Source of the DNA: Pseudoalteromonas distincta
GTDB lineage: Bacteria; Pseudomonadota; Gammaproteobacteria; Enterobacterales; Alteromonadaceae
Direction of reading: 5' to 3'
Assembly: GCF_000814675.1 (NCBI RefSeq)
Contig: NZ_JWIG01000006.1
Location: 1-64,000 of the forward strand
Length of the DNA stretch: 64,000 nucleotides
Both the position numbers and the translations under genes were made by a program. Positions 1 to 64,000 of this stretch are shown here, piece after piece. Each line of letters begins with the position of its first letter. The stretch's first letter is position 1. A model generated the notes under the pieces. The model did not search any database. It was not told the DNA's origin and saw only the letters and a list, made by a program, of their open reading frames with translations.

Positions 1-6
1 TTTTTT

Positions 7-1335
7 GTGAATATAGAACAAGCACTGCAAGCAACACTTGAAGAAAGCAGCCGATACCATACCTTTGAAAAATTATCAGAAATTCTTGACCCTGAAATCA
101 TTGAACAAGGTTTTCAACAAGCAGGGATTGCAACCGTTCGTAAGCGAAGATTACCGCTTGAAGCCGTTTTGTGGTCAGTTATTGGCATGGCATTGTTTCG
201 AAAAGAATCAGTTTGGAATATCGCTAATAAGCTAGATATCATGTTACCTGGCAAGAACCAACTCGTTGCTCCAAGTGCGATGGTACAGGCGAGACAAAGG
301 TTAGGTGATGATTCCGTTAAACACGTTTTCAATAAATCTGCTCAATCAATGTATAAGCAACAGTCATTCGAAACATGGAATGGTTTGAACCTATTAGCTG
401 TTGACGGTGTTGTGTGGCGAACAGCCGACACGCCTGATAATCGTAAAGCCTTCTCTTCAGGTAGCAACCAATACGGTGATACAGCCTTTCCTCAAATACG
501 CATGGTCTGTCATATGGAATTGACCAGCCATCAACTTCTCAGTAGCGAGTTTGATAACTATAAAACCAACGAGATGAAATTAGCTGAGCGTTTAATTGAA
601 CGTACACCAGATAATTCACTGACTATGTTTGATAAAGGATATTATTCTTTAGGCCTGTTAAACCATTGGCACCAAACTGGGGAGATGAGGCACTGGCTGA
701 TACCAGCAAGGCCCGACTTACAGTATGAAATCATCTCCAGCGCGGGTAAAAATGACCATATCATTGAATTGAAAACCACAAAGCATGCACAAAAAAACTT
801 TCCCGATGTTCCTGAAACGATTAAAGCGAGATTAATCAGCAAAACAATAAAGGGCAAAAGCTACCGTATATTAACCTCGATGACGGATAGATTGCGTTAT
901 CCAGGTAATGAAATTGTTGAATTATATTGTCATCGTTGGGAGATAGAACTTGGGTTTAGAGAAATCAAACAAACCATGCTTGATAGTGCATACCATTTAA
1001 GAAGTAAGCGTCCAGACATGGTGCGTCAGGAGCTATGGGCCGTGTTACTCGCCTATAATTTAATACGAAGAATAATGACGATGGCGGCGACAGTCACAGG
1101 GATATGGCCTAACCAGCTTAGTTTCTCTAGCAGTTCGATGGCTGTCATTCAGTATTTCTCGTCAGTATCTATAATGAGTCCAGGGAACATTCCAATACAC
1201 TGGCAGCACTTACTCGATACACTGGTCTTATTTAAGCTTCCAGCTAGACGAGAGGATAGAAGATATCCCCGATGGGTTAAGCCAAAACCATCTAAGTATC
1301 CCCATAAAAAGAAAGATGCCAGTCAGCTTAACTGA
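7..1335 (+). CDS. IS4-family DDE transposase
   Basis: Cuts and joins DNA to move the element. The 442-residue protein carries the IS4 triad: D133 in an AVDG context, D209 in MFDKGYY, and E314 within the signature Y307-(2)-R310-(3)-E314-(6)-K321, which matches the YREK spacing of the family exactly. The start is a GTG at 7; the ribosome binding site lies outside the window, so an upstream start cannot be excluded. The reading frame is uninterrupted, so the enzyme is probably functional. The TGA stop lies inside a perfect 10-bp hairpin. Confidence 0.93.
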
Positions 1336-1364
1336 CTGGCATTAGTCCATAAGGACCCTTTTTT
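1316..1364 (+). terminator. Hairpin at transposase stop codon, plus GTCC/GGAC hairpin with T-run
   Basis: A perfect 10-bp inverted repeat ATGCCAGTCA / TGACTGGCAT (1316-1325, 1333-1342; 7-base loop) contains the transposase stop. A second short stem GTCC/GGAC (1345-1356) is followed by six T. Together they likely end transposase transcription, and may also serve serA, which converges on this spot. Confidence 0.6.
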
Positions 1365-1379
1365 AATATCAAAGAATGA

Positions 1380-2609
1380 TTAATGTAAAATACGTGCTCT
1401 AATTGTACCCTCAACAGCGCTTAGTTCTTTAAGTGCTACTTCAGATTGATCTGTATCAACATCAATAACTACATAACCAATAGATGCGTCTGTTTGTAGG
1501 TATTGCGCAGCAATATTAATACCGTGCTGTGCAAACGCTTGGTTAATTTGCGTTAGTACACCAGGGCGGTTGTGGTGTACGTGTAATAAACGGCTACGAT
1601 TAGCAAGCTCAGGTAGCGATACTTCAGGGAAGTTAACCGCAGTAATAGTTGAGCCATTATCTGAATATTTAGCCAATTTACCCGCTACTTCAATACCAAT
1701 GTTTTCTTGCGCTTCTTGTGTAGAACCACCAATGTGTGGCGTCAAAATAACATTGTCGAATTGGCGCAGTGGCGATACAAATTCTTCATCGTTAGATTTT
1801 GGCTCAGTAGGGAACACATCGATTGCTGCACCACTTAGTTTTTTCTCTGTAAGCGCTTCTGCAAGAGCATCAATATCAACAACAGTTCCGCGTGAGGCAT
1901 TGATCAAAATAGACCCCTGCTTCATAACTGCAAGTTCTGCTGTACCAATAAGGTTTTTAGTTTGCGGTGTTTCTGGTACATGTAAGCTAATAATATCAGA
2001 GCGTTGTAACAGCTGAGTAAGGTTATGAACTTGTGTTGCATTACCCAGTGATAACTTATCTTCAATATCGTAAAACTCCACGTTCATACCGATATTTTCA
2101 GCCATAATACCTAGCTGAGTACCAATGTGACCGTAGCCAATAATACCTAATGTTTTACCACGTGCTTCAAACGAACCATTTGCTGTTTTTAACCAGCCAC
2201 CACGATGAGCCGCTGCATTACGCTCTGGAATACCACGTAATAAAAGTAGTATTTCGCCAAGTACAAGTTCAGCAACTGAACGAGTATTAGAAAATGGAGC
2301 GTTAAATACAGCAATACCACGTTCGCGTGCTGCATCTAAATCAACTTGGTTTGTACCAATACAAAAACAACCAATAGCAACTAGCTTTTCAGCTGAGTCT
2401 AATACGGCTTGGTTAATATGAGTACGAGAACGAAGTCCTACAAAGTGAACATCTTTAATGCGCTCTTTAAGCTCGTCCTCAGGTAAGGATGTTTTAACGT
2501 AGTCGATATTGCTGTAACCGTTACGTTTTAGCGTTTCAACAGCGCTTTGGTGAACACCTTCAAGCAAGAGAATTTTAATTTTGTCTTTTGCTAACGATAC
2601 CTTACTCAT
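1380..2609 (-). CDS. serA: D-3-phosphoglycerate dehydrogenase
   Basis: Oxidises 3-phosphoglycerate to 3-phosphohydroxypyruvate with NAD+, the first step of serine synthesis. The 409 residues match the E. coli enzyme in length. Visible are the nucleotide-binding motif GYGHIG (158-163), the catalytic residues R240, E269 and H292 in ASRG, PTEP and PHIGG contexts, and a C-terminal ACT domain (about 338-409) that in the family binds serine for feedback inhibition. It lies 9 bases after rpiA on the same strand, so the two probably form one transcript. Confidence 0.97.
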   Translation of the reverse strand: MSKVSLAKDKIKILLLEGVHQSAVETLKRNGYSNIDYVKTSLPEDELKERIKDVHFVGLRSRTHINQAVLDSAEKLVAIGCFCIGTNQVDLDAARERGIAVFNAPFSNTRSVAELVLGEILLLLRGIPERNAAAHRGGWLKTANGSFEARGKTLGIIGYGHIGTQLGIMAENIGMNVEFYDIEDKLSLGNATQVHNLTQLLQRSDIISLHVPETPQTKNLIGTAELAVMKQGSILINASRGTVVDIDALAEALTEKKLSGAAIDVFPTEPKSNDEEFVSPLRQFDNVILTPHIGGSTQEAQENIGIEVAGKLAKYSDNGSTITAVNFPEVSLPELANRSRLLHVHHNRPGVLTQINQAFAQHGINIAAQYLQTDASIGYVVIDVDTDQSEVALKELSAVEGTIRARILH

Positions 2610-2618
2610 AACCTCATC

Positions 2619-3272
2619 CTATTTAATTTGTGGCCCATTTTTGGTACCGATAATCACTTTATCAGCACCTCTCATCGCAAATAGGCCGTTGGTAACTACG
2701 CCAACAATTGAATTTATTTGTGTTTCAAGTTGTTTGGCATTGGTAATTTTTAAGTTAAATACATCTAATATAACGTTACCATTATCGGTAACTACGCCTT
2801 GGCGATAAACAGGGTCACCACCAAGTTTTAATAATTCTCGTGCAACGTAGCTGCGCGCCATTGGAATAACTTCTACCGGAAGCGGGAAGTCGCCCAATGT
2901 ATCTACCAGCTTTGTGTCATCAACAATACACACAAACTGTTTTGCAACTGCTGCTACTATTTTTTCACGTGTTAGCGCAGCGCCGCCGCCTTTAATCATT
3001 TCGTTTTGAGCGTTTATTTCGTCAGCGCCGTCAACGTATACATCTAAAGCATCAACGTTATTAAGTTCAAACACTTCAATACCTAACGCTTCCAAACGTG
3101 CAGTTGACGCTTCTGAGCTTGATACAGCGCCTACAATAGTGTCCTTTACTGAGCCAAGGGCATCAATAAAGTGATTAACAGTAGAGCCTGTACCGACACC
3201 TACAATGGTGTTTTCTTTTACAAACTCGAGTGCTGCCCAAGCAGCTGCTTTTTTTAATTCGTCTTGTGTCAT
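2619..3272 (-). CDS. rpiA: Ribose-5-phosphate isomerase A
   Basis: Interconverts ribose-5-phosphate and ribulose-5-phosphate in the non-oxidative pentose phosphate pathway. The 217-residue protein has the family [10 protein letters not shown] loop near the N terminus, DGADEI (about 81-86) with the phosphate/sugar-binding acidic residues and [11 protein letters not shown] (94-104) containing the catalytic Glu. Length is close to E. coli RpiA (219). It is cotranscribed with serA, as in many gammaproteobacteria. Confidence 0.97.
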
Positions 3273-3325
3273 TGCTTTGTGCTCATGTATGTCAGAAATA
3301 TGCGGCTAGTAACCAAAATTAAATG

Positions 3326-3922
3326 TTACCAACAGTATGTTTTATCTGGTGTGATAATAGTTTCAAGTGGTACGTCCCACGACTCGATTGGTAGAGCATC
3401 AACTTTTTGGCATTCATGTGCAAGGCCAATTAGTTGCGGTTTTTGCCAATTTTGTTCATGTAAACGCGCCAATGTCCGGTCGTAAAACCCACCTCCCATT
3501 CCTAGGCGATTACCTTGTTTATCAAATGCAACTAATGGCATAAGGAGGTAATCAAGCGCTGGTAATGGGCATATTTGAGAGCAGTTCAGCTTAGGCTCCA
3601 AGATACCATAGCGATTTGCCCTCATGGGTGAGTTTTTCTCATAGCGCTGAAATAGTAAATTAGCGCCATTGAATGGGTGTATTATAGGTAGATAAACAAC
3701 GTGGTTTAAGTTCCATAATTCTTTAATTAACAATGAAGTGTCTAGTTCTCCGTCGTTACTTAAATAAATGGCAATATGCTTTGAATTCGTTGTGTTTTCG
3801 CTTTTTAAGTGTTGAATAAAATTCATTTTTAGCGATTGCGCAGCAATTATTTGCTGATTATTTGACAAGTTTTTACGGGTGTTACGAATTTCAGCTCTTA
3901 TTTGTGCGCGTTTATTGCTCAT
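3326..3922 (-). CDS. fau: 5-formyltetrahydrofolate cyclo-ligase
   Basis: Converts 5-formyl-THF to 5,10-methenyl-THF using ATP, returning the inhibitory folate to the one-carbon pool. The 198-residue sequence has the conserved C-terminal phosphate-binding segment GNRLGMGGGFYDR (about 137-149) and a basic N-terminal segment (KRAQIRAEIRNTRK). It also goes by ygfA. The rpiA/serA neighbourhood is the usual gammaproteobacterial one, but the 6S RNA gene usually just upstream is absent: only 18 bases separate it from the next gene. Confidence 0.93.
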   Translation of the reverse strand: MSNKRAQIRAEIRNTRKNLSNNQQIIAAQSLKMNFIQHLKSENTTNSKHIAIYLSNDGELDTSLLIKELWNLNHVVYLPIIHPFNGANLLFQRYEKNSPMRANRYGILEPKLNCSQICPLPALDYLLMPLVAFDKQGNRLGMGGGFYDRTLARLHEQNWQKPQLIGLAHECQKVDALPIESWDVPLETIITPDKTYCW

Positions 3923-3940
3923 TAAACTAATTAGCCATTT

Positions 3941-4489
3941 TTAAAAAGAGAATAAATCGGGAAAAATTAAAAAAACAGCCAGTACGACTAGCAAAATGGT
4001 AGCAGTTGCAATCAATGAATATAAAAGTAAGTTACTGCGTTTTTTAGGAGTCGCTAAATCCTCATCTAGCATTAGGTCGTCATTTTGCCATTCGTCTACA
4101 CTTTCGTCTGGTGTATTTAATTGAGCTTCAGGAAGGCGTTGCTCTAGCTCATCTAGCTTTTCTTCAAGGCGTATTAAGCTGCTAGTGATGTAATCAAGTG
4201 CATCAAAAATACGTTCATCACGTTGGTTGTTATTTGCAGCTGCGGGGGAGCTATTTTGAATCGCATTTGAAACAGCTTGCAGCTTACTTTTAATACCTAG
4301 GCTTGCTAATAACTTAGTCTGTTTTAACGCTTTGTCTTTATCGCTTGGCGCAAACAGCGGCTTACCTTTAAAAAAAAGAGCTACTTTTTCATCTGACGTT
4401 TTTAATTTTGCAGCTAAGTTTGCGCACGCTGTTTTTATGTCAACGTTATCGGCAAGTCCTGCAAATATAACGCGAAAGTTATCGGCCAT
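3941..4489 (-). CDS. Unknown protein with C-terminal membrane segment
   Basis: Not recognised. The 182 residues split into an N-terminal alpha/beta-like domain (about 1-75, ending before a low-complexity NSSPAAANNNQ linker), an acidic, probably coiled-coil middle (LDYITSSLIRLEEKLDELEQRL), and a single strong membrane segment at 155-178 followed by only a few residues. That layout suggests a tail-anchored inner-membrane protein with a cytoplasmic N-terminal domain. It lies 18 bases upstream of fau and probably shares its transcript. It occupies the position where zapA and 6S RNA often stand. Confidence 0.8.
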   Translation of the reverse strand: MADNFRVIFAGLADNVDIKTACANLAAKLKTSDEKVALFFKGKPLFAPSDKDKALKQTKLLASLGIKSKLQAVSNAIQNSSPAAANNNQRDERIFDALDYITSSLIRLEEKLDELEQRLPEAQLNTPDESVDEWQNDDLMLDEDLATPKKRSNLLLYSLIATATILLVVLAVFLIFPDLFSF

Positions 4490-4615
4490 TTAACTATCCC
4501 TAAAGCTTTTATAATGAAATGAGTATATACCTAAAGTACAAAAGAATTCGAGGTTGATTTTATAGTTATTTTGTAGACGTACTACAAACAATGTAACTGA
4601 TAAGTTTTAGATACA

Positions 4616-4642
4616 AAAACGGCCCTATTAAGGGCCGTTTTT
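4616..4642 (-). terminator. Rho-independent terminator of metK (bidirectional)
   Basis: Perfect 11-bp stem AAAACGGCCCT / AGGGCCGTTTT with an ATTA loop, 23 bases past the metK stop. A-tract on the left and T-tract on the right mean it could act on both strands. Confidence 0.9.
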
Positions 4643-4664
4643 AATTTACTTCAACACTTTTAGC

Positions 4665-5816
4665 TTAAAGGCCAGCAGCTGCACGAAGTGCATCAGCTTT
4701 ATCTGTACGTTCCCAAGGGAATTCGTCACGACCAAAGTGGCCGTAAGCCGCTGTAGGAAGGTAGATAGGGCGCTCTAAATCAAGCATTTGAATTAAGCCG
4801 TAAGGGCGCAGGTCAAAGTGTTCACGAATAAGCTCGATTAAACGGCTTTCTTCTAACTTGCTTGTACCAAACGTTTCAACGCTGATAGATGTAGGCTCTG
4901 CAACACCGATTGCGTAAGAAACTTGTAATTCACATTTATCAGCAAGACCAGCCGCAACTACGTTTTTAGCAACGTAACGTGCAGCGTATGCAGCTGAGCG
5001 GTCAACTTTTGATGGATCTTTACCAGAGAAAGCACCACCACCGTGACGAGCCATACCACCGTATGTATCAACGATGATTTTACGACCTGTTAGACCACAA
5101 TCGCCCATTGGTCCGCCAATTACAAAGCGACCCGTTGGGTTAATGAAAAATTTAGTCGCGCTTGTAATAAGCTCTGCAGGAAGTACCGGCTTGATGATAG
5201 TTTCCATCACCGCTTCTACTAAATCTTTTTGCGAAATGTCTTCGCTGTGCTGAGTAGATAGTACTACTGCATCAATACCTACTGGCTTACCATTTTCGTA
5301 TGCAAAAGTAACTTGAGATTTTGCATCTGGACGTAACCAGTTAAGCTCGCCGCTTTTACGTACTTGCGCTTGGCGCTGTACTAAACGGTGTGAGTAAGTA
5401 ATTGGCGCAGGCATTAGCACTTCTGTTTCGTTACATGCGTAACCAAACATAAGACCTTGGTCGCCAGCACCTTGTTCTTCTGGGCTAGTACGGTCAACAC
5501 CTTGGTTAATGTCAGGAGACTGTTTACCAATAGTGTTTAAAATTGCACATGAATCTGCATCGAAACCCATGTCTGAATGCGTGTAGCCAATTTCACGTAC
5601 TGTTTTACGTGTAATTTCTTCAATATCAACCCATGCGCTAGTAGTGATTTCACCACCAACCATAACCATACCTGTTTTTACGTAAGTTTCGCACGCAACA
5701 CGGGCATGAGAGTCTTGCTCTAGGATAGCATCAAGTACCGCATCAGAGATTTGATCGGCGATTTTATCCGGATGACCTTCAGAAACTGATTCAGAAGTAA
5801 ATAAATGTTTTGCCAT
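4665..5816 (-). CDS. metK: S-adenosylmethionine synthetase
   Basis: Makes S-adenosylmethionine from methionine and ATP. The start is the ATG at 5816 ([19 protein letters not shown]), giving 383 residues as in E. coli MetK; an in-frame GTG five codons upstream is less likely. GHPDK (14-18) binds the nucleotide, [12 protein letters not shown] is the central signature and [19 protein letters not shown] the glycine-rich loop. Transcribed away from tkt, with a MetJ-type operator in the shared intergenic region, so repression by MetJ-SAM is likely. Confidence 0.97.
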
Positions 5817-6120
5817 TGTATTTCTGCTCACAAATATTGCGCTTCACAAACGTCGGTATTAGCGCTAAAAAATTAAGGGGCGTATTTTATCGAAAACAAA
5901 ACACCTTGCATAGTGTTTTTACGCCTAGACGTCTAAATAAAATTACTAATAACTTTTTGGTCTTAAAAAATATTCATAATGCCTCACTTTTATAGGGTTT
6001 TTAATTGCACACAGCCCCCACAATAAGTAAGAATGGTCGATATAAACAAACCCAAGTTACTTGGGTGCATAAACAAACACATAAATACCCGCGCAAATAC
6101 ACATAAAGGTAGGAGAATTC
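5817..6120. promoter_or_regulatory. Divergent metK / tkt regulatory region
   Basis: A 304-bp gene-free stretch between divergent metK and tkt. It contains the MetJ-like operator described separately, and a short perfect inverted repeat ACCCAAG-TTA-CTTGGGT (6050-6066) in the tkt leader. tkt has a good ribosome binding site (AGGAG, 6111-6115). No riboswitch fold was recognised and no promoter hexamers could be assigned with confidence. Confidence 0.7.
5919..5934. promoter_or_regulatory. MetJ operator (met box) upstream of metK
   Basis: AGACGTCT at 5927-5934 is the exact 8-bp met-box consensus. The adjacent 8 bases to the left (TTACGCCT) match 5 of 8, consistent with the tandem boxes MetJ needs. 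It lies about 110 bases upstream of the metK start, between metK and tkt. The box is seen directly; that MetJ acts here is inference. Confidence 0.75.
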
Positions 6121-8112
6121 ATGCCATCTCGCAAAGAACTTGCAAATGCTATTCGCGTCTTGTCAATGGACGCAGTACAAAAGGCCAAATCTGGTCACCC
6201 TGGAGCCCCTATGGGCATGGCTGATATCGCAGAAGTATTATGGCGCGATTATCTAAAACACAACCCAACAAATCCAGAGTGGGCTGACCGTGACAGATTT
6301 ATTCTTTCAAACGGCCACGGTTCAATGCTTATCTATTCTCTATTGCATCTAAGTGGTTACGACTTACCACTGGACGAAATTAAAAACTTCCGTCAAATGC
6401 ATTCTAAAACACCAGGTCACCCTGAATATGGCTATGCACCAGGAATCGAAACTACTACGGGTCCATTAGGTCAAGGGATCACAAATGCCGTAGGTATGGC
6501 AATTGCTGAAAAGGCGCTAGCTGCACAGTTTAACCGTGAAGGTCACGATATTGTTGATCACTTTACCTATGCATTTATGGGCGATGGCTGCCTTATGGAA
6601 GGTATTTCTCATGAAGCAGGTTCACTTGCAGGCACATTAGGTCTGGGTAAACTTGTTGCATTTTGGGATGACAACGGCATTTCAATCGATGGTGAAGTAG
6701 AAGGTTGGTTTACAGATGACACGCCAGCTCGCTTTAAAGCATACGGTTGGCATGTAATCAGTGGTGTTGATGGCCACGACAGCGATGCTATAAGTGCTGC
6801 AATTGCAGAAGCTAAAAGTGTTACCGATAAACCATCACTAATTTGTTGTAAGACAATTATTGGTTACGGCTCACCTAATAAATCTGGTAGCCACGATTGT
6901 CACGGTGCACCACTAGGTGATGACGAAATTAAAGCGTCTCGCGAATTCTTAGGTTGGACTGGCGATGCGTTCGAAATTCCTGATGATATTTACGCACAAT
7001 GGGATAGCAAAGAAAAAGGTCAGCAGCTTGAATCAAGCTGGGACGAAAAATTTGCAGCATACGCAAAAGCATACCCAGAGCTTGCGGCTGAATACAAGCG
7101 TCGTATTAATAACGAACTGCCTGGCGATTGGGCTGAAAAATCTCAAGCGTACATTGAGCAATTACAAGCAAACCCTGCAAACCCAGCGTCTCGTAAAGCA
7201 TCGCAAAATGCATTAAACGCATTTGGTCCGTTATTACCAGAATTTATGGGTGGTTCAGCCGATTTAGCAGGCTCAAACTTAACAATTTGGGATGGTTCTA
7301 AAGGCTTAACACACGACGATGCAAGCGGTAACTACATTTACTACGGTGTACGTGAGTTTGGTATGTCGGCAATTATGAATGGTATTGCCCTTCATAAAGG
7401 CTTTATTCCTTACGGTGCTACGTTCTTAATGTTTGTTGAATATGCAAAAAATGCCGTACGTATGGCTGCATTAATGAAGCAACCAAGCATTTTTGTATAC
7501 ACGCACGATTCAATCGGTTTAGGTGAAGATGGTCCAACTCACCAACCAGTAGAGCAAATTGCAAGCATGCGTTTAACGCCTAACTTATACAACTGGCGCC
7601 CATGTGATCAAGTTGAGTCGGCAATTGCATGGCAACAAGCTATTGAGCGTAAAGACGGTCCTACATCGTTAATCTTTACTCGCCAAGGTCTTGAGCAACA
7701 AGCGCGTGACGCACAGCAATTAATCGATGTTAAAAAGGGTGGTTACATCCTTAGCTGTGACGGCAATCCAGAGATTATTTTCATTGCAACGGGTTCTGAA
7801 GTGCAACTAGCACAAGATTCAGCAACTGAGCTACGCAGCCAAGGTAAAAAGGTACGTGTTGTATCTATGCCATGTACTGATGCCTTTGAAGATCAAAGCG
7901 CAGAGTACAAAGAAAGCGTATTACCGGCATCTGTTACACGCCGCGTAGCAGTAGAAGCAGGTATTGCTGACTACTGGTACAAGTACGTAGGTCTAAATGG
8001 CGCAGTAGTAGGTATGACTACTTTTGGTGAGTCAGCACCTGCTGGTGAGCTGTTTGAGCACTTTGGCTTTACAGTGGCAAACATTGTAAGCAAAGCAAAC
8101 GAGCTTTTTTAA
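6121..8112 (+). CDS. tkt: Transketolase
   Basis: Moves two-carbon ketol units between sugar phosphates using thiamine diphosphate, linking the pentose phosphate pathway and glycolysis. The 663 residues equal E. coli TktA in length. The N-terminal [12 protein letters not shown] segment, the ThDP-binding GDGCLMEG...N motif (about 155-186) and the central [16 protein letters not shown] and [16 protein letters not shown] segments with catalytic Glu and His are all present. Ribosome binding site AGGAG with 5-base spacing. It ends in its own terminator, so ppnP downstream is a separate unit. Confidence 0.97.
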
Positions 8113-8141
8113 TCGCTTTGATCAAATAAAGTAAGTAATTG

Positions 8142-8170
8142 AAAAACCCGCACATGTTGCGGGTTTTTTT
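8142..8170 (+). terminator. Rho-independent terminator of tkt
   Basis: Stem AAAAACCCGC / GCGGGTTTTT with a 7-base loop followed by further T, 30 bases past the tkt stop. Confidence 0.9.
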
Positions 8171-8296
8171 ATGCCCTAACATGAAGCAACTTCACCTTGA
8201 ACAATGCTGCTTTCCTTGCAAGAAAGTAAGCTATCAGGCAAGGTAGTGCGATAAAATTTATAAATAAAAATCTTAAATTAATAGCAGGAGCTAAAA

Positions 8297-8611
8297 ATGC
8301 CAAAGTTCGATAACGTGAGTGTAGTAAAAAAAGCCAATGTATATTTTGACGGAAAAGTGTCGAGCCGTACCGTTATTTTAGGTGATGGCGAAGCGAAAAC
8401 GTTAGGCTTTATGCAACCAGGTGAGTTTGTTTTTGATACAAACCAAAAAGAATGCATGGAGCTTTTAGCTGGCCAATGGGATATTTTATTACCAGGGGCA
8501 AGTGAGTGGAAAACATTTAACGCGGGTGAATCGTTTAATGTTGATGCAAATGTAAGCTTTAAAGTAAAAGTATCTGATTTTGCTGACTACTGTTGTTCGT
8601 ACACAGATTAA
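8297..8611 (+). CDS. ppnP: Pyrimidine/purine nucleoside phosphorylase
   Basis: Splits nucleosides to free base and (deoxy)ribose-1-phosphate. The 104-residue protein is a small cupin of the DUF1255 (YaiE/PpnP) family: [10 protein letters not shown] near the N terminus, [30 protein letters not shown] in the middle and [14 protein letters not shown] at the end match the family pattern. It is about 10 residues longer than E. coli PpnP at the N terminus. Good AGGAG ribosome binding site. Single-gene unit ended by a hairpin. Confidence 0.9.
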
Positions 8612-8622
8612 TCAATACAGCT

Positions 8623-8654
8623 AGACGTCTGAAAGCCCATGCACTATGGGCTTT
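8623..8654 (+). terminator. Hairpin after ppnP, preceded by an AGACGTCT palindrome
   Basis: A perfect 9-bp stem AAAGCCCAT / ATGGGCTTT (8632-8640, 8646-8654) lies 20 bases after the ppnP stop, but has no clean T-run. An exact met-box octamer AGACGTCT stands at 8623-8630, just before the stem. Confidence 0.65.
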
Positions 8655-8788
8655 GCATAAACTTTGCACAACGCATGATTTAAATCACCAAAAACCGCAA
8701 ATAAACCTCAAATATCTCTCTTTTTTCCTTGTGTTAATCTAAATAGCCCCCAATACTATTTATGAGGTAACAAATAAAAGGATACCCT

Positions 8789-9145
8789 ATGAAAATTAAT
8801 CTTTCTGGTCACCATGTTGAAGTTACTGACTCTATTAGAGAGCACATCAACGAAAAATTTTCAAAAATCGAGAGCCACTTTCCATCGCTTATTGCACTCG
8901 ATATTATTTTGTCTAAAGAGCATCATAAAATCCAAGCTGAAATTAGCACTAATTACGAAGGCACGCGCATATCGGTAAAAGGGGAAAACGAAGTTATGTA
9001 CCCAGCCATTGCAAGCGCAGCTAAAAAACTCGATGCGGCACTAAAACATCGAAAAGGGCAGATAAAAGCAAACTTACACGAAAAGCCTGTTAGCACTACA
9101 CCTGAAATCGCACACGAGATCATCCAAGAGATGGATCTTAAATAA
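8789..9145 (+). CDS. hpf: Ribosome hibernation / ribosome-associated inhibitor (HPF/RaiA family)
   Basis: Binds the 30S decoding region in stationary phase and stores or inactivates ribosomes. The 118-residue protein opens with the family pattern MKINLSGHHVEVTDSIREHINEKF, and has a basic second helix (KKLDAALKHRKGQIKAN). It lacks the long C-terminal dimerisation domain, so it is a short form; about 20 extra residues after the core put it between E. coli HPF (95) and RaiA (113), and it could be either type. Good AGG-type ribosome binding site; own terminator. Confidence 0.88.
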   Translation: MKINLSGHHVEVTDSIREHINEKFSKIESHFPSLIALDIILSKEHHKIQAEISTNYEGTRISVKGENEVMYPAIASAAKKLDAALKHRKGQIKANLHEKPVSTTPEIAHEIIQEMDLK

Positions 9146-9166
9146 AATTTAGTTCCAAAGTATTGT

Positions 9167-9193
9167 AAAAAAGAGCCGTATGGCTCTTTTTTA
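9167..9193 (+). terminator. Rho-independent terminator of hpf
   Basis: Stem AAAAAAGAGCC / GGCTCTTTTTT around a 4-base loop, 21 bases after the hpf stop. Confidence 0.92.
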
Positions 9194-9287
9194 TTGCCTG
9201 TAATTTAGGTAAGTTATGCGTTCTTGCAGTTTATTAATTAAAAAAATTAATAAAAAGAACACACAACACACATATTTTGAGAAATTA

Positions 9288-10523
9288 ATGCACACAACAA
9301 AAGCAGTATGGAAGTCTCGACTAGGTGCGCTTGGGCCTGGAATACTCATGGCAACAGCCGCTATTGGCGGATCTCACCTAGTTGCCTCTACGCAAGCTGG
9401 AGCAATATTTGGCTGGCAACTATTTTGGCTAATCCTCGTTGTTAATGTTTTAAAATATCCATTTTTTCGCTTTGGTATGGAATACACACTCGCCACTAAA
9501 AATAGCCTAGTGGAGGGCTACAAAAGCAAAGGCCCGTTTTATTTTTACAGTTTTATTGGCTTAAACATTGTTGCCGCTGTTGTTAATACCGCCGGCGTAT
9601 TACTGCTTACCGCAAGCTTACTGCATTACGCCTTACCCGTGGTTATTGAAGTAACCTTGCTTTGTTGGATCCTGCTGGGGGTATGTTTAGTTATATTGCT
9701 ACTTGGACACTTTAAAGCGCTAGATAACGTTGCCAAAGGCATTATGGGGCTGCTTACGCTCGCTACTTTGATTGCCCTTGCCATTGCATTTAGTAACGGC
9801 CCAATGGCACCTGCTGATTATGTGGGCCCTTCACCGTATGAACTTGCCATGCTTAGCTTTATGGTGGCTTTAATGGGCTGGATGCCAGCCCCTATCGAAA
9901 TATCTGCATTAAGTTCTTTATGGCTAAAAGAAAAACAAGCGCAACAAACAGTTTCTAAAAGCCAAGGCTTGTTCGATTTTAACGTAGGTTACTGGCTTAC
10001 AGCTGGCTTAGCCTTGGTATTTTTTAGCTTAGGTGTATTAGTGCAGTACGGGCAAACCAGTAGTATAGAGCTCGGTGGCGTCGCGTTTGCCAAGCAGCTT
10101 ATTGATATGTACGCATTAACAATAGGCGAGTGGGCAAGGCCGCTTGTATCAGCAATCGCCTTTTTATGTATGTTTGGTACTACACTTACCGTGCTTGATG
10201 GCTACGCCCGTACGCTTAACGAATCCCATAAACTACTTGGCTTTGGGCAATCAAAACACAGCTTAAATATTTGGTTAATACTACAAGCACTTGCCGGTAT
10301 GGCCGTTATTTTATTTTTTAAATCAGCCCTTGGCCCCATGCTTACGTTTGCCATGACGCTTTCATTTGTTACAACGCCTGTATTTGCATGGCTTAACTTT
10401 AGCCTTGTGCGCTCAGAGCCTGCTATAAAGCACAGCGTGCTATTACGTAGTTTAACGTGGTTAGGGCTAGTGTATTTAGTTGGGTTTGCAGTTGCGTTTG
10501 TAGTATGGAAACTAGCAGCCTAA
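9288..10523 (+). CDS. NRAMP-family membrane transporter lacking the DPGN metal motif
   Basis: A 411-residue polytopic membrane protein (about 11 membrane segments) that resembles NRAMP/MntH proteins in TM1 onset (ALGPGILMATAAIGGSHL) and in the TM6 segment (GWMPAPIEISALSSLW, near residue 199, keeping the metal-coordinating Met-Pro pair). In classical NRAMP transporters TM1 carries Asp-Pro-Gly-Asn, whose Asp and Asn bind Mn or Fe; here that spot reads AAIGGSH (24-30). Substrate is therefore unknown and may not be a transition metal. The ATG at 9288 begins the conserved part; an upstream ATG at 9216 adds 24 lysine-rich residues. Ends in a hairpin without T-run (10537-10564). Confidence 0.82.
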   Translation: MHTTKAVWKSRLGALGPGILMATAAIGGSHLVASTQAGAIFGWQLFWLILVVNVLKYPFFRFGMEYTLATKNSLVEGYKSKGPFYFYSFIGLNIVAAVVNTAGVLLLTASLLHYALPVVIEVTLLCWILLGVCLVILLLGHFKALDNVAKGIMGLLTLATLIALAIAFSNGPMAPADYVGPSPYELAMLSFMVALMGWMPAPIEISALSSLWLKEKQAQQTVSKSQGLFDFNVGYWLTAGLALVFFSLGVLVQYGQTSSIELGGVAFAKQLIDMYALTIGEWARPLVSAIAFLCMFGTTLTVLDGYARTLNESHKLLGFGQSKHSLNIWLILQALAGMAVILFFKSALGPMLTFAMTLSFVTTPVFAWLNFSLVRSEPAIKHSVLLRSLTWLGLVYLVGFAVAFVVWKLAA

Positions 10524-10594
10524 ATAGAGCCACTTACTTTAGGGTTTTAATTAAAGCCCTAAAGCATTAAATTCTAGGATTAAACGAGGTATAA

Positions 10595-11050
10595 ATGGAT
10601 ATTAGAATAGGTGAGCTTTCAAACCCACACGTTATAAAGTTACTACAAGCGCATCATAACGATATGCTAAAACACTCACCCGTTGAGAGCGTGCATGCAC
10701 TTGATGTGAGTAAACTCACTCAGCCCGACATAACTTTTTATAGCTTATGGATTGATAATAATTTAGCGGGTGTTGGCGCTTTAAAAGCACTAAATACAAC
10801 GCATGGCGAAATTAAATCAATGCGCACATCAAGCAACTATTTACGCCAAGGCATCGCTGCTAAATTGCTCACGCATATTATTGAGCAAGCAACTTTGCGA
10901 GGTTACAAAAAGTTAAGCTTAGAGACCGGCACGGCAAAGGCATTTTTGCCCGCACAAAAGCTTTACACTCAATTTGGTTTTAAAAAATGCGAACCCTTTG
11001 GTGATTATGAGTTAGATCCTTACAGCTTGTTTATGAGTAAAGCGCTTTAG
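10595..11050 (+). CDS. GNAT-family N-acetyltransferase
   Basis: Transfers an acyl group from acetyl-CoA to an amine; the substrate is not predictable. The 151 residues show the GNAT core: a beta strand ending EIKSMRTSSNYLRQGIAAKLL (about 72-92), containing the Q/RxxGxG/A pyrophosphate-binding turn as RQGIAA, then LSLETG and a C-terminal LYTQFGFKKCEPFGDYELDPYS typical of the YjaB/PhnO-like group. Start ATG at 10595 with GAGG upstream. Stands alone between the transporter and the toxin-antitoxin pair. Confidence 0.88.
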   Translation: MDIRIGELSNPHVIKLLQAHHNDMLKHSPVESVHALDVSKLTQPDITFYSLWIDNNLAGVGALKALNTTHGEIKSMRTSSNYLRQGIAAKLLTHIIEQATLRGYKKLSLETGTAKAFLPAQKLYTQFGFKKCEPFGDYELDPYSLFMSKAL

Positions 11051-11092
11051 CTAAAGCAAGAGATACCTGCGCCAATCGTTTAAAATCTTTAA

Positions 11093-11120
11093 TTGAATTT
11101 ATACGCTATCTGCGTATACT
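11093..11120 (+). promoter_or_regulatory. higBA promoter with overlapping operator palindrome
   Basis: TTGAAT (11093-11098), 16-base spacer, TATACT (11115-11120) form a good sigma-70 promoter. A perfect inverted repeat ATACGC-TATCT-GCGTAT (11101-11117) fills the spacer and overlaps the -10, 10 bases before the toxin start. The geometry fits autorepression by the HTH antitoxin. Confidence 0.75.
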
Positions 11121-11127
11121 TTAATGT

Positions 11128-11460
11128 ATGAAAAGCCTATTTGTTGAATCAAACATATTCGAAAAGTACCGAGAGTTGTACTTGAGTGATGACGAGTATC
11201 GTTTATTTCAAGCAGATCTAATGGTTAACCCAAAACAGGGCGATGTTATTCAAGGAACAGGCGGCTTACGTAAAATACGAGTTGCGAGCAAAGGAAAGGG
11301 TAAGCGTGGTGGTTCAAGAGTTATATATTATTACTTGGACGATAAAAGACGTTTTTATTTGCTCACTATTTACAGTAAAAACGAAGTCACCGATTTAACA
11401 GCAGATCAGAAAAAGCAATTAAAAGAATTCTTAGAGGTGTGGCGCAATGAGCAAACGTGA
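11128..11460 (+). CDS. HigB-2/RelE-type mRNA-cleaving toxin
   Basis: Predicted ribosome-dependent mRNA interferase of a type II toxin-antitoxin pair. The 110 residues show the RelE-fold pattern of the HigB-2 subgroup: an N-terminal helix pair (IFEKYRELYLSDDEYRLFQADLMVNPKQGDVIQGTGGLRKIRVASKGKGKRGGSRVIYYYL is the diagnostic stretch, about 12-70), then RRFYLLTIYSKNEVTDLTADQKKQLK. The basic KGKGKRGGSR segment precedes the central strands. It overlaps the antitoxin gene by 14 bases, toxin first, which is the HigBA order. Confidence 0.9.
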   Translation: MKSLFVESNIFEKYRELYLSDDEYRLFQADLMVNPKQGDVIQGTGGLRKIRVASKGKGKRGGSRVIYYYLDDKRRFYLLTIYSKNEVTDLTADQKKQLKEFLEVWRNEQT

Positions 11461-11761
11461 TTTATTTTCAGAATTAACTACAGCACTTGTGGACGCTAAA
11501 GCGCATTCACAAGGTAAGCTTACGTTACGTTCTCATGCAGTAAAGGATATCAACGATCTTGCTATCTCACCTGATGAAATAGTAAATATTCGAGAAACAT
11601 TTAATATGTCGCGTGGTGTGTTTGCTAACATTCTTCATACTTCAGCAAGAACGCTTGAAAACTGGGAACAAGGGCGAAGCGCACCAAATGGGCAAGCAAT
11701 TACCTTGTTAAAGCTTGTGCAGCGACATCCTGAAACATTGAACCATATAGCTGAGTTGTAG
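11447..11761 (+). CDS. HigA-2-type HTH antitoxin
   Basis: A 104-residue DNA-binding antitoxin that should neutralise the preceding toxin and repress the shared promoter. A Xre-type helix-turn-helix covers about 44-95, with NIRETFNMSRGVFANILHTSARTLENWEQGR giving the turn and recognition helices. The N-terminal 40 residues (basic, RSHAVKDINDLAISPDEI) likely contact the toxin. Start ATG at 11447 lies inside the toxin gene, implying translational coupling. Confidence 0.9.
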   Translation: MSKRDLFSELTTALVDAKAHSQGKLTLRSHAVKDINDLAISPDEIVNIRETFNMSRGVFANILHTSARTLENWEQGRSAPNGQAITLLKLVQRHPETLNHIAEL

Positions 11762-11887
11762 GGTTTTAATAAGGTAGTGCGGACTGGATGCTTGCTCGTA
11801 TATTTATTATTTATTGAAAAATGAACTGGTCATGCAAGAAGTTAATTTTATGTAGTGAGCGAAAAATGAATTTCGAATACGAAAAAG

Positions 11888-12649
11888 TTAGTCGTCACAA
11901 TAAACATCGCTGAATTTATATTTTCCTTCGTATTTTTTAAAAAGTTTCGATTCTTTTAGTTTAGGTAAGTCCAAAATATCTAGATCATTTTCAGCCACTG
12001 TTTTTGATAGAAGCTTATACCTTGGTGAAATAGTTTCGTAAAACTCTGCGGTATTTATCTCTATGCTTTTTATAAGCCCTAAAGCTTCGTTGCCCCAGCT
12101 AACTAAAGATGAGTTGACTAATGCTGCGTTTTTATATTTTATTTGCTCTTTTTTTAAGGTGCCATGAGCGCGATATTTCTCTTCATAATCCCGAATACTC
12201 GCCTCCCTAGCTGTTTTTATTCTAGAAAGCTCAGCTTGCAAAGATGCATCAGGTAAACTTCTTTCATCAGCAATTTTAAAAGATTCAGCATCATCATATT
12301 CTGAAAGTCTCAAATGTTCATATAGATCGAAAATTTGAACTTGAGATTCTCTAAGCTCAAAAGAGATACAGTAAAAAGAAGATATATCATTTAGCAAAAT
12401 AGCGCTTAAGTTGTATTTTTTTTCATTAACCCAAGTGTTTCTTACTTTCCAAGCTATACAGGCTAAAGCGATAGTTGCTACCATTATTACAAAGGTACTG
12501 ATAGAAGTTATCCAGTTAGCAAGGCTATCCTGTTTAAATTTGCTCAGTAATATATCCATAATTGAATTCGTAGAAATACCCACGATAAATCCAATTAATA
12601 TGAGAAGAGTACAAACAAGCCATTCATTTGAATAAATACTTTTTTTCAT
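11888..12649 (-). CDS. Unknown membrane protein, two N-terminal TM segments
   Basis: Not recognised. The 253 residues begin with two membrane helices (about 10-29 and 46-68), followed by a soluble, charged, mostly helical domain (70-253) with a lysine/glutamate-rich stretch likely to form a coiled coil (ASIRDYEEKYRAHGTLKKEQ). The AT-rich composition and isolated position between the toxin-antitoxin pair and the VWA gene suggest accessory DNA. It starts 9 bases after the VWA gene stop on the same strand, so it may be the last gene of that operon. Confidence 0.75.
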   Translation of the reverse strand: MKKSIYSNEWLVCTLLILIGFIVGISTNSIMDILLSKFKQDSLANWITSISTFVIMVATIALACIAWKVRNTWVNEKKYNLSAILLNDISSFYCISFELRESQVQIFDLYEHLRLSEYDDAESFKIADERSLPDASLQAELSRIKTAREASIRDYEEKYRAHGTLKKEQIKYKNAALVNSSLVSWGNEALGLIKSIEINTAEFYETISPRYKLLSKTVAENDLDILDLPKLKESKLFKKYEGKYKFSDVYCDD

Positions 12650-12658
12650 GTTATTCCT

Positions 12659-13845
12659 TTAACTCAGCTCTTTTATCGCTCTGCTTATTCCATCTAAACT
12701 CAGCGCATACATGCGGTTGTTCATTAACTCTTTTATAAAGCCAATTGATTGATAGTACGGCCAGTGTTCAACGGGTTGTGGGTTGAGCCAGGCGACTTTA
12801 TCAAAGTGGTTTGTTATACGTTGCAACCATGCACTGCCGGGCTCTTCGTTGTAATGTTCTACCGAGCCGCCAGGGTAGGCTATTTCATAAGGGCTCATAG
12901 TGGCATCGCCAACAAATATCACTTTATAGTCGCTGGTGAACTTGTTTATGAGCGTCATGGTGTCAATCACGTTTGAATGGCGGCGTGCGTTGTCTTGCCA
13001 AACGTGCTCGTATAAACAGTTATGAAAGTAGTAAAACTCTAGGTGTTTAAATTCGCTGTGGGCTGCGCTAAATAATTCTTCGCAGGTGTGGATGTAGTCA
13101 TCCATTGAGCCGCCAATATCAAATAGCATCAATACTTTTACTGCATTGTGGCGTTCGGGTGCCATTTTTACATCAAGCATGCCGCCTTGTTTTGCAGTAG
13201 CGCGAATAGTCTCGTTTAAATCAAGCGTGTCGCTTGCGCCAGTGCGGGCAAACTTACGTAACTTTTTAAGGGCGAGTTTAACTGTGCGCGAACTAATTTC
13301 TCTGTCGGTGTCGAGGTTTTTGTATTCTCGTTTATCCCACACTTTTACTGCTTGGCGGTTACGATTGCCGTCTTGCCCTATACGCACACCTTCTGGGTTA
13401 TAGCCGTATGCACCAAAAGGTGATGTGCCGCCAGTACCTACCCATTTATTACCGCCAGCGTGGCGTTTTTGTTGCTCTTCTAAACGCTCTTTTAGGGTTT
13501 TCATAAGCTCATCGAGCCCGCCCATAGCTTTAAGTTGGGCTTTTTCTTCATCGCTTAGGTTTTTTCAAACTCTTTGCGTAGCCAATCTTCAGGTAAGTTG
13601 TGCTGTTGCTTTAAGCTCTCGAGCAAATCAAGGTCGGCAATACCGCTAAAGTAGTCGCTAAAGGCTTTGTCGAATCGATCAAAGTGCGTTTCATCTTTTA
13701 CCATGATGGTGCGTGCTAGATGGTAAAAGGCGTCTACGTCGGCAAATATAACGCCTTTTTTTAAGGCGTTAATTAAATCGAGTAGTTCTCGAAGGCTCAC
13801 CGGTAAACGGTATTCACGTAATTTGAAGAAAAATGCAATCAACAT
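12659..13845 (-). pseudogene. VWA-domain (CoxE-like) protein, split by a frameshift
   Basis: Two reading frames together cover one protein of the CoxE-like VWA family that partners MoxR ATPases. The first (13845-13555, 96 residues, MLIAFFFKLREYRLPVSLREL...) ends EFEKT-stop; the second (from 12659 up to about 13560) continues LSDEEKAQLKAMGGLDEL and contains the VWA domain with the MIDAS variant DIGGS. They join at a run of six A (minus strand, 13565-13560): one more A would restore a continuous protein of about 395 residues. The internal ATG at 13525 has no clear ribosome binding site. Causes may be a real mutation, a sequencing error in the homopolymer, or slippage. Confidence 0.85.
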
Positions 13846-13848
13846 ATA

Positions 13849-14113
13849 AGGGCCTGTTTATCTTTCGAGGTTAAATTTGCAGCAGTGTGTTTGGTATTTA
13901 GGTAAGGCAGAGCCTATGTAGTGTGGTTATTCCCCATAAATAGGCTATAACACAGCATAAATACCAAACACGCGCTGCCTGAAGGTTCGTCCTAGGGACG
14001 ATTAACTCTTTGTTGCTCGGCTTTTACTTAGCCCACTAGCTTACAAACCTCGCGCCACGATTAAATCGTCCCTAGTTAGAACAAATTTTAATCCTGAAAG
14101 GTCAACAGGCCCT
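13849..14113. repeat. 265-bp fold-back (MITE-like) element between moxR and VWA genes
   Basis: The ends are a perfect 10-bp terminal inverted repeat AGGGCCTGTT / AACAGGCCCT (13849-13858, 14104-14113), extended imperfectly to about 30 bp. Inside are two further stems: GTGTTTGGTATTTA / TAAATACCAAACAC (13887-13900, 13958-13971, perfect 14 bp) enclosing AGCCTAT / ATAGGCT, and CTAGGGACGATT / AATCGTCCCTAG (13992-14003, 14064-14075, perfect 12 bp). It has no coding capacity. A diverged second copy of its right half lies at about 60119-60235. No clear target duplication is seen. The last two bases (CT) form part of the moxR stop codon. Confidence 0.85.
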
Positions 14114-14957
14114 AGCGGCTCATAAACGCGAGCTTTTCGATTAGGCTTATGTCTTGCTCATTTTTAAGTAATGCGCCAAACATTGGCATTAATCCGCCTT
14201 TTTTAGCTTTGTCGTGCAGTGTTTTAGCGTCTATGTCTTCAGCCATTAAAAGCTTTAACCAATCGAGTAATTCGCTGGTGGAGGGCTTCTTTTTAAGGCC
14301 ATTGGCTTCACGTAAGTTAAAAAACACCTCAAGTGCTTGGCGTACTAAATCCTGTTTAACGTTAGGGTAGTGCACGTCAATAATCTGCTGCATTTCATCG
14401 CTGCTAGGAAAATCAATATAATGAAAAAAGCAGCGGCGTAAAAATGCGTCCGGCAATTCTTTTTCGTTATTTGATGTGATGATCACAATAGGGCGCTCTT
14501 TTGCGACAATGCGCTCGTTAGTCTCATAAACATGAAACTCCATTTTATCAAGCTCAAGTAGTAAGTCGTTTGGGAACTCTATGTCGGCTTTGTCTATTTC
14601 ATCAATCAAAAGCACTGGGCGTTTACCGTTGAGCTCTGCATATGTAAATGCCTGCCAAAGCTTACCTTTAACGATGTAGTTACTAATGTTGTGTACGCGC
14701 TCGTCACCTAGTTGGCTGTCGCGCAGGCGCGAAACCGCGTCGTACTCGTATAAGCCTTGCTGCGCTTTAGTAGTCGATTTTATATGCCACTGAATAAGCG
14801 TAGTATCTAAGCTTTTAGCCAACTCCTCAGCCAGCATGGTTTTACCTGTGCCAGGTTCGCCTTTAATTAAAAGTGGTTTTTCGAGCATAATGGCAGCATT
14901 TACAGCTTGTTTAAGCGCGCTACTCGCTATGTAATTGTCAGTTGAATTAAATTGCAC
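14112..14957 (-). CDS. MoxR-type AAA+ ATPase
   Basis: A 281-residue AAA+ ATPase of the MoxR/AAA_5 group, which act as chaperones for VWA-domain partners. Walker A is GEPGTGKT (33-40), Walker B LLIDEID (116-122), sensor-1 region IVIITSNNEKELPDAFLRRC with the arginine finger pair. The start is GTG at 14957 (MQFNSTDNY). The TAG stop uses bases of the downstream fold-back element, so the original C terminus may have been altered by its insertion. The VWA partner follows on the same strand. Confidence 0.92.
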   Translation of the reverse strand: MQFNSTDNYIASSALKQAVNAAIMLEKPLLIKGEPGTGKTMLAEELAKSLDTTLIQWHIKSTTKAQQGLYEYDAVSRLRDSQLGDERVHNISNYIVKGKLWQAFTYAELNGKRPVLLIDEIDKADIEFPNDLLLELDKMEFHVYETNERIVAKERPIVIITSNNEKELPDAFLRRCFFHYIDFPSSDEMQQIIDVHYPNVKQDLVRQALEVFFNLREANGLKKKPSTSELLDWLKLLMAEDIDAKTLHDKAKKGGLMPMFGALLKNEQDISLIEKLAFMSR

Positions 14958-15009
14958 GGTGTACCCTTGTCTGGTCTGAGCAGTAAGTTATTTTGTTATA
15001 ATGCCATAG

Positions 15010-15249
15010 TTAAGCAGCAGGTCCAATATAAGCAAAACGCTGTATGACCTCACCTTCTTTTTCAACAGTTTCTAAAAACATACTAAGTGGGCGCGCCCAT
15101 ATACCAAATTCACCATAAAGTGCTTGGTAAATCACAAGCTGTTCCTCGGTTTCGCTATGGGTGGCAACATGAATAACTTTATATTGCGGGCCTTTGTAGT
15201 GTTGGTATATGCCTGGTTTTAGGGAAAGTGGTTTTATTGCTGTAGTCAT
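15010..15249 (-). CDS. DUF1653 protein
   Basis: A 79-residue soluble protein consisting of a DUF1653 domain: LKPGIYQHYKGPQYKVIHVATHSETEEQLVIYQALYGEFGIWARP shows the characteristic GxYxHYKG and VxYxxLYG...WxRP pattern. Function of the family is unknown. It is 52 bases upstream of moxR on the same strand and divergent from the next gene. Confidence 0.88.
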   Translation of the reverse strand: MTTAIKPLSLKPGIYQHYKGPQYKVIHVATHSETEEQLVIYQALYGEFGIWARPLSMFLETVEKEGEVIQRFAYIGPAA

Positions 15250-15309
15250 GTTTTGATCTCTTGTATAATTTGGCTTTGCACTTTTAATGTTAACTAATTT
15301 GCCAATACT

Positions 15310-15789
15310 ATGAACTATATTTCTTTAGATGATTACAAAAAGGCGTGGGTTTTTCGCCACAAAGATTTACCTGTATCTGATGAAGACGCAGCAAAAATAA
15401 AGCCTATGAGCGACGAGCGCGCAGCCGTACTTTGGACAACCATGGTGAGCCGTGAGTTTGATCACCCTGATTTTTTTGAAGACACCGATTGGTGTGGTCA
15501 AGAAAAAAGCTTTAGCCAAGAAGTAGATTGGCAAGATGCGTGGGAAAATGGCGATGCGTTACCACCAGAAGCAATCTTAACGTTTTTAGATTGGGAAGCT
15601 AACACCACGGTTTATTTTTGTATGGCACGCGATAATATTATCGAAACGACGTTTGATGTATTTAAACGCAATTGGCAAAACTTTATGTTTTTAGCTGATG
15701 GCAGTTTATTGATTGGTAAAAAGCGTAATACGGTTGTGCAATTTTTAGAATCAGGTAAAGCAAAATTAGGTGAAAAGCCAAGCGCTTAA
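15310..15789 (+). CDS. Conserved protein of unknown function (DUF2947-like)
   Basis: A 159-residue acidic, soluble protein with several tryptophans. From memory it resembles DUF2947 proteins of Shewanella and Vibrio (MNYISLDDYKKAWVFRHKDLPVSDEDAAKI), but the assignment cannot be checked here. No signal peptide, membrane segment or catalytic motif is visible. Divergent from the DUF1653 gene with a 60-base gap. Confidence 0.8.
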   Translation: MNYISLDDYKKAWVFRHKDLPVSDEDAAKIKPMSDERAAVLWTTMVSREFDHPDFFEDTDWCGQEKSFSQEVDWQDAWENGDALPPEAILTFLDWEANTTVYFCMARDNIIETTFDVFKRNWQNFMFLADGSLLIGKKRNTVVQFLESGKAKLGEKPSA

Positions 15790-15864
15790 AATAGTGCGCT
15801 GCGCTTAAAAAACATTCAATACTGTGTTATAAAACATTTACCTGAATATTTTTGAGTACAGCTT

Positions 15865-16500
15865 TTGGTCGCTAAAAATCAGTCACTTGGTGCTCAACAG
15901 CAAGTTGAAATTTGGCAAACTGATGCACAAAAAGTGTTGTATGCACAATTGTGCAATGCGTTTTATCAGCGTGAGGTTCAGCGATTAGTTGCAGAGCCTA
16001 ATGCCGATAAACTGCGCCGCCAGTTAAAAAGCCTACCTTATTATATTGAGCGAGCGGCAACGTTAGTTGCCAATGGTGACACGCCTTTTACGCTTGATGC
16101 ACAAAATGGTACGTGGCTCGAAAAGCAAAAACCGACCCCACCCGATGTGAATGTTCAAGCTAATGAACTTTTTTATCAAACGTATGCCAAAGTGGGGCTT
16201 ATAGTGCCCGTTATATTGCATGGCTACGATCAGGTGCGTCTTAGAATAGACAGTATCGATCAGTTAGGCGAAAATAAGCTGCATTGTAACGAGCTTGGTT
16301 GGTTTGATTTTTTAGGAAATGGGCTAGAGCAGCAAAATGCTCAGCTAATAAAGCCAAGTAAAGTGAGTTTAACCGCTGCATGTTGCGGGCATCAGTGGCA
16401 ATTTTCGAAGCGTTGTATGCCACGGGTTTTATCACTACGCGAAATGCTTTTAGCGGGTAGTATTAATTGGCGCAATTTAAAGCGCCCCTTAGCGTATTAA
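15865..16500 (+). CDS. Unknown cytoplasmic protein upstream of ftsB
   Basis: Not recognised. The 211-residue sequence (with the TTG at 15865 as start, GAG 8 bases upstream) has a helical N-terminal half rich in Q and R, and a C-terminal half with a CCGHQW motif near 171. No signal peptide or membrane segment. The start is uncertain because only TTG/GTG-type codons are available near a weak ribosome binding site. It is transcribed toward ftsB, 37 bases away. Confidence 0.7.
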   Translation: MVAKNQSLGAQQQVEIWQTDAQKVLYAQLCNAFYQREVQRLVAEPNADKLRRQLKSLPYYIERAATLVANGDTPFTLDAQNGTWLEKQKPTPPDVNVQANELFYQTYAKVGLIVPVILHGYDQVRLRIDSIDQLGENKLHCNELGWFDFLGNGLEQQNAQLIKPSKVSLTAACCGHQWQFSKRCMPRVLSLREMLLAGSINWRNLKRPLAY

Positions 16501-16537
16501 AGTTAAGGTATTTGGAATTTAAAATAAGGAGTGTTAA

Positions 16538-16825
16538 ATGCGTATTTTTCAAGTTGGCTTACTGTGCTTAGCACTGTTTGTACAATACAGGTTATGGTTT
16601 GGTCATAATGGTTTACAAGACTACACACGACTAAAAGGTGCAGTAACGTCGCATCATCAAACCAACGAAAAACTCATTAAACGTAATAAAGTACTTAAAG
16701 CAGATATTGAAGACTTAAAGCTTGGCCAAGAAGGCATTGAAGAGCGTGCACGCAACGAATTGGGAATGATTAAACCGGACGAAACATTTATTCGTGTTTT
16801 ACCGGGCAAACAATATGACAAATAA
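16538..16825 (+). CDS. ftsB: Cell division protein FtsB
   Basis: Small bitopic inner-membrane protein that with FtsL and FtsQ links the early divisome to septal peptidoglycan synthesis. The 95 residues comprise a short cytoplasmic start, one membrane segment (about 4-21), a coiled coil (about 30-68, YTRLKGAVTSHHQTNEKLIKRNK...) and the conserved EERARNELGMIKPDETF (65-81 region). Its 3' end overlaps ispD by 11 bases. AAGGAG ribosome binding site. Confidence 0.94.
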   Translation: MRIFQVGLLCLALFVQYRLWFGHNGLQDYTRLKGAVTSHHQTNEKLIKRNKVLKADIEDLKLGQEGIEERARNELGMIKPDETFIRVLPGKQYDK

Positions 16826-17516
16826 ACAGACTATTGCAGCAATTGTACCTGCAGCGGGTGTTGGCAGTAGAATGCAGCACAATGCGCCTAAGCAATATAT
16901 ACAATTAGCCGGTAAAACCATTTTAGAACACACCTTAGCTAAACTTTCTCAATTACCTCAATTACGCACTATTGTTGTTGCCCTTAGCGACAGCGACCCC
17001 TATTTTGACGAACTCCCACTGCTTGATAATCGCATTGTGCGAGCCAGTGGCGGAAAAGAGCGAGCCGACTCGGTGCTTAACAGCTTGCTTTTTTTAGCGC
17101 CTAACCCACCAATATGGGTATTGGTGCATGATGCTGCTCGTCCATTAGTTAATATCAGTGATATAGAACGTTTGATTGATGAATGCATTAACGCTGATGA
17201 AGGCGGTATTTTAGCTAGCAAAGTAAAAGACACTATAAAACGCGGCCACACTCATGCCCTACAAACTGTGCCGCGAGACGATTTATGGCAAGCACTTACC
17301 CCGCAGTTTTTTAAATATGACGAGCTTAAAAATGCACTGCAAAACGCATTAGCAAGTGGGGCTACTATTACCGATGAAGCCAGTGCAATTGAGTGGGCGG
17401 GTAAACCGGTTAAGCTTGTAGCAGGTCGTAGCGATAATATTAAAATAACCACGCCAGAGGATTTAGACCTGGCTGGGTTTTTATTACATAAACAACAAAA
17501 CGAGAGTGGATTATGA
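16815..17516 (+). CDS. ispD: 2-C-methyl-D-erythritol 4-phosphate cytidylyltransferase
   Basis: Third step of the MEP isoprenoid pathway: couples MEP to CTP. The 233-residue protein begins at the ATG at 16815 ([20 protein letters not shown]), inside ftsB; the nucleotide-binding signature AAGxGxRM and lysine (PKQY) are present, as are VLVHDAARP and TDEASAIEW. An upstream in-frame start at 16794 is not needed. It overlaps ispF by 4 bases. Confidence 0.96.
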
Positions 17517-18010
17517 TACGAATTGGCCATGGTTTTGACGTACATAAATTTGGCGGCGAAGGCCCGTTAACTATTTGTGGTGAAAAAATTGATTACCCAC
17601 AGGGCTTTTTAGCGCACTCAGATGGTGATGTTGCTATTCATGCATTATGCGATGCTATTTTAGGCTCACTTGCAATGGGTGATATTGGTAAGCACTTTCC
17701 CGATACAGCTAGCGAGTATGAAAATATCGATAGTCGTATTTTACTTCGCCATGTGGTGGGCTTAGCTAAAGAACAAGGTTATGTACTTGGTAATGGCGAT
17801 GTGACTATTGTTGCTCAGGCACCAAAAATGTTGCCACATATTCAAGCTATGCGCACTAATTTAGCCAGCGATTTAAATTGCGACCTTAGCCAAATTAACG
17901 TTAAAGCCACTACTACCGAAAAGCTAGGCTTTGAAGGGCGCAAAGAAGGTATTTCTAGCCATGCAGTAGTTATTATGAGTAAAGAGCTTGCGAGTACAAA
18001 AAACGCATGA
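17513..18010 (+). CDS. ispF: 2-C-methyl-D-erythritol 2,4-cyclodiphosphate synthase
   Basis: Cyclises CDP-ME 2-phosphate to MEcPP with release of CMP. The 165-residue protein has the zinc ligands D9 and H11 in GHGFDVHKF and a histidine in [19 protein letters not shown], plus the C-terminal [15 protein letters not shown] segment. ATGA overlaps on both sides (with ispD and truD) show tight operon structure. Confidence 0.97.
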
Positions 18011-19059
18011 GCGATTTAAATTATTTATACGGTGCACCGCTTTCTAAAGCTGATTTTAAAACCACAGCTGAAGACTTTATGGTTGATGAAGACTTAGGTA
18101 TAGAATTTACCGGCAGTGGCGAACACGTGTGTTTGCAGGTGGTTAAAAAAGGCGAAAACACGCAATACGTTGCAAAGCTAATTGCGCAGCGTGCGGGTGT
18201 TTCACCGCGAGACGTAAGCTATGCAGGCATGAAAGATCGCCACGGTGTGTGTTCGCAGTGGTTTAGTGTAAAAGTACCAATTAAAAAGCCTATCGATTTT
18301 AGTGATTTAAATAGTGAGAGTATTTTTATTGTGTCGCAACAGCGCCACGACCGTAAGTTACGTACGGGCTGCCACAAAGGTAATAAATTTACTATTACGC
18401 TTCGTAATGTAACCAAGCCTCTTGATATTCTATGCCGTATTAATGCCGTGCGCGCAGGTGTGCCAAATTACTTTGGCGAGCAGCGCTTTGGGCATGGCGG
18501 TCATAACTTAGTTATGGCTGAAAAAATGTTTGCCGGTGAGCGTATTCGCGATAAAAAGTTGCGCGGTATTATTATTTCAGCAGCACGATCGCATGTATTT
18601 AATCAGTTAGTGAGCCTGCGTGTAAAAGAGCATGGTTTAGCTAAAACAATGCACCGTGAAGTATTTATGCTCAGCGGCAGCAATGCATTTTTTGAAGATG
18701 CAATTAATGACGAAAACATAGAGCGATTAGCCACTGGCGATATTATGATGTCGGCACCTATGGTGGGTAAAAGTGAAAAAGGCTTAACCGAGCAAGAAAA
18801 AGTATGGCTCGAACCTTTCCAAACATGGTGTGATGGTTTAGGTGAATTAGGCCTTAAAAATGAGCGCCGAATGCTGCGCTTAATTCCACAAAACTTAACT
18901 GTTGAAACACTTGATGAAACCACACTAAAACTAAGCTTTGGTTTGCCAAAAGGGTGTTTTGCAACCGCATTATTACGTGAGCTGGTGGATTACACTGATG
19001 CTAGCCCTCGAGAGCGCAAAGAAAAGGATAATGGCATAAATGAAGATACTGTTAAGTAA
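18007..19059 (+). CDS. truD: tRNA pseudouridine(13) synthase
   Basis: Isomerises U13 of tRNA-Glu to pseudouridine. The 350-residue protein has the catalytic aspartate D77 in [15 protein letters not shown], and the family segments [14 protein letters not shown] (about 155-168) and [13 protein letters not shown]. It overlaps ispF by 4 and surE by 20 bases. Confidence 0.96.
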
Positions 19060-19804
19060 CGATGATGGCGTAAATGCTAAAGGCATTGCGGTTTTATATC
19101 AGGCGCTTATACAAATTGCAGATGTAACCCTTGTTGCACCTGATCGCAACTGTAGTGGCGCGAGTAATTCTTTAACACTTATGAACCCGCTACGAGCGAC
19201 TACACTCGAAAATGGTTTTATGTCAGTTAATGGCACACCTACTGATTGTGTACATTTAGGCGTAAATCAGTTAGCTGATGAAAAGCCAGATCTAGTTGTT
19301 GCAGGTATTAACCATGGTGCTAATTTAGGTGACGATACGCTTTATTCCGGTACTGTTGCCGCTGCAACTGAAGGTCGCCATTTAGGTTTGCCTGCAATTG
19401 CGGTATCGCTTTGCTCACATAATGGCGATCATTTTGAAACAGCCGCTGCAGTTACCGTAAATATTATTAAAGGCTTGGCTTCGCATCCGCTTCCAAAAGA
19501 TCAAATAATAAATATTAATGTGCCAGATATTCCATTAAGTGAATTAAAAGGGGTGCAAGTAACACGTTTAGGTGCTCGTCATAAAGCCGAAACGATGACG
19601 AAACAAACCGATCCTTGGGGCCGTGATATTTATTGGTACGGATCGCTTGGCACCGAAAGCGATGCTGGTGAAGGCACCGACTTTTACGCAATTAATAATG
19701 GCTATGCCTCAGTTACGCCACTGAGTGTTGATATGACAGCTAAAGATAGCTTAAAGGCAGTAGGAGAATGGTTAGCCGATTTGGAGATTAATCGTGCTCG
19801 CTAA
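19040..19804 (+). CDS. surE: 5'/3'-nucleotidase SurE
   Basis: Metal-dependent phosphatase acting on nucleoside 5' and 3' monophosphates, survival factor in stationary phase. The 254 residues open with the metal-binding SNDDG (6-10), then [27 protein letters not shown] and [24 protein letters not shown]. The ATG at 19040 is preceded by AAGG within truD. It overlaps pcm by 11 bases, the conserved surE-pcm-nlpD-rpoS order. Confidence 0.97.
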
Positions 19805-20432
19805 TTATACCCGCAGTGCAAAAGCGCTTTCTGACTTACTAAAGCGTGAAGGTGTTGAAGATACGCAAGTACTTAGTGCTATAGCTGATATTCCGCGCCA
19901 TATTTTTATAGATGATGTGCTAAAACACAAAGCCTATGAAAATACAGCGCTCCCTATTGGGCAAGGGCAAACAATTTCTCAGCCTTACATAGTAGCGCGC
20001 ATGACAGAGCTACTTCGTTTAGCTGGTGTGCGCAATAAAGTGTTAGAAATAGGTACAGGATCTGGGTATCAAACTGCAATATTGGCCAAAACGTTTACAA
20101 AGGTTTACTCGGTAGAGCGTATTAAAACACTTCAGTGGCAGGCAAAAAGACGTTTGCAGCAACTCGATTTATATAATGTAACCATGAAGCATGGCGATGG
20201 TTGGCAAGGCTGGCAATCACAAGCACCGTTTGATGGTATTATAGTGACTGCTGCGGCCTCTAAAGTTCCGCAAGACTTACTTGCTCAGTTGGCCGATGGT
20301 GGCGTGTTATTAGCCCCAATTGGTGAGAGCGATCAAAAATTAGTAATGGTTATCCGCAAAGGCGATAATTATAAAGAGCATGTTATTGCTCCCGTTAGAT
20401 TTGTGCCGTTAGTACCTGGCGATATTGAATAG
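19794..20432 (+). CDS. pcm: Protein-L-isoaspartate O-methyltransferase
   Basis: Methylates isoaspartyl residues in aged proteins using SAM. The 212-residue protein has [18 protein letters not shown] (active-site region), the SAM motif [16 protein letters not shown] (about 81-96), and [20 protein letters not shown]. It begins with GTG at 19794, with GGAG 8 bases upstream, inside the end of surE. The yqaA gene follows 9 bases later. Confidence 0.96.
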
Positions 20433-20441
20433 GAATTCATT

Positions 20442-21020
20442 TTGAAGTTGTTTACCAAGTTATACGATATGGCCCTAGTGTGGGCAAAACACCGTCATGC
20501 GGAACGTTACTTAGCTGCTATGAGCTTTGCAGAATCAGTTTTTTTCCCGATACCACCCGATGTAATGCTTGCACCTATGTCGCTTGCGCAACCAAACAAA
20601 GCATGGCGATTTGCAAGCTTTGCCACTATAGCATCGGTTATTGGTGGAGTGGTTGGTTACTTACTTGGTTTTTGGCTATTTGAACCCGTTGTAGAGCCAT
20701 TGATTGCACAAATGCACTGGCAAGAAAAGTTTGATATAGCGCTAAACTGGTTTAAGGATTACGGTGTTTGGGTTGTGTTTTTAGCTGGTTTTTCGCCAAT
20801 ACCATATAAAGTATTTACGATTGGCGCAGGTGTTTTACAAATGGCATTTTTGCCATTTTTAATAGCATCAGCCATTGGGCGTGGTGCGCGATTCTTTTTA
20901 GTTTCAGCCTTAATGAAGTGGGGCGGAGCTCAAATGGAGCGAAAATTACGTCAGTATATTGAAATACTTGGTTGGGGATTAGTGGTATTAATTGCGCTAG
21001 CTTACTTTTTATTGCGTTAA
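20442..21020 (+). CDS. yqaA: YqaA/DedA-family inner-membrane protein
   Basis: A 192-residue polytopic membrane protein of the VTT/DedA superfamily, thought to move lipids or support membrane homeostasis. It has the family GFSPIPYKVFTIGAGV loop (around 124-139) and FAESVFFPIPPDVMLAPMSL near the N terminus. TTG start at 20442, supported by AGGA 7 bases upstream. Lies between pcm and nlpD as in other Alteromonadales. Confidence 0.88.
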   Translation: MKLFTKLYDMALVWAKHRHAERYLAAMSFAESVFFPIPPDVMLAPMSLAQPNKAWRFASFATIASVIGGVVGYLLGFWLFEPVVEPLIAQMHWQEKFDIALNWFKDYGVWVVFLAGFSPIPYKVFTIGAGVLQMAFLPFLIASAIGRGARFFLVSALMKWGGAQMERKLRQYIEILGWGLVVLIALAYFLLR

Positions 21021-21061
21021 GCGTAAAAAATATTAATTGTCTAATATAAAGGAAAAATACA

Positions 21062-21886
21062 ATGAGTAAGCAGTTCTTACTGTATATAGCTATATTTATT
21101 AGTATTTTTCTCTTTGGTTGTTCTTCTCGCCATGTTCCTGCACCTGTTAGCAGCCTAAATAATAATGTTAATGATTTAGGCCATACTATTAACATTAATG
21201 GGAGTAGTTATAAAGTGCAAAAAGGGGATACACTTTACTCTATTGCCTTTAGTGCTGGGCAAGACTTTAGGGAGTTGGCAAAAAACAATTCAATTTCATC
21301 ACCTTACACAATTTTCCCAGGGCAAAACATCTCCTTAATCCCCAAGCCCGAAAAAACAAAAAGGGATGAAAAATATACGAATCCGAGTAAAAAGTCTATA
21401 AAAAATTCACAAAAAAATAACAAAATTTTAAAGAAAGAGCTTGATCCCCCAAAACAACGAGAGTATGTTCAGAAACAAGCCAGTAACAAAATTAGTAATA
21501 CTAAACGTTTGTCGAGCAGTAAAGTTAAGTGGTTTTGGCCTGCACAGGGCAAAATTACCAAACGCTTTTCTAATAAGGAAAACGGTTATAAAGGTTTACA
21601 GATTACTAATCGCAAAGGGGCTTCAGTCTTAGCTGCGGCACAAGGAACAGTGGTATACGCGGGTAACGCCCTTCGAGGTTATGGTAGTTTAATCATATTG
21701 AAACATAATGATGATTACCTAAGTGCTTATGCACATAACTCGAAATTACTTGTTAAAGAAAAGCAGAAAGTTAAGGCAGGACAAAAAATAGCAGAAATTG
21801 GTAATTCAGAATCTCCGGTCACCGCGCTTCGCTTTGAAATCCGCTACCGAGGGCAAGCTGTCAATCCTGCTAAATACCTACCCTAA
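21062..21886 (+). CDS. nlpD: NlpD-like murein hydrolase activator lipoprotein
   Basis: Outer-membrane lipoprotein that activates amidases at the septum. The 274-residue sequence has a lipobox LFGC with lipidated C20, one LysM domain (about 51-94, YKVQKGDTLYSIA...), a basic Lys/Asn-rich linker, and a C-terminal LytM/M23 domain. The zinc-ligand positions are degenerate (GYKGLQI instead of HxGxD), as in E. coli NlpD, so no peptidase activity is expected. It is about 100 residues shorter than E. coli NlpD, mainly in the linker. Precedes rpoS; the rpoS promoter often lies within nlpD. Confidence 0.93.
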   Translation: MSKQFLLYIAIFISIFLFGCSSRHVPAPVSSLNNNVNDLGHTININGSSYKVQKGDTLYSIAFSAGQDFRELAKNNSISSPYTIFPGQNISLIPKPEKTKRDEKYTNPSKKSIKNSQKNNKILKKELDPPKQREYVQKQASNKISNTKRLSSSKVKWFWPAQGKITKRFSNKENGYKGLQITNRKGASVLAAAQGTVVYAGNALRGYGSLIILKHNDDYLSAYAHNSKLLVKEKQKVKAGQKIAEIGNSESPVTALRFEIRYRGQAVNPAKYLP

Positions 21887-21921
21887 TTTTTAGGTATTGA
21901 TAATTGCTCGGGAGAAGGCTT

Positions 21922-22896
21922 ATGGCTAGCGCAGCAAAACTTGATAAACATACTACGACTGACGAAAAGTTCGATGACATCGATGTTGATGAAAGCACAG
22001 CTCTACTAGATAAAGTAGACGACGATGAAATCTTTGCTAAAGAAGAAGTAACTAAAAATCTTGACGCAACTCAACTTTATTTAGGCGAAATTGGTTTTTC
22101 TCCTTTGCTAAGTGCTGAAGAAGAAGTGTTTTTTTCTCGAAAATCACTTCGAGGGTGTGAAGCCTCACGTAAACGTATGATTGAAAGTAACTTACGTTTG
22201 GTTGTTAAAATAGCACGTCGTTACAATAATCGTGGCCTTGCTCTACTTGATTTAATTGAAGAGGGTAACTTAGGCTTAATTCGCGCAGTTGAAAAATTTG
22301 ACCCTGAGCGTGGATTTAGATTCTCTACTTACGCTACATGGTGGATACGTCAAACAATTGAACGTGCCATTATGAACCAAACGCGTACCATTCGCTTACC
22401 TATTCATGTAGTTAAAGAGCTTAATGTTTATTTACGTACAGCGCGTGAGTTAACTCAAAAGCTTGACCATGAGCCAACAGCTGACGAAATTGCAGCTTGC
22501 CTAGATAGACCCGTTGAAGACGTTACTAAAATGCTACGTTTAAACGAAAGAATTGCATCAGTAGACATGCCTATTGGTGGCGAAAACGACAGTGTACTAC
22601 TTGATATCATCCCTGATGAAAAAAGTGCTGGTCCTGAAGGCGAAGTACAAAATAATGATATTAATAAACATATTGTAGATTGGTTAGGAGAATTAAACCC
22701 TAAACAACGTGAAGTGTTAGCACGTCGATTTGGACTGCTTGGCTATGAGCCATCTACACTTGAAGATGTAGGTCGTGAAATAGGCTTAACACGTGAGCGT
22801 GTAAGACAAATCCAGGTAGAGGCATTACGTCGTCTAAAAGACATTTTGCAACAAGAAGGTTTAAGTACAGATAGCTTGTTTAATCAGTTTTCGTAA
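21922..22896 (+). CDS. rpoS: RNA polymerase sigma factor RpoS
   Basis: Stationary-phase/general stress sigma factor. From the ATG at 21922 it has 324 residues; GGAGAAGG 5-9 bases upstream decides this start over a TTG at 21904. Region 1.2 ([21 protein letters not shown]), region 2 ([12 protein letters not shown]...[35 protein letters not shown]), region 3 and region 4 ([21 protein letters not shown]) are all intact. The usual first codons of E. coli RpoS-like acidic N terminus are present. Confidence 0.97.
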
Positions 22897-22930
22897 CTAG
22901 TTAAATAGTATAAGAGACTATGTGTGTTAA

Positions 22931-22963
22931 AAAGCCGAAGAATTTATTCTTCGGCTTTTTTTA
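22931..22963. terminator. Bidirectional terminator between rpoS and mutS
   Basis: Perfect 12-bp stem AAAGCCGAAGAA / TTCTTCGGCTTT with TTTA loop (22931-22942, 22947-22958). T-run on the right for rpoS, A-run on the left for mutS, which converges here. Confidence 0.93.
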
Positions 22964-22987
22964 TGCTTGTAAATTAGATGATATAAA

Positions 22988-25573
22988 TTACAGCAATGCT
23001 TTTAGTTTATATAACAAATCGTGCGCTTGGCGTGGCGATAAATTATCAGGGTCGATTGCGCTTAACTGCTCTTCAACTTCTGAAGGTGTACTTTGTGTAA
23101 TTTCGTTATTAAAAGTAAAGGCTTGTTGTTCTGTATTTGGTGCAGTAACGCTTTGATGATTTTCAAGCAACTTAAGTTTTTGCTTTGCTTGTGCAATCAC
23201 AGCTTTTGGCACTCCAGCAAGAGCGGCTACTTGTAAACCAAAGCTTTTACTTGCTGCACCGTCGAGAACTGTATGCATAAACGCAATCGTGTCATTATGC
23301 TCTATTGCATCAAGGTGTACGTTTACAAGGCCCGTAGTTTGCTCAGCAAGTTCTGTTAATTCAAAGTAGTGCGTAGCAAACAATGTTTTAGCAGATATTT
23401 TTGACGCTAAATGATCGGCTGTTGCATACGCAAGAGAGAGTCCATCGTAAGTACTTGTACCGCGACCAATCTCATCCATTAATACTAAAGACTGCGCAGT
23501 TGCATTATTTAAAATCGTTGCTGTTTCGGTCATTTCTACCATGAAGGTTGAACGCCCTGATGCTAAATCATCGCTTGCACCAATACGTGTAAATATGCGG
23601 TCGATATTACCAATTTTAGCGCTGTCAGCGGGTACATAACTGCCAATGTGAGCCATTAAAACAATAAGTGCCGTTTGGCGCATATAGGTTGATTTACCGC
23701 CCATGTTTGGACCGGTAATAATTAGCATTTTACGTTGGCTGTTTAATTCAACAGGGTTAGCAATAAACGGTTCTTTCATTACTTGTTCAACAACAGGGTG
23801 ACGACCTTGCTTAATGCTTATATTGTCGTTATCGCACAATTCTGGTTTTGCATAATTGAGTGCGAATGCACGCTCAGCTAAATTGTTTAAAACGTCTAAA
23901 TCGGCCAATGCTGCTGCCATCATTTGCAACTGCTCAATATGTGGAGCAATAAATCTAAACAGCTCCTCGTATAGTTGTTTTTCAAGCGCGAGAGCTTTTG
24001 ATTGGCTACCGAGTACTTTATCCTCGTGCTCTTTAAGCTCTGGAATAATGTAGCGTTCGTTATTTTTAAGCGTTTGGCGACGAATGTAGTCGGCTGGAAC
24101 CAAGTGCGCATTAGCTCTACTTACTTCAATAAAAAAGCCATGTACGCGGTTATAACCGATTTTAAGCGTACTAATGCCCGTACGTTCGCGTTCACGCAGT
24201 TCTAATTGCTCAAGTACGTCGGTTGCACCTTTACTTAAGTTACGCCACTCATCAAGCTCACTATTATAACCTGGAGCAATAACACCACCGTCACGAATAA
24301 GTACCGGTGGGTTTTCTATCACAGCTAGTTCTAATAACGCTTGTAAATCAGGGAGTTCAGGCGAGTGCTTGATGATACCTGCTATACGAGGATCGTTAGC
24401 GTCAGCTAACAAAGTATGCAGTGGTGCAAGTGCTTGTAGCGCACTGCGCAGGCGAGTTAAATCACGCGGGCGTGCAGTACATAAAGCTAGGCGTGCAATA
24501 ACACGCTCTACATCACCAATCTCTTTTAATGATTCGTGTAATTCACCGCAAAGCTGCGCATCTAAAATAGCGCTAATTGCATTTAAACGTGAATTTAGCT
24601 CGTCTTTATTACGAATTGGTGTATGAATACGGCGCTTAAGTAAGCGAGAACCCATTGGCGTTGCTGTTTTATCAAGTACTTGAGCAAGTGTATTTTCAAA
24701 CCCGCCCGATAAATTAACAGTTAATTCTAAATTTTTACGGGTAGCGGCATCTAAAATAACAGCGTGTTCGTTGTGCTCAAGCGTAATTGCACGAATATGT
24801 GGCAGTGCAATACGTTGTGTATCTTTTACGTATTGCATTAGGCAACCTGCAGCAACAAGCGCGCTATGGGCTTTATCAACACCAAAGCCAACTAAATCTT
24901 TAGTACCAAACTGATCGCATAATAAATGCTGAGCCGTATCTAAGTCGAACTCCCACTCTGGGCGACGGCGAGCGCCTTTTATATGTTCAATTAAATGAAC
25001 GTTTTCAAAGCTTTCGCTATACAGAAGTTCGGCTGGTGATAGGCGCTGAATAGTTGAGCTAAAGGCTTCGTCGGTATTTACTTCGACAATATTAAAACGA
25101 CCAGAGTTAATGTCTAAATAAGCAATCCCGTATAAGCCTTTTTTACTTTGCCAAACGCTGGTAAGGAGATTGTCTTGTCGCTCTTGTAAAAGCGCTTCAT
25201 CAGAAATTGTACCGGGTGTAACTATACGCACTACTTTTCGATCAACAGGGCCTTTACTGGTTGCAGGGTCTCCCACTTGTTCGCAGATAGCGACTGATTC
25301 ACCCATTTGGACTAGACGTGCTAAGTAGTTTTCTACCGCATGGTAAGGTACGCCCGCCATAGGGATAGGATCGCCGCCAGCTTTACCACGATGAGTTTGC
25401 GAAATATCGAGTAATTGAGCGGCGCGTTTAGCGTCATCAAAAAAAAGTTCGTAAAAATCGCCCATACGATAAAACAATAAAATATCGCGATGCTCTGATT
25501 TTATTTTTAGATACTGCTGCATCATAGGGGTTTGTTGTTTTATAGTGTGTGGTGCATAAAGATCAAACGACAT
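22988..25573 (-). CDS. mutS: DNA mismatch repair protein MutS
   Basis: Recognises base mismatches and starts methyl-directed repair. The 861-residue protein (ATG at 25573; a TTG four codons upstream is less likely) has the mismatch-probing F-x-E in MGDFYELF (F40, E42), the clamp and lever domains, Walker [10 protein letters not shown] (about 617-625), Walker [13 protein letters not shown], and the C-terminal HTH and tetramer segment. Transcribed divergently from pncC, whose start is only 21 bases away. Confidence 0.97.
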
Positions 25574-25594
25574 GTATTTACCCAAAGGCTGAAT

Positions 25595-26083
25595 ATGGAA
25601 TTACATCAAGAGATTAAAACACTTGCTGCGCAATTAGGCGCTATTTTAACGGATAAATGCTTATGGATCACTACTGCTGAGTCATGTACTGGTGGCGGAG
25701 TGAGTTATGCGCTTACCGATACACCTGGAAGTTCAGCTTATATCGACCGTGCATTTGTCACTTATAGTAACCAAGCAAAGCAAGATTTGCTCAATGTTAG
25801 TGCTAATACATTAAATCAATACGGTGCTGTGAGCGAGCAAACAGTCCATGAAATGGCAGTAGGTGCTATTAAAGCAACAAACGCTAATATATCTATAGCT
25901 GTATCGGGCATTGCAGGGCCTGGCGGGGCAACAGAAGGTAAACCTGTTGGACTTGTATGGTTTGGCATACAAATTAATGACAAAGTACTGACCTTTAAAC
26001 AAATATTTACTGGTGATAGGGCTCAAGTAAGACTGCAAGCTATTGTATTTGCATTAAAAAGTGTAATAGATGAGATAAAATGA
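25595..26083 (+). CDS. pncC: Nicotinamide-nucleotide amidohydrolase (CinA C-terminal family)
   Basis: Hydrolyses nicotinamide mononucleotide to nicotinate mononucleotide, part of NAD recycling. The 162-residue protein consists of the CinA C-terminal domain alone: [32 protein letters not shown] and [21 protein letters not shown]-like segments are present. The ATG at 25595 follows AAAGG; in-frame codons upstream overlap mutS. The pncC-recA pairing is common in gammaproteobacteria. Confidence 0.95.
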
Positions 26084-26093
26084 AAAAATTAGC

Positions 26094-26121
26094 TTGATAC
26101 TGTGATTTCATACAGTATACT
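26094..26121 (+). promoter_or_regulatory. recA promoter with LexA (SOS) box
   Basis: TTGATA (26094-26099), 16-base spacer, TATACT (26116-26121). The spacer holds a LexA box at 26098-26117: TACTGT and ACAGTA flanks with 8 bases between, matching the CTGT-N8-ACAG consensus. LexA binding here would block the polymerase, so recA should be SOS-induced. Confidence 0.95.
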
Positions 26122-26150
26122 TGTTCGCATTAGCTGGATTGGAGAACAAA

Positions 26151-27194
26151 ATGAACGATAACAAACAAAAAGCGTTAGACGCAGCACTATCACAAATTGA
26201 ACGTCAATTTGGTAAAGGCTCAATTATGAAATTGGGTGACAACAAAGCGTTAAACATTGAATCTGTATCTACAGGTTCACTAGGTATTGATATTGCCTTA
26301 GGCATCGGTGGCTTACCTATGGGACGTATTGTTGAAGTGTATGGTCCTGAGTCATCTGGTAAAACAACGCTTACTTTACAAGTTATCGCAGAAGCTCAAA
26401 AAGAAGGTAAAACATGTGCCTTTATTGATGCTGAGCATGCTCTTGATCCTGTATATGCACAAAAACTAGGTGTAAATATTGATGACCTTTTTGTATCTCA
26501 ACCTGATACAGGTGAGCAAGCACTAGAAATTTGTGACATGTTAGTACGTTCAAGCGCGGTAGACGTCGTTATTATTGACTCGGTTGCTGCACTTACACCA
26601 AAAGCTGAGATTGAAGGCGACATGGGCGACTCGCACATGGGCTTACAAGCACGTTTAATGTCACAAGCATTACGTAAGCTTACTGGTAATATTAAACGCT
26701 CTAACACGTTATGTATTTTCATTAACCAAATTCGTATGAAAATTGGTGTTATGTTTGGTAACCCAGAAACAACAACGGGTGGTAATGCACTTAAGTTTTA
26801 CGCATCGGTACGTATTGATATTCGTCGTATTGGTTCTGTGAAAGAAGGTGATGAAGTTGTTGGTAACGAAACCCGCGTTAAAATTGTTAAAAACAAAGTA
26901 GCGCCGCCATTTAAACAAGCTGAATTCATCATCATGTATGGCGAAGGTATTTCTAAGCAAGGCGAGTTAATTGATTTAGGTGTTAAGCATAAAATTGTTG
27001 AAAAAGCAGGTGCTTGGTACAGTTACAGTGGCAACAAGGTTGGCCAAGGTAAATCTAACTCAATTAAGTTTTTGAAAGAAAACCCAGAAATTGCAGATGA
27101 GATTGAAGGTAAGTTACGCGAAATGCTTTTACTAAAAGCAACTATTGAACCTGAAGACGGTGAAGATAAGTTAGGCGACGATCCAGACCTTTAA
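26151..27194 (+). CDS. recA: Recombinase RecA
   Basis: Filament-forming recombinase that drives homologous strand exchange and LexA self-cleavage. The 347-residue protein starts at the ATG at 26151 (GGAG upstream). Walker A is GPESSGKTT (about 66-74), with [12 protein letters not shown] as Walker B, the DNA-binding loop-2 segment [20 protein letters not shown], and an acidic C-terminal tail ([15 protein letters not shown]). No recX follows; the next gene is on the opposite strand. Confidence 0.98.
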
Positions 27195-27240
27195 ACTGCA
27201 CCCAAATGAGTTTTTAAGCTTGATTTGACCCGAGCTTTGA

Positions 27241-27273
27241 AAAGCGCTAATCAGTAATGATTAGCGCTTTTTT
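27241..27273 (+). terminator. Rho-independent terminator of recA
   Basis: Perfect 13-bp stem from AAAGCGCTAATCA to TGATTAGCGCTTT with GTAA loop (27241-27253, 27258-27270), then TTT. 46 bases after the recA stop. Confidence 0.93.
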
Positions 27274-27449
27274 GTTATTAAAAACTTAAAGTAGATAAAA
27301 TAAAAATCTACGATTACATAGCGCATGAGCAGGCACTACATTAGTAATTATTATACTAAATGAAGAGCAGAACGATCATACGCTATACGTTTCAATCTGG
27401 TAAAAGCATCCTCTAATAGTTAAGAATGCGCCCTAATTAAAATAGAACT

Positions 27450-29558
27450 TTAAAAGCGATAAGTTAAGCTAACTTTTCCGCTAATAGGAGAGCCATAAAA
27501 ACCAACATTGGCTAAGCTAGTAATATGTTTTTCATCTGTGATGTTATCAATGTTAGCTTGAATTGATAAGTCTTCGCTAGCATCCCATCGAGCAAATGCG
27601 TTCATAAGTAAATAAGAATCCTGTTTAACATTACTGGCTATATTTTCTGTTTTAGATTGCCATTTCCCGGCTAAACCAAATTGAAACTCAGGTAGCTGAG
27701 GTAGCGTATAATCTAATGAAAAATTAACAACGTTTTCAGGCTCCCACTCATGAGAGCTATCGCCAGCATCATCATTAATATCTAAGTATGTATAAGCAAA
27801 TACAGCGTTTAGATCATCAGTTATTTGTCCTGTTAATTCTAATTCAAAACCCTGCGTATCTTGATCGGCTCCTTTATAGTAAGTAAACCCAGATGCATTT
27901 AGCCCAGCATATGTTGCAATGTTATCTTGTTTTGCGCTAAATACTGCAAAGGTTGCAAGTAGGTGATCATCAAACCATTGAGTTTTAACACCTACTTCGT
28001 AATTAACACCTTTACTTGGATCTAAAAAGTTACCATCGTAGTCGTATTGTTCTTGTGGTTGATAAATATCGGAGTAGCTTACATACAAGTTAACATCATC
28101 ATTAATTGCATACGTTGTTGCTAGGTAAGGGCTTACTTCACTCTCATTATTATCTATATCAACGCCTTGGCTAAATCCTGAGCGCTCATAATCAATAGCG
28201 TTAAAGCCTGCAATAACAAATAGGTCACTTGTTAGATTTAATTTAGTTGAACCAAAAAAACGCTTCAAAGTAACATCAATATCAGCATATTTAGTTTGCT
28301 CGCCCCAAATAGGTTCAGCGATTGCATCTAAAGCATATGGAAAAGCAGGAGCTAAACCATAAGCTTCTGTCGTTGCAGCATCGTAAGAGTTAGTAAAAGA
28401 GTAAGATGTGCTTTGTGAAATACTTCCACCAAGCATTAACTCATGCTCTTGACCAAACAAGCTATATTCACCTTTAGCCGTTATATCAAATAAGTCAGCT
28501 GAGAACTCTGTATCATACCGTCCAGGAATACTGACTAAACCTAAATTAGTTCCACTATCAAACATTCCATAAGGGTCATAAAGATAAAGTAATTTGCTTT
28601 GATCTTCTGAGTCTTGGTAATTATAAGTTGTTTTAATTTCCCAGTTATTATCAAATACATAAGTATATTCAATAAAAGCAGTGGTATTAAGAGTGTCCCA
28701 TTTAGTCCATTCTTGAGTTGGGCTCGCACTTACGTCCCACTCTGCTTGCGTACCATCGGCATAAGATAGTGGCAAACCTCCCCACATTGTCCCATCTGTA
28801 TTTGCATCTTGATATGAGGCACCGAATGAAAGTGTTGAATTACCAGTAAGTTGTCCGTCAATTACTGCAGAGAGGTAAGTGCGATCGTTTTCTAAGCCGT
28901 CTAGGTAGGAATCAGAATCCTCTGCGGCTGCAACAAATCGAGCTGCCCAACTGCCTGAGTCTGTTAATAAAAATGAATAATCTGCTTGCAATCGTTTTAA
29001 GCCATAAGAACCTACAGATATACCCACTTCACCTTCATTTTCATTTGTTGGGCGCTTTCGAACATAGTTAATAGTGCCCGCAGCATTACCTACACCTGTT
29101 AATTGCCCATTAGCACCACGAATAACTTCTATTTTTTCATAACCATAGCTTTCCATAGCACCAGTAACAAGACCCCAGTTATTAGGTAGACCAACACCAT
29201 CTACTTGAGTACTTTTAATATCAAAACCACGAGATGTATATCTTGTACGATTAGTTTCACCTTGTTCTACAGTAATACCCGTAGCCATTTTCAATGCATC
29301 ATTAATACTATTTGCTGCAAAGTTTTGAAGTTGTTCTGCGCCAATTACACTAATAGATTGTGGTGTTTCGTTAAGCTCCATAGTTAAACCGGTAGCACCT
29401 TTGCTAACGCGATCTTGGCGTACACCTACTATTAATATTTCTTCCATTTTTTCATTATTATTTTCAACTGTATTCTTAGTTTGTGTTTCTTGTGCTTGAG
29501 CTGAAAACCCCATGGCTAAAACTAATGAAGAAAGTGCAAAAGTACGATTGAGTTTCAT
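27450..29558 (-). CDS. TonB-dependent siderophore receptor
   Basis: Outer-membrane gated barrel importing a ferric siderophore with energy from TonB. The 702 residues include a signal peptide (about 1-22, cleavage after SAQA), a TonB-box-like MEEILIVG (38-45), a plug domain (NETPQSISVIGAEQLQN..., IEVIRGANGQLTGVG) and a long barrel ending in the C-terminal aromatic KVSLTYRF. The plug resembles the FhuE/FpvA hydroxamate group; the exact ligand is not predictable. A Fur-box-like sequence lies about 90 bases upstream. Confidence 0.93.
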   Translation of the reverse strand: MKLNRTFALSSLVLAMGFSAQAQETQTKNTVENNNEKMEEILIVGVRQDRVSKGATGLTMELNETPQSISVIGAEQLQNFAANSINDALKMATGITVEQGETNRTRYTSRGFDIKSTQVDGVGLPNNWGLVTGAMESYGYEKIEVIRGANGQLTGVGNAAGTINYVRKRPTNENEGEVGISVGSYGLKRLQADYSFLLTDSGSWAARFVAAAEDSDSYLDGLENDRTYLSAVIDGQLTGNSTLSFGASYQDANTDGTMWGGLPLSYADGTQAEWDVSASPTQEWTKWDTLNTTAFIEYTYVFDNNWEIKTTYNYQDSEDQSKLLYLYDPYGMFDSGTNLGLVSIPGRYDTEFSADLFDITAKGEYSLFGQEHELMLGGSISQSTSYSFTNSYDAATTEAYGLAPAFPYALDAIAEPIWGEQTKYADIDVTLKRFFGSTKLNLTSDLFVIAGFNAIDYERSGFSQGVDIDNNESEVSPYLATTYAINDDVNLYVSYSDIYQPQEQYDYDGNFLDPSKGVNYEVGVKTQWFDDHLLATFAVFSAKQDNIATYAGLNASGFTYYKGADQDTQGFELELTGQITDDLNAVFAYTYLDINDDAGDSSHEWEPENVVNFSLDYTLPQLPEFQFGLAGKWQSKTENIASNVKQDSYLLMNAFARWDASEDLSIQANIDNITDEKHITSLANVGFYGSPISGKVSLTYRF

Positions 29559-29643
29559 GTTTTCCCTTAATTAATATTTAATATTATTTGAGTTTATTTA
29601 AATAGTTGGGACATTCTACTATTTAGAATTAACAAACTCAAAT

Positions 29644-29662
29644 AAAAACAATTATCATTTGT
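29644..29662 (-). promoter_or_regulatory. Candidate Fur box upstream of siderophore receptor
   Basis: On the minus strand the segment contains AATGATAAT, an exact 9-base core of the Fur consensus; overall about 12 of 19 positions match. It lies 86-104 bases before the receptor start, within its promoter region. Iron repression by Fur is the likely meaning, unproved. Confidence 0.5.
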
Positions 29663-29781
29663 AGGCGCGTTTGTGCGGTTTTAGGGAAAATTACTTAGTC
29701 TGTAAATAATATTATGATTAGGATAAACGATATGGCTTATAAAAATATGGTTGTTTTTTTTAACTTAAATTGAATCATAAA

Positions 29782-29803
29782 AAAAGCGGCCTAGGCCGCT
29801 TTT
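29782..29803 (-). terminator. Rho-independent terminator of DcaP-like porin
   Basis: Perfect stem AAAAGCGGCC / GGCCGCTTTT with TA between, 23 bases after the porin stop; the A-run on the left is the U-run of the minus-strand transcript. Confidence 0.88.
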
Positions 29804-29826
29804 CAAAGTAGTTAGCTTTTTAGCTG

Positions 29827-30993
29827 TTAAAAAGAGTATTTAACAGAAAACTGTAAGCGGTCTAAATCGCCATCAACGCCGCTTTCAGTTTCACGCTCAG
29901 CATGCTTTAGCTCAGCACCAAAAGTTAGACGTTTAACCGGTGAGTATAGAATGTTAGCGCTATAGCTTTGGCTTGATTCAGTCGGATCACCAGAAATAGC
30001 TAATAAATCAGTGTTGTTATCAGCACTGAAGAATGAATATAAGAACGTTGAACGCCATTGGCTTGTCCACTTGTGCTGGTAAGCAACAAAACCAGAAGTC
30101 GAATCAATTGCATCTAGTTCATCGCCATTAAGTACTGCACCGTGAGCAACGTTTAAGCCTACGTAACGGCCTAAGCCTTTACCTTGAGTAAGCATAAACT
30201 TAAGGTTGTCTTCACCAAGGTTTATTTTACCTGATGCACTAATACCAAAAGAAGTTTCATCTGCATCAACACCGCCTACTTTATAAGTAAGTTGGCGAGC
30301 AAGCGCTGCAACCACAATGTTACCCCAATCGGCTTTGTGTGTGTAACGAGCTGTAAAGTCAGGCAATGATGCATCATCAGTTACTACCATACCGCTAGTA
30401 GTAGAAATTGTACTTTCTGGGTTTTCTAATGAAAACGACCATGCGCCAGTGGTGTATTTAATTTGCGATTGACGCACGAACACAGTGCCCTCAGCAGGGC
30501 CTACAAAATCAAGCGTTTCAGCAAGCGCCCCCACGTTTTGGAAGTTAGACCATGTTTGACCAAATAACCAACCATCGTAAGTCACAAAGGCATGGCGAAT
30601 ACGCGGGGCGTAAGAATTTGAAACTCGCTCATTACCGCCAGCAGCCGAGGCCAAAAAGTCAATTTCAATTTTAGTATTAACGGTTTTACCGTTATCCATA
30701 ACAGTGGCTGTGCCAAAGTTAAAACGTGACTCACGAGCATGCATATCAAATACAGCATCTGAGCTGTTATCATCGCCAACTGTTAACGTACTTGGTACGT
30801 AAAAGTCACGACCTACGTTTGAGCCTGCAGGCGCACCCGCTGAATAATCACTCCACATAGAGTCGAGTTTAATGTATCCACCGTAAGTAAATTCCGTATC
30901 ACCAATTTTTGCGGCAGTCGCTGCATAAGCAGTGCTTGATAGTGCACATAATACAGCGCTTGCTGCTAATGTTTTTAATGGGGTAAATTTCAT
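29827..30993 (-). CDS. DcaP-like outer-membrane porin
   Basis: Trimeric-porin-type channel for small, probably anionic or dicarboxylate solutes. The 388-residue protein has a signal peptide cut after AYA (about residue 24), an N-terminal KIGDTEFTYGGYIKLDSMWSDYS segment and many amphipathic strands (RFNFGTATV, TKIEIDFLA, AFVTYDGWLFGQTWSNF), ending in aromatic KYSF. The QTWSNF...DF(A)GP signature places it with DcaP-like proteins. AAGGAC ribosome binding site. It is divergent from acs. Confidence 0.88.
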   Translation of the reverse strand: MKFTPLKTLAASAVLCALSSTAYAATAAKIGDTEFTYGGYIKLDSMWSDYSAGAPAGSNVGRDFYVPSTLTVGDDNSSDAVFDMHARESRFNFGTATVMDNGKTVNTKIEIDFLASAAGGNERVSNSYAPRIRHAFVTYDGWLFGQTWSNFQNVGALAETLDFVGPAEGTVFVRQSQIKYTTGAWSFSLENPESTISTTSGMVVTDDASLPDFTARYTHKADWGNIVVAALARQLTYKVGGVDADETSFGISASGKINLGEDNLKFMLTQGKGLGRYVGLNVAHGAVLNGDELDAIDSTSGFVAYQHKWTSQWRSTFLYSFFSADNNTDLLAISGDPTESSQSYSANILYSPVKRLTFGAELKHAERETESGVDGDLDRLQFSVKYSF

Positions 30994-31435
30994 TGTGGTG
31001 TCCTTTATAGGCTACTTGTTGTTTGTTGCTTTTTTTTTCATGTAAGGTTGTATTACTTGCTACTAGTATTACTTACGAATAAAAAAGGGTGTTAATTTGG
31101 CTTTTCAATACACATATTGTTTTCATTCGTTAAATAAAGCTTTGGCAAGTAATACCGCAAATATCTTTATTAAAGTACACAAACACTTTTGAATATGTGC
31201 AATATTTACTCAATTACCTATTGGTCTATAAGACTAAGGTTTTAGAGTCGATTAGTTTGCATTTACTTACATTTAACGCGTTGTATTATTTATGTAAAAA
31301 AATTGAAAGCAGGTGGATTATAAACTACAAATGAGTAAATTGGAGTAGAGTACAACTAAGGTCTAATACTTAATAAAGTACTGCTGAGTAATCCTTGATA
31401 AAAGCTTAAGGCAAGTAATTTAAATGGAGACGAAG
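30994..31435. promoter_or_regulatory. Shared upstream region of porin and acs
   Basis: A 442-bp AT-rich gene-free region between divergent porin and acs. I saw no terminator, palindrome or CRP site good enough to name; a GG...GC pair at about 31143-31157 has the wrong spacing for sigma-54. GGAG at 31426-31429 is the acs ribosome binding site. Confidence 0.6.
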
Positions 31436-33376
31436 ATGTCACAAAGTATCTATCCAGTTCCTGCGCATATTAAAGATGCGACTCTCATTGATAAAAATAA
31501 ATATAATACGCTTTATAAGCAATCTATTGATGACCCTGAAAGTTTTTGGCGTGAGCATGGCAAACGCCTCGATTGGTCTACTCCTTACACTAAAGTTAAA
31601 AACACCTCTTTTGATAAAGGCCACATCAGTATTAAATGGTATGAAGATGGCTATTTAAATGCGTCTTACAACTGTATTGACCGCCACTTAAAAACGAAAG
31701 CAGACAAAATTGCGCTTATTTGGGAAGGTGATGACCCTTCTCAAAGTGAGAACATTACTTATCAAAAACTTCATGATGAAGTGGCTAAATTTGCCAATGG
31801 TTTAAAAAAACTGGGTGTACAAAAAGGTGACCGCGTAGCTATTTATATGCCAATGACCCCACAAGCGGTGTATGCAATGCAAGCTTGTGCACGTATTGGT
31901 GCTATTCATTCTGTTGTATTTGGTGGTTTTTCACCATCGGCTATTGCTGATCGTATTAGAGATTCTGGCGCTAAGGTTGTTATTACTTCTGATGAGGGAC
32001 GCAGAGCAGGAAATTGTGTTCCATTAAAAGCAAATGTAGATGAAGCGGTAGCGCAAGAAACTGTAACCACAATTGAACACGTTATTGTGCACCAATTAAC
32101 AGGCGGTGAAGTTGATTGGAATGAGCACGATATATGGTGGCACGAGCTAGTTGCTGACTTACCGGCACAGTGCGAGCCAGAGCCAATGAATGCTGAAGAT
32201 CCTTTGTTTATATTGTATACATCAGGTTCTACTGGTCAGCCTAAAGGTGTTGTACATACTACAGGTGGCTACTTAGTTTACTCATCAATGACACATGAAT
32301 ACGTATTTGATTTGAAAGAAGATGATGTGTATTGGTGTAGTGCCGATGTCGGTTGGATCACAGGCCACAGTTACATTGCGTACGGGCCATTGGTAAACGG
32401 TTGTACTCAGGTTTTATTTGAAGGTGTCCCCACTTATCCAACTGCAGGGCGCATGGGCGAAGTAGTTGATAAACACGGTGTTACTATTTTATATACTGCC
32501 CCTACAGCAATTAGAGCACTAATGGCTAAAGGTGATGAGCCTACAGCTTCGTCACATCGCGATAGTTTACGTATTTTAGGTTCGGTAGGTGAGCCAATAA
32601 ATCCAGAAGCGTGGACATGGTATTACGAGAGTATTGGTAAATCTAATTGCCCGATTGTTGATACATGGTGGCAAACGGAAACCGGTGGCATTATGATCAC
32701 ACCACTTCCGGGTGCTACTGATACAAAACCGGGTTCTGCAACACATCCATTTTTTGGTATTGCGCCTGCATTATTTGATGCTGAAGGTAATACACTCGAA
32801 GGTGCCGTAGATGGTAATTTAGTTATTTTAGATAGTTGGCCATCGCAAGCTCGAACTGTTTATGGCGACCATGAACGTTTTGAACAAACTTATTTTAGCG
32901 CCTACCCAGGAGTTTACTTTACAGGCGATGGTTGTCGTCGTGATGAAGACGGTTATTACTGGATCACAGGCCGTGTGGACGATGTACTTAATGTGTCTGG
33001 GCACCGCCTTGGTACTGCCGAAATTGAAAGTGCGTTAGTTGCGCATGAAGCGGTAGCAGAAGCTGCTGTTGTAGGTTACCCGCATGATATTAAAGGCCAA
33101 GGTATTTATGTTTACATTACGCCTAACGAAGGCATAACAGTAAGCGATGAATTAACTAAAGAGGTACGTAATTGGGTTCGTAAAGAGCTCAGCCCAATCG
33201 CATCTCCAGATATGATTCAATGGTCACCGGGTTTGCCAAAAACACGTTCAGGCAAGATTATGCGTCGTATTTTACGTAAAATCGCTGCAAATGAGCACCA
33301 ACAACTCGGTGATACGTCAACGCTTGCCGATCCTTCAGTTGTCGATGAACTAATCGAGAACAGATTAAATCGTTAA
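31436..33376 (+). CDS. acs: Acetyl-CoA synthetase
   Basis: Activates acetate to acetyl-CoA through acetyl-AMP; main route of acetate scavenging. From the ATG at 31436 (GGAG 6 bases upstream; an ATG at 31424 lacks one) it has 646 residues. Motifs: [11 protein letters not shown] (ATP-binding P-loop), [24 protein letters not shown], and [12 protein letters not shown] with the catalytic lysine that acetylation silences in the family. A CrbR-like regulator follows, a pairing known to control acs in Vibrio and Pseudomonas. Confidence 0.97.
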
Positions 33377-33480
33377 ATGTGCGTTAAAAACTTGATTACA
33401 AGTTGATTCTAAACGTAGTATATCGGCTGTCAGTAAAGGTTTTAAACCTAACTGGCAGCCGAATTTATTAGGAGTGAACC

Positions 33481-34131
33481 ATGAGTCAGTTTTTAATAGC
33501 GGACGATCATCCGTTATTTCGTGAAGCACTAAAGGGCGCACTGAGCGCAAAATTTGAGGGTTTAGAGGTTTTTGAATCATCCGATTTTGACAGCACACTG
33601 CAAGTGTTAAGCGAGCAAGAGGATCTTGATATATTACTGCTAGACCTTCACATGCCAGGTAATGGTGATTTATATGGTCTTATTCGTATTAGAGAAGAAT
33701 ACCCAAGCTTACCTATTGCCGTTGTTTCGGGTAGTGAAGACGTGAATATCGTTTCTAAAGTGATGGGCTACGGCGCTATGGGTTTTATTCCTAAATCATC
33801 ATCGTCTGATGATATTGCCAGTGCAATTAACCAAATACTTGAAGGCGATACATGGCTACCAAAAGAGCTAAAAAACAAAGTAGCTGAAATTGAAGGTGAA
33901 GATAGAGAAATAGCAGCGCAAGTTGCCTCATTAACGCCTCAACAATACCGAGTGCTGCAATATCTGCACGAAGGTTTACTTAATAAGCAAATTGCTTATG
34001 AACTACACATATCAGAAGCGACAGTAAAAGCACACATTACAGCCATATTTAGAAAACTCGGTGTGTACAATCGTACCCAAGCCGTTTTAATTGCCGCTAA
34101 ATTAAAGCTCGAACCAATAGAGCAGGCATAA
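33481..34131 (+). CDS. LuxR-type response regulator, CrbR-like
   Basis: A two-component transcription regulator of 216 residues. The receiver domain (1-120) has acidic pair D8-D9, phospho-acceptor D55 in LLLDLHMPG, and K104 in FIPKS; the LuxR/NarL helix-turn-helix lies at about 150-205 (LTPQQYRVLQYLHEGLLNKQIAYELHISEATVKAHITAIFRKLGVYNRTQAV in shape). Located 104 bases after acs, as CrbR (acetate switch) is in Vibrio and relatives; that function is inferred from context. No sensor kinase (CrbS) lies nearby. GGAG ribosome binding site. Confidence 0.9.
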   Translation: MSQFLIADDHPLFREALKGALSAKFEGLEVFESSDFDSTLQVLSEQEDLDILLLDLHMPGNGDLYGLIRIREEYPSLPIAVVSGSEDVNIVSKVMGYGAMGFIPKSSSSDDIASAINQILEGDTWLPKELKNKVAEIEGEDREIAAQVASLTPQQYRVLQYLHEGLLNKQIAYELHISEATVKAHITAIFRKLGVYNRTQAVLIAAKLKLEPIEQA

Positions 34132-34167
34132 TTTACATTTAAAAAGTTATTAGCTTATTTATGAGCA

Positions 34168-34199
34168 AAAAAATGCCAGCAACAATGCTGGCATTTTTT
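34168..34199 (+). terminator. Rho-independent terminator of crbR-like gene
   Basis: Stem AAAAAATGCCAGC / GCTGGCATTTTTT around a 6-base loop. The A-run on the left lets it serve purU (converging) as well. Confidence 0.92.
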
Positions 34200-34231
34200 A
34201 TGTGTAGAATAATTAAGCAATTGGAATAATG

Positions 34232-35062
34232 CTAAGAAAACACCACGGTTTTATTACCATTAATAAATAGCTTATGCTCTGAGGCAAGTTGAAGTGCTTT
34301 ACAAAACACAGTCTTTTCAACATCTTTGCCCATTTTTGCCATCATTTCGGCGGTATTCGCATGTGTAACGCTGGTTACATCTTGCAAAATAATAGGACCT
34401 TCATCAAGCTCATTATTAACAAAGTGAGCGGTAGCACCAATAATTTTTACGCCGCGCTCAAATGCTTGATGATAAGGTTTAGCGCCTATAAATGCTGGCA
34501 AAAATGAGTGATGAATATTAATTATTTTACCTTCAAATCGACCCACAAATTCAGGACTTAAAATACGCATGTATTTGGCAAGGCCAATAATGTCAGGATT
34601 GTAACTGGCAATTAAATCGCCTACCTTTTTATCATGCTCGCTACGGGTTAATCCTTCGTGCGATACAACATGAAATGGCACCCCAAACCCTTTAGCTAGC
34701 GGCTCTAAATCAGCATAGTTAGCAATTACAGCGAGTACTTCAATATTAAGAGTTTGTTCAAATTGCTTTAACAGCATACCACCTAAACAATGAGCTTCTT
34801 TAGTTGCCAGTAAAACTACTTTAGTTTTTGCGCCGCAATGTAGCGCAAGTTTAGCGCCTTGTGGCAACAGTGCGCGTAGTTGATCTAAAAAGTCGCTTTG
34901 TGGCTCGCCTGTAAGCTCTGTACGCATAAAAAATCGCTGCGCGTCTTTATCTACAAATTCGTTGTTACGCGTAATGTTTAAATTATTTTTATGGCAAAGC
35001 CCTGTAATTTTAGCTATTAAGCCTACATCATCAGCACATTGGGTGGTTAGTATATAGCTCAT
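34232..35062 (-). CDS. purU: Formyltetrahydrofolate deformylase
   Basis: Hydrolyses 10-formyl-THF to THF and formate, balancing one-carbon units. From the ATG at 35062 (GAGG upstream) the protein has 276 residues, close to E. coli PurU (280). An ACT domain (about 1-80) precedes a formyltransferase-like domain containing the catalytic NIHHSFLPAFIGAKPYHQA segment and a downstream GATAHFVNNELDEGPII. A start at 35116 adds 18 residues not expected in the family. Confidence 0.95.
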   Translation of the reverse strand: MSYILTTQCADDVGLIAKITGLCHKNNLNITRNNEFVDKDAQRFFMRTELTGEPQSDFLDQLRALLPQGAKLALHCGAKTKVVLLATKEAHCLGGMLLKQFEQTLNIEVLAVIANYADLEPLAKGFGVPFHVVSHEGLTRSEHDKKVGDLIASYNPDIIGLAKYMRILSPEFVGRFEGKIINIHHSFLPAFIGAKPYHQAFERGVKIIGATAHFVNNELDEGPIILQDVTSVTHANTAEMMAKMGKDVEKTVFCKALQLASEHKLFINGNKTVVFS

Positions 35063-35203
35063 TGTCCTCATTCTTACCCTGTAATTAATCCTTTCATTAT
35101 TTGTGTTTTGGCACATAAAGCAAGGGCTTTGTGAACTAATCCAATATTAATCATGTTGTTGAGTGCAAAAGAGGTAATAAAGTTAAAAAGTATTGAATAG
35201 AGG

Positions 35204-35239
35204 TTAAAAAAATGCCACCTAAGTTAACAAGGTGGCATT
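35204..35239 (-). terminator. Rho-independent terminator of large membrane protein gene
   Basis: Stem AATGCCACC / GGTGGCATT (35211-35219, 35231-35239), with A-run 35204-35212 giving the U-run of the minus transcript. 29 bases past the stop. Confidence 0.88.
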
Positions 35240-35267
35240 AATAAAAATTATCTAGGTTTGAGGTTAA

Positions 35268-37154
35268 TTAACCCTTGGGCTCGGGAGATAAGTTTTCTTC
35301 TTGTCTTAAATACCCGGCAGCTTCTTCATCATCTTTCGCTATCGCTTGCTGAGTAGGTATAGCGCGCGTTTGTTGGTTTAGTTGATGTATTTGTGACGCA
35401 TTACCTAAATCACGCTCACTGGTGATTGAGGCGATAGATTCGCGGTCTTTTAAGAATGCAATAACGTCTTTTTTGATTGCTTGTAATTGTCCTTCGTCTT
35501 TATGCATTTCCATAATGTGGCGAGGATGTTCAAGGTTTTTCATACCTGTTGCAGCAAACGTAGTAGAAATAACACGAGAAACAATAATCCAAGGCGTTAT
35601 GCTACTGCGTACTAAAGTATTTTCTGAACGGGTGCTATCGTGAATACCAGTACCTGTTGATATTTTAGACTCAGTAAAAGTGCCTTCACATTTAAAGTAC
35701 ACAAGCAGTGACTCAAATTGCATTTCTGCAAAAAATAGATGCGCTGTGTTTGCAAGTAATTGCGCAAATGCTTTAATAAGTACGCCTATTAGCAATAAGT
35801 GAAAGCTTGTCATTAATAGCTCACTAAATTGAATAACATGTTGGTTATTAAATGCCTGTTTAAAACTATTAATATTTGCCGCATCAATGTAATGGTAAAT
35901 ATTAATAAACGAATACGCTAAAAGTACAGTAAATGCTAACGCTACAATATAAAGTAAGTTACCGCTCACCAAAGCAAGTAATCTCGCGAGTGTAAAGTTT
36001 TTACCTAAGTCCATTGAGTGCAGTTTAGGCTGAATCTCTTGGATCATTTCACCTTTAAAACCGCCTTTACCTTCTATTTGTTCTTGAAGCTTAGGGTCTA
36101 ATTCTCTGTAAACCCTGTTAGGTACTTCTTTATAACGGCGATTAGCCATTACTAGGTTATCGAGGTTTATGAAAATCTCGTCTGGATGAACAGACTCTTG
36201 CCAGTTTTCACGTAGTTCAGATACTTCAGCTGAAGGGGTAACTGAATTTAAACGCGCTTTAATCATGATAAAAGCAAGCGCACAGCTTAGAGTTGCTAAT
36301 ATAATAATTGCAATTAAGTACATTCCAGCATGAAGACTAGGCAGTTGCTCAAGCCAGCTATCTATTTCTTGTTTACTAATGTGCTGCTCTTTCATCAACC
36401 ATGACATAGAAAGACCAATAGCGATGGGTAAAATAAAAGATAACGAAATAATTTTAGCAAGTGCACCAGTACCAAGTGCTTCAATATTCTTTTCTGCATT
36501 TCGAGAGATAGGTTTACCTGTAGAGCGCCAAGAAAAAAGCACGTAAAACATTAATATTGCACTATAAACCGGAAATGCTAATTCCCCAGCTTCACCGGTA
36601 AAGCCCGACAAAGATACAAATGCAACAAGGCCATAAGCAATAAGGGCGACAAAGGTGCTTACCCATGAGCCAAATAATCGCTGGGCAACATTTCGAATTG
36701 GATATGGTAGAAACAATAACTTAGGGATTAAGCTGTGAAGTAAGCGTGATAAAAAACCATTAGGCTCTTTAAATGTACTGTTTTTACGACCAACCAGCAT
36801 TTCTTCAAGTGATTGCGCTGTGTAGGCTACTTCTTTTTGTTCTTCTTGAGCGGTTGATGCTTGCGATTTACTGTAGTTATAAGCAAGTGAAGTTGGGTGG
36901 TTTCTACCTACAAAGTATTTAAGTGTTGCATAAATACCTGACGATAGTGAGCGAATGCCGAATGCTAAAATAAGCATGCCAAACACCATTAAAATCCAAC
37001 CTGCGGTTGTATCTTCTTTCACAGAGCCCGCAGCAATAACAAGTAAACTAATACCTGCTATAGACTCAATGAGTCCTCTTAATGCTGTTACTTTACCTTC
37101 CAGTTTGAAGGGGTTTTTTAGTCCAAGATCAATCGATCCATAATCAAAAGCCAT
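35268..37154 (-). CDS. Large unknown polytopic membrane protein
   Basis: Not recognised. From the ATG at 37154 (GGAG upstream; the ATG at 37166 lacks one) it has 628 residues with about eight membrane segments in two clusters (roughly 25-75, 165-270, 275-305 and 395-470), a long cytoplasmic loop around 305-385 (PSAEVSELRENWQESVHPDEIFINLDNLVMANRR) and a soluble Gln/Glu-rich C-terminal tail. No known catalytic or transporter motif is visible. Single-gene unit with its own terminator. I recall similar proteins in Shewanella and Pseudoalteromonas but no function. Confidence 0.8.
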   Translation of the reverse strand: MAFDYGSIDLGLKNPFKLEGKVTALRGLIESIAGISLLVIAAGSVKEDTTAGWILMVFGMLILAFGIRSLSSGIYATLKYFVGRNHPTSLAYNYSKSQASTAQEEQKEVAYTAQSLEEMLVGRKNSTFKEPNGFLSRLLHSLIPKLLFLPYPIRNVAQRLFGSWVSTFVALIAYGLVAFVSLSGFTGEAGELAFPVYSAILMFYVLFSWRSTGKPISRNAEKNIEALGTGALAKIISLSFILPIAIGLSMSWLMKEQHISKQEIDSWLEQLPSLHAGMYLIAIIILATLSCALAFIMIKARLNSVTPSAEVSELRENWQESVHPDEIFINLDNLVMANRRYKEVPNRVYRELDPKLQEQIEGKGGFKGEMIQEIQPKLHSMDLGKNFTLARLLALVSGNLLYIVALAFTVLLAYSFINIYHYIDAANINSFKQAFNNQHVIQFSELLMTSFHLLLIGVLIKAFAQLLANTAHLFFAEMQFESLLVYFKCEGTFTESKISTGTGIHDSTRSENTLVRSSITPWIIVSRVISTTFAATGMKNLEHPRHIMEMHKDEGQLQAIKKDVIAFLKDRESIASITSERDLGNASQIHQLNQQTRAIPTQQAIAKDDEEAAGYLRQEENLSPEPKG

Positions 37155-37467
37155 TGAATTCTCCATTTAAACAGCACCCCAATTGCGGGGGACAAAGTGT
37201 AATTAATCTGAACTTAGGATAATAAATCTATCTCAAGTAGCTTTATTTTAGCGCTAAGTGCATCGAGTTTAATCGTAATAGACTTGTTGCTGGCGCGTAA
37301 GTTAGACCTACTTTTGCGAAAACCTAAATAGAATTATTAATATATATTAAGTATTTATAATTGTTGTTGGTTTTTTATTATATATCAATAATCTTGTTCA
37401 GTTTAAGGTTATTTTAAAGTGATACATTTTATATTCCGACGCATGCTTAAATATAACTGGAGGGTTA
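37155..37467. other. AT-rich gene-free stretch upstream of topoisomerase IB
   Basis: 313 bp between the divergent membrane protein and topoisomerase genes. Very A+T-rich from about 37320 to 37440. I see no hairpin, repeat or clear operator; GGAGGG at 37459-37464 is the topoisomerase ribosome binding site. Confidence 0.6.
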
Positions 37468-38445
37468 ATGAAGCTAATTTATGTAGACGATAATTTACCA
37501 GGGATCACTCGTAAACTTAAACATAAAAGTTGGCTTTACTTTGATCCAATTGGTAAGCAAATAAAAGAGCAAAATGTGATTGATCGTTTGAATGGATTGG
37601 CATTTCCGCCTGCCTATAAAAACGCCTGGTTTTGCCCAGAAGAAAACGGGCATATTTTAGCGACAGGATTTGATAGTAAGGGGCGAAAGCAATACCGCTA
37701 CCATCCTGAATTTAGGGCGCAACAAGAGGCAAAAAAATACCAAGCATGTGGAGTATTTGGTAATAAACTCCCTTTGTTAAGAGCGCGTTTAGAAACAGAC
37801 TTACAAGGCGATGAGCTTAATATTGAGCGCACTTTAGCGGCAGTTGTAAGACTTATGGATTTAGGAGCATTGAGGGTAGGTAACGAGCGTAACGTAAAGC
37901 AAAATAAAAGTTTTGGTGCGACAACATTACGAACACGCCATGCAAAACTCACGGGCAAAAATATTCAGCTAAAATATCGTGCCAAATCAGGTAAAGAACG
38001 TGAAGTAAATATAACCGACAGGGTGCTTAGCCATGTTATAAAAGACTTGCAAGATTTACCCGGGCAGCATTTATTTCAGTATATAAATGAAGGTGAGCGC
38101 ACAAATGTTACATCAAGTGAAATAAATCAATACATTCAGCAAATAATGGGCGAGGAGTTTAGTGCAAAACACTTTAGAACTTGGCGAGCAAGCGTTATTG
38201 CATTCAAACAATTAGCTAAAGCTAAAGGGGCGCTTAGTTTAAAAAGCATGCTTGATAGCGTATCTGAGCAACTTGGTAATACTCCCGCTATAGCACGCAA
38301 ATCTTATGTGCATCCCGATTTAATTACGCTGTGTAAAGAAGATGAAGATACTCAAACTGCGTGGAGAGAGTCCCTTTCATTACCACGAAAAACAAAGTAC
38401 TTGAGTCGTTATGAACGTGGTTTTTTAGCTTTTTTAAAAGATTAA
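37468..38445 (+). CDS. DNA topoisomerase IB (poxvirus-like)
   Basis: Relaxes supercoils by a 3'-phosphotyrosyl intermediate; no ATP needed. The 325-residue protein has the N-terminal DNA-clamp segment and the catalytic residues R136 (GALRVGNE), a Lys in KYRAKSGKE (about 172-176), R237 (HFRTWR) and nucleophile Y280 (ARKSYVHP). An Asn (N271) stands where the viral enzyme has His, as in many bacterial members. Short intergenic neighbours suggest a single-gene unit. Confidence 0.93.
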   Translation: MKLIYVDDNLPGITRKLKHKSWLYFDPIGKQIKEQNVIDRLNGLAFPPAYKNAWFCPEENGHILATGFDSKGRKQYRYHPEFRAQQEAKKYQACGVFGNKLPLLRARLETDLQGDELNIERTLAAVVRLMDLGALRVGNERNVKQNKSFGATTLRTRHAKLTGKNIQLKYRAKSGKEREVNITDRVLSHVIKDLQDLPGQHLFQYINEGERTNVTSSEINQYIQQIMGEEFSAKHFRTWRASVIAFKQLAKAKGALSLKSMLDSVSEQLGNTPAIARKSYVHPDLITLCKEDEDTQTAWRESLSLPRKTKYLSRYERGFLAFLKD

Positions 38446-38655
38446 TTGCCATAGCAACTTTACACACTTGAGCATATTAATTACATATTCTCTAGTTTAA
38501 TTTATTAACGTTTAGAATAAGGGTTTTTAAAAAGTCATTAAATTTCAATTGTTTATTTTGAAAATTTAATTTGGCATTACCGTTGCACCTCCAGTGTACT
38601 ACTTAGTGGTAAGTACAAAAGCATTTATCAACGATATTTAGCGAGGAGGTACACA

Positions 38656-39981
38656 GTGAAGGGGTCATTTTCAAATCAAGCGCTTACTAAAGCAAAGGAT
38701 TTTACTTTAAAAACTGCATTGTTTATTGGCATGAGCGGCTTATGCTCAGCACCAACACTCGCTGCCAATGAGCTTGAAAGTGTGGTACTCGCTAACTCTT
38801 CACTAACTACTTATAACTCACAAAAGTACATGCAAGCTGATGACACCTACTACTTTGACCAATATTCAGCGCAGTTAATTGAACGTACAGAAAAAGCCAT
38901 TAATTGGTATCAAGAAATAGTTAACCAAGGTGGTTTTACACACTTATATAACGATGAATTGCTTGAACTAGGCAGTAATAATAAGCAGGTGAGCTTACTT
39001 GCACAGCGTTTATATCAAGAACGTGACTTAAAAACTAATGTGTGCGACGAAGCTATATGCACGTTTGATAAAGATATAGAGCAAGCTGTTAAGCAATTTC
39101 AAAGCCGCCATGGTTTAAAAGTTGATGGCCGAGTGGGTAAGCGAACTTTTGCATCGCTTAATGTGCCCGCACAGCAAAAACTCGATAAATTAAAACTTAA
39201 CTTTTATAGAATAACTAACTTTGCAGGCGCAAGTGATGAGCAATATGTGTATGTAAATATTCCTGAATACAGCTTACGATTTGTAAAAGCTGGCGATGTA
39301 AAATTAAAAAATAACGTAATTGTAGGTAAACCAAGTTGGGAAACACCTGCATTTAGCGACGAAATAGAAAAGTTTGTAGTTAATCCTGAATGGCGTATAC
39401 CCACCTCAATTGCCACCAAAGAAATTGCTCCAAAGGTAGCCGAGGATCCTGACTACCTTGTAAAAAATAATATTGAAATTAGAAAAAACAGCTACCTAGA
39501 CTCACAAACTGTTAATCCAAGCAACATTGATTGGGATTCTATTAAGCCGTACCAATTTGATCACTTTTTAGTAAAACGTGCTGGTGAAGAAAACCCCCTA
39601 GGGGAAGTTAAGTATTTATTCCCCAATGCCGAAGCAATTTATGTTCACGATACACCAGCAAAGCACCGTTTTAGCCAAGCAAACCGAGCCTTATCGCATG
39701 GCTGTATAAGAATAGAAAAGCCTTTTTCGTTAGCGCGTGAAATTATTAAGTACGAAGGAGAAGCGCAAACACTCAATAATATGGACAGCGCACTTGCTCA
39801 AAACAGTACTCAGACGTTTTATTTAGATGAGCCTCTTCCTATTCATTTAGTTTATTGGACTGCATGGGTTGACGAAAATAAGCTGGTTAACTTTAGAGAT
39901 GACATATATCAACGCGATAAAAAAGCGCTATTAAAAAATGATGAACAGTCGGTGATTGCCGCTTTATTAAAAAATAAATAA
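38656..39981 (+). CDS. L,D-transpeptidase with peptidoglycan-binding domain (LdtD/YcbB-like)
   Basis: Periplasmic enzyme predicted to form 3-3 crosslinks in murein. The 441-residue protein starts with GTG (GAGGAGGT upstream), has a signal peptide (about 1-36), a peptidoglycan-binding-1 domain (about 106-170) and a YkuD catalytic domain with H331 (HDTP), H348 and nucleophile C350 in SHGCIRIEKP. It is shorter than E. coli YcbB (615) because the long N-terminal scaffold is reduced. The M15 peptidase follows immediately, likely in one operon. Confidence 0.92.
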   Translation: MKGSFSNQALTKAKDFTLKTALFIGMSGLCSAPTLAANELESVVLANSSLTTYNSQKYMQADDTYYFDQYSAQLIERTEKAINWYQEIVNQGGFTHLYNDELLELGSNNKQVSLLAQRLYQERDLKTNVCDEAICTFDKDIEQAVKQFQSRHGLKVDGRVGKRTFASLNVPAQQKLDKLKLNFYRITNFAGASDEQYVYVNIPEYSLRFVKAGDVKLKNNVIVGKPSWETPAFSDEIEKFVVNPEWRIPTSIATKEIAPKVAEDPDYLVKNNIEIRKNSYLDSQTVNPSNIDWDSIKPYQFDHFLVKRAGEENPLGEVKYLFPNAEAIYVHDTPAKHRFSQANRALSHGCIRIEKPFSLAREIIKYEGEAQTLNNMDSALAQNSTQTFYLDEPLPIHLVYWTAWVDENKLVNFRDDIYQRDKKALLKNDEQSVIAALLKNK

Positions 39982-39992
39982 TGAGAGGGTTT

Positions 39993-40994
39993 ATGCAATT
40001 TATTCATTATATTTCTATCGCCATATTCACAATTATATTTAGCAATAGTGTATTTGCTGCCGCGCCTATAAAGCCTGCGCATCAGGTAGTTGATATAAAA
40101 AACAAAGCCAACTTTGAAGATGCAGAATTTAGTCTAAAAATTAATGACATAGTTATGCCATATTCGGTGTTTTCAGTATTTGTAATGCCCAAAGAGCAAG
40201 TTGAGTTTGAAGTGCTTTTTGCGCAATCAAAAAATGCTTACACGCTAATTAACACTCAAGGGAAATCTAAGCTTACAGACACCAACCGCTGGCAATGGCA
40301 AGCACCCAAAGAGCCAGGTTTAACAACGGTAATTATTGAGTCGCCCGATAAAAAACAGCGTATGAAAATCAACGTATTTGTAAAAGTACCGGCAGACAAT
40401 GTTGAAGGAGGAAAGCTCAAGTATTACCACATTGGGCACTATCCTAAACCTTCACAGATTAAAGACGCTTCACACTACATAGTGCCCGATGGCTTTGTTA
40501 AGGTAACGCCTGAAAATGAAAACGTAAAAATATCACCTCACTTTTCACTAAAAGAATTTGTTAGTAAGCAGCGAAGTAAGTACCCAAAGTATTTATTTTT
40601 ACAAAATAAGTTGCTACTTAAACTAGAAAAAATACGCAAAGAACTGATTTTAGAAGGTATACCGGTTAGTAATATGGTGGTTATGAGCGGTTATAGAACT
40701 CCGTACTACAACAAATCAATTGGCAATGTAAAACTTAGCCGACATGTATTTGGTGATGCTGCCGATATTTTTATAGATAATGATGGCAACTACCGTATGG
40801 ATGATATAAATAATGACGGTAAGCATTCAATTGGTGACGCTATAGTGATGGCCGATATAGTGGAGTCGTTAGCTAGACGTGAATCATTTAAAGGTTTACT
40901 AGGTGGTTTAGGTATTTATGGGCCTAAGTCGCACAGAGGCGCATTTATACATGTTGATACGCGTGGTTTTAAAGCGCGTTGGGTGAGTAAATAA
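39993..40994 (+). CDS. M15A-type D,D-/endopeptidase with EF-hand-like loop
   Basis: Periplasmic zinc peptidase of the M15A (YcbK/peptidase M15) group, acting on peptidoglycan. Counting from the ATG at 39993 (GAGGG upstream; the ATG at 39981 that overlaps the previous stop is the alternative) it has 333 residues: signal peptide (about 1-23), an N-terminal Ig-like region and a catalytic domain with GYRT (233-236), H251 and D258 (SRHVFGDAAD) and H320/D322 (IHVD). Between the second and third zinc ligands sits DINNDGKHSIGD (271-282), an EF-hand/dockerin-type calcium loop pattern. It is coupled to the transpeptidase. Confidence 0.9.
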   Translation: MQFIHYISIAIFTIIFSNSVFAAAPIKPAHQVVDIKNKANFEDAEFSLKINDIVMPYSVFSVFVMPKEQVEFEVLFAQSKNAYTLINTQGKSKLTDTNRWQWQAPKEPGLTTVIIESPDKKQRMKINVFVKVPADNVEGGKLKYYHIGHYPKPSQIKDASHYIVPDGFVKVTPENENVKISPHFSLKEFVSKQRSKYPKYLFLQNKLLLKLEKIRKELILEGIPVSNMVVMSGYRTPYYNKSIGNVKLSRHVFGDAADIFIDNDGNYRMDDINNDGKHSIGDAIVMADIVESLARRESFKGLLGGLGIYGPKSHRGAFIHVDTRGFKARWVSK

Positions 40995-41237
40995 TTGCAA
41001 CGGCTACCTCATTTAGCATAAAGCTAAACTAGCTAAGTCTAATTGTACAAGAGATTAGCTAAGCCAAGGTAGGGGAGCTTGGTTTTTGTAAGCCCTTTGT
41101 TTTATACCCATTTTATATCTTTACTGAGCTAGTCTTTTTTGCTTTAAACTGAGGCGCTTATATGAGCTATAAACATGGTGTGTATCAGCCGCTTTCCAAT
41201 AATTAATTATTTTAATTTTGTACGAAAAGCTTTAAAT

Positions 41238-41263
41238 ATAAAGGCTGCATAAGCAGCCTTTAT
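41238..41263 (-). terminator. Terminator of the pel operon
   Basis: Perfect 11-bp stem ATAAAGGCTGC / GCAGCCTTTAT, 7 bases beyond the pelG stop; the T-run is weak. Confidence 0.75.
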
Positions 41264-41269
41264 ATTATG

Positions 41270-42634
41270 CTATTGCAGCATAAACGTTTCGTATTCTAAA
41301 TCTTCAAATTGTTTAGAAAGCCAAAATAAGCCAACAACAGAGGTAATAATAGTTGAGAGAGCAAAGCCGTAACCATAAAATTGCGGCCCAAAAGCGATTG
41401 ATAGCAAAGTTAAAACAACGTTTATTACCAAAAATAGCCCCGCTAAAAATAGGACGGTTGAGCGTTTATCTAAATAAAACAAAATATTTAAAATAGACAA
41501 AAATATAACTTGTACACCCACACCAACTACATCAATGAATAAAAGCGTTTTATAGTTTGGATCAATACCAATAAAGGTAAGTATTTGCTCGCCCCATAAT
41601 AATAAGCAGGCAACGGTAATACCTTGAATTTTAAATATATCGTATAAACCGGCACGTGCAGTTTGGATCATATTGTCTTTTAAATAGTAAATCTCTTCTA
41701 ACGATGAACCCTCTCGAATAGCTGTGTAAAAACGGTCGTATTCTTCTACAAAGTCGGTTTCCATTTTTACTAAAAATACTGCCATACCGGGAATAATAGA
41801 CAAATAGGCTAAAAATATAGGTAAGTCGTAAATTGGGCTGGCTCGTAACGTGCCAATAATCTGAATTGATGTGCTTGGTGAATACCAAAAAATGATTTTA
41901 TCAGCCCACACACCAATGTTATAAAACAGACCACAAAAGAATAGGCTGTAATACACTTTTTTATTGCTTAAAAAGTCAAAGCTTATAAGTTTTTCACCTG
42001 GGTAGCGGCGAATAATCATAAACAAAAAGCTAAAAAAGAGCAGAGCTTCGCCTGCAAAAAACGCAAAAAATAAGCCGTCTAACTGCCAGTCTCTTAATAA
42101 ATATGCAAGCAATACCATAAAGGCGTAACCACTTAGCATAGTTATTAAAATTAACCGGTATTCTTTCATACCTGATAGAAAAATAGCGCCAAGCCACTGA
42201 TTACATAAGCTTACAAAGGCACCTAAAATTATAATCTTAGTAACAACGGGTATAGGGAGCATAGGCCATACAGCCAAGCCTACCAATAACGCGGCTATTG
42301 TTGTTATAAGCTGTGCACCGAGTAGATTAGGCAGTACCTTTGCCTCTTCTTTTTGAAAAAATAAATCGGCAATAAATCGAGTTAGTAATAACTGCAAACC
42401 ACCCGTTAAAATAAGTGAGGCTGCCATCATGTAGGTAACAAGCGTTAAAAATTGAATAATAAGTACTTTAGGTAATACAATTCCTAAACTTAAAATACCA
42501 ATAAGCATTAACGCTACAATAGAGAGCAGCCAAGGCCCTGAGCCTATTAAACCTGCGTAGCCGTATGCTTCAAAAACTGAGAGCAGGGTATTTTTTTTGA
42601 GAATTTTTCGTATCTCAAAACCTATTCCAGCCAT
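41270..42634 (-). CDS. pelG: Pel exopolysaccharide flippase PelG
   Basis: Polytopic inner-membrane protein of the MVF/PST flippase type that, with the PelDE complex, moves Pel polymer across the membrane. The 454 residues (P. aeruginosa 456) contain about 12 membrane segments and open with the PelG-typical MAGIGFEIRKILKK...AYGYAGLIGSGPWLL. It overlaps pelF by 13 bases and ends the operon. Confidence 0.95.
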   Translation of the reverse strand: MAGIGFEIRKILKKNTLLSVFEAYGYAGLIGSGPWLLSIVALMLIGILSLGIVLPKVLIIQFLTLVTYMMAASLILTGGLQLLLTRFIADLFFQKEEAKVLPNLLGAQLITTIAALLVGLAVWPMLPIPVVTKIIILGAFVSLCNQWLGAIFLSGMKEYRLILITMLSGYAFMVLLAYLLRDWQLDGLFFAFFAGEALLFFSFLFMIIRRYPGEKLISFDFLSNKKVYYSLFFCGLFYNIGVWADKIIFWYSPSTSIQIIGTLRASPIYDLPIFLAYLSIIPGMAVFLVKMETDFVEEYDRFYTAIREGSSLEEIYYLKDNMIQTARAGLYDIFKIQGITVACLLLWGEQILTFIGIDPNYKTLLFIDVVGVGVQVIFLSILNILFYLDKRSTVLFLAGLFLVINVVLTLLSIAFGPQFYGYGFALSTIITSVVGLFWLSKQFEDLEYETFMLQ

Positions 42635-44139
42635 GCTATTGTATCCTTATAAAGTTTATCGTAACGGGCAAACATGTGGCTCTCGTCATAAAATTTTTGT
42701 ACGCGGTCTAAACCACTTTTTTGATACTCAAGCCAAGCTTGCTCATTTGTTAGCATGTTTGATATTTGCTTTGCTGTTTCGCTCGGAGAAGCAATTGGGA
42801 CAACTTCACCGGCTTTACCTAACGCTCTATCTTCATCGGTTCCGCCTTCGATTATTTCGCGGCACGAGCCAACATCACTAGCAAGTACAGGCACACCAGC
42901 CGCCATTGCCTCTAAAAGCACTAAAGGCTGCGCTTCAGAAATCGAGGTTAAAGCTACAATTCCGAGCTGAGGCAAAATTTTAGTAATATCTTGCATACCT
43001 AAAAACTTAACACTGCTTTGTAAATCAAGGCTGCCTACCAGTAGCTCACACTCTTTGTAGTATTGTGGATCTTCTTCATAAGGGCCGATGATCCAGCCTT
43101 CGACCTCTGGTAATATCGATTGCGCTTCTTTAATCGCACGTATAAAGGTTTTAATATCTTTTATAGGCACTACACGTCCAATTAACCCAACAACCGGTGG
43201 TATCTGTTTTGGACGCTGATCAAGCGCTTCAATAAAGCGCACTGTTTTAATGCCATTAGGCACAACAAATGCTTTTTCAGGTGCTGCACCATCTTTTATT
43301 TGGCGCTGCCTGTTACCATCGTATAGCGAAATGATCTTATCTGCTTCTTGGTATGTTGTTCGGCCAATTTGCTCAAAAAAGCTGATCCACATTCGGCGAA
43401 TAAAGCCCATCTCGGTATTTAAGTTTTTACCTAGGCTTTGTTCTGACTCTTTGATCCAACTGGCTTGAATAAGATCTATTTTTCTCTCTTTGGTGTAAAT
43501 ACCATGCTCGGTCAACAAAAAGGGAGTATTACTTATTACACTGGCGCCGGATCCTAAAATACCCGCATACCCGGTAGATATTGAGTGAATAAGTTTAACT
43601 TTAGGAAGCCCTCGTGCAATTTCGGCTATTTTAAATAGCGGCTTATATAAATTGCGATATGACCAAAAAAAGTCAATAAAAGAGGATTCATCACAAAAAG
43701 TTGAATAATAATTAGTGAGTACTTGCCATGACGATTCACTATATAAAAAGTCGGCTTCGTTAATACCGTCTTTTTTAGCTAAAGTTTCAAATGCAAACTT
43801 TAGTAATTCAGTCGGGATTGGCTCGTTACAATCTCTAAAATAATTTTGTAGTTGCTGCCAAAAATCAAAGAGTTCTTTTTTATATTTAACCCCGTGCTTA
43901 GCTTTTATTTCAGAGGTATCATTTTGTACTAAATAATGAATATGCAGCTTGGTAACGTTTTCAGGCAAGGTATATTGAATCTCGCCATAATGCTCTGGCG
44001 CTCCACCTATAAAAACAAGCTCAAAGTTATAATGAGGTAACCCTTCAATTATTTGATGAACCCAGCTAGATACGCCACCACGCACATAAGGGTAAGTACC
44101 TTCTAAAAGCAGTAAAATGTCTGCATTTTTGTTACTCAT
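42622..44139 (-). CDS. pelF: Pel glycosyltransferase PelF
   Basis: Cytoplasmic GT-B (GT4) enzyme that polymerises Pel from UDP-sugars. The 505-residue protein (ATG at 44139, AGGAG 7 bases upstream; a start at 44169 lies inside pelE) has the PelF N-terminal LLLLEGTYPYVRGGVSSWVHQ, a nucleotide-sugar domain with IGRVVPIKDIKTFIRAI, and ISEAQPLVLLEAMAAGVPVLASDVGSCREII with the EX7E-type pair. Overlaps pelE by 8 bases. Confidence 0.95.
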   Translation of the reverse strand: MSNKNADILLLLEGTYPYVRGGVSSWVHQIIEGLPHYNFELVFIGGAPEHYGEIQYTLPENVTKLHIHYLVQNDTSEIKAKHGVKYKKELFDFWQQLQNYFRDCNEPIPTELLKFAFETLAKKDGINEADFLYSESSWQVLTNYYSTFCDESSFIDFFWSYRNLYKPLFKIAEIARGLPKVKLIHSISTGYAGILGSGASVISNTPFLLTEHGIYTKERKIDLIQASWIKESEQSLGKNLNTEMGFIRRMWISFFEQIGRTTYQEADKIISLYDGNRQRQIKDGAAPEKAFVVPNGIKTVRFIEALDQRPKQIPPVVGLIGRVVPIKDIKTFIRAIKEAQSILPEVEGWIIGPYEEDPQYYKECELLVGSLDLQSSVKFLGMQDITKILPQLGIVALTSISEAQPLVLLEAMAAGVPVLASDVGSCREIIEGGTDEDRALGKAGEVVPIASPSETAKQISNMLTNEQAWLEYQKSGLDRVQKFYDESHMFARYDKLYKDTIAWLE

Positions 44140-45115
44140 GCCAATACTCCTGTAAATGACGTAATTCACTGCCCTTAGGTTGTTCTGGGAGTTCTTTTAA
44201 GTAGCGTTTACAGTCGTCAAACTTGTTCATACAAAAGGCAACTTCGGCTTTATAAGGGAGCACATGACGCCTTGCCATGCCCGACTCAGTTGCTTTGAGT
44301 AGGTACTCATGGGCTATTTCGTATTTGTTTAAGGCTAAAGATATACGCCCTAAAAATATAAAAGTTGCAGGTGTTTTTACGTGCTCAATACTTTGCTGTG
44401 CAAGTGCTTCGGCTTTTTCTAAAACGTATTTACGAAGCGCACCTTGTGCTAAACCTAAGTAGCTAAGTTCCCAATAAAGTTCGGCTAGTTGTTTTTGTAA
44501 ATTACTTAACTTTGGCTGCTTAGTCGTAATGGCTATTTCTTGCTGGTACAAACTGATTTTTTCGTTGAGTTTGGTTTCTTTACCATCAAGGGTTGAGTAG
44601 GCGAGTAGGCGAATATCATCTTCTAAATCTTTAAGTGCTAGCTTTAAAATAGGAATAGCTTGTGAGTCACTCATGTGACGAGCCGCCATTACGGCACTTA
44701 GACGTTTATTTGGTTCACTCGCGTGCTTCAAAATTGCTTTAAGTCCGCCCATAGAATAGGTCGGGTTTGCTGATATTGCTCTGGCTTCAAAAGGAAGCTC
44801 AGGTATTTTATGCTCTTCAATTTCTATGTCATCGTTTTTGAGTGGTTTACACAGAGCAAACGTAAGCGCTACTACAACGCCTATAATTCCAAGTACAGGC
44901 AATGTAAACAACAATAAAAACATGAGTAATAAAGAGCTATAGGGAGTCGTTTTGTATTTTTTAGGTATCAGGAAATAGCTAACAAAAGCAAAAAGGATGC
45001 TAGCAATAGCATGCAATAGTATAGCTAAAAACCAATTAGGTGTTTCCAGTACTTCTATTAGTGCAAAGTACTGACAAATACACCCTAAAATAGCCGCTAC
45101 AATAATTATAATCAT
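44132..45115 (-). CDS. pelE: Pel membrane protein PelE
   Basis: Inner-membrane protein with two to three N-terminal membrane segments (about 2-20, 28-49, 61-88) and a C-terminal TPR-like helical domain (about 140-327, LYWELSYLGLAQGALRKYVLEKAEALAQQS...), matching PelE. In the Pel system it joins PelD, PelF and PelG into the synthase complex. 327 residues, 4-bp overlap with pelD. Confidence 0.9.
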   Translation of the reverse strand: MIIIIVAAILGCICQYFALIEVLETPNWFLAILLHAIASILFAFVSYFLIPKKYKTTPYSSLLLMFLLLFTLPVLGIIGVVVALTFALCKPLKNDDIEIEEHKIPELPFEARAISANPTYSMGGLKAILKHASEPNKRLSAVMAARHMSDSQAIPILKLALKDLEDDIRLLAYSTLDGKETKLNEKISLYQQEIAITTKQPKLSNLQKQLAELYWELSYLGLAQGALRKYVLEKAEALAQQSIEHVKTPATFIFLGRISLALNKYEIAHEYLLKATESGMARRHVLPYKAEVAFCMNKFDDCKRYLKELPEQPKGSELRHLQEYWHE

Positions 45116-46410
45116 GAAAGTGAAACCAATCTCTTTATGTCATCTGAGCTTATTGGTAGTGCAAGTTGTTGCTCAATAACAATATCAAGCTCAGCTAAAG
45201 TGCTACCAGTGCGCTCTTTACACCAAGTGTTCATTCGGGCAATAAAGCCTGCTTTTTCAAGTTCATCAGCTAATGGCATTAATAGCAGTAATATCTGATT
45301 TTTATCATCATATAAATAAATGTCTAAACCACGACGGGCTTCACTTAAATAACTCATAAGTTGAGTCGATTTATCAGTAATATTGTTGGCTTTTATTTTT
45401 AGTAGCTGCGATGGAATGTTGTATCGTTTTGCTTCTTTATTTGCGCGCTTAACTTGGCGAATAAAGTATGGAGACTCTTCATACGTCATTACTGGGTTTG
45501 TTATTTCGTGACGAAGTAAATCGCCTATATGCCCAGCCATTACAGCAAGTAATGTTAGAGTTGTATTTTTAAGCGCAAAAAATTGTATTCTTTCAACCAA
45601 AATAGCGCCGTAAATAGTATTGTTTACGTCGATAAGTGGGATTGCCATATGGTATTTACTTATACCCGATGATGCTTTTTCGTCTTTTACCGATACTAAT
45701 TCTTTTTCTTCGATCATCGCTAATATAAGAGGATCGTTTTTAGCTATTTGACTCATCTTACCTATAGAGGCAAGTGGTGGTTCTAAAACACTGTCGTTTT
45801 CAACTTTATATAACCCCGCTCTTTCTAGCGAACCGTACTCAACAAACAAGTCGATTATTTTTTGCGCTGCGCTATCAAGTCTTCTTTCTTTTAATAGCCC
45901 GATAGAGGTTCTTACTGCTTGTAGTGATTCACGTAAACTTAACGTATGGCCAGCTAGCATTTGCTCAATTCTATCGTGAGATGAATTAATTAAATGATAC
46001 TGACGAGTAAATGTTTCAAGACGATCTGTTACGTACTCAAGCTGAATACTTTGCTGTTGATTAGTACGCTCCCACACATCTCTAAATTCGCCTGTGATCA
46101 TAATTACAATAATGTAGCCAATCATAGCGTTAATATTGAAGTCGCTTTGCGGTGATAAAATATTTGCTTGAAGTAAAAAAAGTTGGCCAACAAGCAAACA
46201 TAAAATACTAATAAAGCCTTTTGAAAAGCCATAGCGTAAAGAAACTAAAAGAGGGCCAAGTACAGGCCACGAAAACCCTCCCTCAGTCCAAAATGGGTCC
46301 TGTGCGTTAAATAATACAGGCAGCCCTAAAGCAAGCGCGGTAAATATAAATACCTCAGCCCATATTTGTAGCTCAGGAACGTCTCTTGGTCTAAGGAAAT
46401 GTGTTTTCAC
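45112..46410 (-). CDS. pelD: c-di-GMP receptor PelD
   Basis: Inner-membrane activator that switches on Pel polymerisation when it binds c-di-GMP. The 432-residue protein has four N-terminal membrane segments (about 14-130), a GAF domain (about 160-310) and a degenerate GGDEF domain. An RxxD motif is retained at R360-G-L-D363, matching the I-site-like R367/D370 of P. aeruginosa PelD; R392 or R400 may be the third ligand. No diguanylate cyclase is encoded in the operon. Overlaps pelC and pelE by 4 bases each. Confidence 0.94.
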   Translation of the reverse strand: MKTHFLRPRDVPELQIWAEVFIFTALALGLPVLFNAQDPFWTEGGFSWPVLGPLLVSLRYGFSKGFISILCLLVGQLFLLQANILSPQSDFNINAMIGYIIVIMITGEFRDVWERTNQQQSIQLEYVTDRLETFTRQYHLINSSHDRIEQMLAGHTLSLRESLQAVRTSIGLLKERRLDSAAQKIIDLFVEYGSLERAGLYKVENDSVLEPPLASIGKMSQIAKNDPLILAMIEEKELVSVKDEKASSGISKYHMAIPLIDVNNTIYGAILVERIQFFALKNTTLTLLAVMAGHIGDLLRHEITNPVMTYEESPYFIRQVKRANKEAKRYNIPSQLLKIKANNITDKSTQLMSYLSEARRGLDIYLYDDKNQILLLLMPLADELEKAGFIARMNTWCKERTGSTLAELDIVIEQQLALPISSDDIKRLVSLS

Positions 46411-46922
46411 TCACTAACCTCTATATAAGAAATTAAATCGGCAATCACATCTTGTGCTGTTGCTGCAATGCTATCGCGGCCCCAGCCACTTTTAGCAATA
46501 GTACCTGTCCAAACTGGTGTGGTTTGTCCATTTACAGTGAGTGATAATGTAAGTGCAACAACAGGTTCGCCATCAAGGCCTGCTTTATAGCGCCACTCTT
46601 CAATGCTGCCTGTTAGTACATAGTCAGCTTGTTGAGTGCTTAACCATTGCATAGCATTGTCTAAACGGTATTGATCATCCAGCGGTGGAAGCTCTTTGCT
46701 GTTTACGCGAGGTGCACGTATAAGAGTTGGTAATTTATTTTGTTGCCAAATGCTGGCTAAAATATCTTCAGCACGCTCACCGGCAAGCGGTGTTTGAGCA
46801 TGATTAACAAGCGGCATTAGTGCCACTGTTTTTGAAGGGCTAAGCTCTATATCATCAGCAACTCTGCTGGTGGTACATGCTGATAATAGTAATACCAAAC
46901 ACGGTATAATTAAACGAAACAT
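46407..46922 (-). CDS. pelC: Pel outer-membrane lipoprotein PelC
   Basis: Lipoprotein forming the dodecameric funnel that guides Pel toward the PelB barrel. The 171-residue protein begins at the ATG at 46922 (GGAGAG upstream) with a lipobox LLSAC (C16), then the PelC core (VALMPLVNHAQTPLAGERAEDIL, ADYVLTGSIEEWRYKAGLDGEPVVALTLSL). A start at 46937 would add five residues and overlap pelB. Confidence 0.92.
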   Translation of the reverse strand: MFRLIIPCLVLLLSACTTSRVADDIELSPSKTVALMPLVNHAQTPLAGERAEDILASIWQQNKLPTLIRAPRVNSKELPPLDDQYRLDNAMQWLSTQQADYVLTGSIEEWRYKAGLDGEPVVALTLSLTVNGQTTPVWTGTIAKSGWGRDSIAATAQDVIADLISYIEVSE

Positions 46923-46936
46923 ACTCTCTCCTAACA

Positions 46937-49900
46937 TTAAAAATGTACGTAATAACCTAATTGTAATTGTGTATCTGAGTTACCCACTTTATTACTACTT
47001 TGGTAACCTAGCTGTAATTTAAATAAATCATCGCCCAGTACAGACCAACCAGCGCCACTTGAAACTGATACATCTACTGTATCGTTAAGTGTTTGATAGC
47101 CAGTACTTATATCAAATAACCACGAAGGGCTTGCGCCTAAATAAGGAGGTTCTAATGAACCAGTTGAAGCAAATGAGGTCCCTAGTGCAAAACGTCTAAA
47201 TGGTTGAAGGTCAACTCTTAGCGGTCTTCTGCTTGCATCTGTATTTATTAATGCATTAACACGTTCAAAGTCTTGCCATTGCGCACTAAAATAAGCGTTC
47301 CAAATTGGGCGGTCTTTTAAAATGCTGTATTGGTAACGAGCATTATATTCTTGGCCGTTTATTAGTGAGCTGCCATCGCTTCTTCGAGAAAAAGACATCG
47401 CTGCTGCTGATAGCTGTACGTTTTGTCTACCATCAATATTGTAGTTAACATAGGCCGTGGCTTTATCTAGCTGAGCATAGCTAAGTAGTGCTTCTGATTG
47501 GCGGTTTTCAACATTATATTCAAGCTTTAAACCTACCTGTGTTCGTGAATCCCATTGATAACGAGAGTCTAAGCTAAGACCTTGGCGGCTAACTAAGCTG
47601 CCTTGGTGCGAATCTATTTTTGCATCAAAATACCAACGACCAAAGGTCATTTTATCTTCTATCGCAAACAGTAATCCGTTGTTATCAAGGTTTTGCTGAT
47701 TACTTAAACTTAATTTCCATTGCCCATTAGCATAAGGAAAATAAACGTTTACATCGTACTGGCTACTGTTTAAACCAGCCTCTGGCGATAGGTTAATTTC
47801 AAGCGCTCTAAAATAGGATGCGCGTGCATTTCTAAGTAAACTCAATTGCGATTGACTTGGTTCTTCAGTGAGTTCTTCGTACCAACGTTGCATGGTGGCA
47901 TAGGGTTGTTTTAAATAGAGTAGGGCGTTTAGCTCATCTAATTTGCTTAGTGAACCTTCAGCTATAAGCTGTTTCGCTTTATTAAACTCGCCGTTGGTCA
48001 TATAAAGTTGTAGCTTTTGCCATGGCTCTAATTTTTGTGCAGCCCTGCGCGCTAACCACCAGTTTGTTTGAGGTTCACCAATAGTGTCGGGGGCAAGTTC
48101 TTCCATTGTGTTTAATTGCATTAAATGAGGAACAGCCATCGCGCCCGCCCAGCGGAACATTAGGCCTCTGTATGCATATTTATCTTTAGGTAAGTGTTGC
48201 AGTAAATAGTGATTAAGTTCAGCAGCATTTGCATAATAACCAAGTTGCTTCATTACATCGGCTAAGTTAACCAGTGTTGTTAAGTCACTTGGCTCTGCAA
48301 TGGCCAATTTACGCAAATAAAAGTAGGCACTGTTATATGATTTTTCATAAATAGATAGGCTAGCTAAAAGCTGCGTCCACGCATAGGAAGTGTCGCTTTG
48401 AGAATAGCGAGCTAAAATGCGGCCAATCATTACAGTGTCATGCATTTGCAGCGCTAACCAACCTTGTGCAAGCACAACATCAGAGTCATATTCGCTTAAT
48501 TTAGCAGCGCGGTTTAAAGTTGTATAAGCTGAATTTAAATCACTTTGGTTTTGATACCAATTAGAAAGAATTAACCAAGCAGGATAGAGAGCTTTATTAT
48601 ATCGTTGTTTATCAAGTTCAGCATGAATACGTGCAACTGATTTAGCATCATTTACTTGTGTGCTTAATAATGCAATTTGAATCAATTGACGGTCAGTTTG
48701 CGACTCACTTTTCCATAAATAATCAAGAAGCTCCTGAGGCCGACCTTCAAAGCGCAATTGTTGGTAGTGCAGCATGTCGCCTACGCTTAAAGGGCTTATT
48801 TGTTGTAACTGCTCTAATGCATATAGCTCATGAGCTTTGTCTTGGACTCGCATTGCCATGTCTACATTGGCACTCCAAAACTCATCGTCAGAACTTTCAT
48901 GTTTGTTTTTTAGTACTTGCAGAGCTGTAGAAAAGTCATCTTCTAGCCAAAATGCACGGGCAATCCAAAGTAAATCTTCTTCATTTTTAGGCCCTTTGTA
49001 TGTAGGCCACAAAGCTCTTAAAGCTTTTAAATTACCAGTATCGTGAAGTACTTTTGCTTTCCAATATTGTGATAATGCACTTTTACCATTTATTTGCTCA
49101 AAGCGTTCAATATTATTTAACTCTTGCTTTGTGTTACCAATAAATTCGTTAGCTTGCATCCAATTAGCAAAGCCATTTCCTTTTAGATTTCTATTTTGGG
49201 CTTTATATTCGTATATATCATTAGCATCTTGGTATAAATATAAAGCGGTGGCATCGTTAATACTATCGGTAAGCATCGCAGGGGTTACGGCTTTGTTAGA
49301 CATTAGCCATTTAAACTCTCGAAGTGCCTCTTTAGGCTTGTTTTGCCAGCGCTTTATCTTCCAATTTAATAAATGTAGCTCTTTGTCATCTGGGCTTTGT
49401 AGTAATAGCTTTGCAAGTAATTGCTCAGCTCCTTTTGCATTTCCATTTGCTAAACGCAGGTGCATTGCTTGTGTTAAGTAATCGCTGTTATTTGGATCGG
49501 TCTTTAATAAGCTTTCAATAGCTTGAGCTGCATCTTCTGTGTTGCCAGCCAAGTTTGCTAAATAAAGGGTGCGTTTAACATCGGCTTTGTCACCGTAGGT
49601 GTTCCACCATGCATAAGCTTGAATCGGATTATTTGCGCCAAGTGCAGTTTCAATCGCTTTAGCTGCAATGTCAGCATTTATATTTGTTTTATAAATAGCG
49701 AATGCTTTGTCAGGTTCCCCTGCGCTTAACCAGTAATCGGCTGCAAGGAGTGGCTGTTTATTTTTTTGATAATACTGAGCAACTTTTGCGTTTAACCCAA
49801 CGGCTTTTGCAATTGTCAGTATTTGTTCGTTCCAATTTTTATGAGCTCCTATTTTTAAAGATAGCTCTTCAAAGCGGTCGTCAACTTTAGCACCACTTGC

Positions 49901-50224
49901 TAGCCATAATGAGTAAAGCAACTTTATTTCAAGTGTTGCTTTGCGCTCGCCTCTAGGTAGCTTTTCAAGCTCGTTAGTGGCTTGTGAATACTCACTAAGC
50001 CCTATATGTAGCTCAACCAATTTAGCGCGAAGCTTTTCGTTGTCGGGCTCTGTATTGAGCGCTGCATTAAGGTAAGATTTCTCAAAGGTATAATCTTGTG
50101 AAAGTGCATCATCTTCAAAAAATAAGGTATGGGGAAATAACGCATAAAGTGCAAAACAACTTACAGCTAGTATCGCTAATATTGTTTTTATAGAAATTAA
50201 CTGAGGGCGCTTTTTAGTATTCAT
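46937..50224 (-). CDS. pelB: Pel outer-membrane export porin PelB
   Basis: TPR scaffold plus beta-barrel that exports Pel and binds PelA. The 1095 residues contain an N-terminal membrane anchor (about 10-30), a long alpha-helical TPR region (about 45-760) and a C-terminal barrel ending in aromatic LQLGYYVHF. Slightly shorter than P. aeruginosa PelB (1193). Starts in the TAATG overlap with pelA. Confidence 0.94.
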   Translation of the reverse strand: MNTKKRPQLISIKTILAILAVSCFALYALFPHTLFFEDDALSQDYTFEKSYLNAALNTEPDNEKLRAKLVELHIGLSEYSQATNELEKLPRGERKATLEIKLLYSLWLASGAKVDDRFEELSLKIGAHKNWNEQILTIAKAVGLNAKVAQYYQKNKQPLLAADYWLSAGEPDKAFAIYKTNINADIAAKAIETALGANNPIQAYAWWNTYGDKADVKRTLYLANLAGNTEDAAQAIESLLKTDPNNSDYLTQAMHLRLANGNAKGAEQLLAKLLLQSPDDKELHLLNWKIKRWQNKPKEALREFKWLMSNKAVTPAMLTDSINDATALYLYQDANDIYEYKAQNRNLKGNGFANWMQANEFIGNTKQELNNIERFEQINGKSALSQYWKAKVLHDTGNLKALRALWPTYKGPKNEEDLLWIARAFWLEDDFSTALQVLKNKHESSDDEFWSANVDMAMRVQDKAHELYALEQLQQISPLSVGDMLHYQQLRFEGRPQELLDYLWKSESQTDRQLIQIALLSTQVNDAKSVARIHAELDKQRYNKALYPAWLILSNWYQNQSDLNSAYTTLNRAAKLSEYDSDVVLAQGWLALQMHDTVMIGRILARYSQSDTSYAWTQLLASLSIYEKSYNSAYFYLRKLAIAEPSDLTTLVNLADVMKQLGYYANAAELNHYLLQHLPKDKYAYRGLMFRWAGAMAVPHLMQLNTMEELAPDTIGEPQTNWWLARRAAQKLEPWQKLQLYMTNGEFNKAKQLIAEGSLSKLDELNALLYLKQPYATMQRWYEELTEEPSQSQLSLLRNARASYFRALEINLSPEAGLNSSQYDVNVYFPYANGQWKLSLSNQQNLDNNGLLFAIEDKMTFGRWYFDAKIDSHQGSLVSRQGLSLDSRYQWDSRTQVGLKLEYNVENRQSEALLSYAQLDKATAYVNYNIDGRQNVQLSAAAMSFSRRSDGSSLINGQEYNARYQYSILKDRPIWNAYFSAQWQDFERVNALINTDASRRPLRVDLQPFRRFALGTSFASTGSLEPPYLGASPSWLFDISTGYQTLNDTVDVSVSSGAGWSVLGDDLFKLQLGYQSSNKVGNSDTQLQLGYYVHF

Positions 50225-52932
50225 TATAGAGCAGATCCGTTGCAGTTAAGGTAACCATAAAAGTCACCTGTAGGTATTTTAAAATGTGTTAATTTACCCC
50301 GATTAATACCTTTGAAGCGCTCACCCAAATTAGATACAAATTCGCAAGAGCGTGCATTAATTAAATCAAGTGAAGCGGGCACCCACGCTTTAAAACTAAC
50401 AGGTCCGTTAACTTGCCAGTTATTAATAACAACATTTGCAGACGCTAAATAAGGTTTTTCACTATTTTGGCTATGATCAAAGCTAAGGCGAGCTATGTTA
50501 TTTATAATATGTATGTAGTCACCTTTTTCAGTTACACCAGATACACCTTCACTTTGAGCTATGTTTGGCACATCAAAATCGCTAGGTATGCGCAGAGTAC
50601 GAATGTACTTTGAGCTAAATAACCATTCATTATTACTGTTTTTTGCAAGTGCAGAAAAGTAAAAGTCTTTTGCTACTTTTGCATAGTGGCTTAAATGCAC
50701 CGGTGTATTTGGCCTTGCTAAAACATAATCAATGTTGTGTTTAAGAGCGTCTAAGCCCGCAAGAACTTCACCTGAATAAAAGTGATAATAAATAGTGTAA
50801 GGTTTTAACCTATATGGCTTTTCTGTTATTTCGAATGTTTCGGTTAAGCGTCTAAAGCCGTAATAAGGGCCATGCCATAAGTTTGTGTAAACATTTTCAT
50901 TTAATATGGGGGCGTAAATTTGATACAGCAAATCTCTTTCAGGGCGACCGATAGGGGAGATGTGAGAAAGGCTTGGGTTATCAGCATTTACATCAGTATT
51001 ACCGCCATTGACATTTAATACGCCAGCGTCACGAGCAAGTTCAAGTGCTTTTGGGCCAGGTGTTGCATCACCAGACCATAGCATCATTACTGTTTTTTTA
51101 TTTTTAGGTGTGAGTTTTTCATCAATGTACTTTATCGAGTCGGTAATTTCTTTTTTAAGGCTAATTGTGTTGTAGCCAGGCACGTCTAGATGAAAACCGT
51201 AATCAGTGTCGTCTTCATCTATTTTTTTTCGCCCAGATAGTGCTGTCCAAAAATAGGGATGACTATAAGTGTGTGAAGCAACTTCTACGTAAGGCAGGTT
51301 AAAAATACTACGCGCAATGCCTTCGAGTTTGGCACTTTGTTTAGAATGAATACCGCCTTCTTCAATATCAGCTTGGATCACTGATGACGTTAACGGTAGT
51401 TTGTAGTGTTTAATTATTTCATCTCGAATTACTTCTGCTGAATAAGGCTTACCTGCGTAGTGGGCAACACTTGTAAATCCATCTCCATCGATATGCAAAG
51501 TAAGCATTCGCCTGCCGCTTTCGGTGGTTGTATCTGGCACTAATATAGGTGGTAACCCCATTGCTTGAGTAAGCAATGTACGCGGATCAATAACCCATTT
51601 GCTGCCTTCCATCGGAAATGTATCAATTAGCCAAGGAGCAACTACTACTGCACCATATTTAGTTTTAGCAGCTTGTACAACTATTGTGTCATCCGATGAT
51701 TTTATTGTAATTAAAGGAGTCGCATCAGTTGATAATTTGAGTAAGTATGGTTTAACAATAGGGGGAGGTGTTGTGGACTCCCCTTTGAGCCAAGGTGCAA
51801 AGCTATCTTGTTTATATGGACCTTCAGGTAGTGTGTTTAACGACTCAATACCTAAGCTTAATAATAATTTAGTTGATTGTGGTAACTCGCCTAAAATAAG
51901 CTCTGGCACCACACCTAAATTAGCTTCAAGCCAATTGTTTAGTGTTGGTGTGTAAAATGCGTCGCTTGAGGTCCACGAAATAATACCAGCATGTAAGCTA
52001 GGATCAACTAAAGGTAAATCGCGCTTTGCCATATCTATGTAATCAGGTATATACCCCAAATACTCAATCATGGTCGCAAGCTTTAAATGTACGGTAGTGT
52101 AAATGAGTGGCTTAACGTTACTGTTGTACGGAATGAGGATGCGTCTTGGTACTGGTGATATAGTTGATGTACCCCATGTTTGTAAGTGCCCATCAGTTAC
52201 CCAGGGAATAAAACCTGCCTGTTTTATTTTTTGCGCCATAGCAAGACGGTTGTCAGGCTGTGCATAATCAATAACTTGTACTTTAAAACCAAGCTTTTGT
52301 GCCGTTTTTAATTGTGCACTTAGCCAAGCTTGATCGTTCTCGGTGGTTAATTTGTAGCTATTATTGATTGGGTTGTAATGGCTATATAAACCTTCAGCCA
52401 CTAAATCACTGGCTAAACCGGTAAGTCTAGGTAGTAACTCAAAGCCTCGGTTGAGGATAAGGTGTTTATTAAACGTGCCAGACAGACTTTTTATAATTGC
52501 GACTAAGCCATTTTGTTGATCTGATTTACTGTGCTTGTCGTCTAAAAGCTGATAGCTGTCTAGGGTATCTAAAAACAAGCCACTGAAGCCTCGTGCTTTT
52601 AAAGTAGCTGCGTTATTTTGCACATGTTGTTGCCAATGCGTAGATGTTAAATCGGCAATGTGACTATTCCAGTTAGGGTTAACTGCGAGTGAAGACTCAC
52701 TTTCAACAAACGACTCACCAACACTTAAATAAGCATAAACAGCTATGTCACGCTGTTTAAACCAATTGAGTTCGTGCTCAGTCACAAGGTCAGGCTGAAC
52801 TACAACGCGAGAATAAAAGGTCATTTCGGCTAATGGCATCGGCGCTGAGTAGTAAAAAGCGATACTATTATTTACAGGCGTTGCGAATGCGTGTGCCGAC
52901 ACTAAAAGTGCAAGGTATAAAATATACTTCAT
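50224..52932 (-). CDS. pelA: Pel hydrolase/deacetylase PelA
   Basis: Periplasmic bifunctional enzyme that deacetylates and trims Pel. The 902-residue protein has a signal peptide (about 1-17), an N-terminal GH114-like hydrolase domain with GLFLDTLDSYQLL near 114-126, and a CE4-type deacetylase with LHIDGDGF near 477-484 (metal/base Asp) and SHTYSHPYF near 553-561 (metal His pair). P. aeruginosa PelA has 948 residues. First gene of the operon; a 485-bp region separates it from a divergent chemoreceptor. Confidence 0.95.
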   Translation of the reverse strand: MKYILYLALLVSAHAFATPVNNSIAFYYSAPMPLAEMTFYSRVVVQPDLVTEHELNWFKQRDIAVYAYLSVGESFVESESSLAVNPNWNSHIADLTSTHWQQHVQNNAATLKARGFSGLFLDTLDSYQLLDDKHSKSDQQNGLVAIIKSLSGTFNKHLILNRGFELLPRLTGLASDLVAEGLYSHYNPINNSYKLTTENDQAWLSAQLKTAQKLGFKVQVIDYAQPDNRLAMAQKIKQAGFIPWVTDGHLQTWGTSTISPVPRRILIPYNSNVKPLIYTTVHLKLATMIEYLGYIPDYIDMAKRDLPLVDPSLHAGIISWTSSDAFYTPTLNNWLEANLGVVPELILGELPQSTKLLLSLGIESLNTLPEGPYKQDSFAPWLKGESTTPPPIVKPYLLKLSTDATPLITIKSSDDTIVVQAAKTKYGAVVVAPWLIDTFPMEGSKWVIDPRTLLTQAMGLPPILVPDTTTESGRRMLTLHIDGDGFTSVAHYAGKPYSAEVIRDEIIKHYKLPLTSSVIQADIEEGGIHSKQSAKLEGIARSIFNLPYVEVASHTYSHPYFWTALSGRKKIDEDDTDYGFHLDVPGYNTISLKKEITDSIKYIDEKLTPKNKKTVMMLWSGDATPGPKALELARDAGVLNVNGGNTDVNADNPSLSHISPIGRPERDLLYQIYAPILNENVYTNLWHGPYYGFRRLTETFEITEKPYRLKPYTIYYHFYSGEVLAGLDALKHNIDYVLARPNTPVHLSHYAKVAKDFYFSALAKNSNNEWLFSSKYIRTLRIPSDFDVPNIAQSEGVSGVTEKGDYIHIINNIARLSFDHSQNSEKPYLASANVVINNWQVNGPVSFKAWVPASLDLINARSCEFVSNLGERFKGINRGKLTHFKIPTGDFYGYLNCNGSAL

Positions 52933-53417
52933 TAATAATTCATTTTTATTAGATTATAACTGTGGCTCAAAGTGATGTGTTCCAATTTTGATCTAGTTGT
53001 TTGGTATTAGGAATATAGGACTATTATATGTTAATGGAAGTTTGATATCTATATATTCATTATTTATATGAACCTAAAACCAATACTAACATGGCTAATG
53101 ACTTAACTCATTACATACGAAGCAATTGGGCCGCTCAATACGCTATCAAATTAATTTTAGATCAATACAGCCGTTAGAATTTTGAATATAACAAGAAGGT
53201 TGGTAAATAATATATAGATTAATACAAAGGTCGCAGTGTTTTTAGTGTTCAAATACCTCCCTTGTGACTATAATATCAGCACGCAGAGCATGGTATGAGT
53301 ATACTCCCACCAAATTTTTTATTTACTATGTTTTAAACCCAATAAAACATAGTAAACAGTCGTAATTTAACTTTGGCAATTGTCGCTATATATGCATTTA
53401 TACACCCCGGAGAAAAA
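52933..53417. promoter_or_regulatory. pelA / chemoreceptor intergenic region
   Basis: 485 bp, AT-rich, holding the divergent promoters of pel and the chemoreceptor. The only strong structure is the 14-bp inverted repeat at 53322-53356, listed separately. I found no c-di-GMP (GEMM) riboswitch and no sigma-54 element on either strand. Confidence 0.65.
53322..53356. repeat. Perfect 14-bp inverted repeat upstream of chemoreceptor gene
   Basis: TTTACTATGTTTTA (53322-53335) and TAAAACATAGTAAA (53343-53356) flank the loop AACCCAA. It ends 61 bases before the chemoreceptor start. Lacks a following T-run, so it is more likely a 5' leader hairpin or protein-binding site than a terminator. Confidence 0.8.
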
Positions 53418-55085
53418 ATGAGTAATTTAAGCTTGAAAAACAAATTGCTGTTACTAGCTATTTTACCGCTAATGCTACTTTTAATCAGCTTAATGCTGAG
53501 TTCTTATTATTTAGAGAATAAAAATCAGCAGCAAAATTTTGAAGCATTTCAAACTAAGTTAATAAGTGACAAGCAAACGTTACTAAGTACCGAAATTGAA
53601 ATTGCTAGCAAAATTGTTCGTTATCAATTAGCAAATGGCTCTGAGCAAGATGCTAAAAACGCTTTAAGAGACATAACATTTGGCCAAGGTGGTTACTTTT
53701 TTATATACGACACCAATGGCATTAGTGTTTTTCATGCATTACTAGGTGATGCTATTGAAGGGCAAAACAAAATAGGGATGACTGACCCTAACGGTAAAAA
53801 AATAATAGTGGGCTTATTAGAGCAAGCTAGAAAAGGCGGCGGCGCTTTTAGCTATCATTTTCAAAAACCAAATACCACAGGCTTAGTTGAAAAGATGGGT
53901 TATGCAGCAATGATACCAGGCACAAACTGGATGATTGGTACTGGCGCATATATGGATGATATAGACGCAGAGCTACTTAAATACCAAACAACAATGCAAG
54001 AGCACATGAATGATAAGGTAATGACCTTATTATTAATTGCTTTGTTTTGGGTTGTTTTAACAATTATATGTGCGTTAGTTGCCGCAAACACAATGGTAAA
54101 ACCAATACAGCGCATGGCGCAAAGCCTTGACGATATTGCAAAAGGTGAGGGCGATTTAACCAAGCGTCTAGACATTGATACTAACGATGAAATAGGTCAA
54201 CTTGGCGAAGCATTTAATATGTTTGTAAGTAAGCTACATGGCATTATTGCTAATGTGGTTGATGTAACACACGATGTAAAAACAGCCTCTAGTGATATAA
54301 ATACACAAACACGATTAATTGAAGACAAACTACTTAATCACAATCATGAAACAGATCTTGTTGCGACGGCTATTACCGAAATGTCGGCTACTTCTCATGA
54401 GGTGGCTCAAAATACAAACCAAGTGGCAGAGTCAACTCAAGCGGCAACGCAAGAAGTTGCTAAAGCTCAAGAGTGTGTTGATATTTCACTCAGTGAGGTT
54501 TCAAACTTAATGGGCGAAATTAACCTAGCTGCTGAACAAGTGGATTCGCTAAGTGATCAATCTAAAAAGATTAATAGCGTACTAAGTGTAATTGGTGGAA
54601 TTGCTGAGCAAACAAACTTACTTGCACTCAATGCTGCAATAGAAGCTGCGCGAGCAGGTGAGCAAGGGCGAGGGTTTGCAGTTGTAGCCGATGAAGTAAG
54701 AAGCCTAGCAAGTCGTACTCAAGTTAGCACACTAGAGATTAGTGAAATGTTGAGTGAGCTACATAATTTAGTATCAGATGCAGTTGCAGCAATGCAAGCA
54801 AGCCAAAGTAGTTGTAATCGCTCTGTTGAATCCTCTCGTGCTATTTCAGAAAGTTTAGGCGCGGTAACAAGCTCAGTTAGATCAATTAACGACATGAGTA
54901 CGCAAATTGCGACAGCGGCGCTGGAGCAAAGTAGCGTTACAGAAGAAATAAACCGTAATGTATTTGCTATTCAAGAAATAGTTAATGAGCTAACTATTTC
55001 AAGTAAAACCACCTCTTCAGTTGGTCAGCATTTAGCTGGGCGTGGTGAAAGCTTAGGACACTTAGTTGGCCAGTTTAAGATTTAA
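53418..55085 (+). CDS. Methyl-accepting chemotaxis protein with Cache sensor
   Basis: Membrane chemoreceptor feeding CheA/CheW. From the ATG at 53418 (GGAG upstream) it has 555 residues: TM1 (about 10-32), a periplasmic single-Cache domain (about 40-200) with [19 protein letters not shown] and [18 protein letters not shown]2 (about 203-225), HAMP (about 227-280), and a signalling domain with the hairpin tip [42 protein letters not shown] pattern. Divergent from pelA. Cache of this type often senses small carboxylates. Confidence 0.93.
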
Positions 55086-55107
55086 CAAACCTCAAAGCCC
55101 TACACTA

Positions 55108-55133
55108 AAAGCCGCTAATAGCGGCTTTATTTT
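55108..55133 (+). terminator. Rho-independent terminator of chemoreceptor gene
   Basis: Stem AAAGCCGCTA / TAGCGGCTTT with a one-base centre, followed by ATTTTT, 22 bases after the stop. Confidence 0.85.
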
Positions 55134-55166
55134 TGTGGGCGATTTTTTATAAAAATTATTGAATTT

Positions 55167-55198
55167 TTTGCATGCGTTAAGGTCTATCAGCATGCAAA
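55167..55198. promoter_or_regulatory. Inverted repeat upstream of marR-like gene
   Basis: Perfect 9-bp repeat TTTGCATGC (55167-55175) and GCATGCAAA (55190-55198), 14-base spacer, 23 bases before the MarR-family start. CATGC occurs twice more just downstream. The layout fits an autoregulatory operator for the MarR protein. Confidence 0.6.
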
Positions 55199-55221
55199 TA
55201 TACTTATACAGTGAAATAACC

Positions 55222-55707
55222 ATGCAAAACATGCCATCAATTAAACGTTGTACTCGAGAAGAGTTAGCGCCAGAGCAAGATTTGGGGCGTTTAGTCTCTT
55301 TTTTACGTTCGAGATTAGCCATTCATGTTGATGCCAAGTTACTTCCTATGGACTTAACTTCTGCGCAATATATTGTGGTTGTACTACTTGCGAGAGAGTC
55401 GGTTAATACGCTTGCAGGACTTTGCGAATATATGGTCTATGATCGTGGCGCTATGAGCCGCTTATTAAACCGACTTGAAGAAAAAGGACTCATTATTAAA
55501 ACGCAATGTGAGCTTGATAAGCGCTCAACTATTTTGTGTTTAAGTGAAAAAGGTAAAGCTCTTTGTCCTGAAATTATGCCTGTAGTGAACGAAGTCTATG
55601 CGCAAGCATTAAATGGTTTTTCAGAGCCAGAAAAAAACCAAATAATCGACTTACTATTCAAAGCTATAAATAATCTTGATTCACTGCCAAACTCCCCCCA
55701 AAAGTAG
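55222..55707 (+). CDS. MarR-family transcriptional regulator
   Basis: DNA-binding repressor of 161 residues (from the ATG at 55222; 55231 and 55159 are alternatives, none with a strong ribosome binding site). The winged helix-turn-helix lies at about 54-115: LTSAQYIVVVLLARESVNTLAGLCEYMVYDRGAMSRLLNRLEEKGLIIKTQCELDKRS shape, with the DKRS wing. Ligand unknown. The perfect inverted repeat upstream suggests self-regulation; the kinase-like gene follows 133 bases later. Confidence 0.88.
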   Translation: MQNMPSIKRCTREELAPEQDLGRLVSFLRSRLAIHVDAKLLPMDLTSAQYIVVVLLARESVNTLAGLCEYMVYDRGAMSRLLNRLEEKGLIIKTQCELDKRSTILCLSEKGKALCPEIMPVVNEVYAQALNGFSEPEKNQIIDLLFKAINNLDSLPNSPQK

Positions 55708-55840
55708 ATTATCAATAAAATAGCGATACTGTTTCAACAGAAAGTTAGCGTGCTAATTAGTTGATCTGATTGTGCGTAGAATCTAACTTTGATAATATAG
55801 TTGCCTAGGCAATTAAAGTTATCATCTTGTTAGGTTTGTT

Positions 55841-56590
55841 ATGATTGAAAATAATTTGTTAGTACAATTACAGCAGCAATATCCAGAACATACTTTTATG
55901 CAACATCACTTAAGTGTTGTCCATAAGGGACGTTTTGCTAACGCGATTGTGTATCGATATAAAGATAATGAATTTGATTTAATTGTTAAAGATTTTAGCC
56001 AAAGCCCGTGGTTTATCCGCAAAACATTTGCACGTATGTCGGTAAATCAAGAGTATAAAGGGTTAAGCCGTTTAGCTGAGCTTGATGCAGTCGCTAACCG
56101 CTTTTGTAGATTGTCGCCGATAGCGGTTGCTTATAACTATATTGAAGGCACGCCACTGCGCGCTTTAATTCATGAAGACAAAACATTACCTGTTAACTTT
56201 TTTAGTGAACTTGAGCGTCAAGTAGCAAAAATGCATCGCAAAGGCATCGTGCATTTAGACTTACGTAATATGGGTAATATTTTATGCGGCGCAGACGGTA
56301 AACCTTATTTTATTGATTTTCAGTCCACTATTAGCTTTTCTCGTTTTCCACGTTGGTTGCAACGCTTTATGCGAGGATCTGACATGTCAGGCGTATATAA
56401 AGCATGGAATAAATTGGGTGAGCAACCTCTGCCACAAAAAAAACAAGACTATTTAGAGCGCTTTAATCACGTGCGTAAACGCTGGATTTTTAAAGGTTAC
56501 CCAATACAGCGAGGCTATGCGTGGGGCGCTGCACTTATTACTCAATTTGTAGATTCTGACTTAGTACGAAATATTACTGATAGACTTTAA
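55841..56590 (+). CDS. Kinase-like protein (Kdo-kinase/RIO-type fold)
   Basis: A 249-residue protein with the core of a small protein-kinase-like fold: a lysine-containing strand (LIVKDFS, K50), and a catalytic loop HLDLRNMGNIL with H138, D140 and N146, then FIDFQ with metal-binding D159. The C-terminal part (160-249) is basic and aromatic (WRFMRG, RWIFKGYP). Such HxDLR proteins include lipopolysaccharide-core kinases and bacterial RIO-like kinases; the substrate here is not predictable. Separate unit, ended by a strong terminator. Confidence 0.82.
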   Translation: MIENNLLVQLQQQYPEHTFMQHHLSVVHKGRFANAIVYRYKDNEFDLIVKDFSQSPWFIRKTFARMSVNQEYKGLSRLAELDAVANRFCRLSPIAVAYNYIEGTPLRALIHEDKTLPVNFFSELERQVAKMHRKGIVHLDLRNMGNILCGADGKPYFIDFQSTISFSRFPRWLQRFMRGSDMSGVYKAWNKLGEQPLPQKKQDYLERFNHVRKRWIFKGYPIQRGYAWGAALITQFVDSDLVRNITDRL

Positions 56591-56904
56591 TTTAAAGCAT
56601 AAACCGTAATTTAAAAACACCTAATTCATTGTGTGATTTTGCCCATATTAGCCTAGCTAATATGGGATTTTTTTTATTATAAGTAATCCCTTTGGTTTGC
56701 TTACTTGTTGTTTAATCCCTCAAAAACAATTCCTTTTACTGTTTTTTTAATTTTTTAAAATAAATATTAGTACTGCATTTAGTTTGCCCATACAATGCGC
56801 AAAAATAGCTTGCGCATGCTTAATAAGTTCACGTTTTTTCTGCAATTTTTTATTGTTCAAGTAGACTATAAATAATGTGCGCTTTTAAATTTTAAGGTTT
56901 TAAG
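56591..56904. other. Intergenic stretch upstream of mgtE
   Basis: 314 bp holding the upstream gene's terminator (56642-56674) and, nearer mgtE, a perfect 8-bp inverted repeat ATGCGCAA / TTGCGCAT (56795-56802, 56810-56817) about 90 bases before the start. The rest is AT-rich. No M-box riboswitch was recognised. Confidence 0.6.
56642..56674 (+). terminator. Rho-independent terminator of kinase-like gene
   Basis: Perfect 11-bp stem CCCATATTAGC / GCTAATATGGG with CTA loop, then ATTTTTTTT. Confidence 0.92.
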
Positions 56905-58257
56905 ATGATTGAGTATCCGGTAGACCAACTTCCACAGCTCATAAATGATTTATTGCAATGCGATACAACAGAACGCAAAAATAAATTATTAGCAGATGCG
57001 CAGTTAACGCTTTCAACAGAGCACCTGTCATTACTTTTTGAGGCGATACCAAAAGAACAACGACTTGAAATTTGGCAGTTGCTTGATGAAGACACGCAAC
57101 ACGAAATTTTTGTTAATTTAAGTGAAGATAGTTGTTTGTGGTTGCTGCAAACGCTAGAAGACGCTGAGGCTTTTAAACTTCTTGATGAAGTTAATGTAGA
57201 AGAGCTACTGGAACTTGAAGAAGTTATACCAGAGCGATTTGTTGAGTATGCAAAAAAGCAACTCGATGAAGCGCAAACCAAACAATATGATTTAGCGCAG
57301 CAATACCCGCCAGAACAATTAGGTCACTGGTTAGGTTTTGACTTTTTAAAAGTATCGGAGAAGCTAACAGCCGGTGGTGCTAAAAAATTGCTACACAAAG
57401 GTTTACCGCAATACAGTGAAGTTATTTATTTAGTAAGCCGCAAGGGTAGTTTAATAGGTGAGGTTGCGGTAAATGATTTAATAAAAGCCAGCGACACCGA
57501 TAACTTAATGACATTGGCAAATCATGACTTTTCATCACTCCATGCTGATGATGATTTATATGAAGCGGCAGAGGTGGTGATCCACAGTGAAAAAATGGCA
57601 CTGCCAGTGGTTAATGCTGATAATAAATTACTTGGGCGATTAACCATTGCCTCTGCTTATGAATTACGACAAGAAATTGCTGATGAAGCAGCCGCTAAAG
57701 CCGGTGGTTTACGTGAAGACGAAGACCTGTTCGCAAGTGTGCGAAAAAGTGCTAAAAACCGTGGCATATGGTTAGGTATTAATTTAGCTACTGCCTTTTT
57801 AGCGTCGTGGTTTATCGGTTTATTTGGCGCAACGATAGAACAAGTTGTAGCACTAGCTGTATTAATGCCAGTGGTCGCTTCTATGGGGGGAATTGCAGGT
57901 AGTCAAACATTAACCGTTATTGTGCGAGGTTTAGCGCTTGGACAGGTTACAGATTCAAACCGTAATGCGTTGCTAAAAAAAGAGCTGCGTGTTGGCGCTG
58001 TAAATGGCTTGGTATGGGCGTTTGTAATAGGCCTACTAACCTTTTTATGGTTTAACGACTTAATGCTTAGTATTACGATTACGGTAGCCATATTATTGAA
58101 TTTAGTGGCCGCGTCACTAGCAGGTGTTGTTATTCCGTCTATTTTAGACAAAATGAAAATTGATCCTGCGTTATCTGGTTCGGTAATTTTAACTACCGTT
58201 ACCGATATTGTTGGGTTTGTTACCTTTTTAGGTTTAGGCAGTTTATTGCTTTTATAA
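56905..58257 (+). CDS. mgtE: Magnesium transporter MgtE
   Basis: Mg2+-gated Mg2+ channel of the inner membrane. The 450-residue protein has the acidic helical N domain (about 1-125), two CBS domains (about 130-255) and five membrane segments at the C-terminal end (about 285-450) with the pore-lining PVVASMGGIAGSQT and ALSGSVILTTVTDIVGF signatures. Length matches the family. A CNNM-type protein follows 55 bases later, so the two may share a Mg-related role. Confidence 0.95.
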   Translation: MIEYPVDQLPQLINDLLQCDTTERKNKLLADAQLTLSTEHLSLLFEAIPKEQRLEIWQLLDEDTQHEIFVNLSEDSCLWLLQTLEDAEAFKLLDEVNVEELLELEEVIPERFVEYAKKQLDEAQTKQYDLAQQYPPEQLGHWLGFDFLKVSEKLTAGGAKKLLHKGLPQYSEVIYLVSRKGSLIGEVAVNDLIKASDTDNLMTLANHDFSSLHADDDLYEAAEVVIHSEKMALPVVNADNKLLGRLTIASAYELRQEIADEAAAKAGGLREDEDLFASVRKSAKNRGIWLGINLATAFLASWFIGLFGATIEQVVALAVLMPVVASMGGIAGSQTLTVIVRGLALGQVTDSNRNALLKKELRVGAVNGLVWAFVIGLLTFLWFNDLMLSITITVAILLNLVAASLAGVVIPSILDKMKIDPALSGSVILTTVTDIVGFVTFLGLGSLLLL

Positions 58258-58262
58258 GCCTT

Positions 58263-58294
58263 ATACCAATTCGCTTAATTAAGTGAATTGGTAT
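58263..58294. repeat. 32-bp near-perfect palindrome (dispersed-type)
   Basis: ATACCAATTC ... GAATTGGTAT arms with a GCTTAATTAAGT centre, in the 55-base gap between mgtE and the CNNM gene. I recall similar palindromes as scattered repeats in Pseudoalteromonas and Shewanella genomes; only one copy was seen here. Confidence 0.7.
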
Positions 58295-58312
58295 TACTAA
58301 CAGGAAAATACA

Positions 58313-59374
58313 ATGACCTTTGAAGTCATGATTTGGTGTGCAATTGCTTTGTGTATTTCACAATCGGCAATATTTTCGGGCTTAAACTTAGCTTTTTTTT
58401 CACTAAGTAGGCTTCAGCTTGAAATGGAAAGTGCAAAAGGGAACGAGGCGGCCATAAAAGTCATGGCCCTTCGAAACGACTCTAACTTTTTATTGTCGAC
58501 TATTTTGTGGGGCAACGTAGGTATTAACGTACTACTTACACTACTTTCTGATTCGGTATTAATGGGCGCAAGTTCGTTTTTATTCTCAACTATCGCAATT
58601 ACTATTATTGGTGAAATAACACCGCAGGCTTATTTTTCGCGTAATGCGTTAAAAATGGCAAGCCTACTTTCGCCGTTAATTAAGTTTTATCAGATTCTGT
58701 TTTATATAGTTGCTAAGCCAACGGCTTTAATTCTCGATGCATGGTTAGGTAAAGAGGGGATTACGTACTTTGCTGAAAGTGAGCTCAGGGGTATTATTCG
58801 CAAACACATAGAGGCTGAAGAAGCTGATGTTCAACACGTTGAGGGAATAGGCGCGCTTAACTTTTTTAGCTTAGATGAAATAAGCGTAACCAAAGAGGGT
58901 GAGGTAATTGATCCAGACTCTATTATTGCTTTGCCTACTAAGCTTGATTTGCCTATTTTCCCAGACCTTACATTAACAACTGATAATGAGTTTTTACGCA
59001 AACTACATAAGTCAGGTTATAACTGGGTGATCATTACCAATGAAGACGGTTGGCCTTTATTAGTGGTAGATGCTGACGGCTTTTTAAGATCAGCGTTATT
59101 TGAGCCAGATACGTTTGACCCTTATCATTATTGTCACAGACCTATAATTGTTGCTGATGAAGCGATGCGTTTGAGTGAAGTGATTTTAAAAATACGGGCT
59201 AATCATTCTTTAGATAAATCGTTTGATGGGGCCATTGATCACGATGTGGTATTAGTGTGGAGCGACGTGAAACGCATTATTACCGGCGCTGATATATTTG
59301 GTCGGTTGCTCAAAGGTATGAGTGCACCAAAACTCGAACTGCATGAAAATACAGAGAATAAAAAGCCGCTATAA
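58313..59374 (+). CDS. CNNM/CorC-type DUF21 membrane protein
   Basis: A 353-residue inner-membrane protein with an N-terminal DUF21/CNNM domain (about 1-165; three membrane segments, LAFFSLSRLQLE, GNVGINVLL and the conserved GEITPQAYFSR) and a C-terminal pair of weak CBS-like repeats (about 190-325). The CorC/HlyC C-terminal domain appears absent. CNNM proteins move or regulate Mg2+ (and sodium); the mgtE neighbour supports such a role, but substrate is not shown. Confidence 0.85.
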   Translation: MTFEVMIWCAIALCISQSAIFSGLNLAFFSLSRLQLEMESAKGNEAAIKVMALRNDSNFLLSTILWGNVGINVLLTLLSDSVLMGASSFLFSTIAITIIGEITPQAYFSRNALKMASLLSPLIKFYQILFYIVAKPTALILDAWLGKEGITYFAESELRGIIRKHIEAEEADVQHVEGIGALNFFSLDEISVTKEGEVIDPDSIIALPTKLDLPIFPDLTLTTDNEFLRKLHKSGYNWVIITNEDGWPLLVVDADGFLRSALFEPDTFDPYHYCHRPIIVADEAMRLSEVILKIRANHSLDKSFDGAIDHDVVLVWSDVKRIITGADIFGRLLKGMSAPKLELHENTENKKPL

Positions 59375-59386
59375 AGCGGCTTTTTT
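59361..59386 (+). terminator. Rho-independent terminator of CNNM gene
   Basis: Stem AAAAGCCGCT / AGCGGCTTTT with ATAA loop and further T. It overlaps the stop codon (59372-59374). Confidence 0.9.
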
Positions 59387-59405
59387 GTATTTAGTTGGTG
59401 GAGCT

Positions 59406-60011
59406 TTACGCCCAACCTTCGTAGCGCTTACGACGTGACAGCACTATCGTTAATATAATACCTAAAAACAGGCCTAAAAACGCAATAGCACCACCGTAAG
59501 TAAGTAGCTGGCGTTTCTCTTTTGAGCTAGCAGCTTCTTTTTGAGTGCGCTCTTGCTCTAGCGTTGTTTTAAGCTTAGTAATTTGAGCAGATAACTGCAG
59601 ATTTTGATCTGTTAAAGTTTGGTTTTGTTCTTGTAGCTGTGGAAGTTCTATTTGAGCTTGACGTAGCTTTTCTTGCATAAAGCTCATTTCGCTACTTAGT
59701 GTTTTGTACTGTTGGTGTAAGCCAGCTGTTTTAGTAATAAACTTAGTTTCTATCCAACCTTCGCGGTCTTTATCATCTTTAATTTTTATAAAGCCGTTTT
59801 CTTCATTTGATAACAAGGTTAACTTTGTTCCAGCATCTACAGAGCCGAGTAGTCGATAATTTTTACTCGCCCCAGAGCGCATAAAAGTGTATAGATTATC
59901 GATAATATAAGCGGTGTTTGCATTCGTTGAATTTGCAGGTTGTGCTTCTTGTGCATAACTCATGAATGTGGTGGCTGTTAAAAGTAGCCCTAATAAACAA
60001 TGTTTTAGCAT
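59406..60011 (-). CDS. ygiM: SH3-domain membrane-anchored protein (YgiM-like)
   Basis: Periplasm-facing protein of the TIGR04211/YgiM family. The 201-residue sequence has a signal peptide (about 1-21, cleavage after SYA), a bacterial SH3 domain (about 36-98; IDNLYTFMRSGASKNYRLLGSVDAGTKLTLLSNEENGFIKI), a coiled coil (about 103-165) and a C-terminal membrane segment (about 170-193) with a basic tail. Divergent from ygiF, as in E. coli where the two are neighbours. Confidence 0.92.
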   Translation of the reverse strand: MLKHCLLGLLLTATTFMSYAQEAQPANSTNANTAYIIDNLYTFMRSGASKNYRLLGSVDAGTKLTLLSNEENGFIKIKDDKDREGWIETKFITKTAGLHQQYKTLSSEMSFMQEKLRQAQIELPQLQEQNQTLTDQNLQLSAQITKLKTTLEQERTQKEAASSKEKRQLLTYGGAIAFLGLFLGIILTIVLSRRKRYEGWA

Positions 60012-60318
60012 TTATCTACCTTGTTGATCTAACTGCGTCCGTTATGAACGTGATTTTTATTTCACATAAGTAGTTAGATAGTATGGATTAAATAGATCAA
60101 TAGCAAGACTGATATTGTAACCCAGTACGGTAACGCAGGAGTAGTTATCGAGTCCACTAGGTTACAAGCCTCACGCTGTGATTAAATTGCTCCTAGATAG
60201 AACGAATTTTAATCCGCAAAGGTCATCAAGCCCTAAAATAAGGTTAAAAAATTTGCATTGTTAAGGCGCTTTGTTTATTTTGAGCACTTATTTATTTTAA
60301 AGGTAATCCGCAAACCGA
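60012..60318. repeat. Intergenic region with diverged copy of the fold-back element
   Basis: Bases 60119-60235 align to 13990-14113 (right half of the 265-bp element), sharing ATTTTAATCC, GAACGAATTTTAAT-like and AAGGTCA-CAAG-CCCT blocks. The matched stem is AGGAG (60137-60141) against CTCCT (60190-60194). The left half and the left terminal repeat are missing or too diverged. The rest of the 307 bp shows nothing I can name. Confidence 0.75.
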
Positions 60319-61842
60319 ATGGATACTGAGATAGAACTGAAATTTTTGGTATCAGATGCCGTTATTCCACTGATCCCCTCGTTAATTACTCAATTTGCAA
60401 AAACGGTGAAGAATAAACCGTCTCGCAGCTTACAAAATGCATACTACGATACGCCAAGCAGAGAGCTTAGAGCGCTTGATATAGGCTTTCGAACGCGTTG
60501 TTCTGACAGCGAATGCGAGCAAACTATAAAGCTTGCAGGTGAAGTGGTAGGTGGTTTACACCAACGTCCAGAGTACAATTTACCAATTGAATCAAGCCGC
60601 CCTAATTTAATGGCGTTTGATGCTGATATTTGGCCTCATGGCATGCAAATAAGCGCCATCTCAAAAAACCTGTATCCAATATTTAGTACTAACTTTATTC
60701 GTCGTACTTGGTTAATTGAAACCGAAAGTGGCGCTAAAATTGAAGTTGTGCTCGATAAAGGTGAAATTGCGGCTTCGGGTAAAATTGAAATTATTAGCGA
60801 GCTAGAAATTGAGCTAGTTGAGGGCAGTCGTAATGAGCTGTTTGCATTTGCAGATATACTAGTTAGCCAAAACTGCATACGCTTAGGTTTGTATTCTAAG
60901 GCCGCGCGTGGTTATCGACTTGCTGATGAAAAACCTTTAATGCCAAGCAAATCTATTGGTTTTGTACAATTACCAAAGTCGACTACTCAAGAGCGTGCTT
61001 TAGTTGAAGCCATGAACTTTGGCATTCGCTTTGTACAAAAGCACGAGCAATGCTATTTCGATAAGCCAAGTTTAAAAACACTTAAACGCGTAACTGACGG
61101 CATCAGTTTAATCCGCCATACTTTTTGGCTATACGACGATATAGTATCTAAAGAAAGTACAGAGCACTTACGTACCGAACTTAAATGGTTATTAAGTGAG
61201 TTAGCGTGGGTAGAAAACGCGATTCAATTAAAAACGTACACGTCTAAACGCCATGCTTTTTATAAAAAAATTAATGCGGCGCCAGCACTTGCTCAAGTCA
61301 TTGGCGACTTAAAAGAGTTACAGCCAAGCATTGACGATATAAATGCACTGTTTCACAGCGCACGTTATAATCGTTTATTACTATCGTTAACTACCTGGTT
61401 AATCGATAAGCAATGGCGTAAAGACTGGGGGCAAGCAGAGCTTCAAGCGGCTGAGCAAAATGTGTCGTCTATTGCCAATAGGCTTTTTAATAAAGACTGG
61501 AAAAACCTGCACGAGTTGCTTCCAAAGGAGCAAACACTCGATGTCGCTTCGTATTTAAACCTGCGAACTCAGCTTGAAAATAGCCTACTGAGCGGTAACT
61601 GTTTAGGATCTTTATTTGATAAAGAAGAACGCCTAGAGTTTAGATTGCCTTGGCTTGATATTTCTCATGGTATTTATGAATTAAGTACGCTTGAGTATTT
61701 AAAGCAATTATGTGCAGGGCAAGAAGACGAACAGCTTGCTAAAATCCAGTCATGGCTTGAACAAAAGTCTGAATATTTGGTGAGTGCCATGGAGCAAAGT
61801 CGCCTTGCTTCACTTGACATAGAACCTTACTGGCAAAAATAA
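60319..61842 (+). CDS. ygiF: Inorganic triphosphatase (CYTH-CHAD)
   Basis: Hydrolyses tripolyphosphate. The 507-residue protein begins with the CYTH signature EIELKF (ExExK) at 3-8, a CYTH tunnel domain to about 200 (NAYYDTPSRELRALDIGFRTR; EIVSELEIELVEG region), and a helical CHAD domain (about 215-500) rich in His and Lys/Arg, expected to bind polyphosphate. Length close to E. coli YgiF (433) with an extended CHAD part. Followed with no gap by the START-domain gene. Confidence 0.93.
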   Translation: MDTEIELKFLVSDAVIPLIPSLITQFAKTVKNKPSRSLQNAYYDTPSRELRALDIGFRTRCSDSECEQTIKLAGEVVGGLHQRPEYNLPIESSRPNLMAFDADIWPHGMQISAISKNLYPIFSTNFIRRTWLIETESGAKIEVVLDKGEIAASGKIEIISELEIELVEGSRNELFAFADILVSQNCIRLGLYSKAARGYRLADEKPLMPSKSIGFVQLPKSTTQERALVEAMNFGIRFVQKHEQCYFDKPSLKTLKRVTDGISLIRHTFWLYDDIVSKESTEHLRTELKWLLSELAWVENAIQLKTYTSKRHAFYKKINAAPALAQVIGDLKELQPSIDDINALFHSARYNRLLLSLTTWLIDKQWRKDWGQAELQAAEQNVSSIANRLFNKDWKNLHELLPKEQTLDVASYLNLRTQLENSLLSGNCLGSLFDKEERLEFRLPWLDISHGIYELSTLEYLKQLCAGQEDEQLAKIQSWLEQKSEYLVSAMEQSRLASLDIEPYWQK

Positions 61843-62508
61843 ATGAAGCGCTTTTGTAATAAAATTCAGTTGCAAAAGTGTTTATTCGTTATTTTTTTAT
61901 TAGTTAGTTTTAACACTTACGCTGAGCCCATATGGCATTTGTATAAAAACAAAAATGGCGTAAGTGTGTATTATCAAGGCCACAGTGATAATACCTTTGA
62001 AGTAAAAGCGCAGATGAGCGTGAAAGGCGTATCCACCAATGAGTTTTTAGAATTACTCAGTGATACCGATGCCGCACCCCAATGGCTCGAAAATATATCT
62101 CAGGTAAAGGTTATTAAGCACATAAGCCCATCAGAAAATTTAGTGTACAGTTATTTTAATTCTCCTTGGCCTGTTAGAGATAGAGATAGCATTACTTATT
62201 CTTGTTATTCACAGTTAACTGCGAATAAAAGCCAATTGCTTATTAATGCTCGCCCTAATAAGCTGCCCCAAAATAATGGCGTTATAAGAATTACTACTTT
62301 AAATGCACGCTGGCTACTGAGTGAGAACAAAGGCCGCCTTGATATTGAGTACCAAGTATATGCTTTGCCTGATGGGGCAATACCTACTTGGCTAAGCAAT
62401 AAGGTCGGATTGAAAAGTACTTACACCACATTTATGAACTTGCATCATATGCTCACAGATAAAAAATACACTCCAAAACTACCTGTAATCAAAGCAGGTC
62501 AATGCTAA
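61843..62508 (+). CDS. START-domain lipid-binding-like protein
   Basis: A 221-residue secreted or periplasmic protein with a signal peptide (about 1-27, cleaved after TYA) and a START domain: NEFLELLSDTDAAPQWLENISQVKVIKHISPSENLVYSYFNSPWPVRDRDSITY is the characteristic core. Such proteins bind hydrophobic ligands; the bacterial role is unknown. It starts directly after the ygiF stop, so the two are probably cotranscribed. Confidence 0.88.
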   Translation: MKRFCNKIQLQKCLFVIFLLVSFNTYAEPIWHLYKNKNGVSVYYQGHSDNTFEVKAQMSVKGVSTNEFLELLSDTDAAPQWLENISQVKVIKHISPSENLVYSYFNSPWPVRDRDSITYSCYSQLTANKSQLLINARPNKLPQNNGVIRITTLNARWLLSENKGRLDIEYQVYALPDGAIPTWLSNKVGLKSTYTTFMNLHHMLTDKKYTPKLPVIKAGQC

Positions 62509-62595
62509 ATATCGAATATATAATAATTTAATGGTGTGTTGAGTAGTCTTTAACTACGCTTAAGCAATAATGACACGCTATTATTTGGAGAATTG

Positions 62596-63405
62596 ATGAA
62601 GTATTTAGTGGCTATATTATGTTTGATACACAGCTCATTCTTATTAGCTCAAGAATATACCTTTGGTGTAGTGCCGCAATACGAGCCGCAAAAGCTAAAT
62701 ACTATTTGGCAACCTTTGTTAAAGCAGGTAAGTAAGCAAACAGGGGTAACAATAAAGCTAATTACAGTTGAGTCTATTCCTGTATTTGAAAAAGCCTTTG
62801 CTAATGGCGAGTACGACTTTGCATATATGAACCCATGGCATAGTGTTGTAGCATACGAAAAACAGGGATATTTACCACTAATAAAAGATGCAGGGCGAAA
62901 GCTGCAAGGTATTTTGCTCGTAAACAAAGACAGTGATATTGATAATTTAAGCCAACTAGAGGGCGCTGAAATAGCATTCCCTGCACCTAACGCATTAGGT
63001 GCGTCATTATTAATGAGAGCTGATTTAGCATTGTTATACGGGCTAACAATAAAGCCTGTATATGTCCAAACTCATCCATCGGTATATTTAAATGTAGCAC
63101 TGCACTCAACAATGGCGGGCGGTGGTGTAATGGGCACATTTAAACAACAACCAGAAAGCTTACAAAATAAACTCAAAATTCTTTATAAAACGCGTGAAAT
63201 TAGTCGCCACCCAATTGTAGCCCATCCAAGGGTTGATGCTGCAATACAGTTAAAAGTGCAACAAGCTATTTTAGATATAGGGCAAAGCCCAGAGCATAAA
63301 CATTTGCTTGCAGGTATCCCAATTATTAAACCTAATATTGCAACTTTAGCTGAGTATCAGCAGTTAACTCAGTGGGGCTTACGTTCTTTTTATGTTGAAA
63401 ATTAG
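62596..63405 (+). CDS. PhnD/SsuA-type periplasmic solute-binding protein
   Basis: A 269-residue secreted binding protein of the phosphonate/transferrin-like (PF12974) family, signal peptide cut after LLAQ (about residue 19). YDFAYMNPWHSVVAYEKQGY (about 79-98), AFPAPNALGASLLMRADL and HPSVYLNVALHSTMAGGGVMGTFK are family segments with ligand-shell residues. Start ATG at 62596 with GGAG upstream; a TTG at 62593 is the alternative. No ABC permease follows; instead a membrane sensor starts inside its last codons, suggesting a sensory rather than uptake role. Confidence 0.88.
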   Translation: MKYLVAILCLIHSSFLLAQEYTFGVVPQYEPQKLNTIWQPLLKQVSKQTGVTIKLITVESIPVFEKAFANGEYDFAYMNPWHSVVAYEKQGYLPLIKDAGRKLQGILLVNKDSDIDNLSQLEGAEIAFPAPNALGASLLMRADLALLYGLTIKPVYVQTHPSVYLNVALHSTMAGGGVMGTFKQQPESLQNKLKILYKTREISRHPIVAHPRVDAAIQLKVQQAILDIGQSPEHKHLLAGIPIIKPNIATLAEYQQLTQWGLRSFYVEN

Positions 63406-64000
63406 AGGGTTTCGTAGCCTAAGAGCACAAAGCTTTATTGTGGTATTGCTTTGTGGCTTGCTTATGGCCTGTCTTTTTATGTTTTACGCCTTACCGGAAC
63501 AAGCGCGCTGGGTAAACGATGGCCTTTCAAAGGCTGCTCAGCGTTCTTTAGCGCAGTTATCGACTTCTATAACGACTCCGTTGTTAACTAGGCAATATGC
63601 AGAGCTATATGAAGAGATAGACAGTCAACTTCAAACTCGCCCAAATTGGAAAAGTATTAAAATTGTTGATGTTGATTCAAAAAACCAATTGTATCCGCTT
63701 GAGAATTGGGTTGGAGCAAATGAAAACGGCGACATGCTGTTATCTCAACAGGTGATATTTTTAGACAAACCGCTGGCTAATATTAGCTTGGTTGTTAATT
63801 TTACTAATGAAATTAACGAATCTTCAAAACTTCATTACACCTTAATATATATACAATTTATTATTTTAGTTATCGTTTTTATAGGTTTGGCTTGGCTGGT
63901 GGATTACAGGGTTACATCGCCTTTGAGGACGCTAAAACTTGGGTTTTCACGTTTAGCCAAAGGCGACTTTGATTGCCATATAGATAAACAACAACAAAAT
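63392..64000 (+). CDS. HAMP-domain membrane sensor protein (3' end outside window)
   Basis: An open frame without stop from an ATG at 63392 (overlapping the last 14 bases of the binding-protein gene) to the window end, 203 codons. Predicted layout: membrane segment 1 (about 16-35), periplasmic domain of about 110 residues, membrane segment 2 (about 151-172), then a HAMP (VTSPLRTLKLGFSRLAKGDFDCHI). The output domain (histidine kinase, GGDEF or MCP) lies past 64000. Coupled translation with the binding protein indicates a ligand-sensing pair. Confidence 0.85.
   Translation, partial: MLKIRGFRSLRAQSFIVVLLCGLLMACLFMFYALPEQARWVNDGLSKAAQRSLAQLSTSITTPLLTRQYAELYEEIDSQLQTRPNWKSIKIVDVDSKNQLYPLENWVGANENGDMLLSQQVIFLDKPLANISLVVNFTNEINESSKLHYTLIYIQFIILVIVFIGLAWLVDYRVTSPLRTLKLGFSRLAKGDFDCHIDKQQQN

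Follow-up and report, generated by a model that had tools for sequence, protein, structure and literature searches.

We analysed a 64,000-nt stretch of Pseudoalteromonas distincta DNA (contig NZ_JWIG01000006.1; hereafter the window), in which a short noncoding element lies between two genes read from the minus strand. The upstream ORF presumably encodes an AAA-type, MoxR-like ATPase, and we take the downstream gene to be of the VWA type. The element, its parts, its neighbours and a second copy in the window are as follows.

13849..14113, no strand assigned: whole twin-hairpin MITE, 265 bp, delimited from its sequence and from empty sites in relatives
13850 (GGG) to 14112 (CCC): borders of the element, with AA at 13848-13849 on the left, where TA is expected, and TA at 14113-14114 on the right
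13849..13875, plus strand: left terminal and subterminal repeat, AGGGCCTGTTTATCTTTCGAGG..., an end of the IS5-family type
13878..13979, plus strand (sense): arm 1, an RNA hairpin motif matched by covariance models R1, R2 and R3
13976..13989, no strand assigned: symmetry centre with a mini-hairpin CCC-NNN-GGG, weak in the window copy (GCCTGAAGGTTC)
13984..14083, minus strand (sense): arm 2, the same RNA hairpin motif inverted, with R3 and R2 matches
14079..14113, plus strand: right terminal and subterminal repeat
14112..14957, minus strand: ATPase ORF that precedes the element and whose stop codon TAG is completed by the element's end
12659..13845, minus strand: VWA-type gene downstream of the element, co-directional with the ATPase ORF and present as two ORFs in the window
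60116..60237, plus strand: left-truncated second copy, consisting of part of an optional insert, a remnant of arm 2 and the right end

A preliminary description of this DNA had noted a 10-bp perfect terminal repeat within 13849-14113, perfect stems of 14 and 12 bp, and no ORF. The repeat and both stems (GTGTTTGGTATTTA/TAAATACCAAACAC and CTAGGGACGATT/AATCGTCCCTAG, respectively) are present as described, and no ORF reaching 60 aa lies within the element. In near relatives (read from L105, L107, L108 and L109), the ATPase stop codon and the start of the downstream gene are one base apart, indicating that the window element inserted between two tightly linked genes. Since these genes are co-directional, read-through from the ATPase gene would include the element, and arm 2 is the first motif that it would reach at this site. 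No promoter or terminator was called inside the element. A scan of the window against Rfam returned no family at the gathering score, and among five related loci searched at E<=1 the cobalamin riboswitch alone reached its score, at a position outside the element; the other Rfam matches in those five loci were sub-threshold and also outside it. The insertion itself supplied one base of the new ATPase stop codon (14112-14114), such that the protein ends in MSR* in the window and MSRR* in near relatives. The VWA-type gene is split at 13540-13575, where the relative L108 reads TTAGGTGTTTTTC and the window TTAGGTTTTTTC. The longer open frame was found in 8 of 8 relatives checked (397 vs 301 codons), and the split gene in the window is either a pseudogene or a sequencing error.

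The element belongs to a large family. A BLAST search of the own genome with the element gave 44 matches at 40 places, and the second window copy as query added 11, for at least 51 places including truncated copies; 40 candidates were scored in each search, and more copies may exist. The near-full-length copies number 45: 26 of about 265 bp, seven with the first of two insert modules only, four with the second only, seven with both and one with a deletion. The search for further copies in Pseudoalteromonas that the preliminary description had proposed produced matches in 44 of 60 same-genus genomes (about 12 candidates scored per genome). Across the order, with a diverged copy as query and two candidates scored per genome, matches were obtained in 80 of 295 sampled genomes and 25 of 99 genera. 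The named records among the matches listed include Shewanella, Vibrio, Enterovibrio, Grimontia, Psychromonas, Alishewanella, Rheinheimera, Idiomarina, Thalassotalea and others. The typical length is 264-267 bp; among 96 copies taken from named loci (255-285 bp), 76 fall in this range and 20 measure 278-280 bp. Blastn searches of E. coli genomes with one copy and of phages with two were negative, as was a search of viral contigs with one exact pattern.

Most aligned copies read (C/T)TA-GGG...CCC-TA(G/A). None of the 18 same-genus relatives examined (L105-L121 and L123) carries an insertion at the window site, and four of them are 91-95% identical in the flank; the window copy carries AA on its left, and its match to the empty site is imperfect. 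For 16 further insertions, out of 27 with intact ends and TA on both sides, the joined flanks were searched in three relatives. A match across the junction was obtained in at least one of the three for 14 of them (for L012 at 70% identity only), L016 was seen solely in filled form, and for L018 none of the three relatives gave a junction-spanning match. Six of the 16 were filled in one of the three relatives (L012, L016, L017, L019, L020 and L026). TA was present at 18 of 21 aligned junctions, 11 of them gap-free and seven with nearby gaps (inside the TA itself in two), and absent from the other three. The flank of L005 reads as the end of a single-hairpin family member (see below) and matches many places in relatives, which makes this a nested insertion.

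Gene directions around the insertions were taken, independently of annotation, from whichever open frame was longest in a flank of at most 900 bp; the count omits any copy with one side undecided, and 26 of the 96 named copies were dropped from the orientation count for a flank under 600 bp. Insertions between convergent genes outnumbered those between divergent genes (50:24). The orientation of the element relative to tandem genes was 19:6 in the own genome, a signal that was not upheld in the enlarged set (55:39, p 0.12), so that there is no consistent orientation across all sets.

A candidate source of mobility was found in Pseudoalteromonas genome G032, where an 882-bp IS (L079:1767-2648) directly adjoins one copy. 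Its product is a 252-aa IS5-family transposase (NF033580, E 8.4e-77). The left end of this IS is identical at 20 of 21 positions to the family left-end sequence AGGGCCTGTTGATCTTTCAAG, and its right end agrees with the MITE consensus GAACAAAATTTAACCAGCAAAGATCAACAGGCCCT at 28 of 35 positions, compared with at most 18 of 35 elsewhere inside the IS. The IS thus resembles the window element in terminal and subterminal sequence and in its TA flanks, and differs from it in encoding a transposase and in lacking the hairpin motif. An 880-bp IS in G021 shares 24 of 35 positions with the right-end consensus. Its ends are unequal, differing at two positions after GGG that nearly always match between the two ends of MITE copies. 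At E 1e-40, 6 of the 60 same-genus genomes contain related transposases. The own genome had no close IS relative at that threshold, and a strict end-pattern search there gave no IS-sized end pair. With respect to the hairpin, the IS locus L301 had no match at E 0.001, and L299 matched solely in the neighbouring MITE. In contigs of G031 (L300, L305, L310 and L314-L328) an IS5-family transposase with these ends was matched 40 times, in many cases at the end of a contig, suggesting a recent burst that broke the assembly.

These observations identify the window element as a MITE: it is short, has no transposase ORF, carries terminal inverted repeats that match those of an autonomous element, exists in many copies, and belongs to a family whose insertions mostly show a target-site duplication and have empty sites in relatives. 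The mobility suggested by the preliminary description is therefore well supported by the empty sites with TA duplication, the copy number and the IS with matching ends.

The interior of the element consists of two inverted (head-to-head) copies of one hairpin of about 100 nt. This relationship goes beyond the preliminary description, as does the occurrence of the same motif in other elements. We built covariance models from 30 arm-1 sequences (R1), from 24 arm-2 sequences (R2), and jointly from 27 arm-1 and 17 arm-2 sequences (R3). Searched with R1, 13 of 19 sources yielded arm 2 on the opposite strand, with scores of 37-56 bits compared with at most 31 bits for the model's own antisense; in the other six, the window included, arm 2 was missed. 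With R2, arm 1 was recovered from each of the 19 sources (24-54 bits), although the weakest of these scores are not decisive because the antisense control reached 37 bits. In the window, arm 1 scored 111.7 bits with R1 and 43.5 bits (E 8.2e-9) with R2, a model made from arm 2 only. With R3, arm 1, which is an R3 training sequence, scored 102.6 bits (E 6.5e-20), and arm 2, which is outside the training set, scored 60.2 bits (E 1.1e-10); arm 2 scored 77.3 bits with R2. In the R3 alignment (A3), 94.6% of cells are paired, compared with 67.2% for shuffles; 28 of 33 pairs show double changes, and none of 500 shuffles reached the observed values.

The window element folds at -108.3 kcal/mol on the plus strand (z = -9.9) and at -105.7 kcal/mol on the minus strand (z = -8.3), and on neither strand was any of 200 shuffles as good. 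Our main alignment comprised 174 copies (26 from the own genome, 26 from the same genus, 26 from the order and 96 named), with insert-bearing copies and fragments excluded. It folds as an outer stem, two arms and a mini-hairpin, with 97 predicted pairs; the central CCCN(3-4)GGG is present in 143 of the 174 copies. By tree parsimony, a Watson-Crick pair was replaced by a different one through double change 338 times, compared with 17-25 when the partners were slid by one or two columns. The shuffles used in the covariation analysis leave relatedness in place. Covariation across the family is thus well supported, and in this respect the compensatory change and selection on structure proposed in the preliminary description hold. 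The particular case it cited does not. It had located a recurrence of the right half at 60119-60235, which we place at about 60116-60237, and had read there a replaced lower stem that still pairs in part (AGGAG against CTCCT). In that copy the left half is lost, CTCCT represents the 3' half of a stem that lacks its 5' partner, and AGGAG lies within the second optional module of about 48 bp, which invalidates the example.

Wobble changes were counted by tree parsimony at pairs with at least 70% Watson-Crick cells; a first count, on one alifold structure, was dominated by constitutive G-U pairs and was abandoned. On the plus strand, changes to G-U and to A-C numbered 34:35 in the terminal stem, 88:47 in arm 1 (p 5e-4) and 37:104 in arm 2 (p 1.5e-8), p-values that are indicative only because tree and alignment come from the same sequences. 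The polarity was unchanged with structures predicted from either strand. Since an A-C pair on one strand is a G-U pair on the other, arm 1 behaves as a plus-strand RNA, arm 2 as a minus-strand RNA, and the ends as DNA. The consensus energies lean the same way (-66.0 on the plus vs -58.5 on the minus strand for arm 1; -69.8 on the minus vs -66.2 on the plus strand for arm 2). The arm 2 pairs 166-206 and 180-191, constitutively G-U on the plus strand, are a misfit to the minus-strand reading. It thus looks as if selection acts on the arms as RNA, in opposite directions, and on the ends as DNA, a conclusion with statistical support that carries the caveat, taken up below, that mutation bias may explain part of the signal.

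We consider it probable that the element is a non-autonomous transposon of the IS5-family type (a MITE) that carries as cargo a conserved RNA hairpin of about 100 nt, present as an inverted pair. A rather unlikely alternative is that the element is a fold-back of DNA alone and has no role as RNA, its pairing being kept for cruciform or single-stranded hairpin extrusion, or by template switching between the arms, and its polarity arising from strand-biased mutation. Such a model accommodates the terminal stem, where pairs change together and show no wobble polarity, and also the inserts, which occur in 18 of the 45 near-complete own copies and leave the outer ends paired in all 18 according to the alignment. 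The substitution spectrum lends it further weight. At unpaired positions, C>T exceeds G>A in arm 1 (48.9 vs 31.8 per thousand) and G>A exceeds C>T in arm 2 (61.7 vs 41.9 per thousand), which is the direction of the GC-derived polarity in both arms (62:36 and 26:56, respectively), so mutation bias could give part of the signal. AT-derived changes numbered 24:11 in arm 1 and 10:44 in arm 2. Only those of arm 2 run clearly against the spectrum at unpaired positions, where A>G exceeds T>C by 67.1 to 18.7 per thousand, and they speak against a DNA-only model. The same is true of the opposite polarity of two arms that lie in opposite orientation, of the IS loci examined, which have no hairpin of their own, and of the unequal IS ends in G021. 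Certain internal-loop positions are, in addition, invariant between genera. Unpaired columns change more on average than paired ones (6.96 vs 4.26 changes; near-invariant in 15 of 70 unpaired vs 64 of 196 paired), so that loop conservation is limited to particular positions.

The hairpin is also present in at least two other MITE families with ends unrelated to those of the window element. With R3, at least 136 hits at E 0.01 were obtained in the own genome (150 of 2118 candidates scored). Forty hits outside known copies were examined, with about a dozen weaker ones left out; they comprise 36 single-hairpin elements, three decayed twin elements and one of a third kind. The single-hairpin elements (L333-L368, 36 places in the own genome) constitute a second family of MITEs; they measure about 185 bp, and their ends read TATACCAATT...ATTGGTATA or closely resemble this. 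Their hairpin shows polarity in the same sense (19:7, p 0.03; ends 12:6, p 0.24), and they were counted at 7:9 relative to tandem genes and at 11:2 for convergent vs divergent neighbours. No mobiliser of this family was found among the loci examined. The third family (L332:297-562 and L427-L437, about 263 bp, ends TATACCCAAACCACCTC) again carries an inverted hairpin pair. The own genome holds a single match, the twin element L332, whose ends are TATACCCAAACTACCCC, and relatives occur in 31 of 60 same-genus genomes. At 12 loci of this family R3 found the first arm in all 12 and the inverted second arm in 11; CCCNNNGGG lies between the arms in 11, and CCCN(3-4)GGG is present at the centre of 11 of the 12. 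Order-wide, R3 hits were obtained in 63 of 148 genomes and 26 of 66 genera. The new covariance model describes an RNA that matches no Rfam family in the scanned sequences and that recurs in Pseudoalteromonas, Shewanella, Vibrio and relatives. We propose, more tentatively and as a possibility that we do not yet favour, that an exchangeable RNA hairpin cassette is the unit under selection, that at least three MITE chassis, whose ends are unrelated, have acquired it across the marine gammaproteobacteria, and that its inverted duplication makes it work in either insertion orientation.

On the transposon reading, an IS5-family transposase acting in trans would move the element as DNA, and the hairpins may act in cis within read-through transcripts. 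Transcription from either side would meet one sense copy first, arm 1 from the left and arm 2 from the right. The RNA would most likely act on the read-through mRNA, where the hairpins could shape processing or stability of the neighbouring message, as the available part of one report describes for ERIC in Yersinia (PMC2229807). A quite improbable alternative makes the hairpin a host-domesticated or trans-acting small RNA, its copies being kept because the RNA serves the host and its mobility being a relic. The occurrence of the element across a quarter of the sampled genera (25 of 99) and the recurrence of one motif in three carriers would fit such a role. The tested copies are, however, mostly lineage-specific, given the window site empty in all 18 relatives examined and 14 of 16 others uninterrupted in at least one of three relatives (6 of 16 filled in one), and the element contains no called promoter. 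That the whole 265 nt form one cloverleaf RNA, as a view of nested stems implies and as the strong whole-element folds and the folded outline of the alignment might suggest, is hardly tenable, given the outer stem without wobble polarity, arms that prefer opposite strands, and carriers with a single hairpin. Of the preliminary description's alternatives of a mobile fold-back repeat, a structured RNA, or both, the outline stands and "both" fits best; a single fold-back RNA spanning the element is what falls away, since the terminal stem lacks wobble polarity and the arms show opposite polarity, so that the whole is probably not one such RNA.

ERIC is a 127-bp unit with TATACCC ends, and such ends were also seen in several of the ERIC loci that we examined. 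The family of the window element differs from this unit in its ends (AGGGNNTG) and typical length, and the window element in its IS5-type ends and two inverted hairpins; the ends of the third carrier start TATACCC, as in several of the ERIC loci. The architecture and two short loops (AAGGC/AACGCA) look alike in ERIC and in the hairpin motif, in the case of the loops as a visual resemblance only. R3 gave no hit at E<=10 in seven enterobacterial ERIC loci, a result that lends no support to an identity with ERIC. A scan of the named 8-kb loci for TATACC/GGTATA pairs gave nothing relevant. Three MITE types were reportedly described in Shewanella (MR-1) by Romine et al. in 2008. For bacterial MITEs such as ERIC, RNA-like hairpins are known, and it has been hard to separate the hairpin from the DNA ends as the part that is kept. 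Here variation in the ends is DNA-like and that in the two arms is RNA-like with opposite strand sense, which makes a separation possible within one element, and the same hairpin on other ends, together with an IS5-type partner, renders the question testable by moving hairpin and ends independently.

According to the available parts of two reports (PMC2759123, PMC2229807), ERIC has TA ends and acts in mRNA in an orientation-dependent manner, and ERIC/IRU elements share with the window element a short, noncoding, intergenic nature, TA ends with TA duplication and a long hairpin. The effect of ERIC RNA on neighbouring mRNA was reported in Yersinia (PMC2229807), and ERIC families are described from E. 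coli, Yersinia and V. cholerae in the accessible text of PMC2267715. Compared by description, the Correia/NEMIS, RUP and YPAL MITEs are alike in size class, in stable hairpins and, for most, in TA termini; within the accessible portion of PMC2229807 none of them is described as an inverted pair of one RNA motif common to several carriers. The available part of a MITE review (PMC10969869) names no such element, nor do the titles and abstract openings of the literature searched, and an earlier name is possible.

The two optional insert modules, of about 48 bp each, occupy fixed places in arm 2 and are similar to each other, with loops CATGGATG and GCAGGA. They are common to copies with different ends (L026-L030, L033, L035-L040, L049, L051, L052, L054, L065, L071). 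The GGA in the loops of the insert hairpins (UACAUGGAUGUA, GCAGGA) resembles what we take to be CsrA sites, and all 23 hits of a tight GGA-loop pattern in the own genome fell, by position, within family copies. We nevertheless set a CsrA sponge aside, because the inserts sit in arm 2, which prefers the opposite strand, and their GGA would be absent from the sense RNA. The CTCTTTGTTG loop of arm 2, presumably a boxA-like motif, was likewise set aside, as its strand is the wrong one and the motif is absent from the homologous position of arm 1.

Several copies depart from the standard form. Two deletion derivatives, from Vibrio harveyi (L223:7183-7371, 189 bp) and Enterovibrio (L190:5655-5837, 183 bp), have intact ends and one hairpin by R3, and end positions 65 bp apart in G057 hint at a smaller derivative. 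At L266:2519-3061 two MITEs abut with one TA in common, and at L079:1501-2648 a MITE and the IS abut in the same manner.
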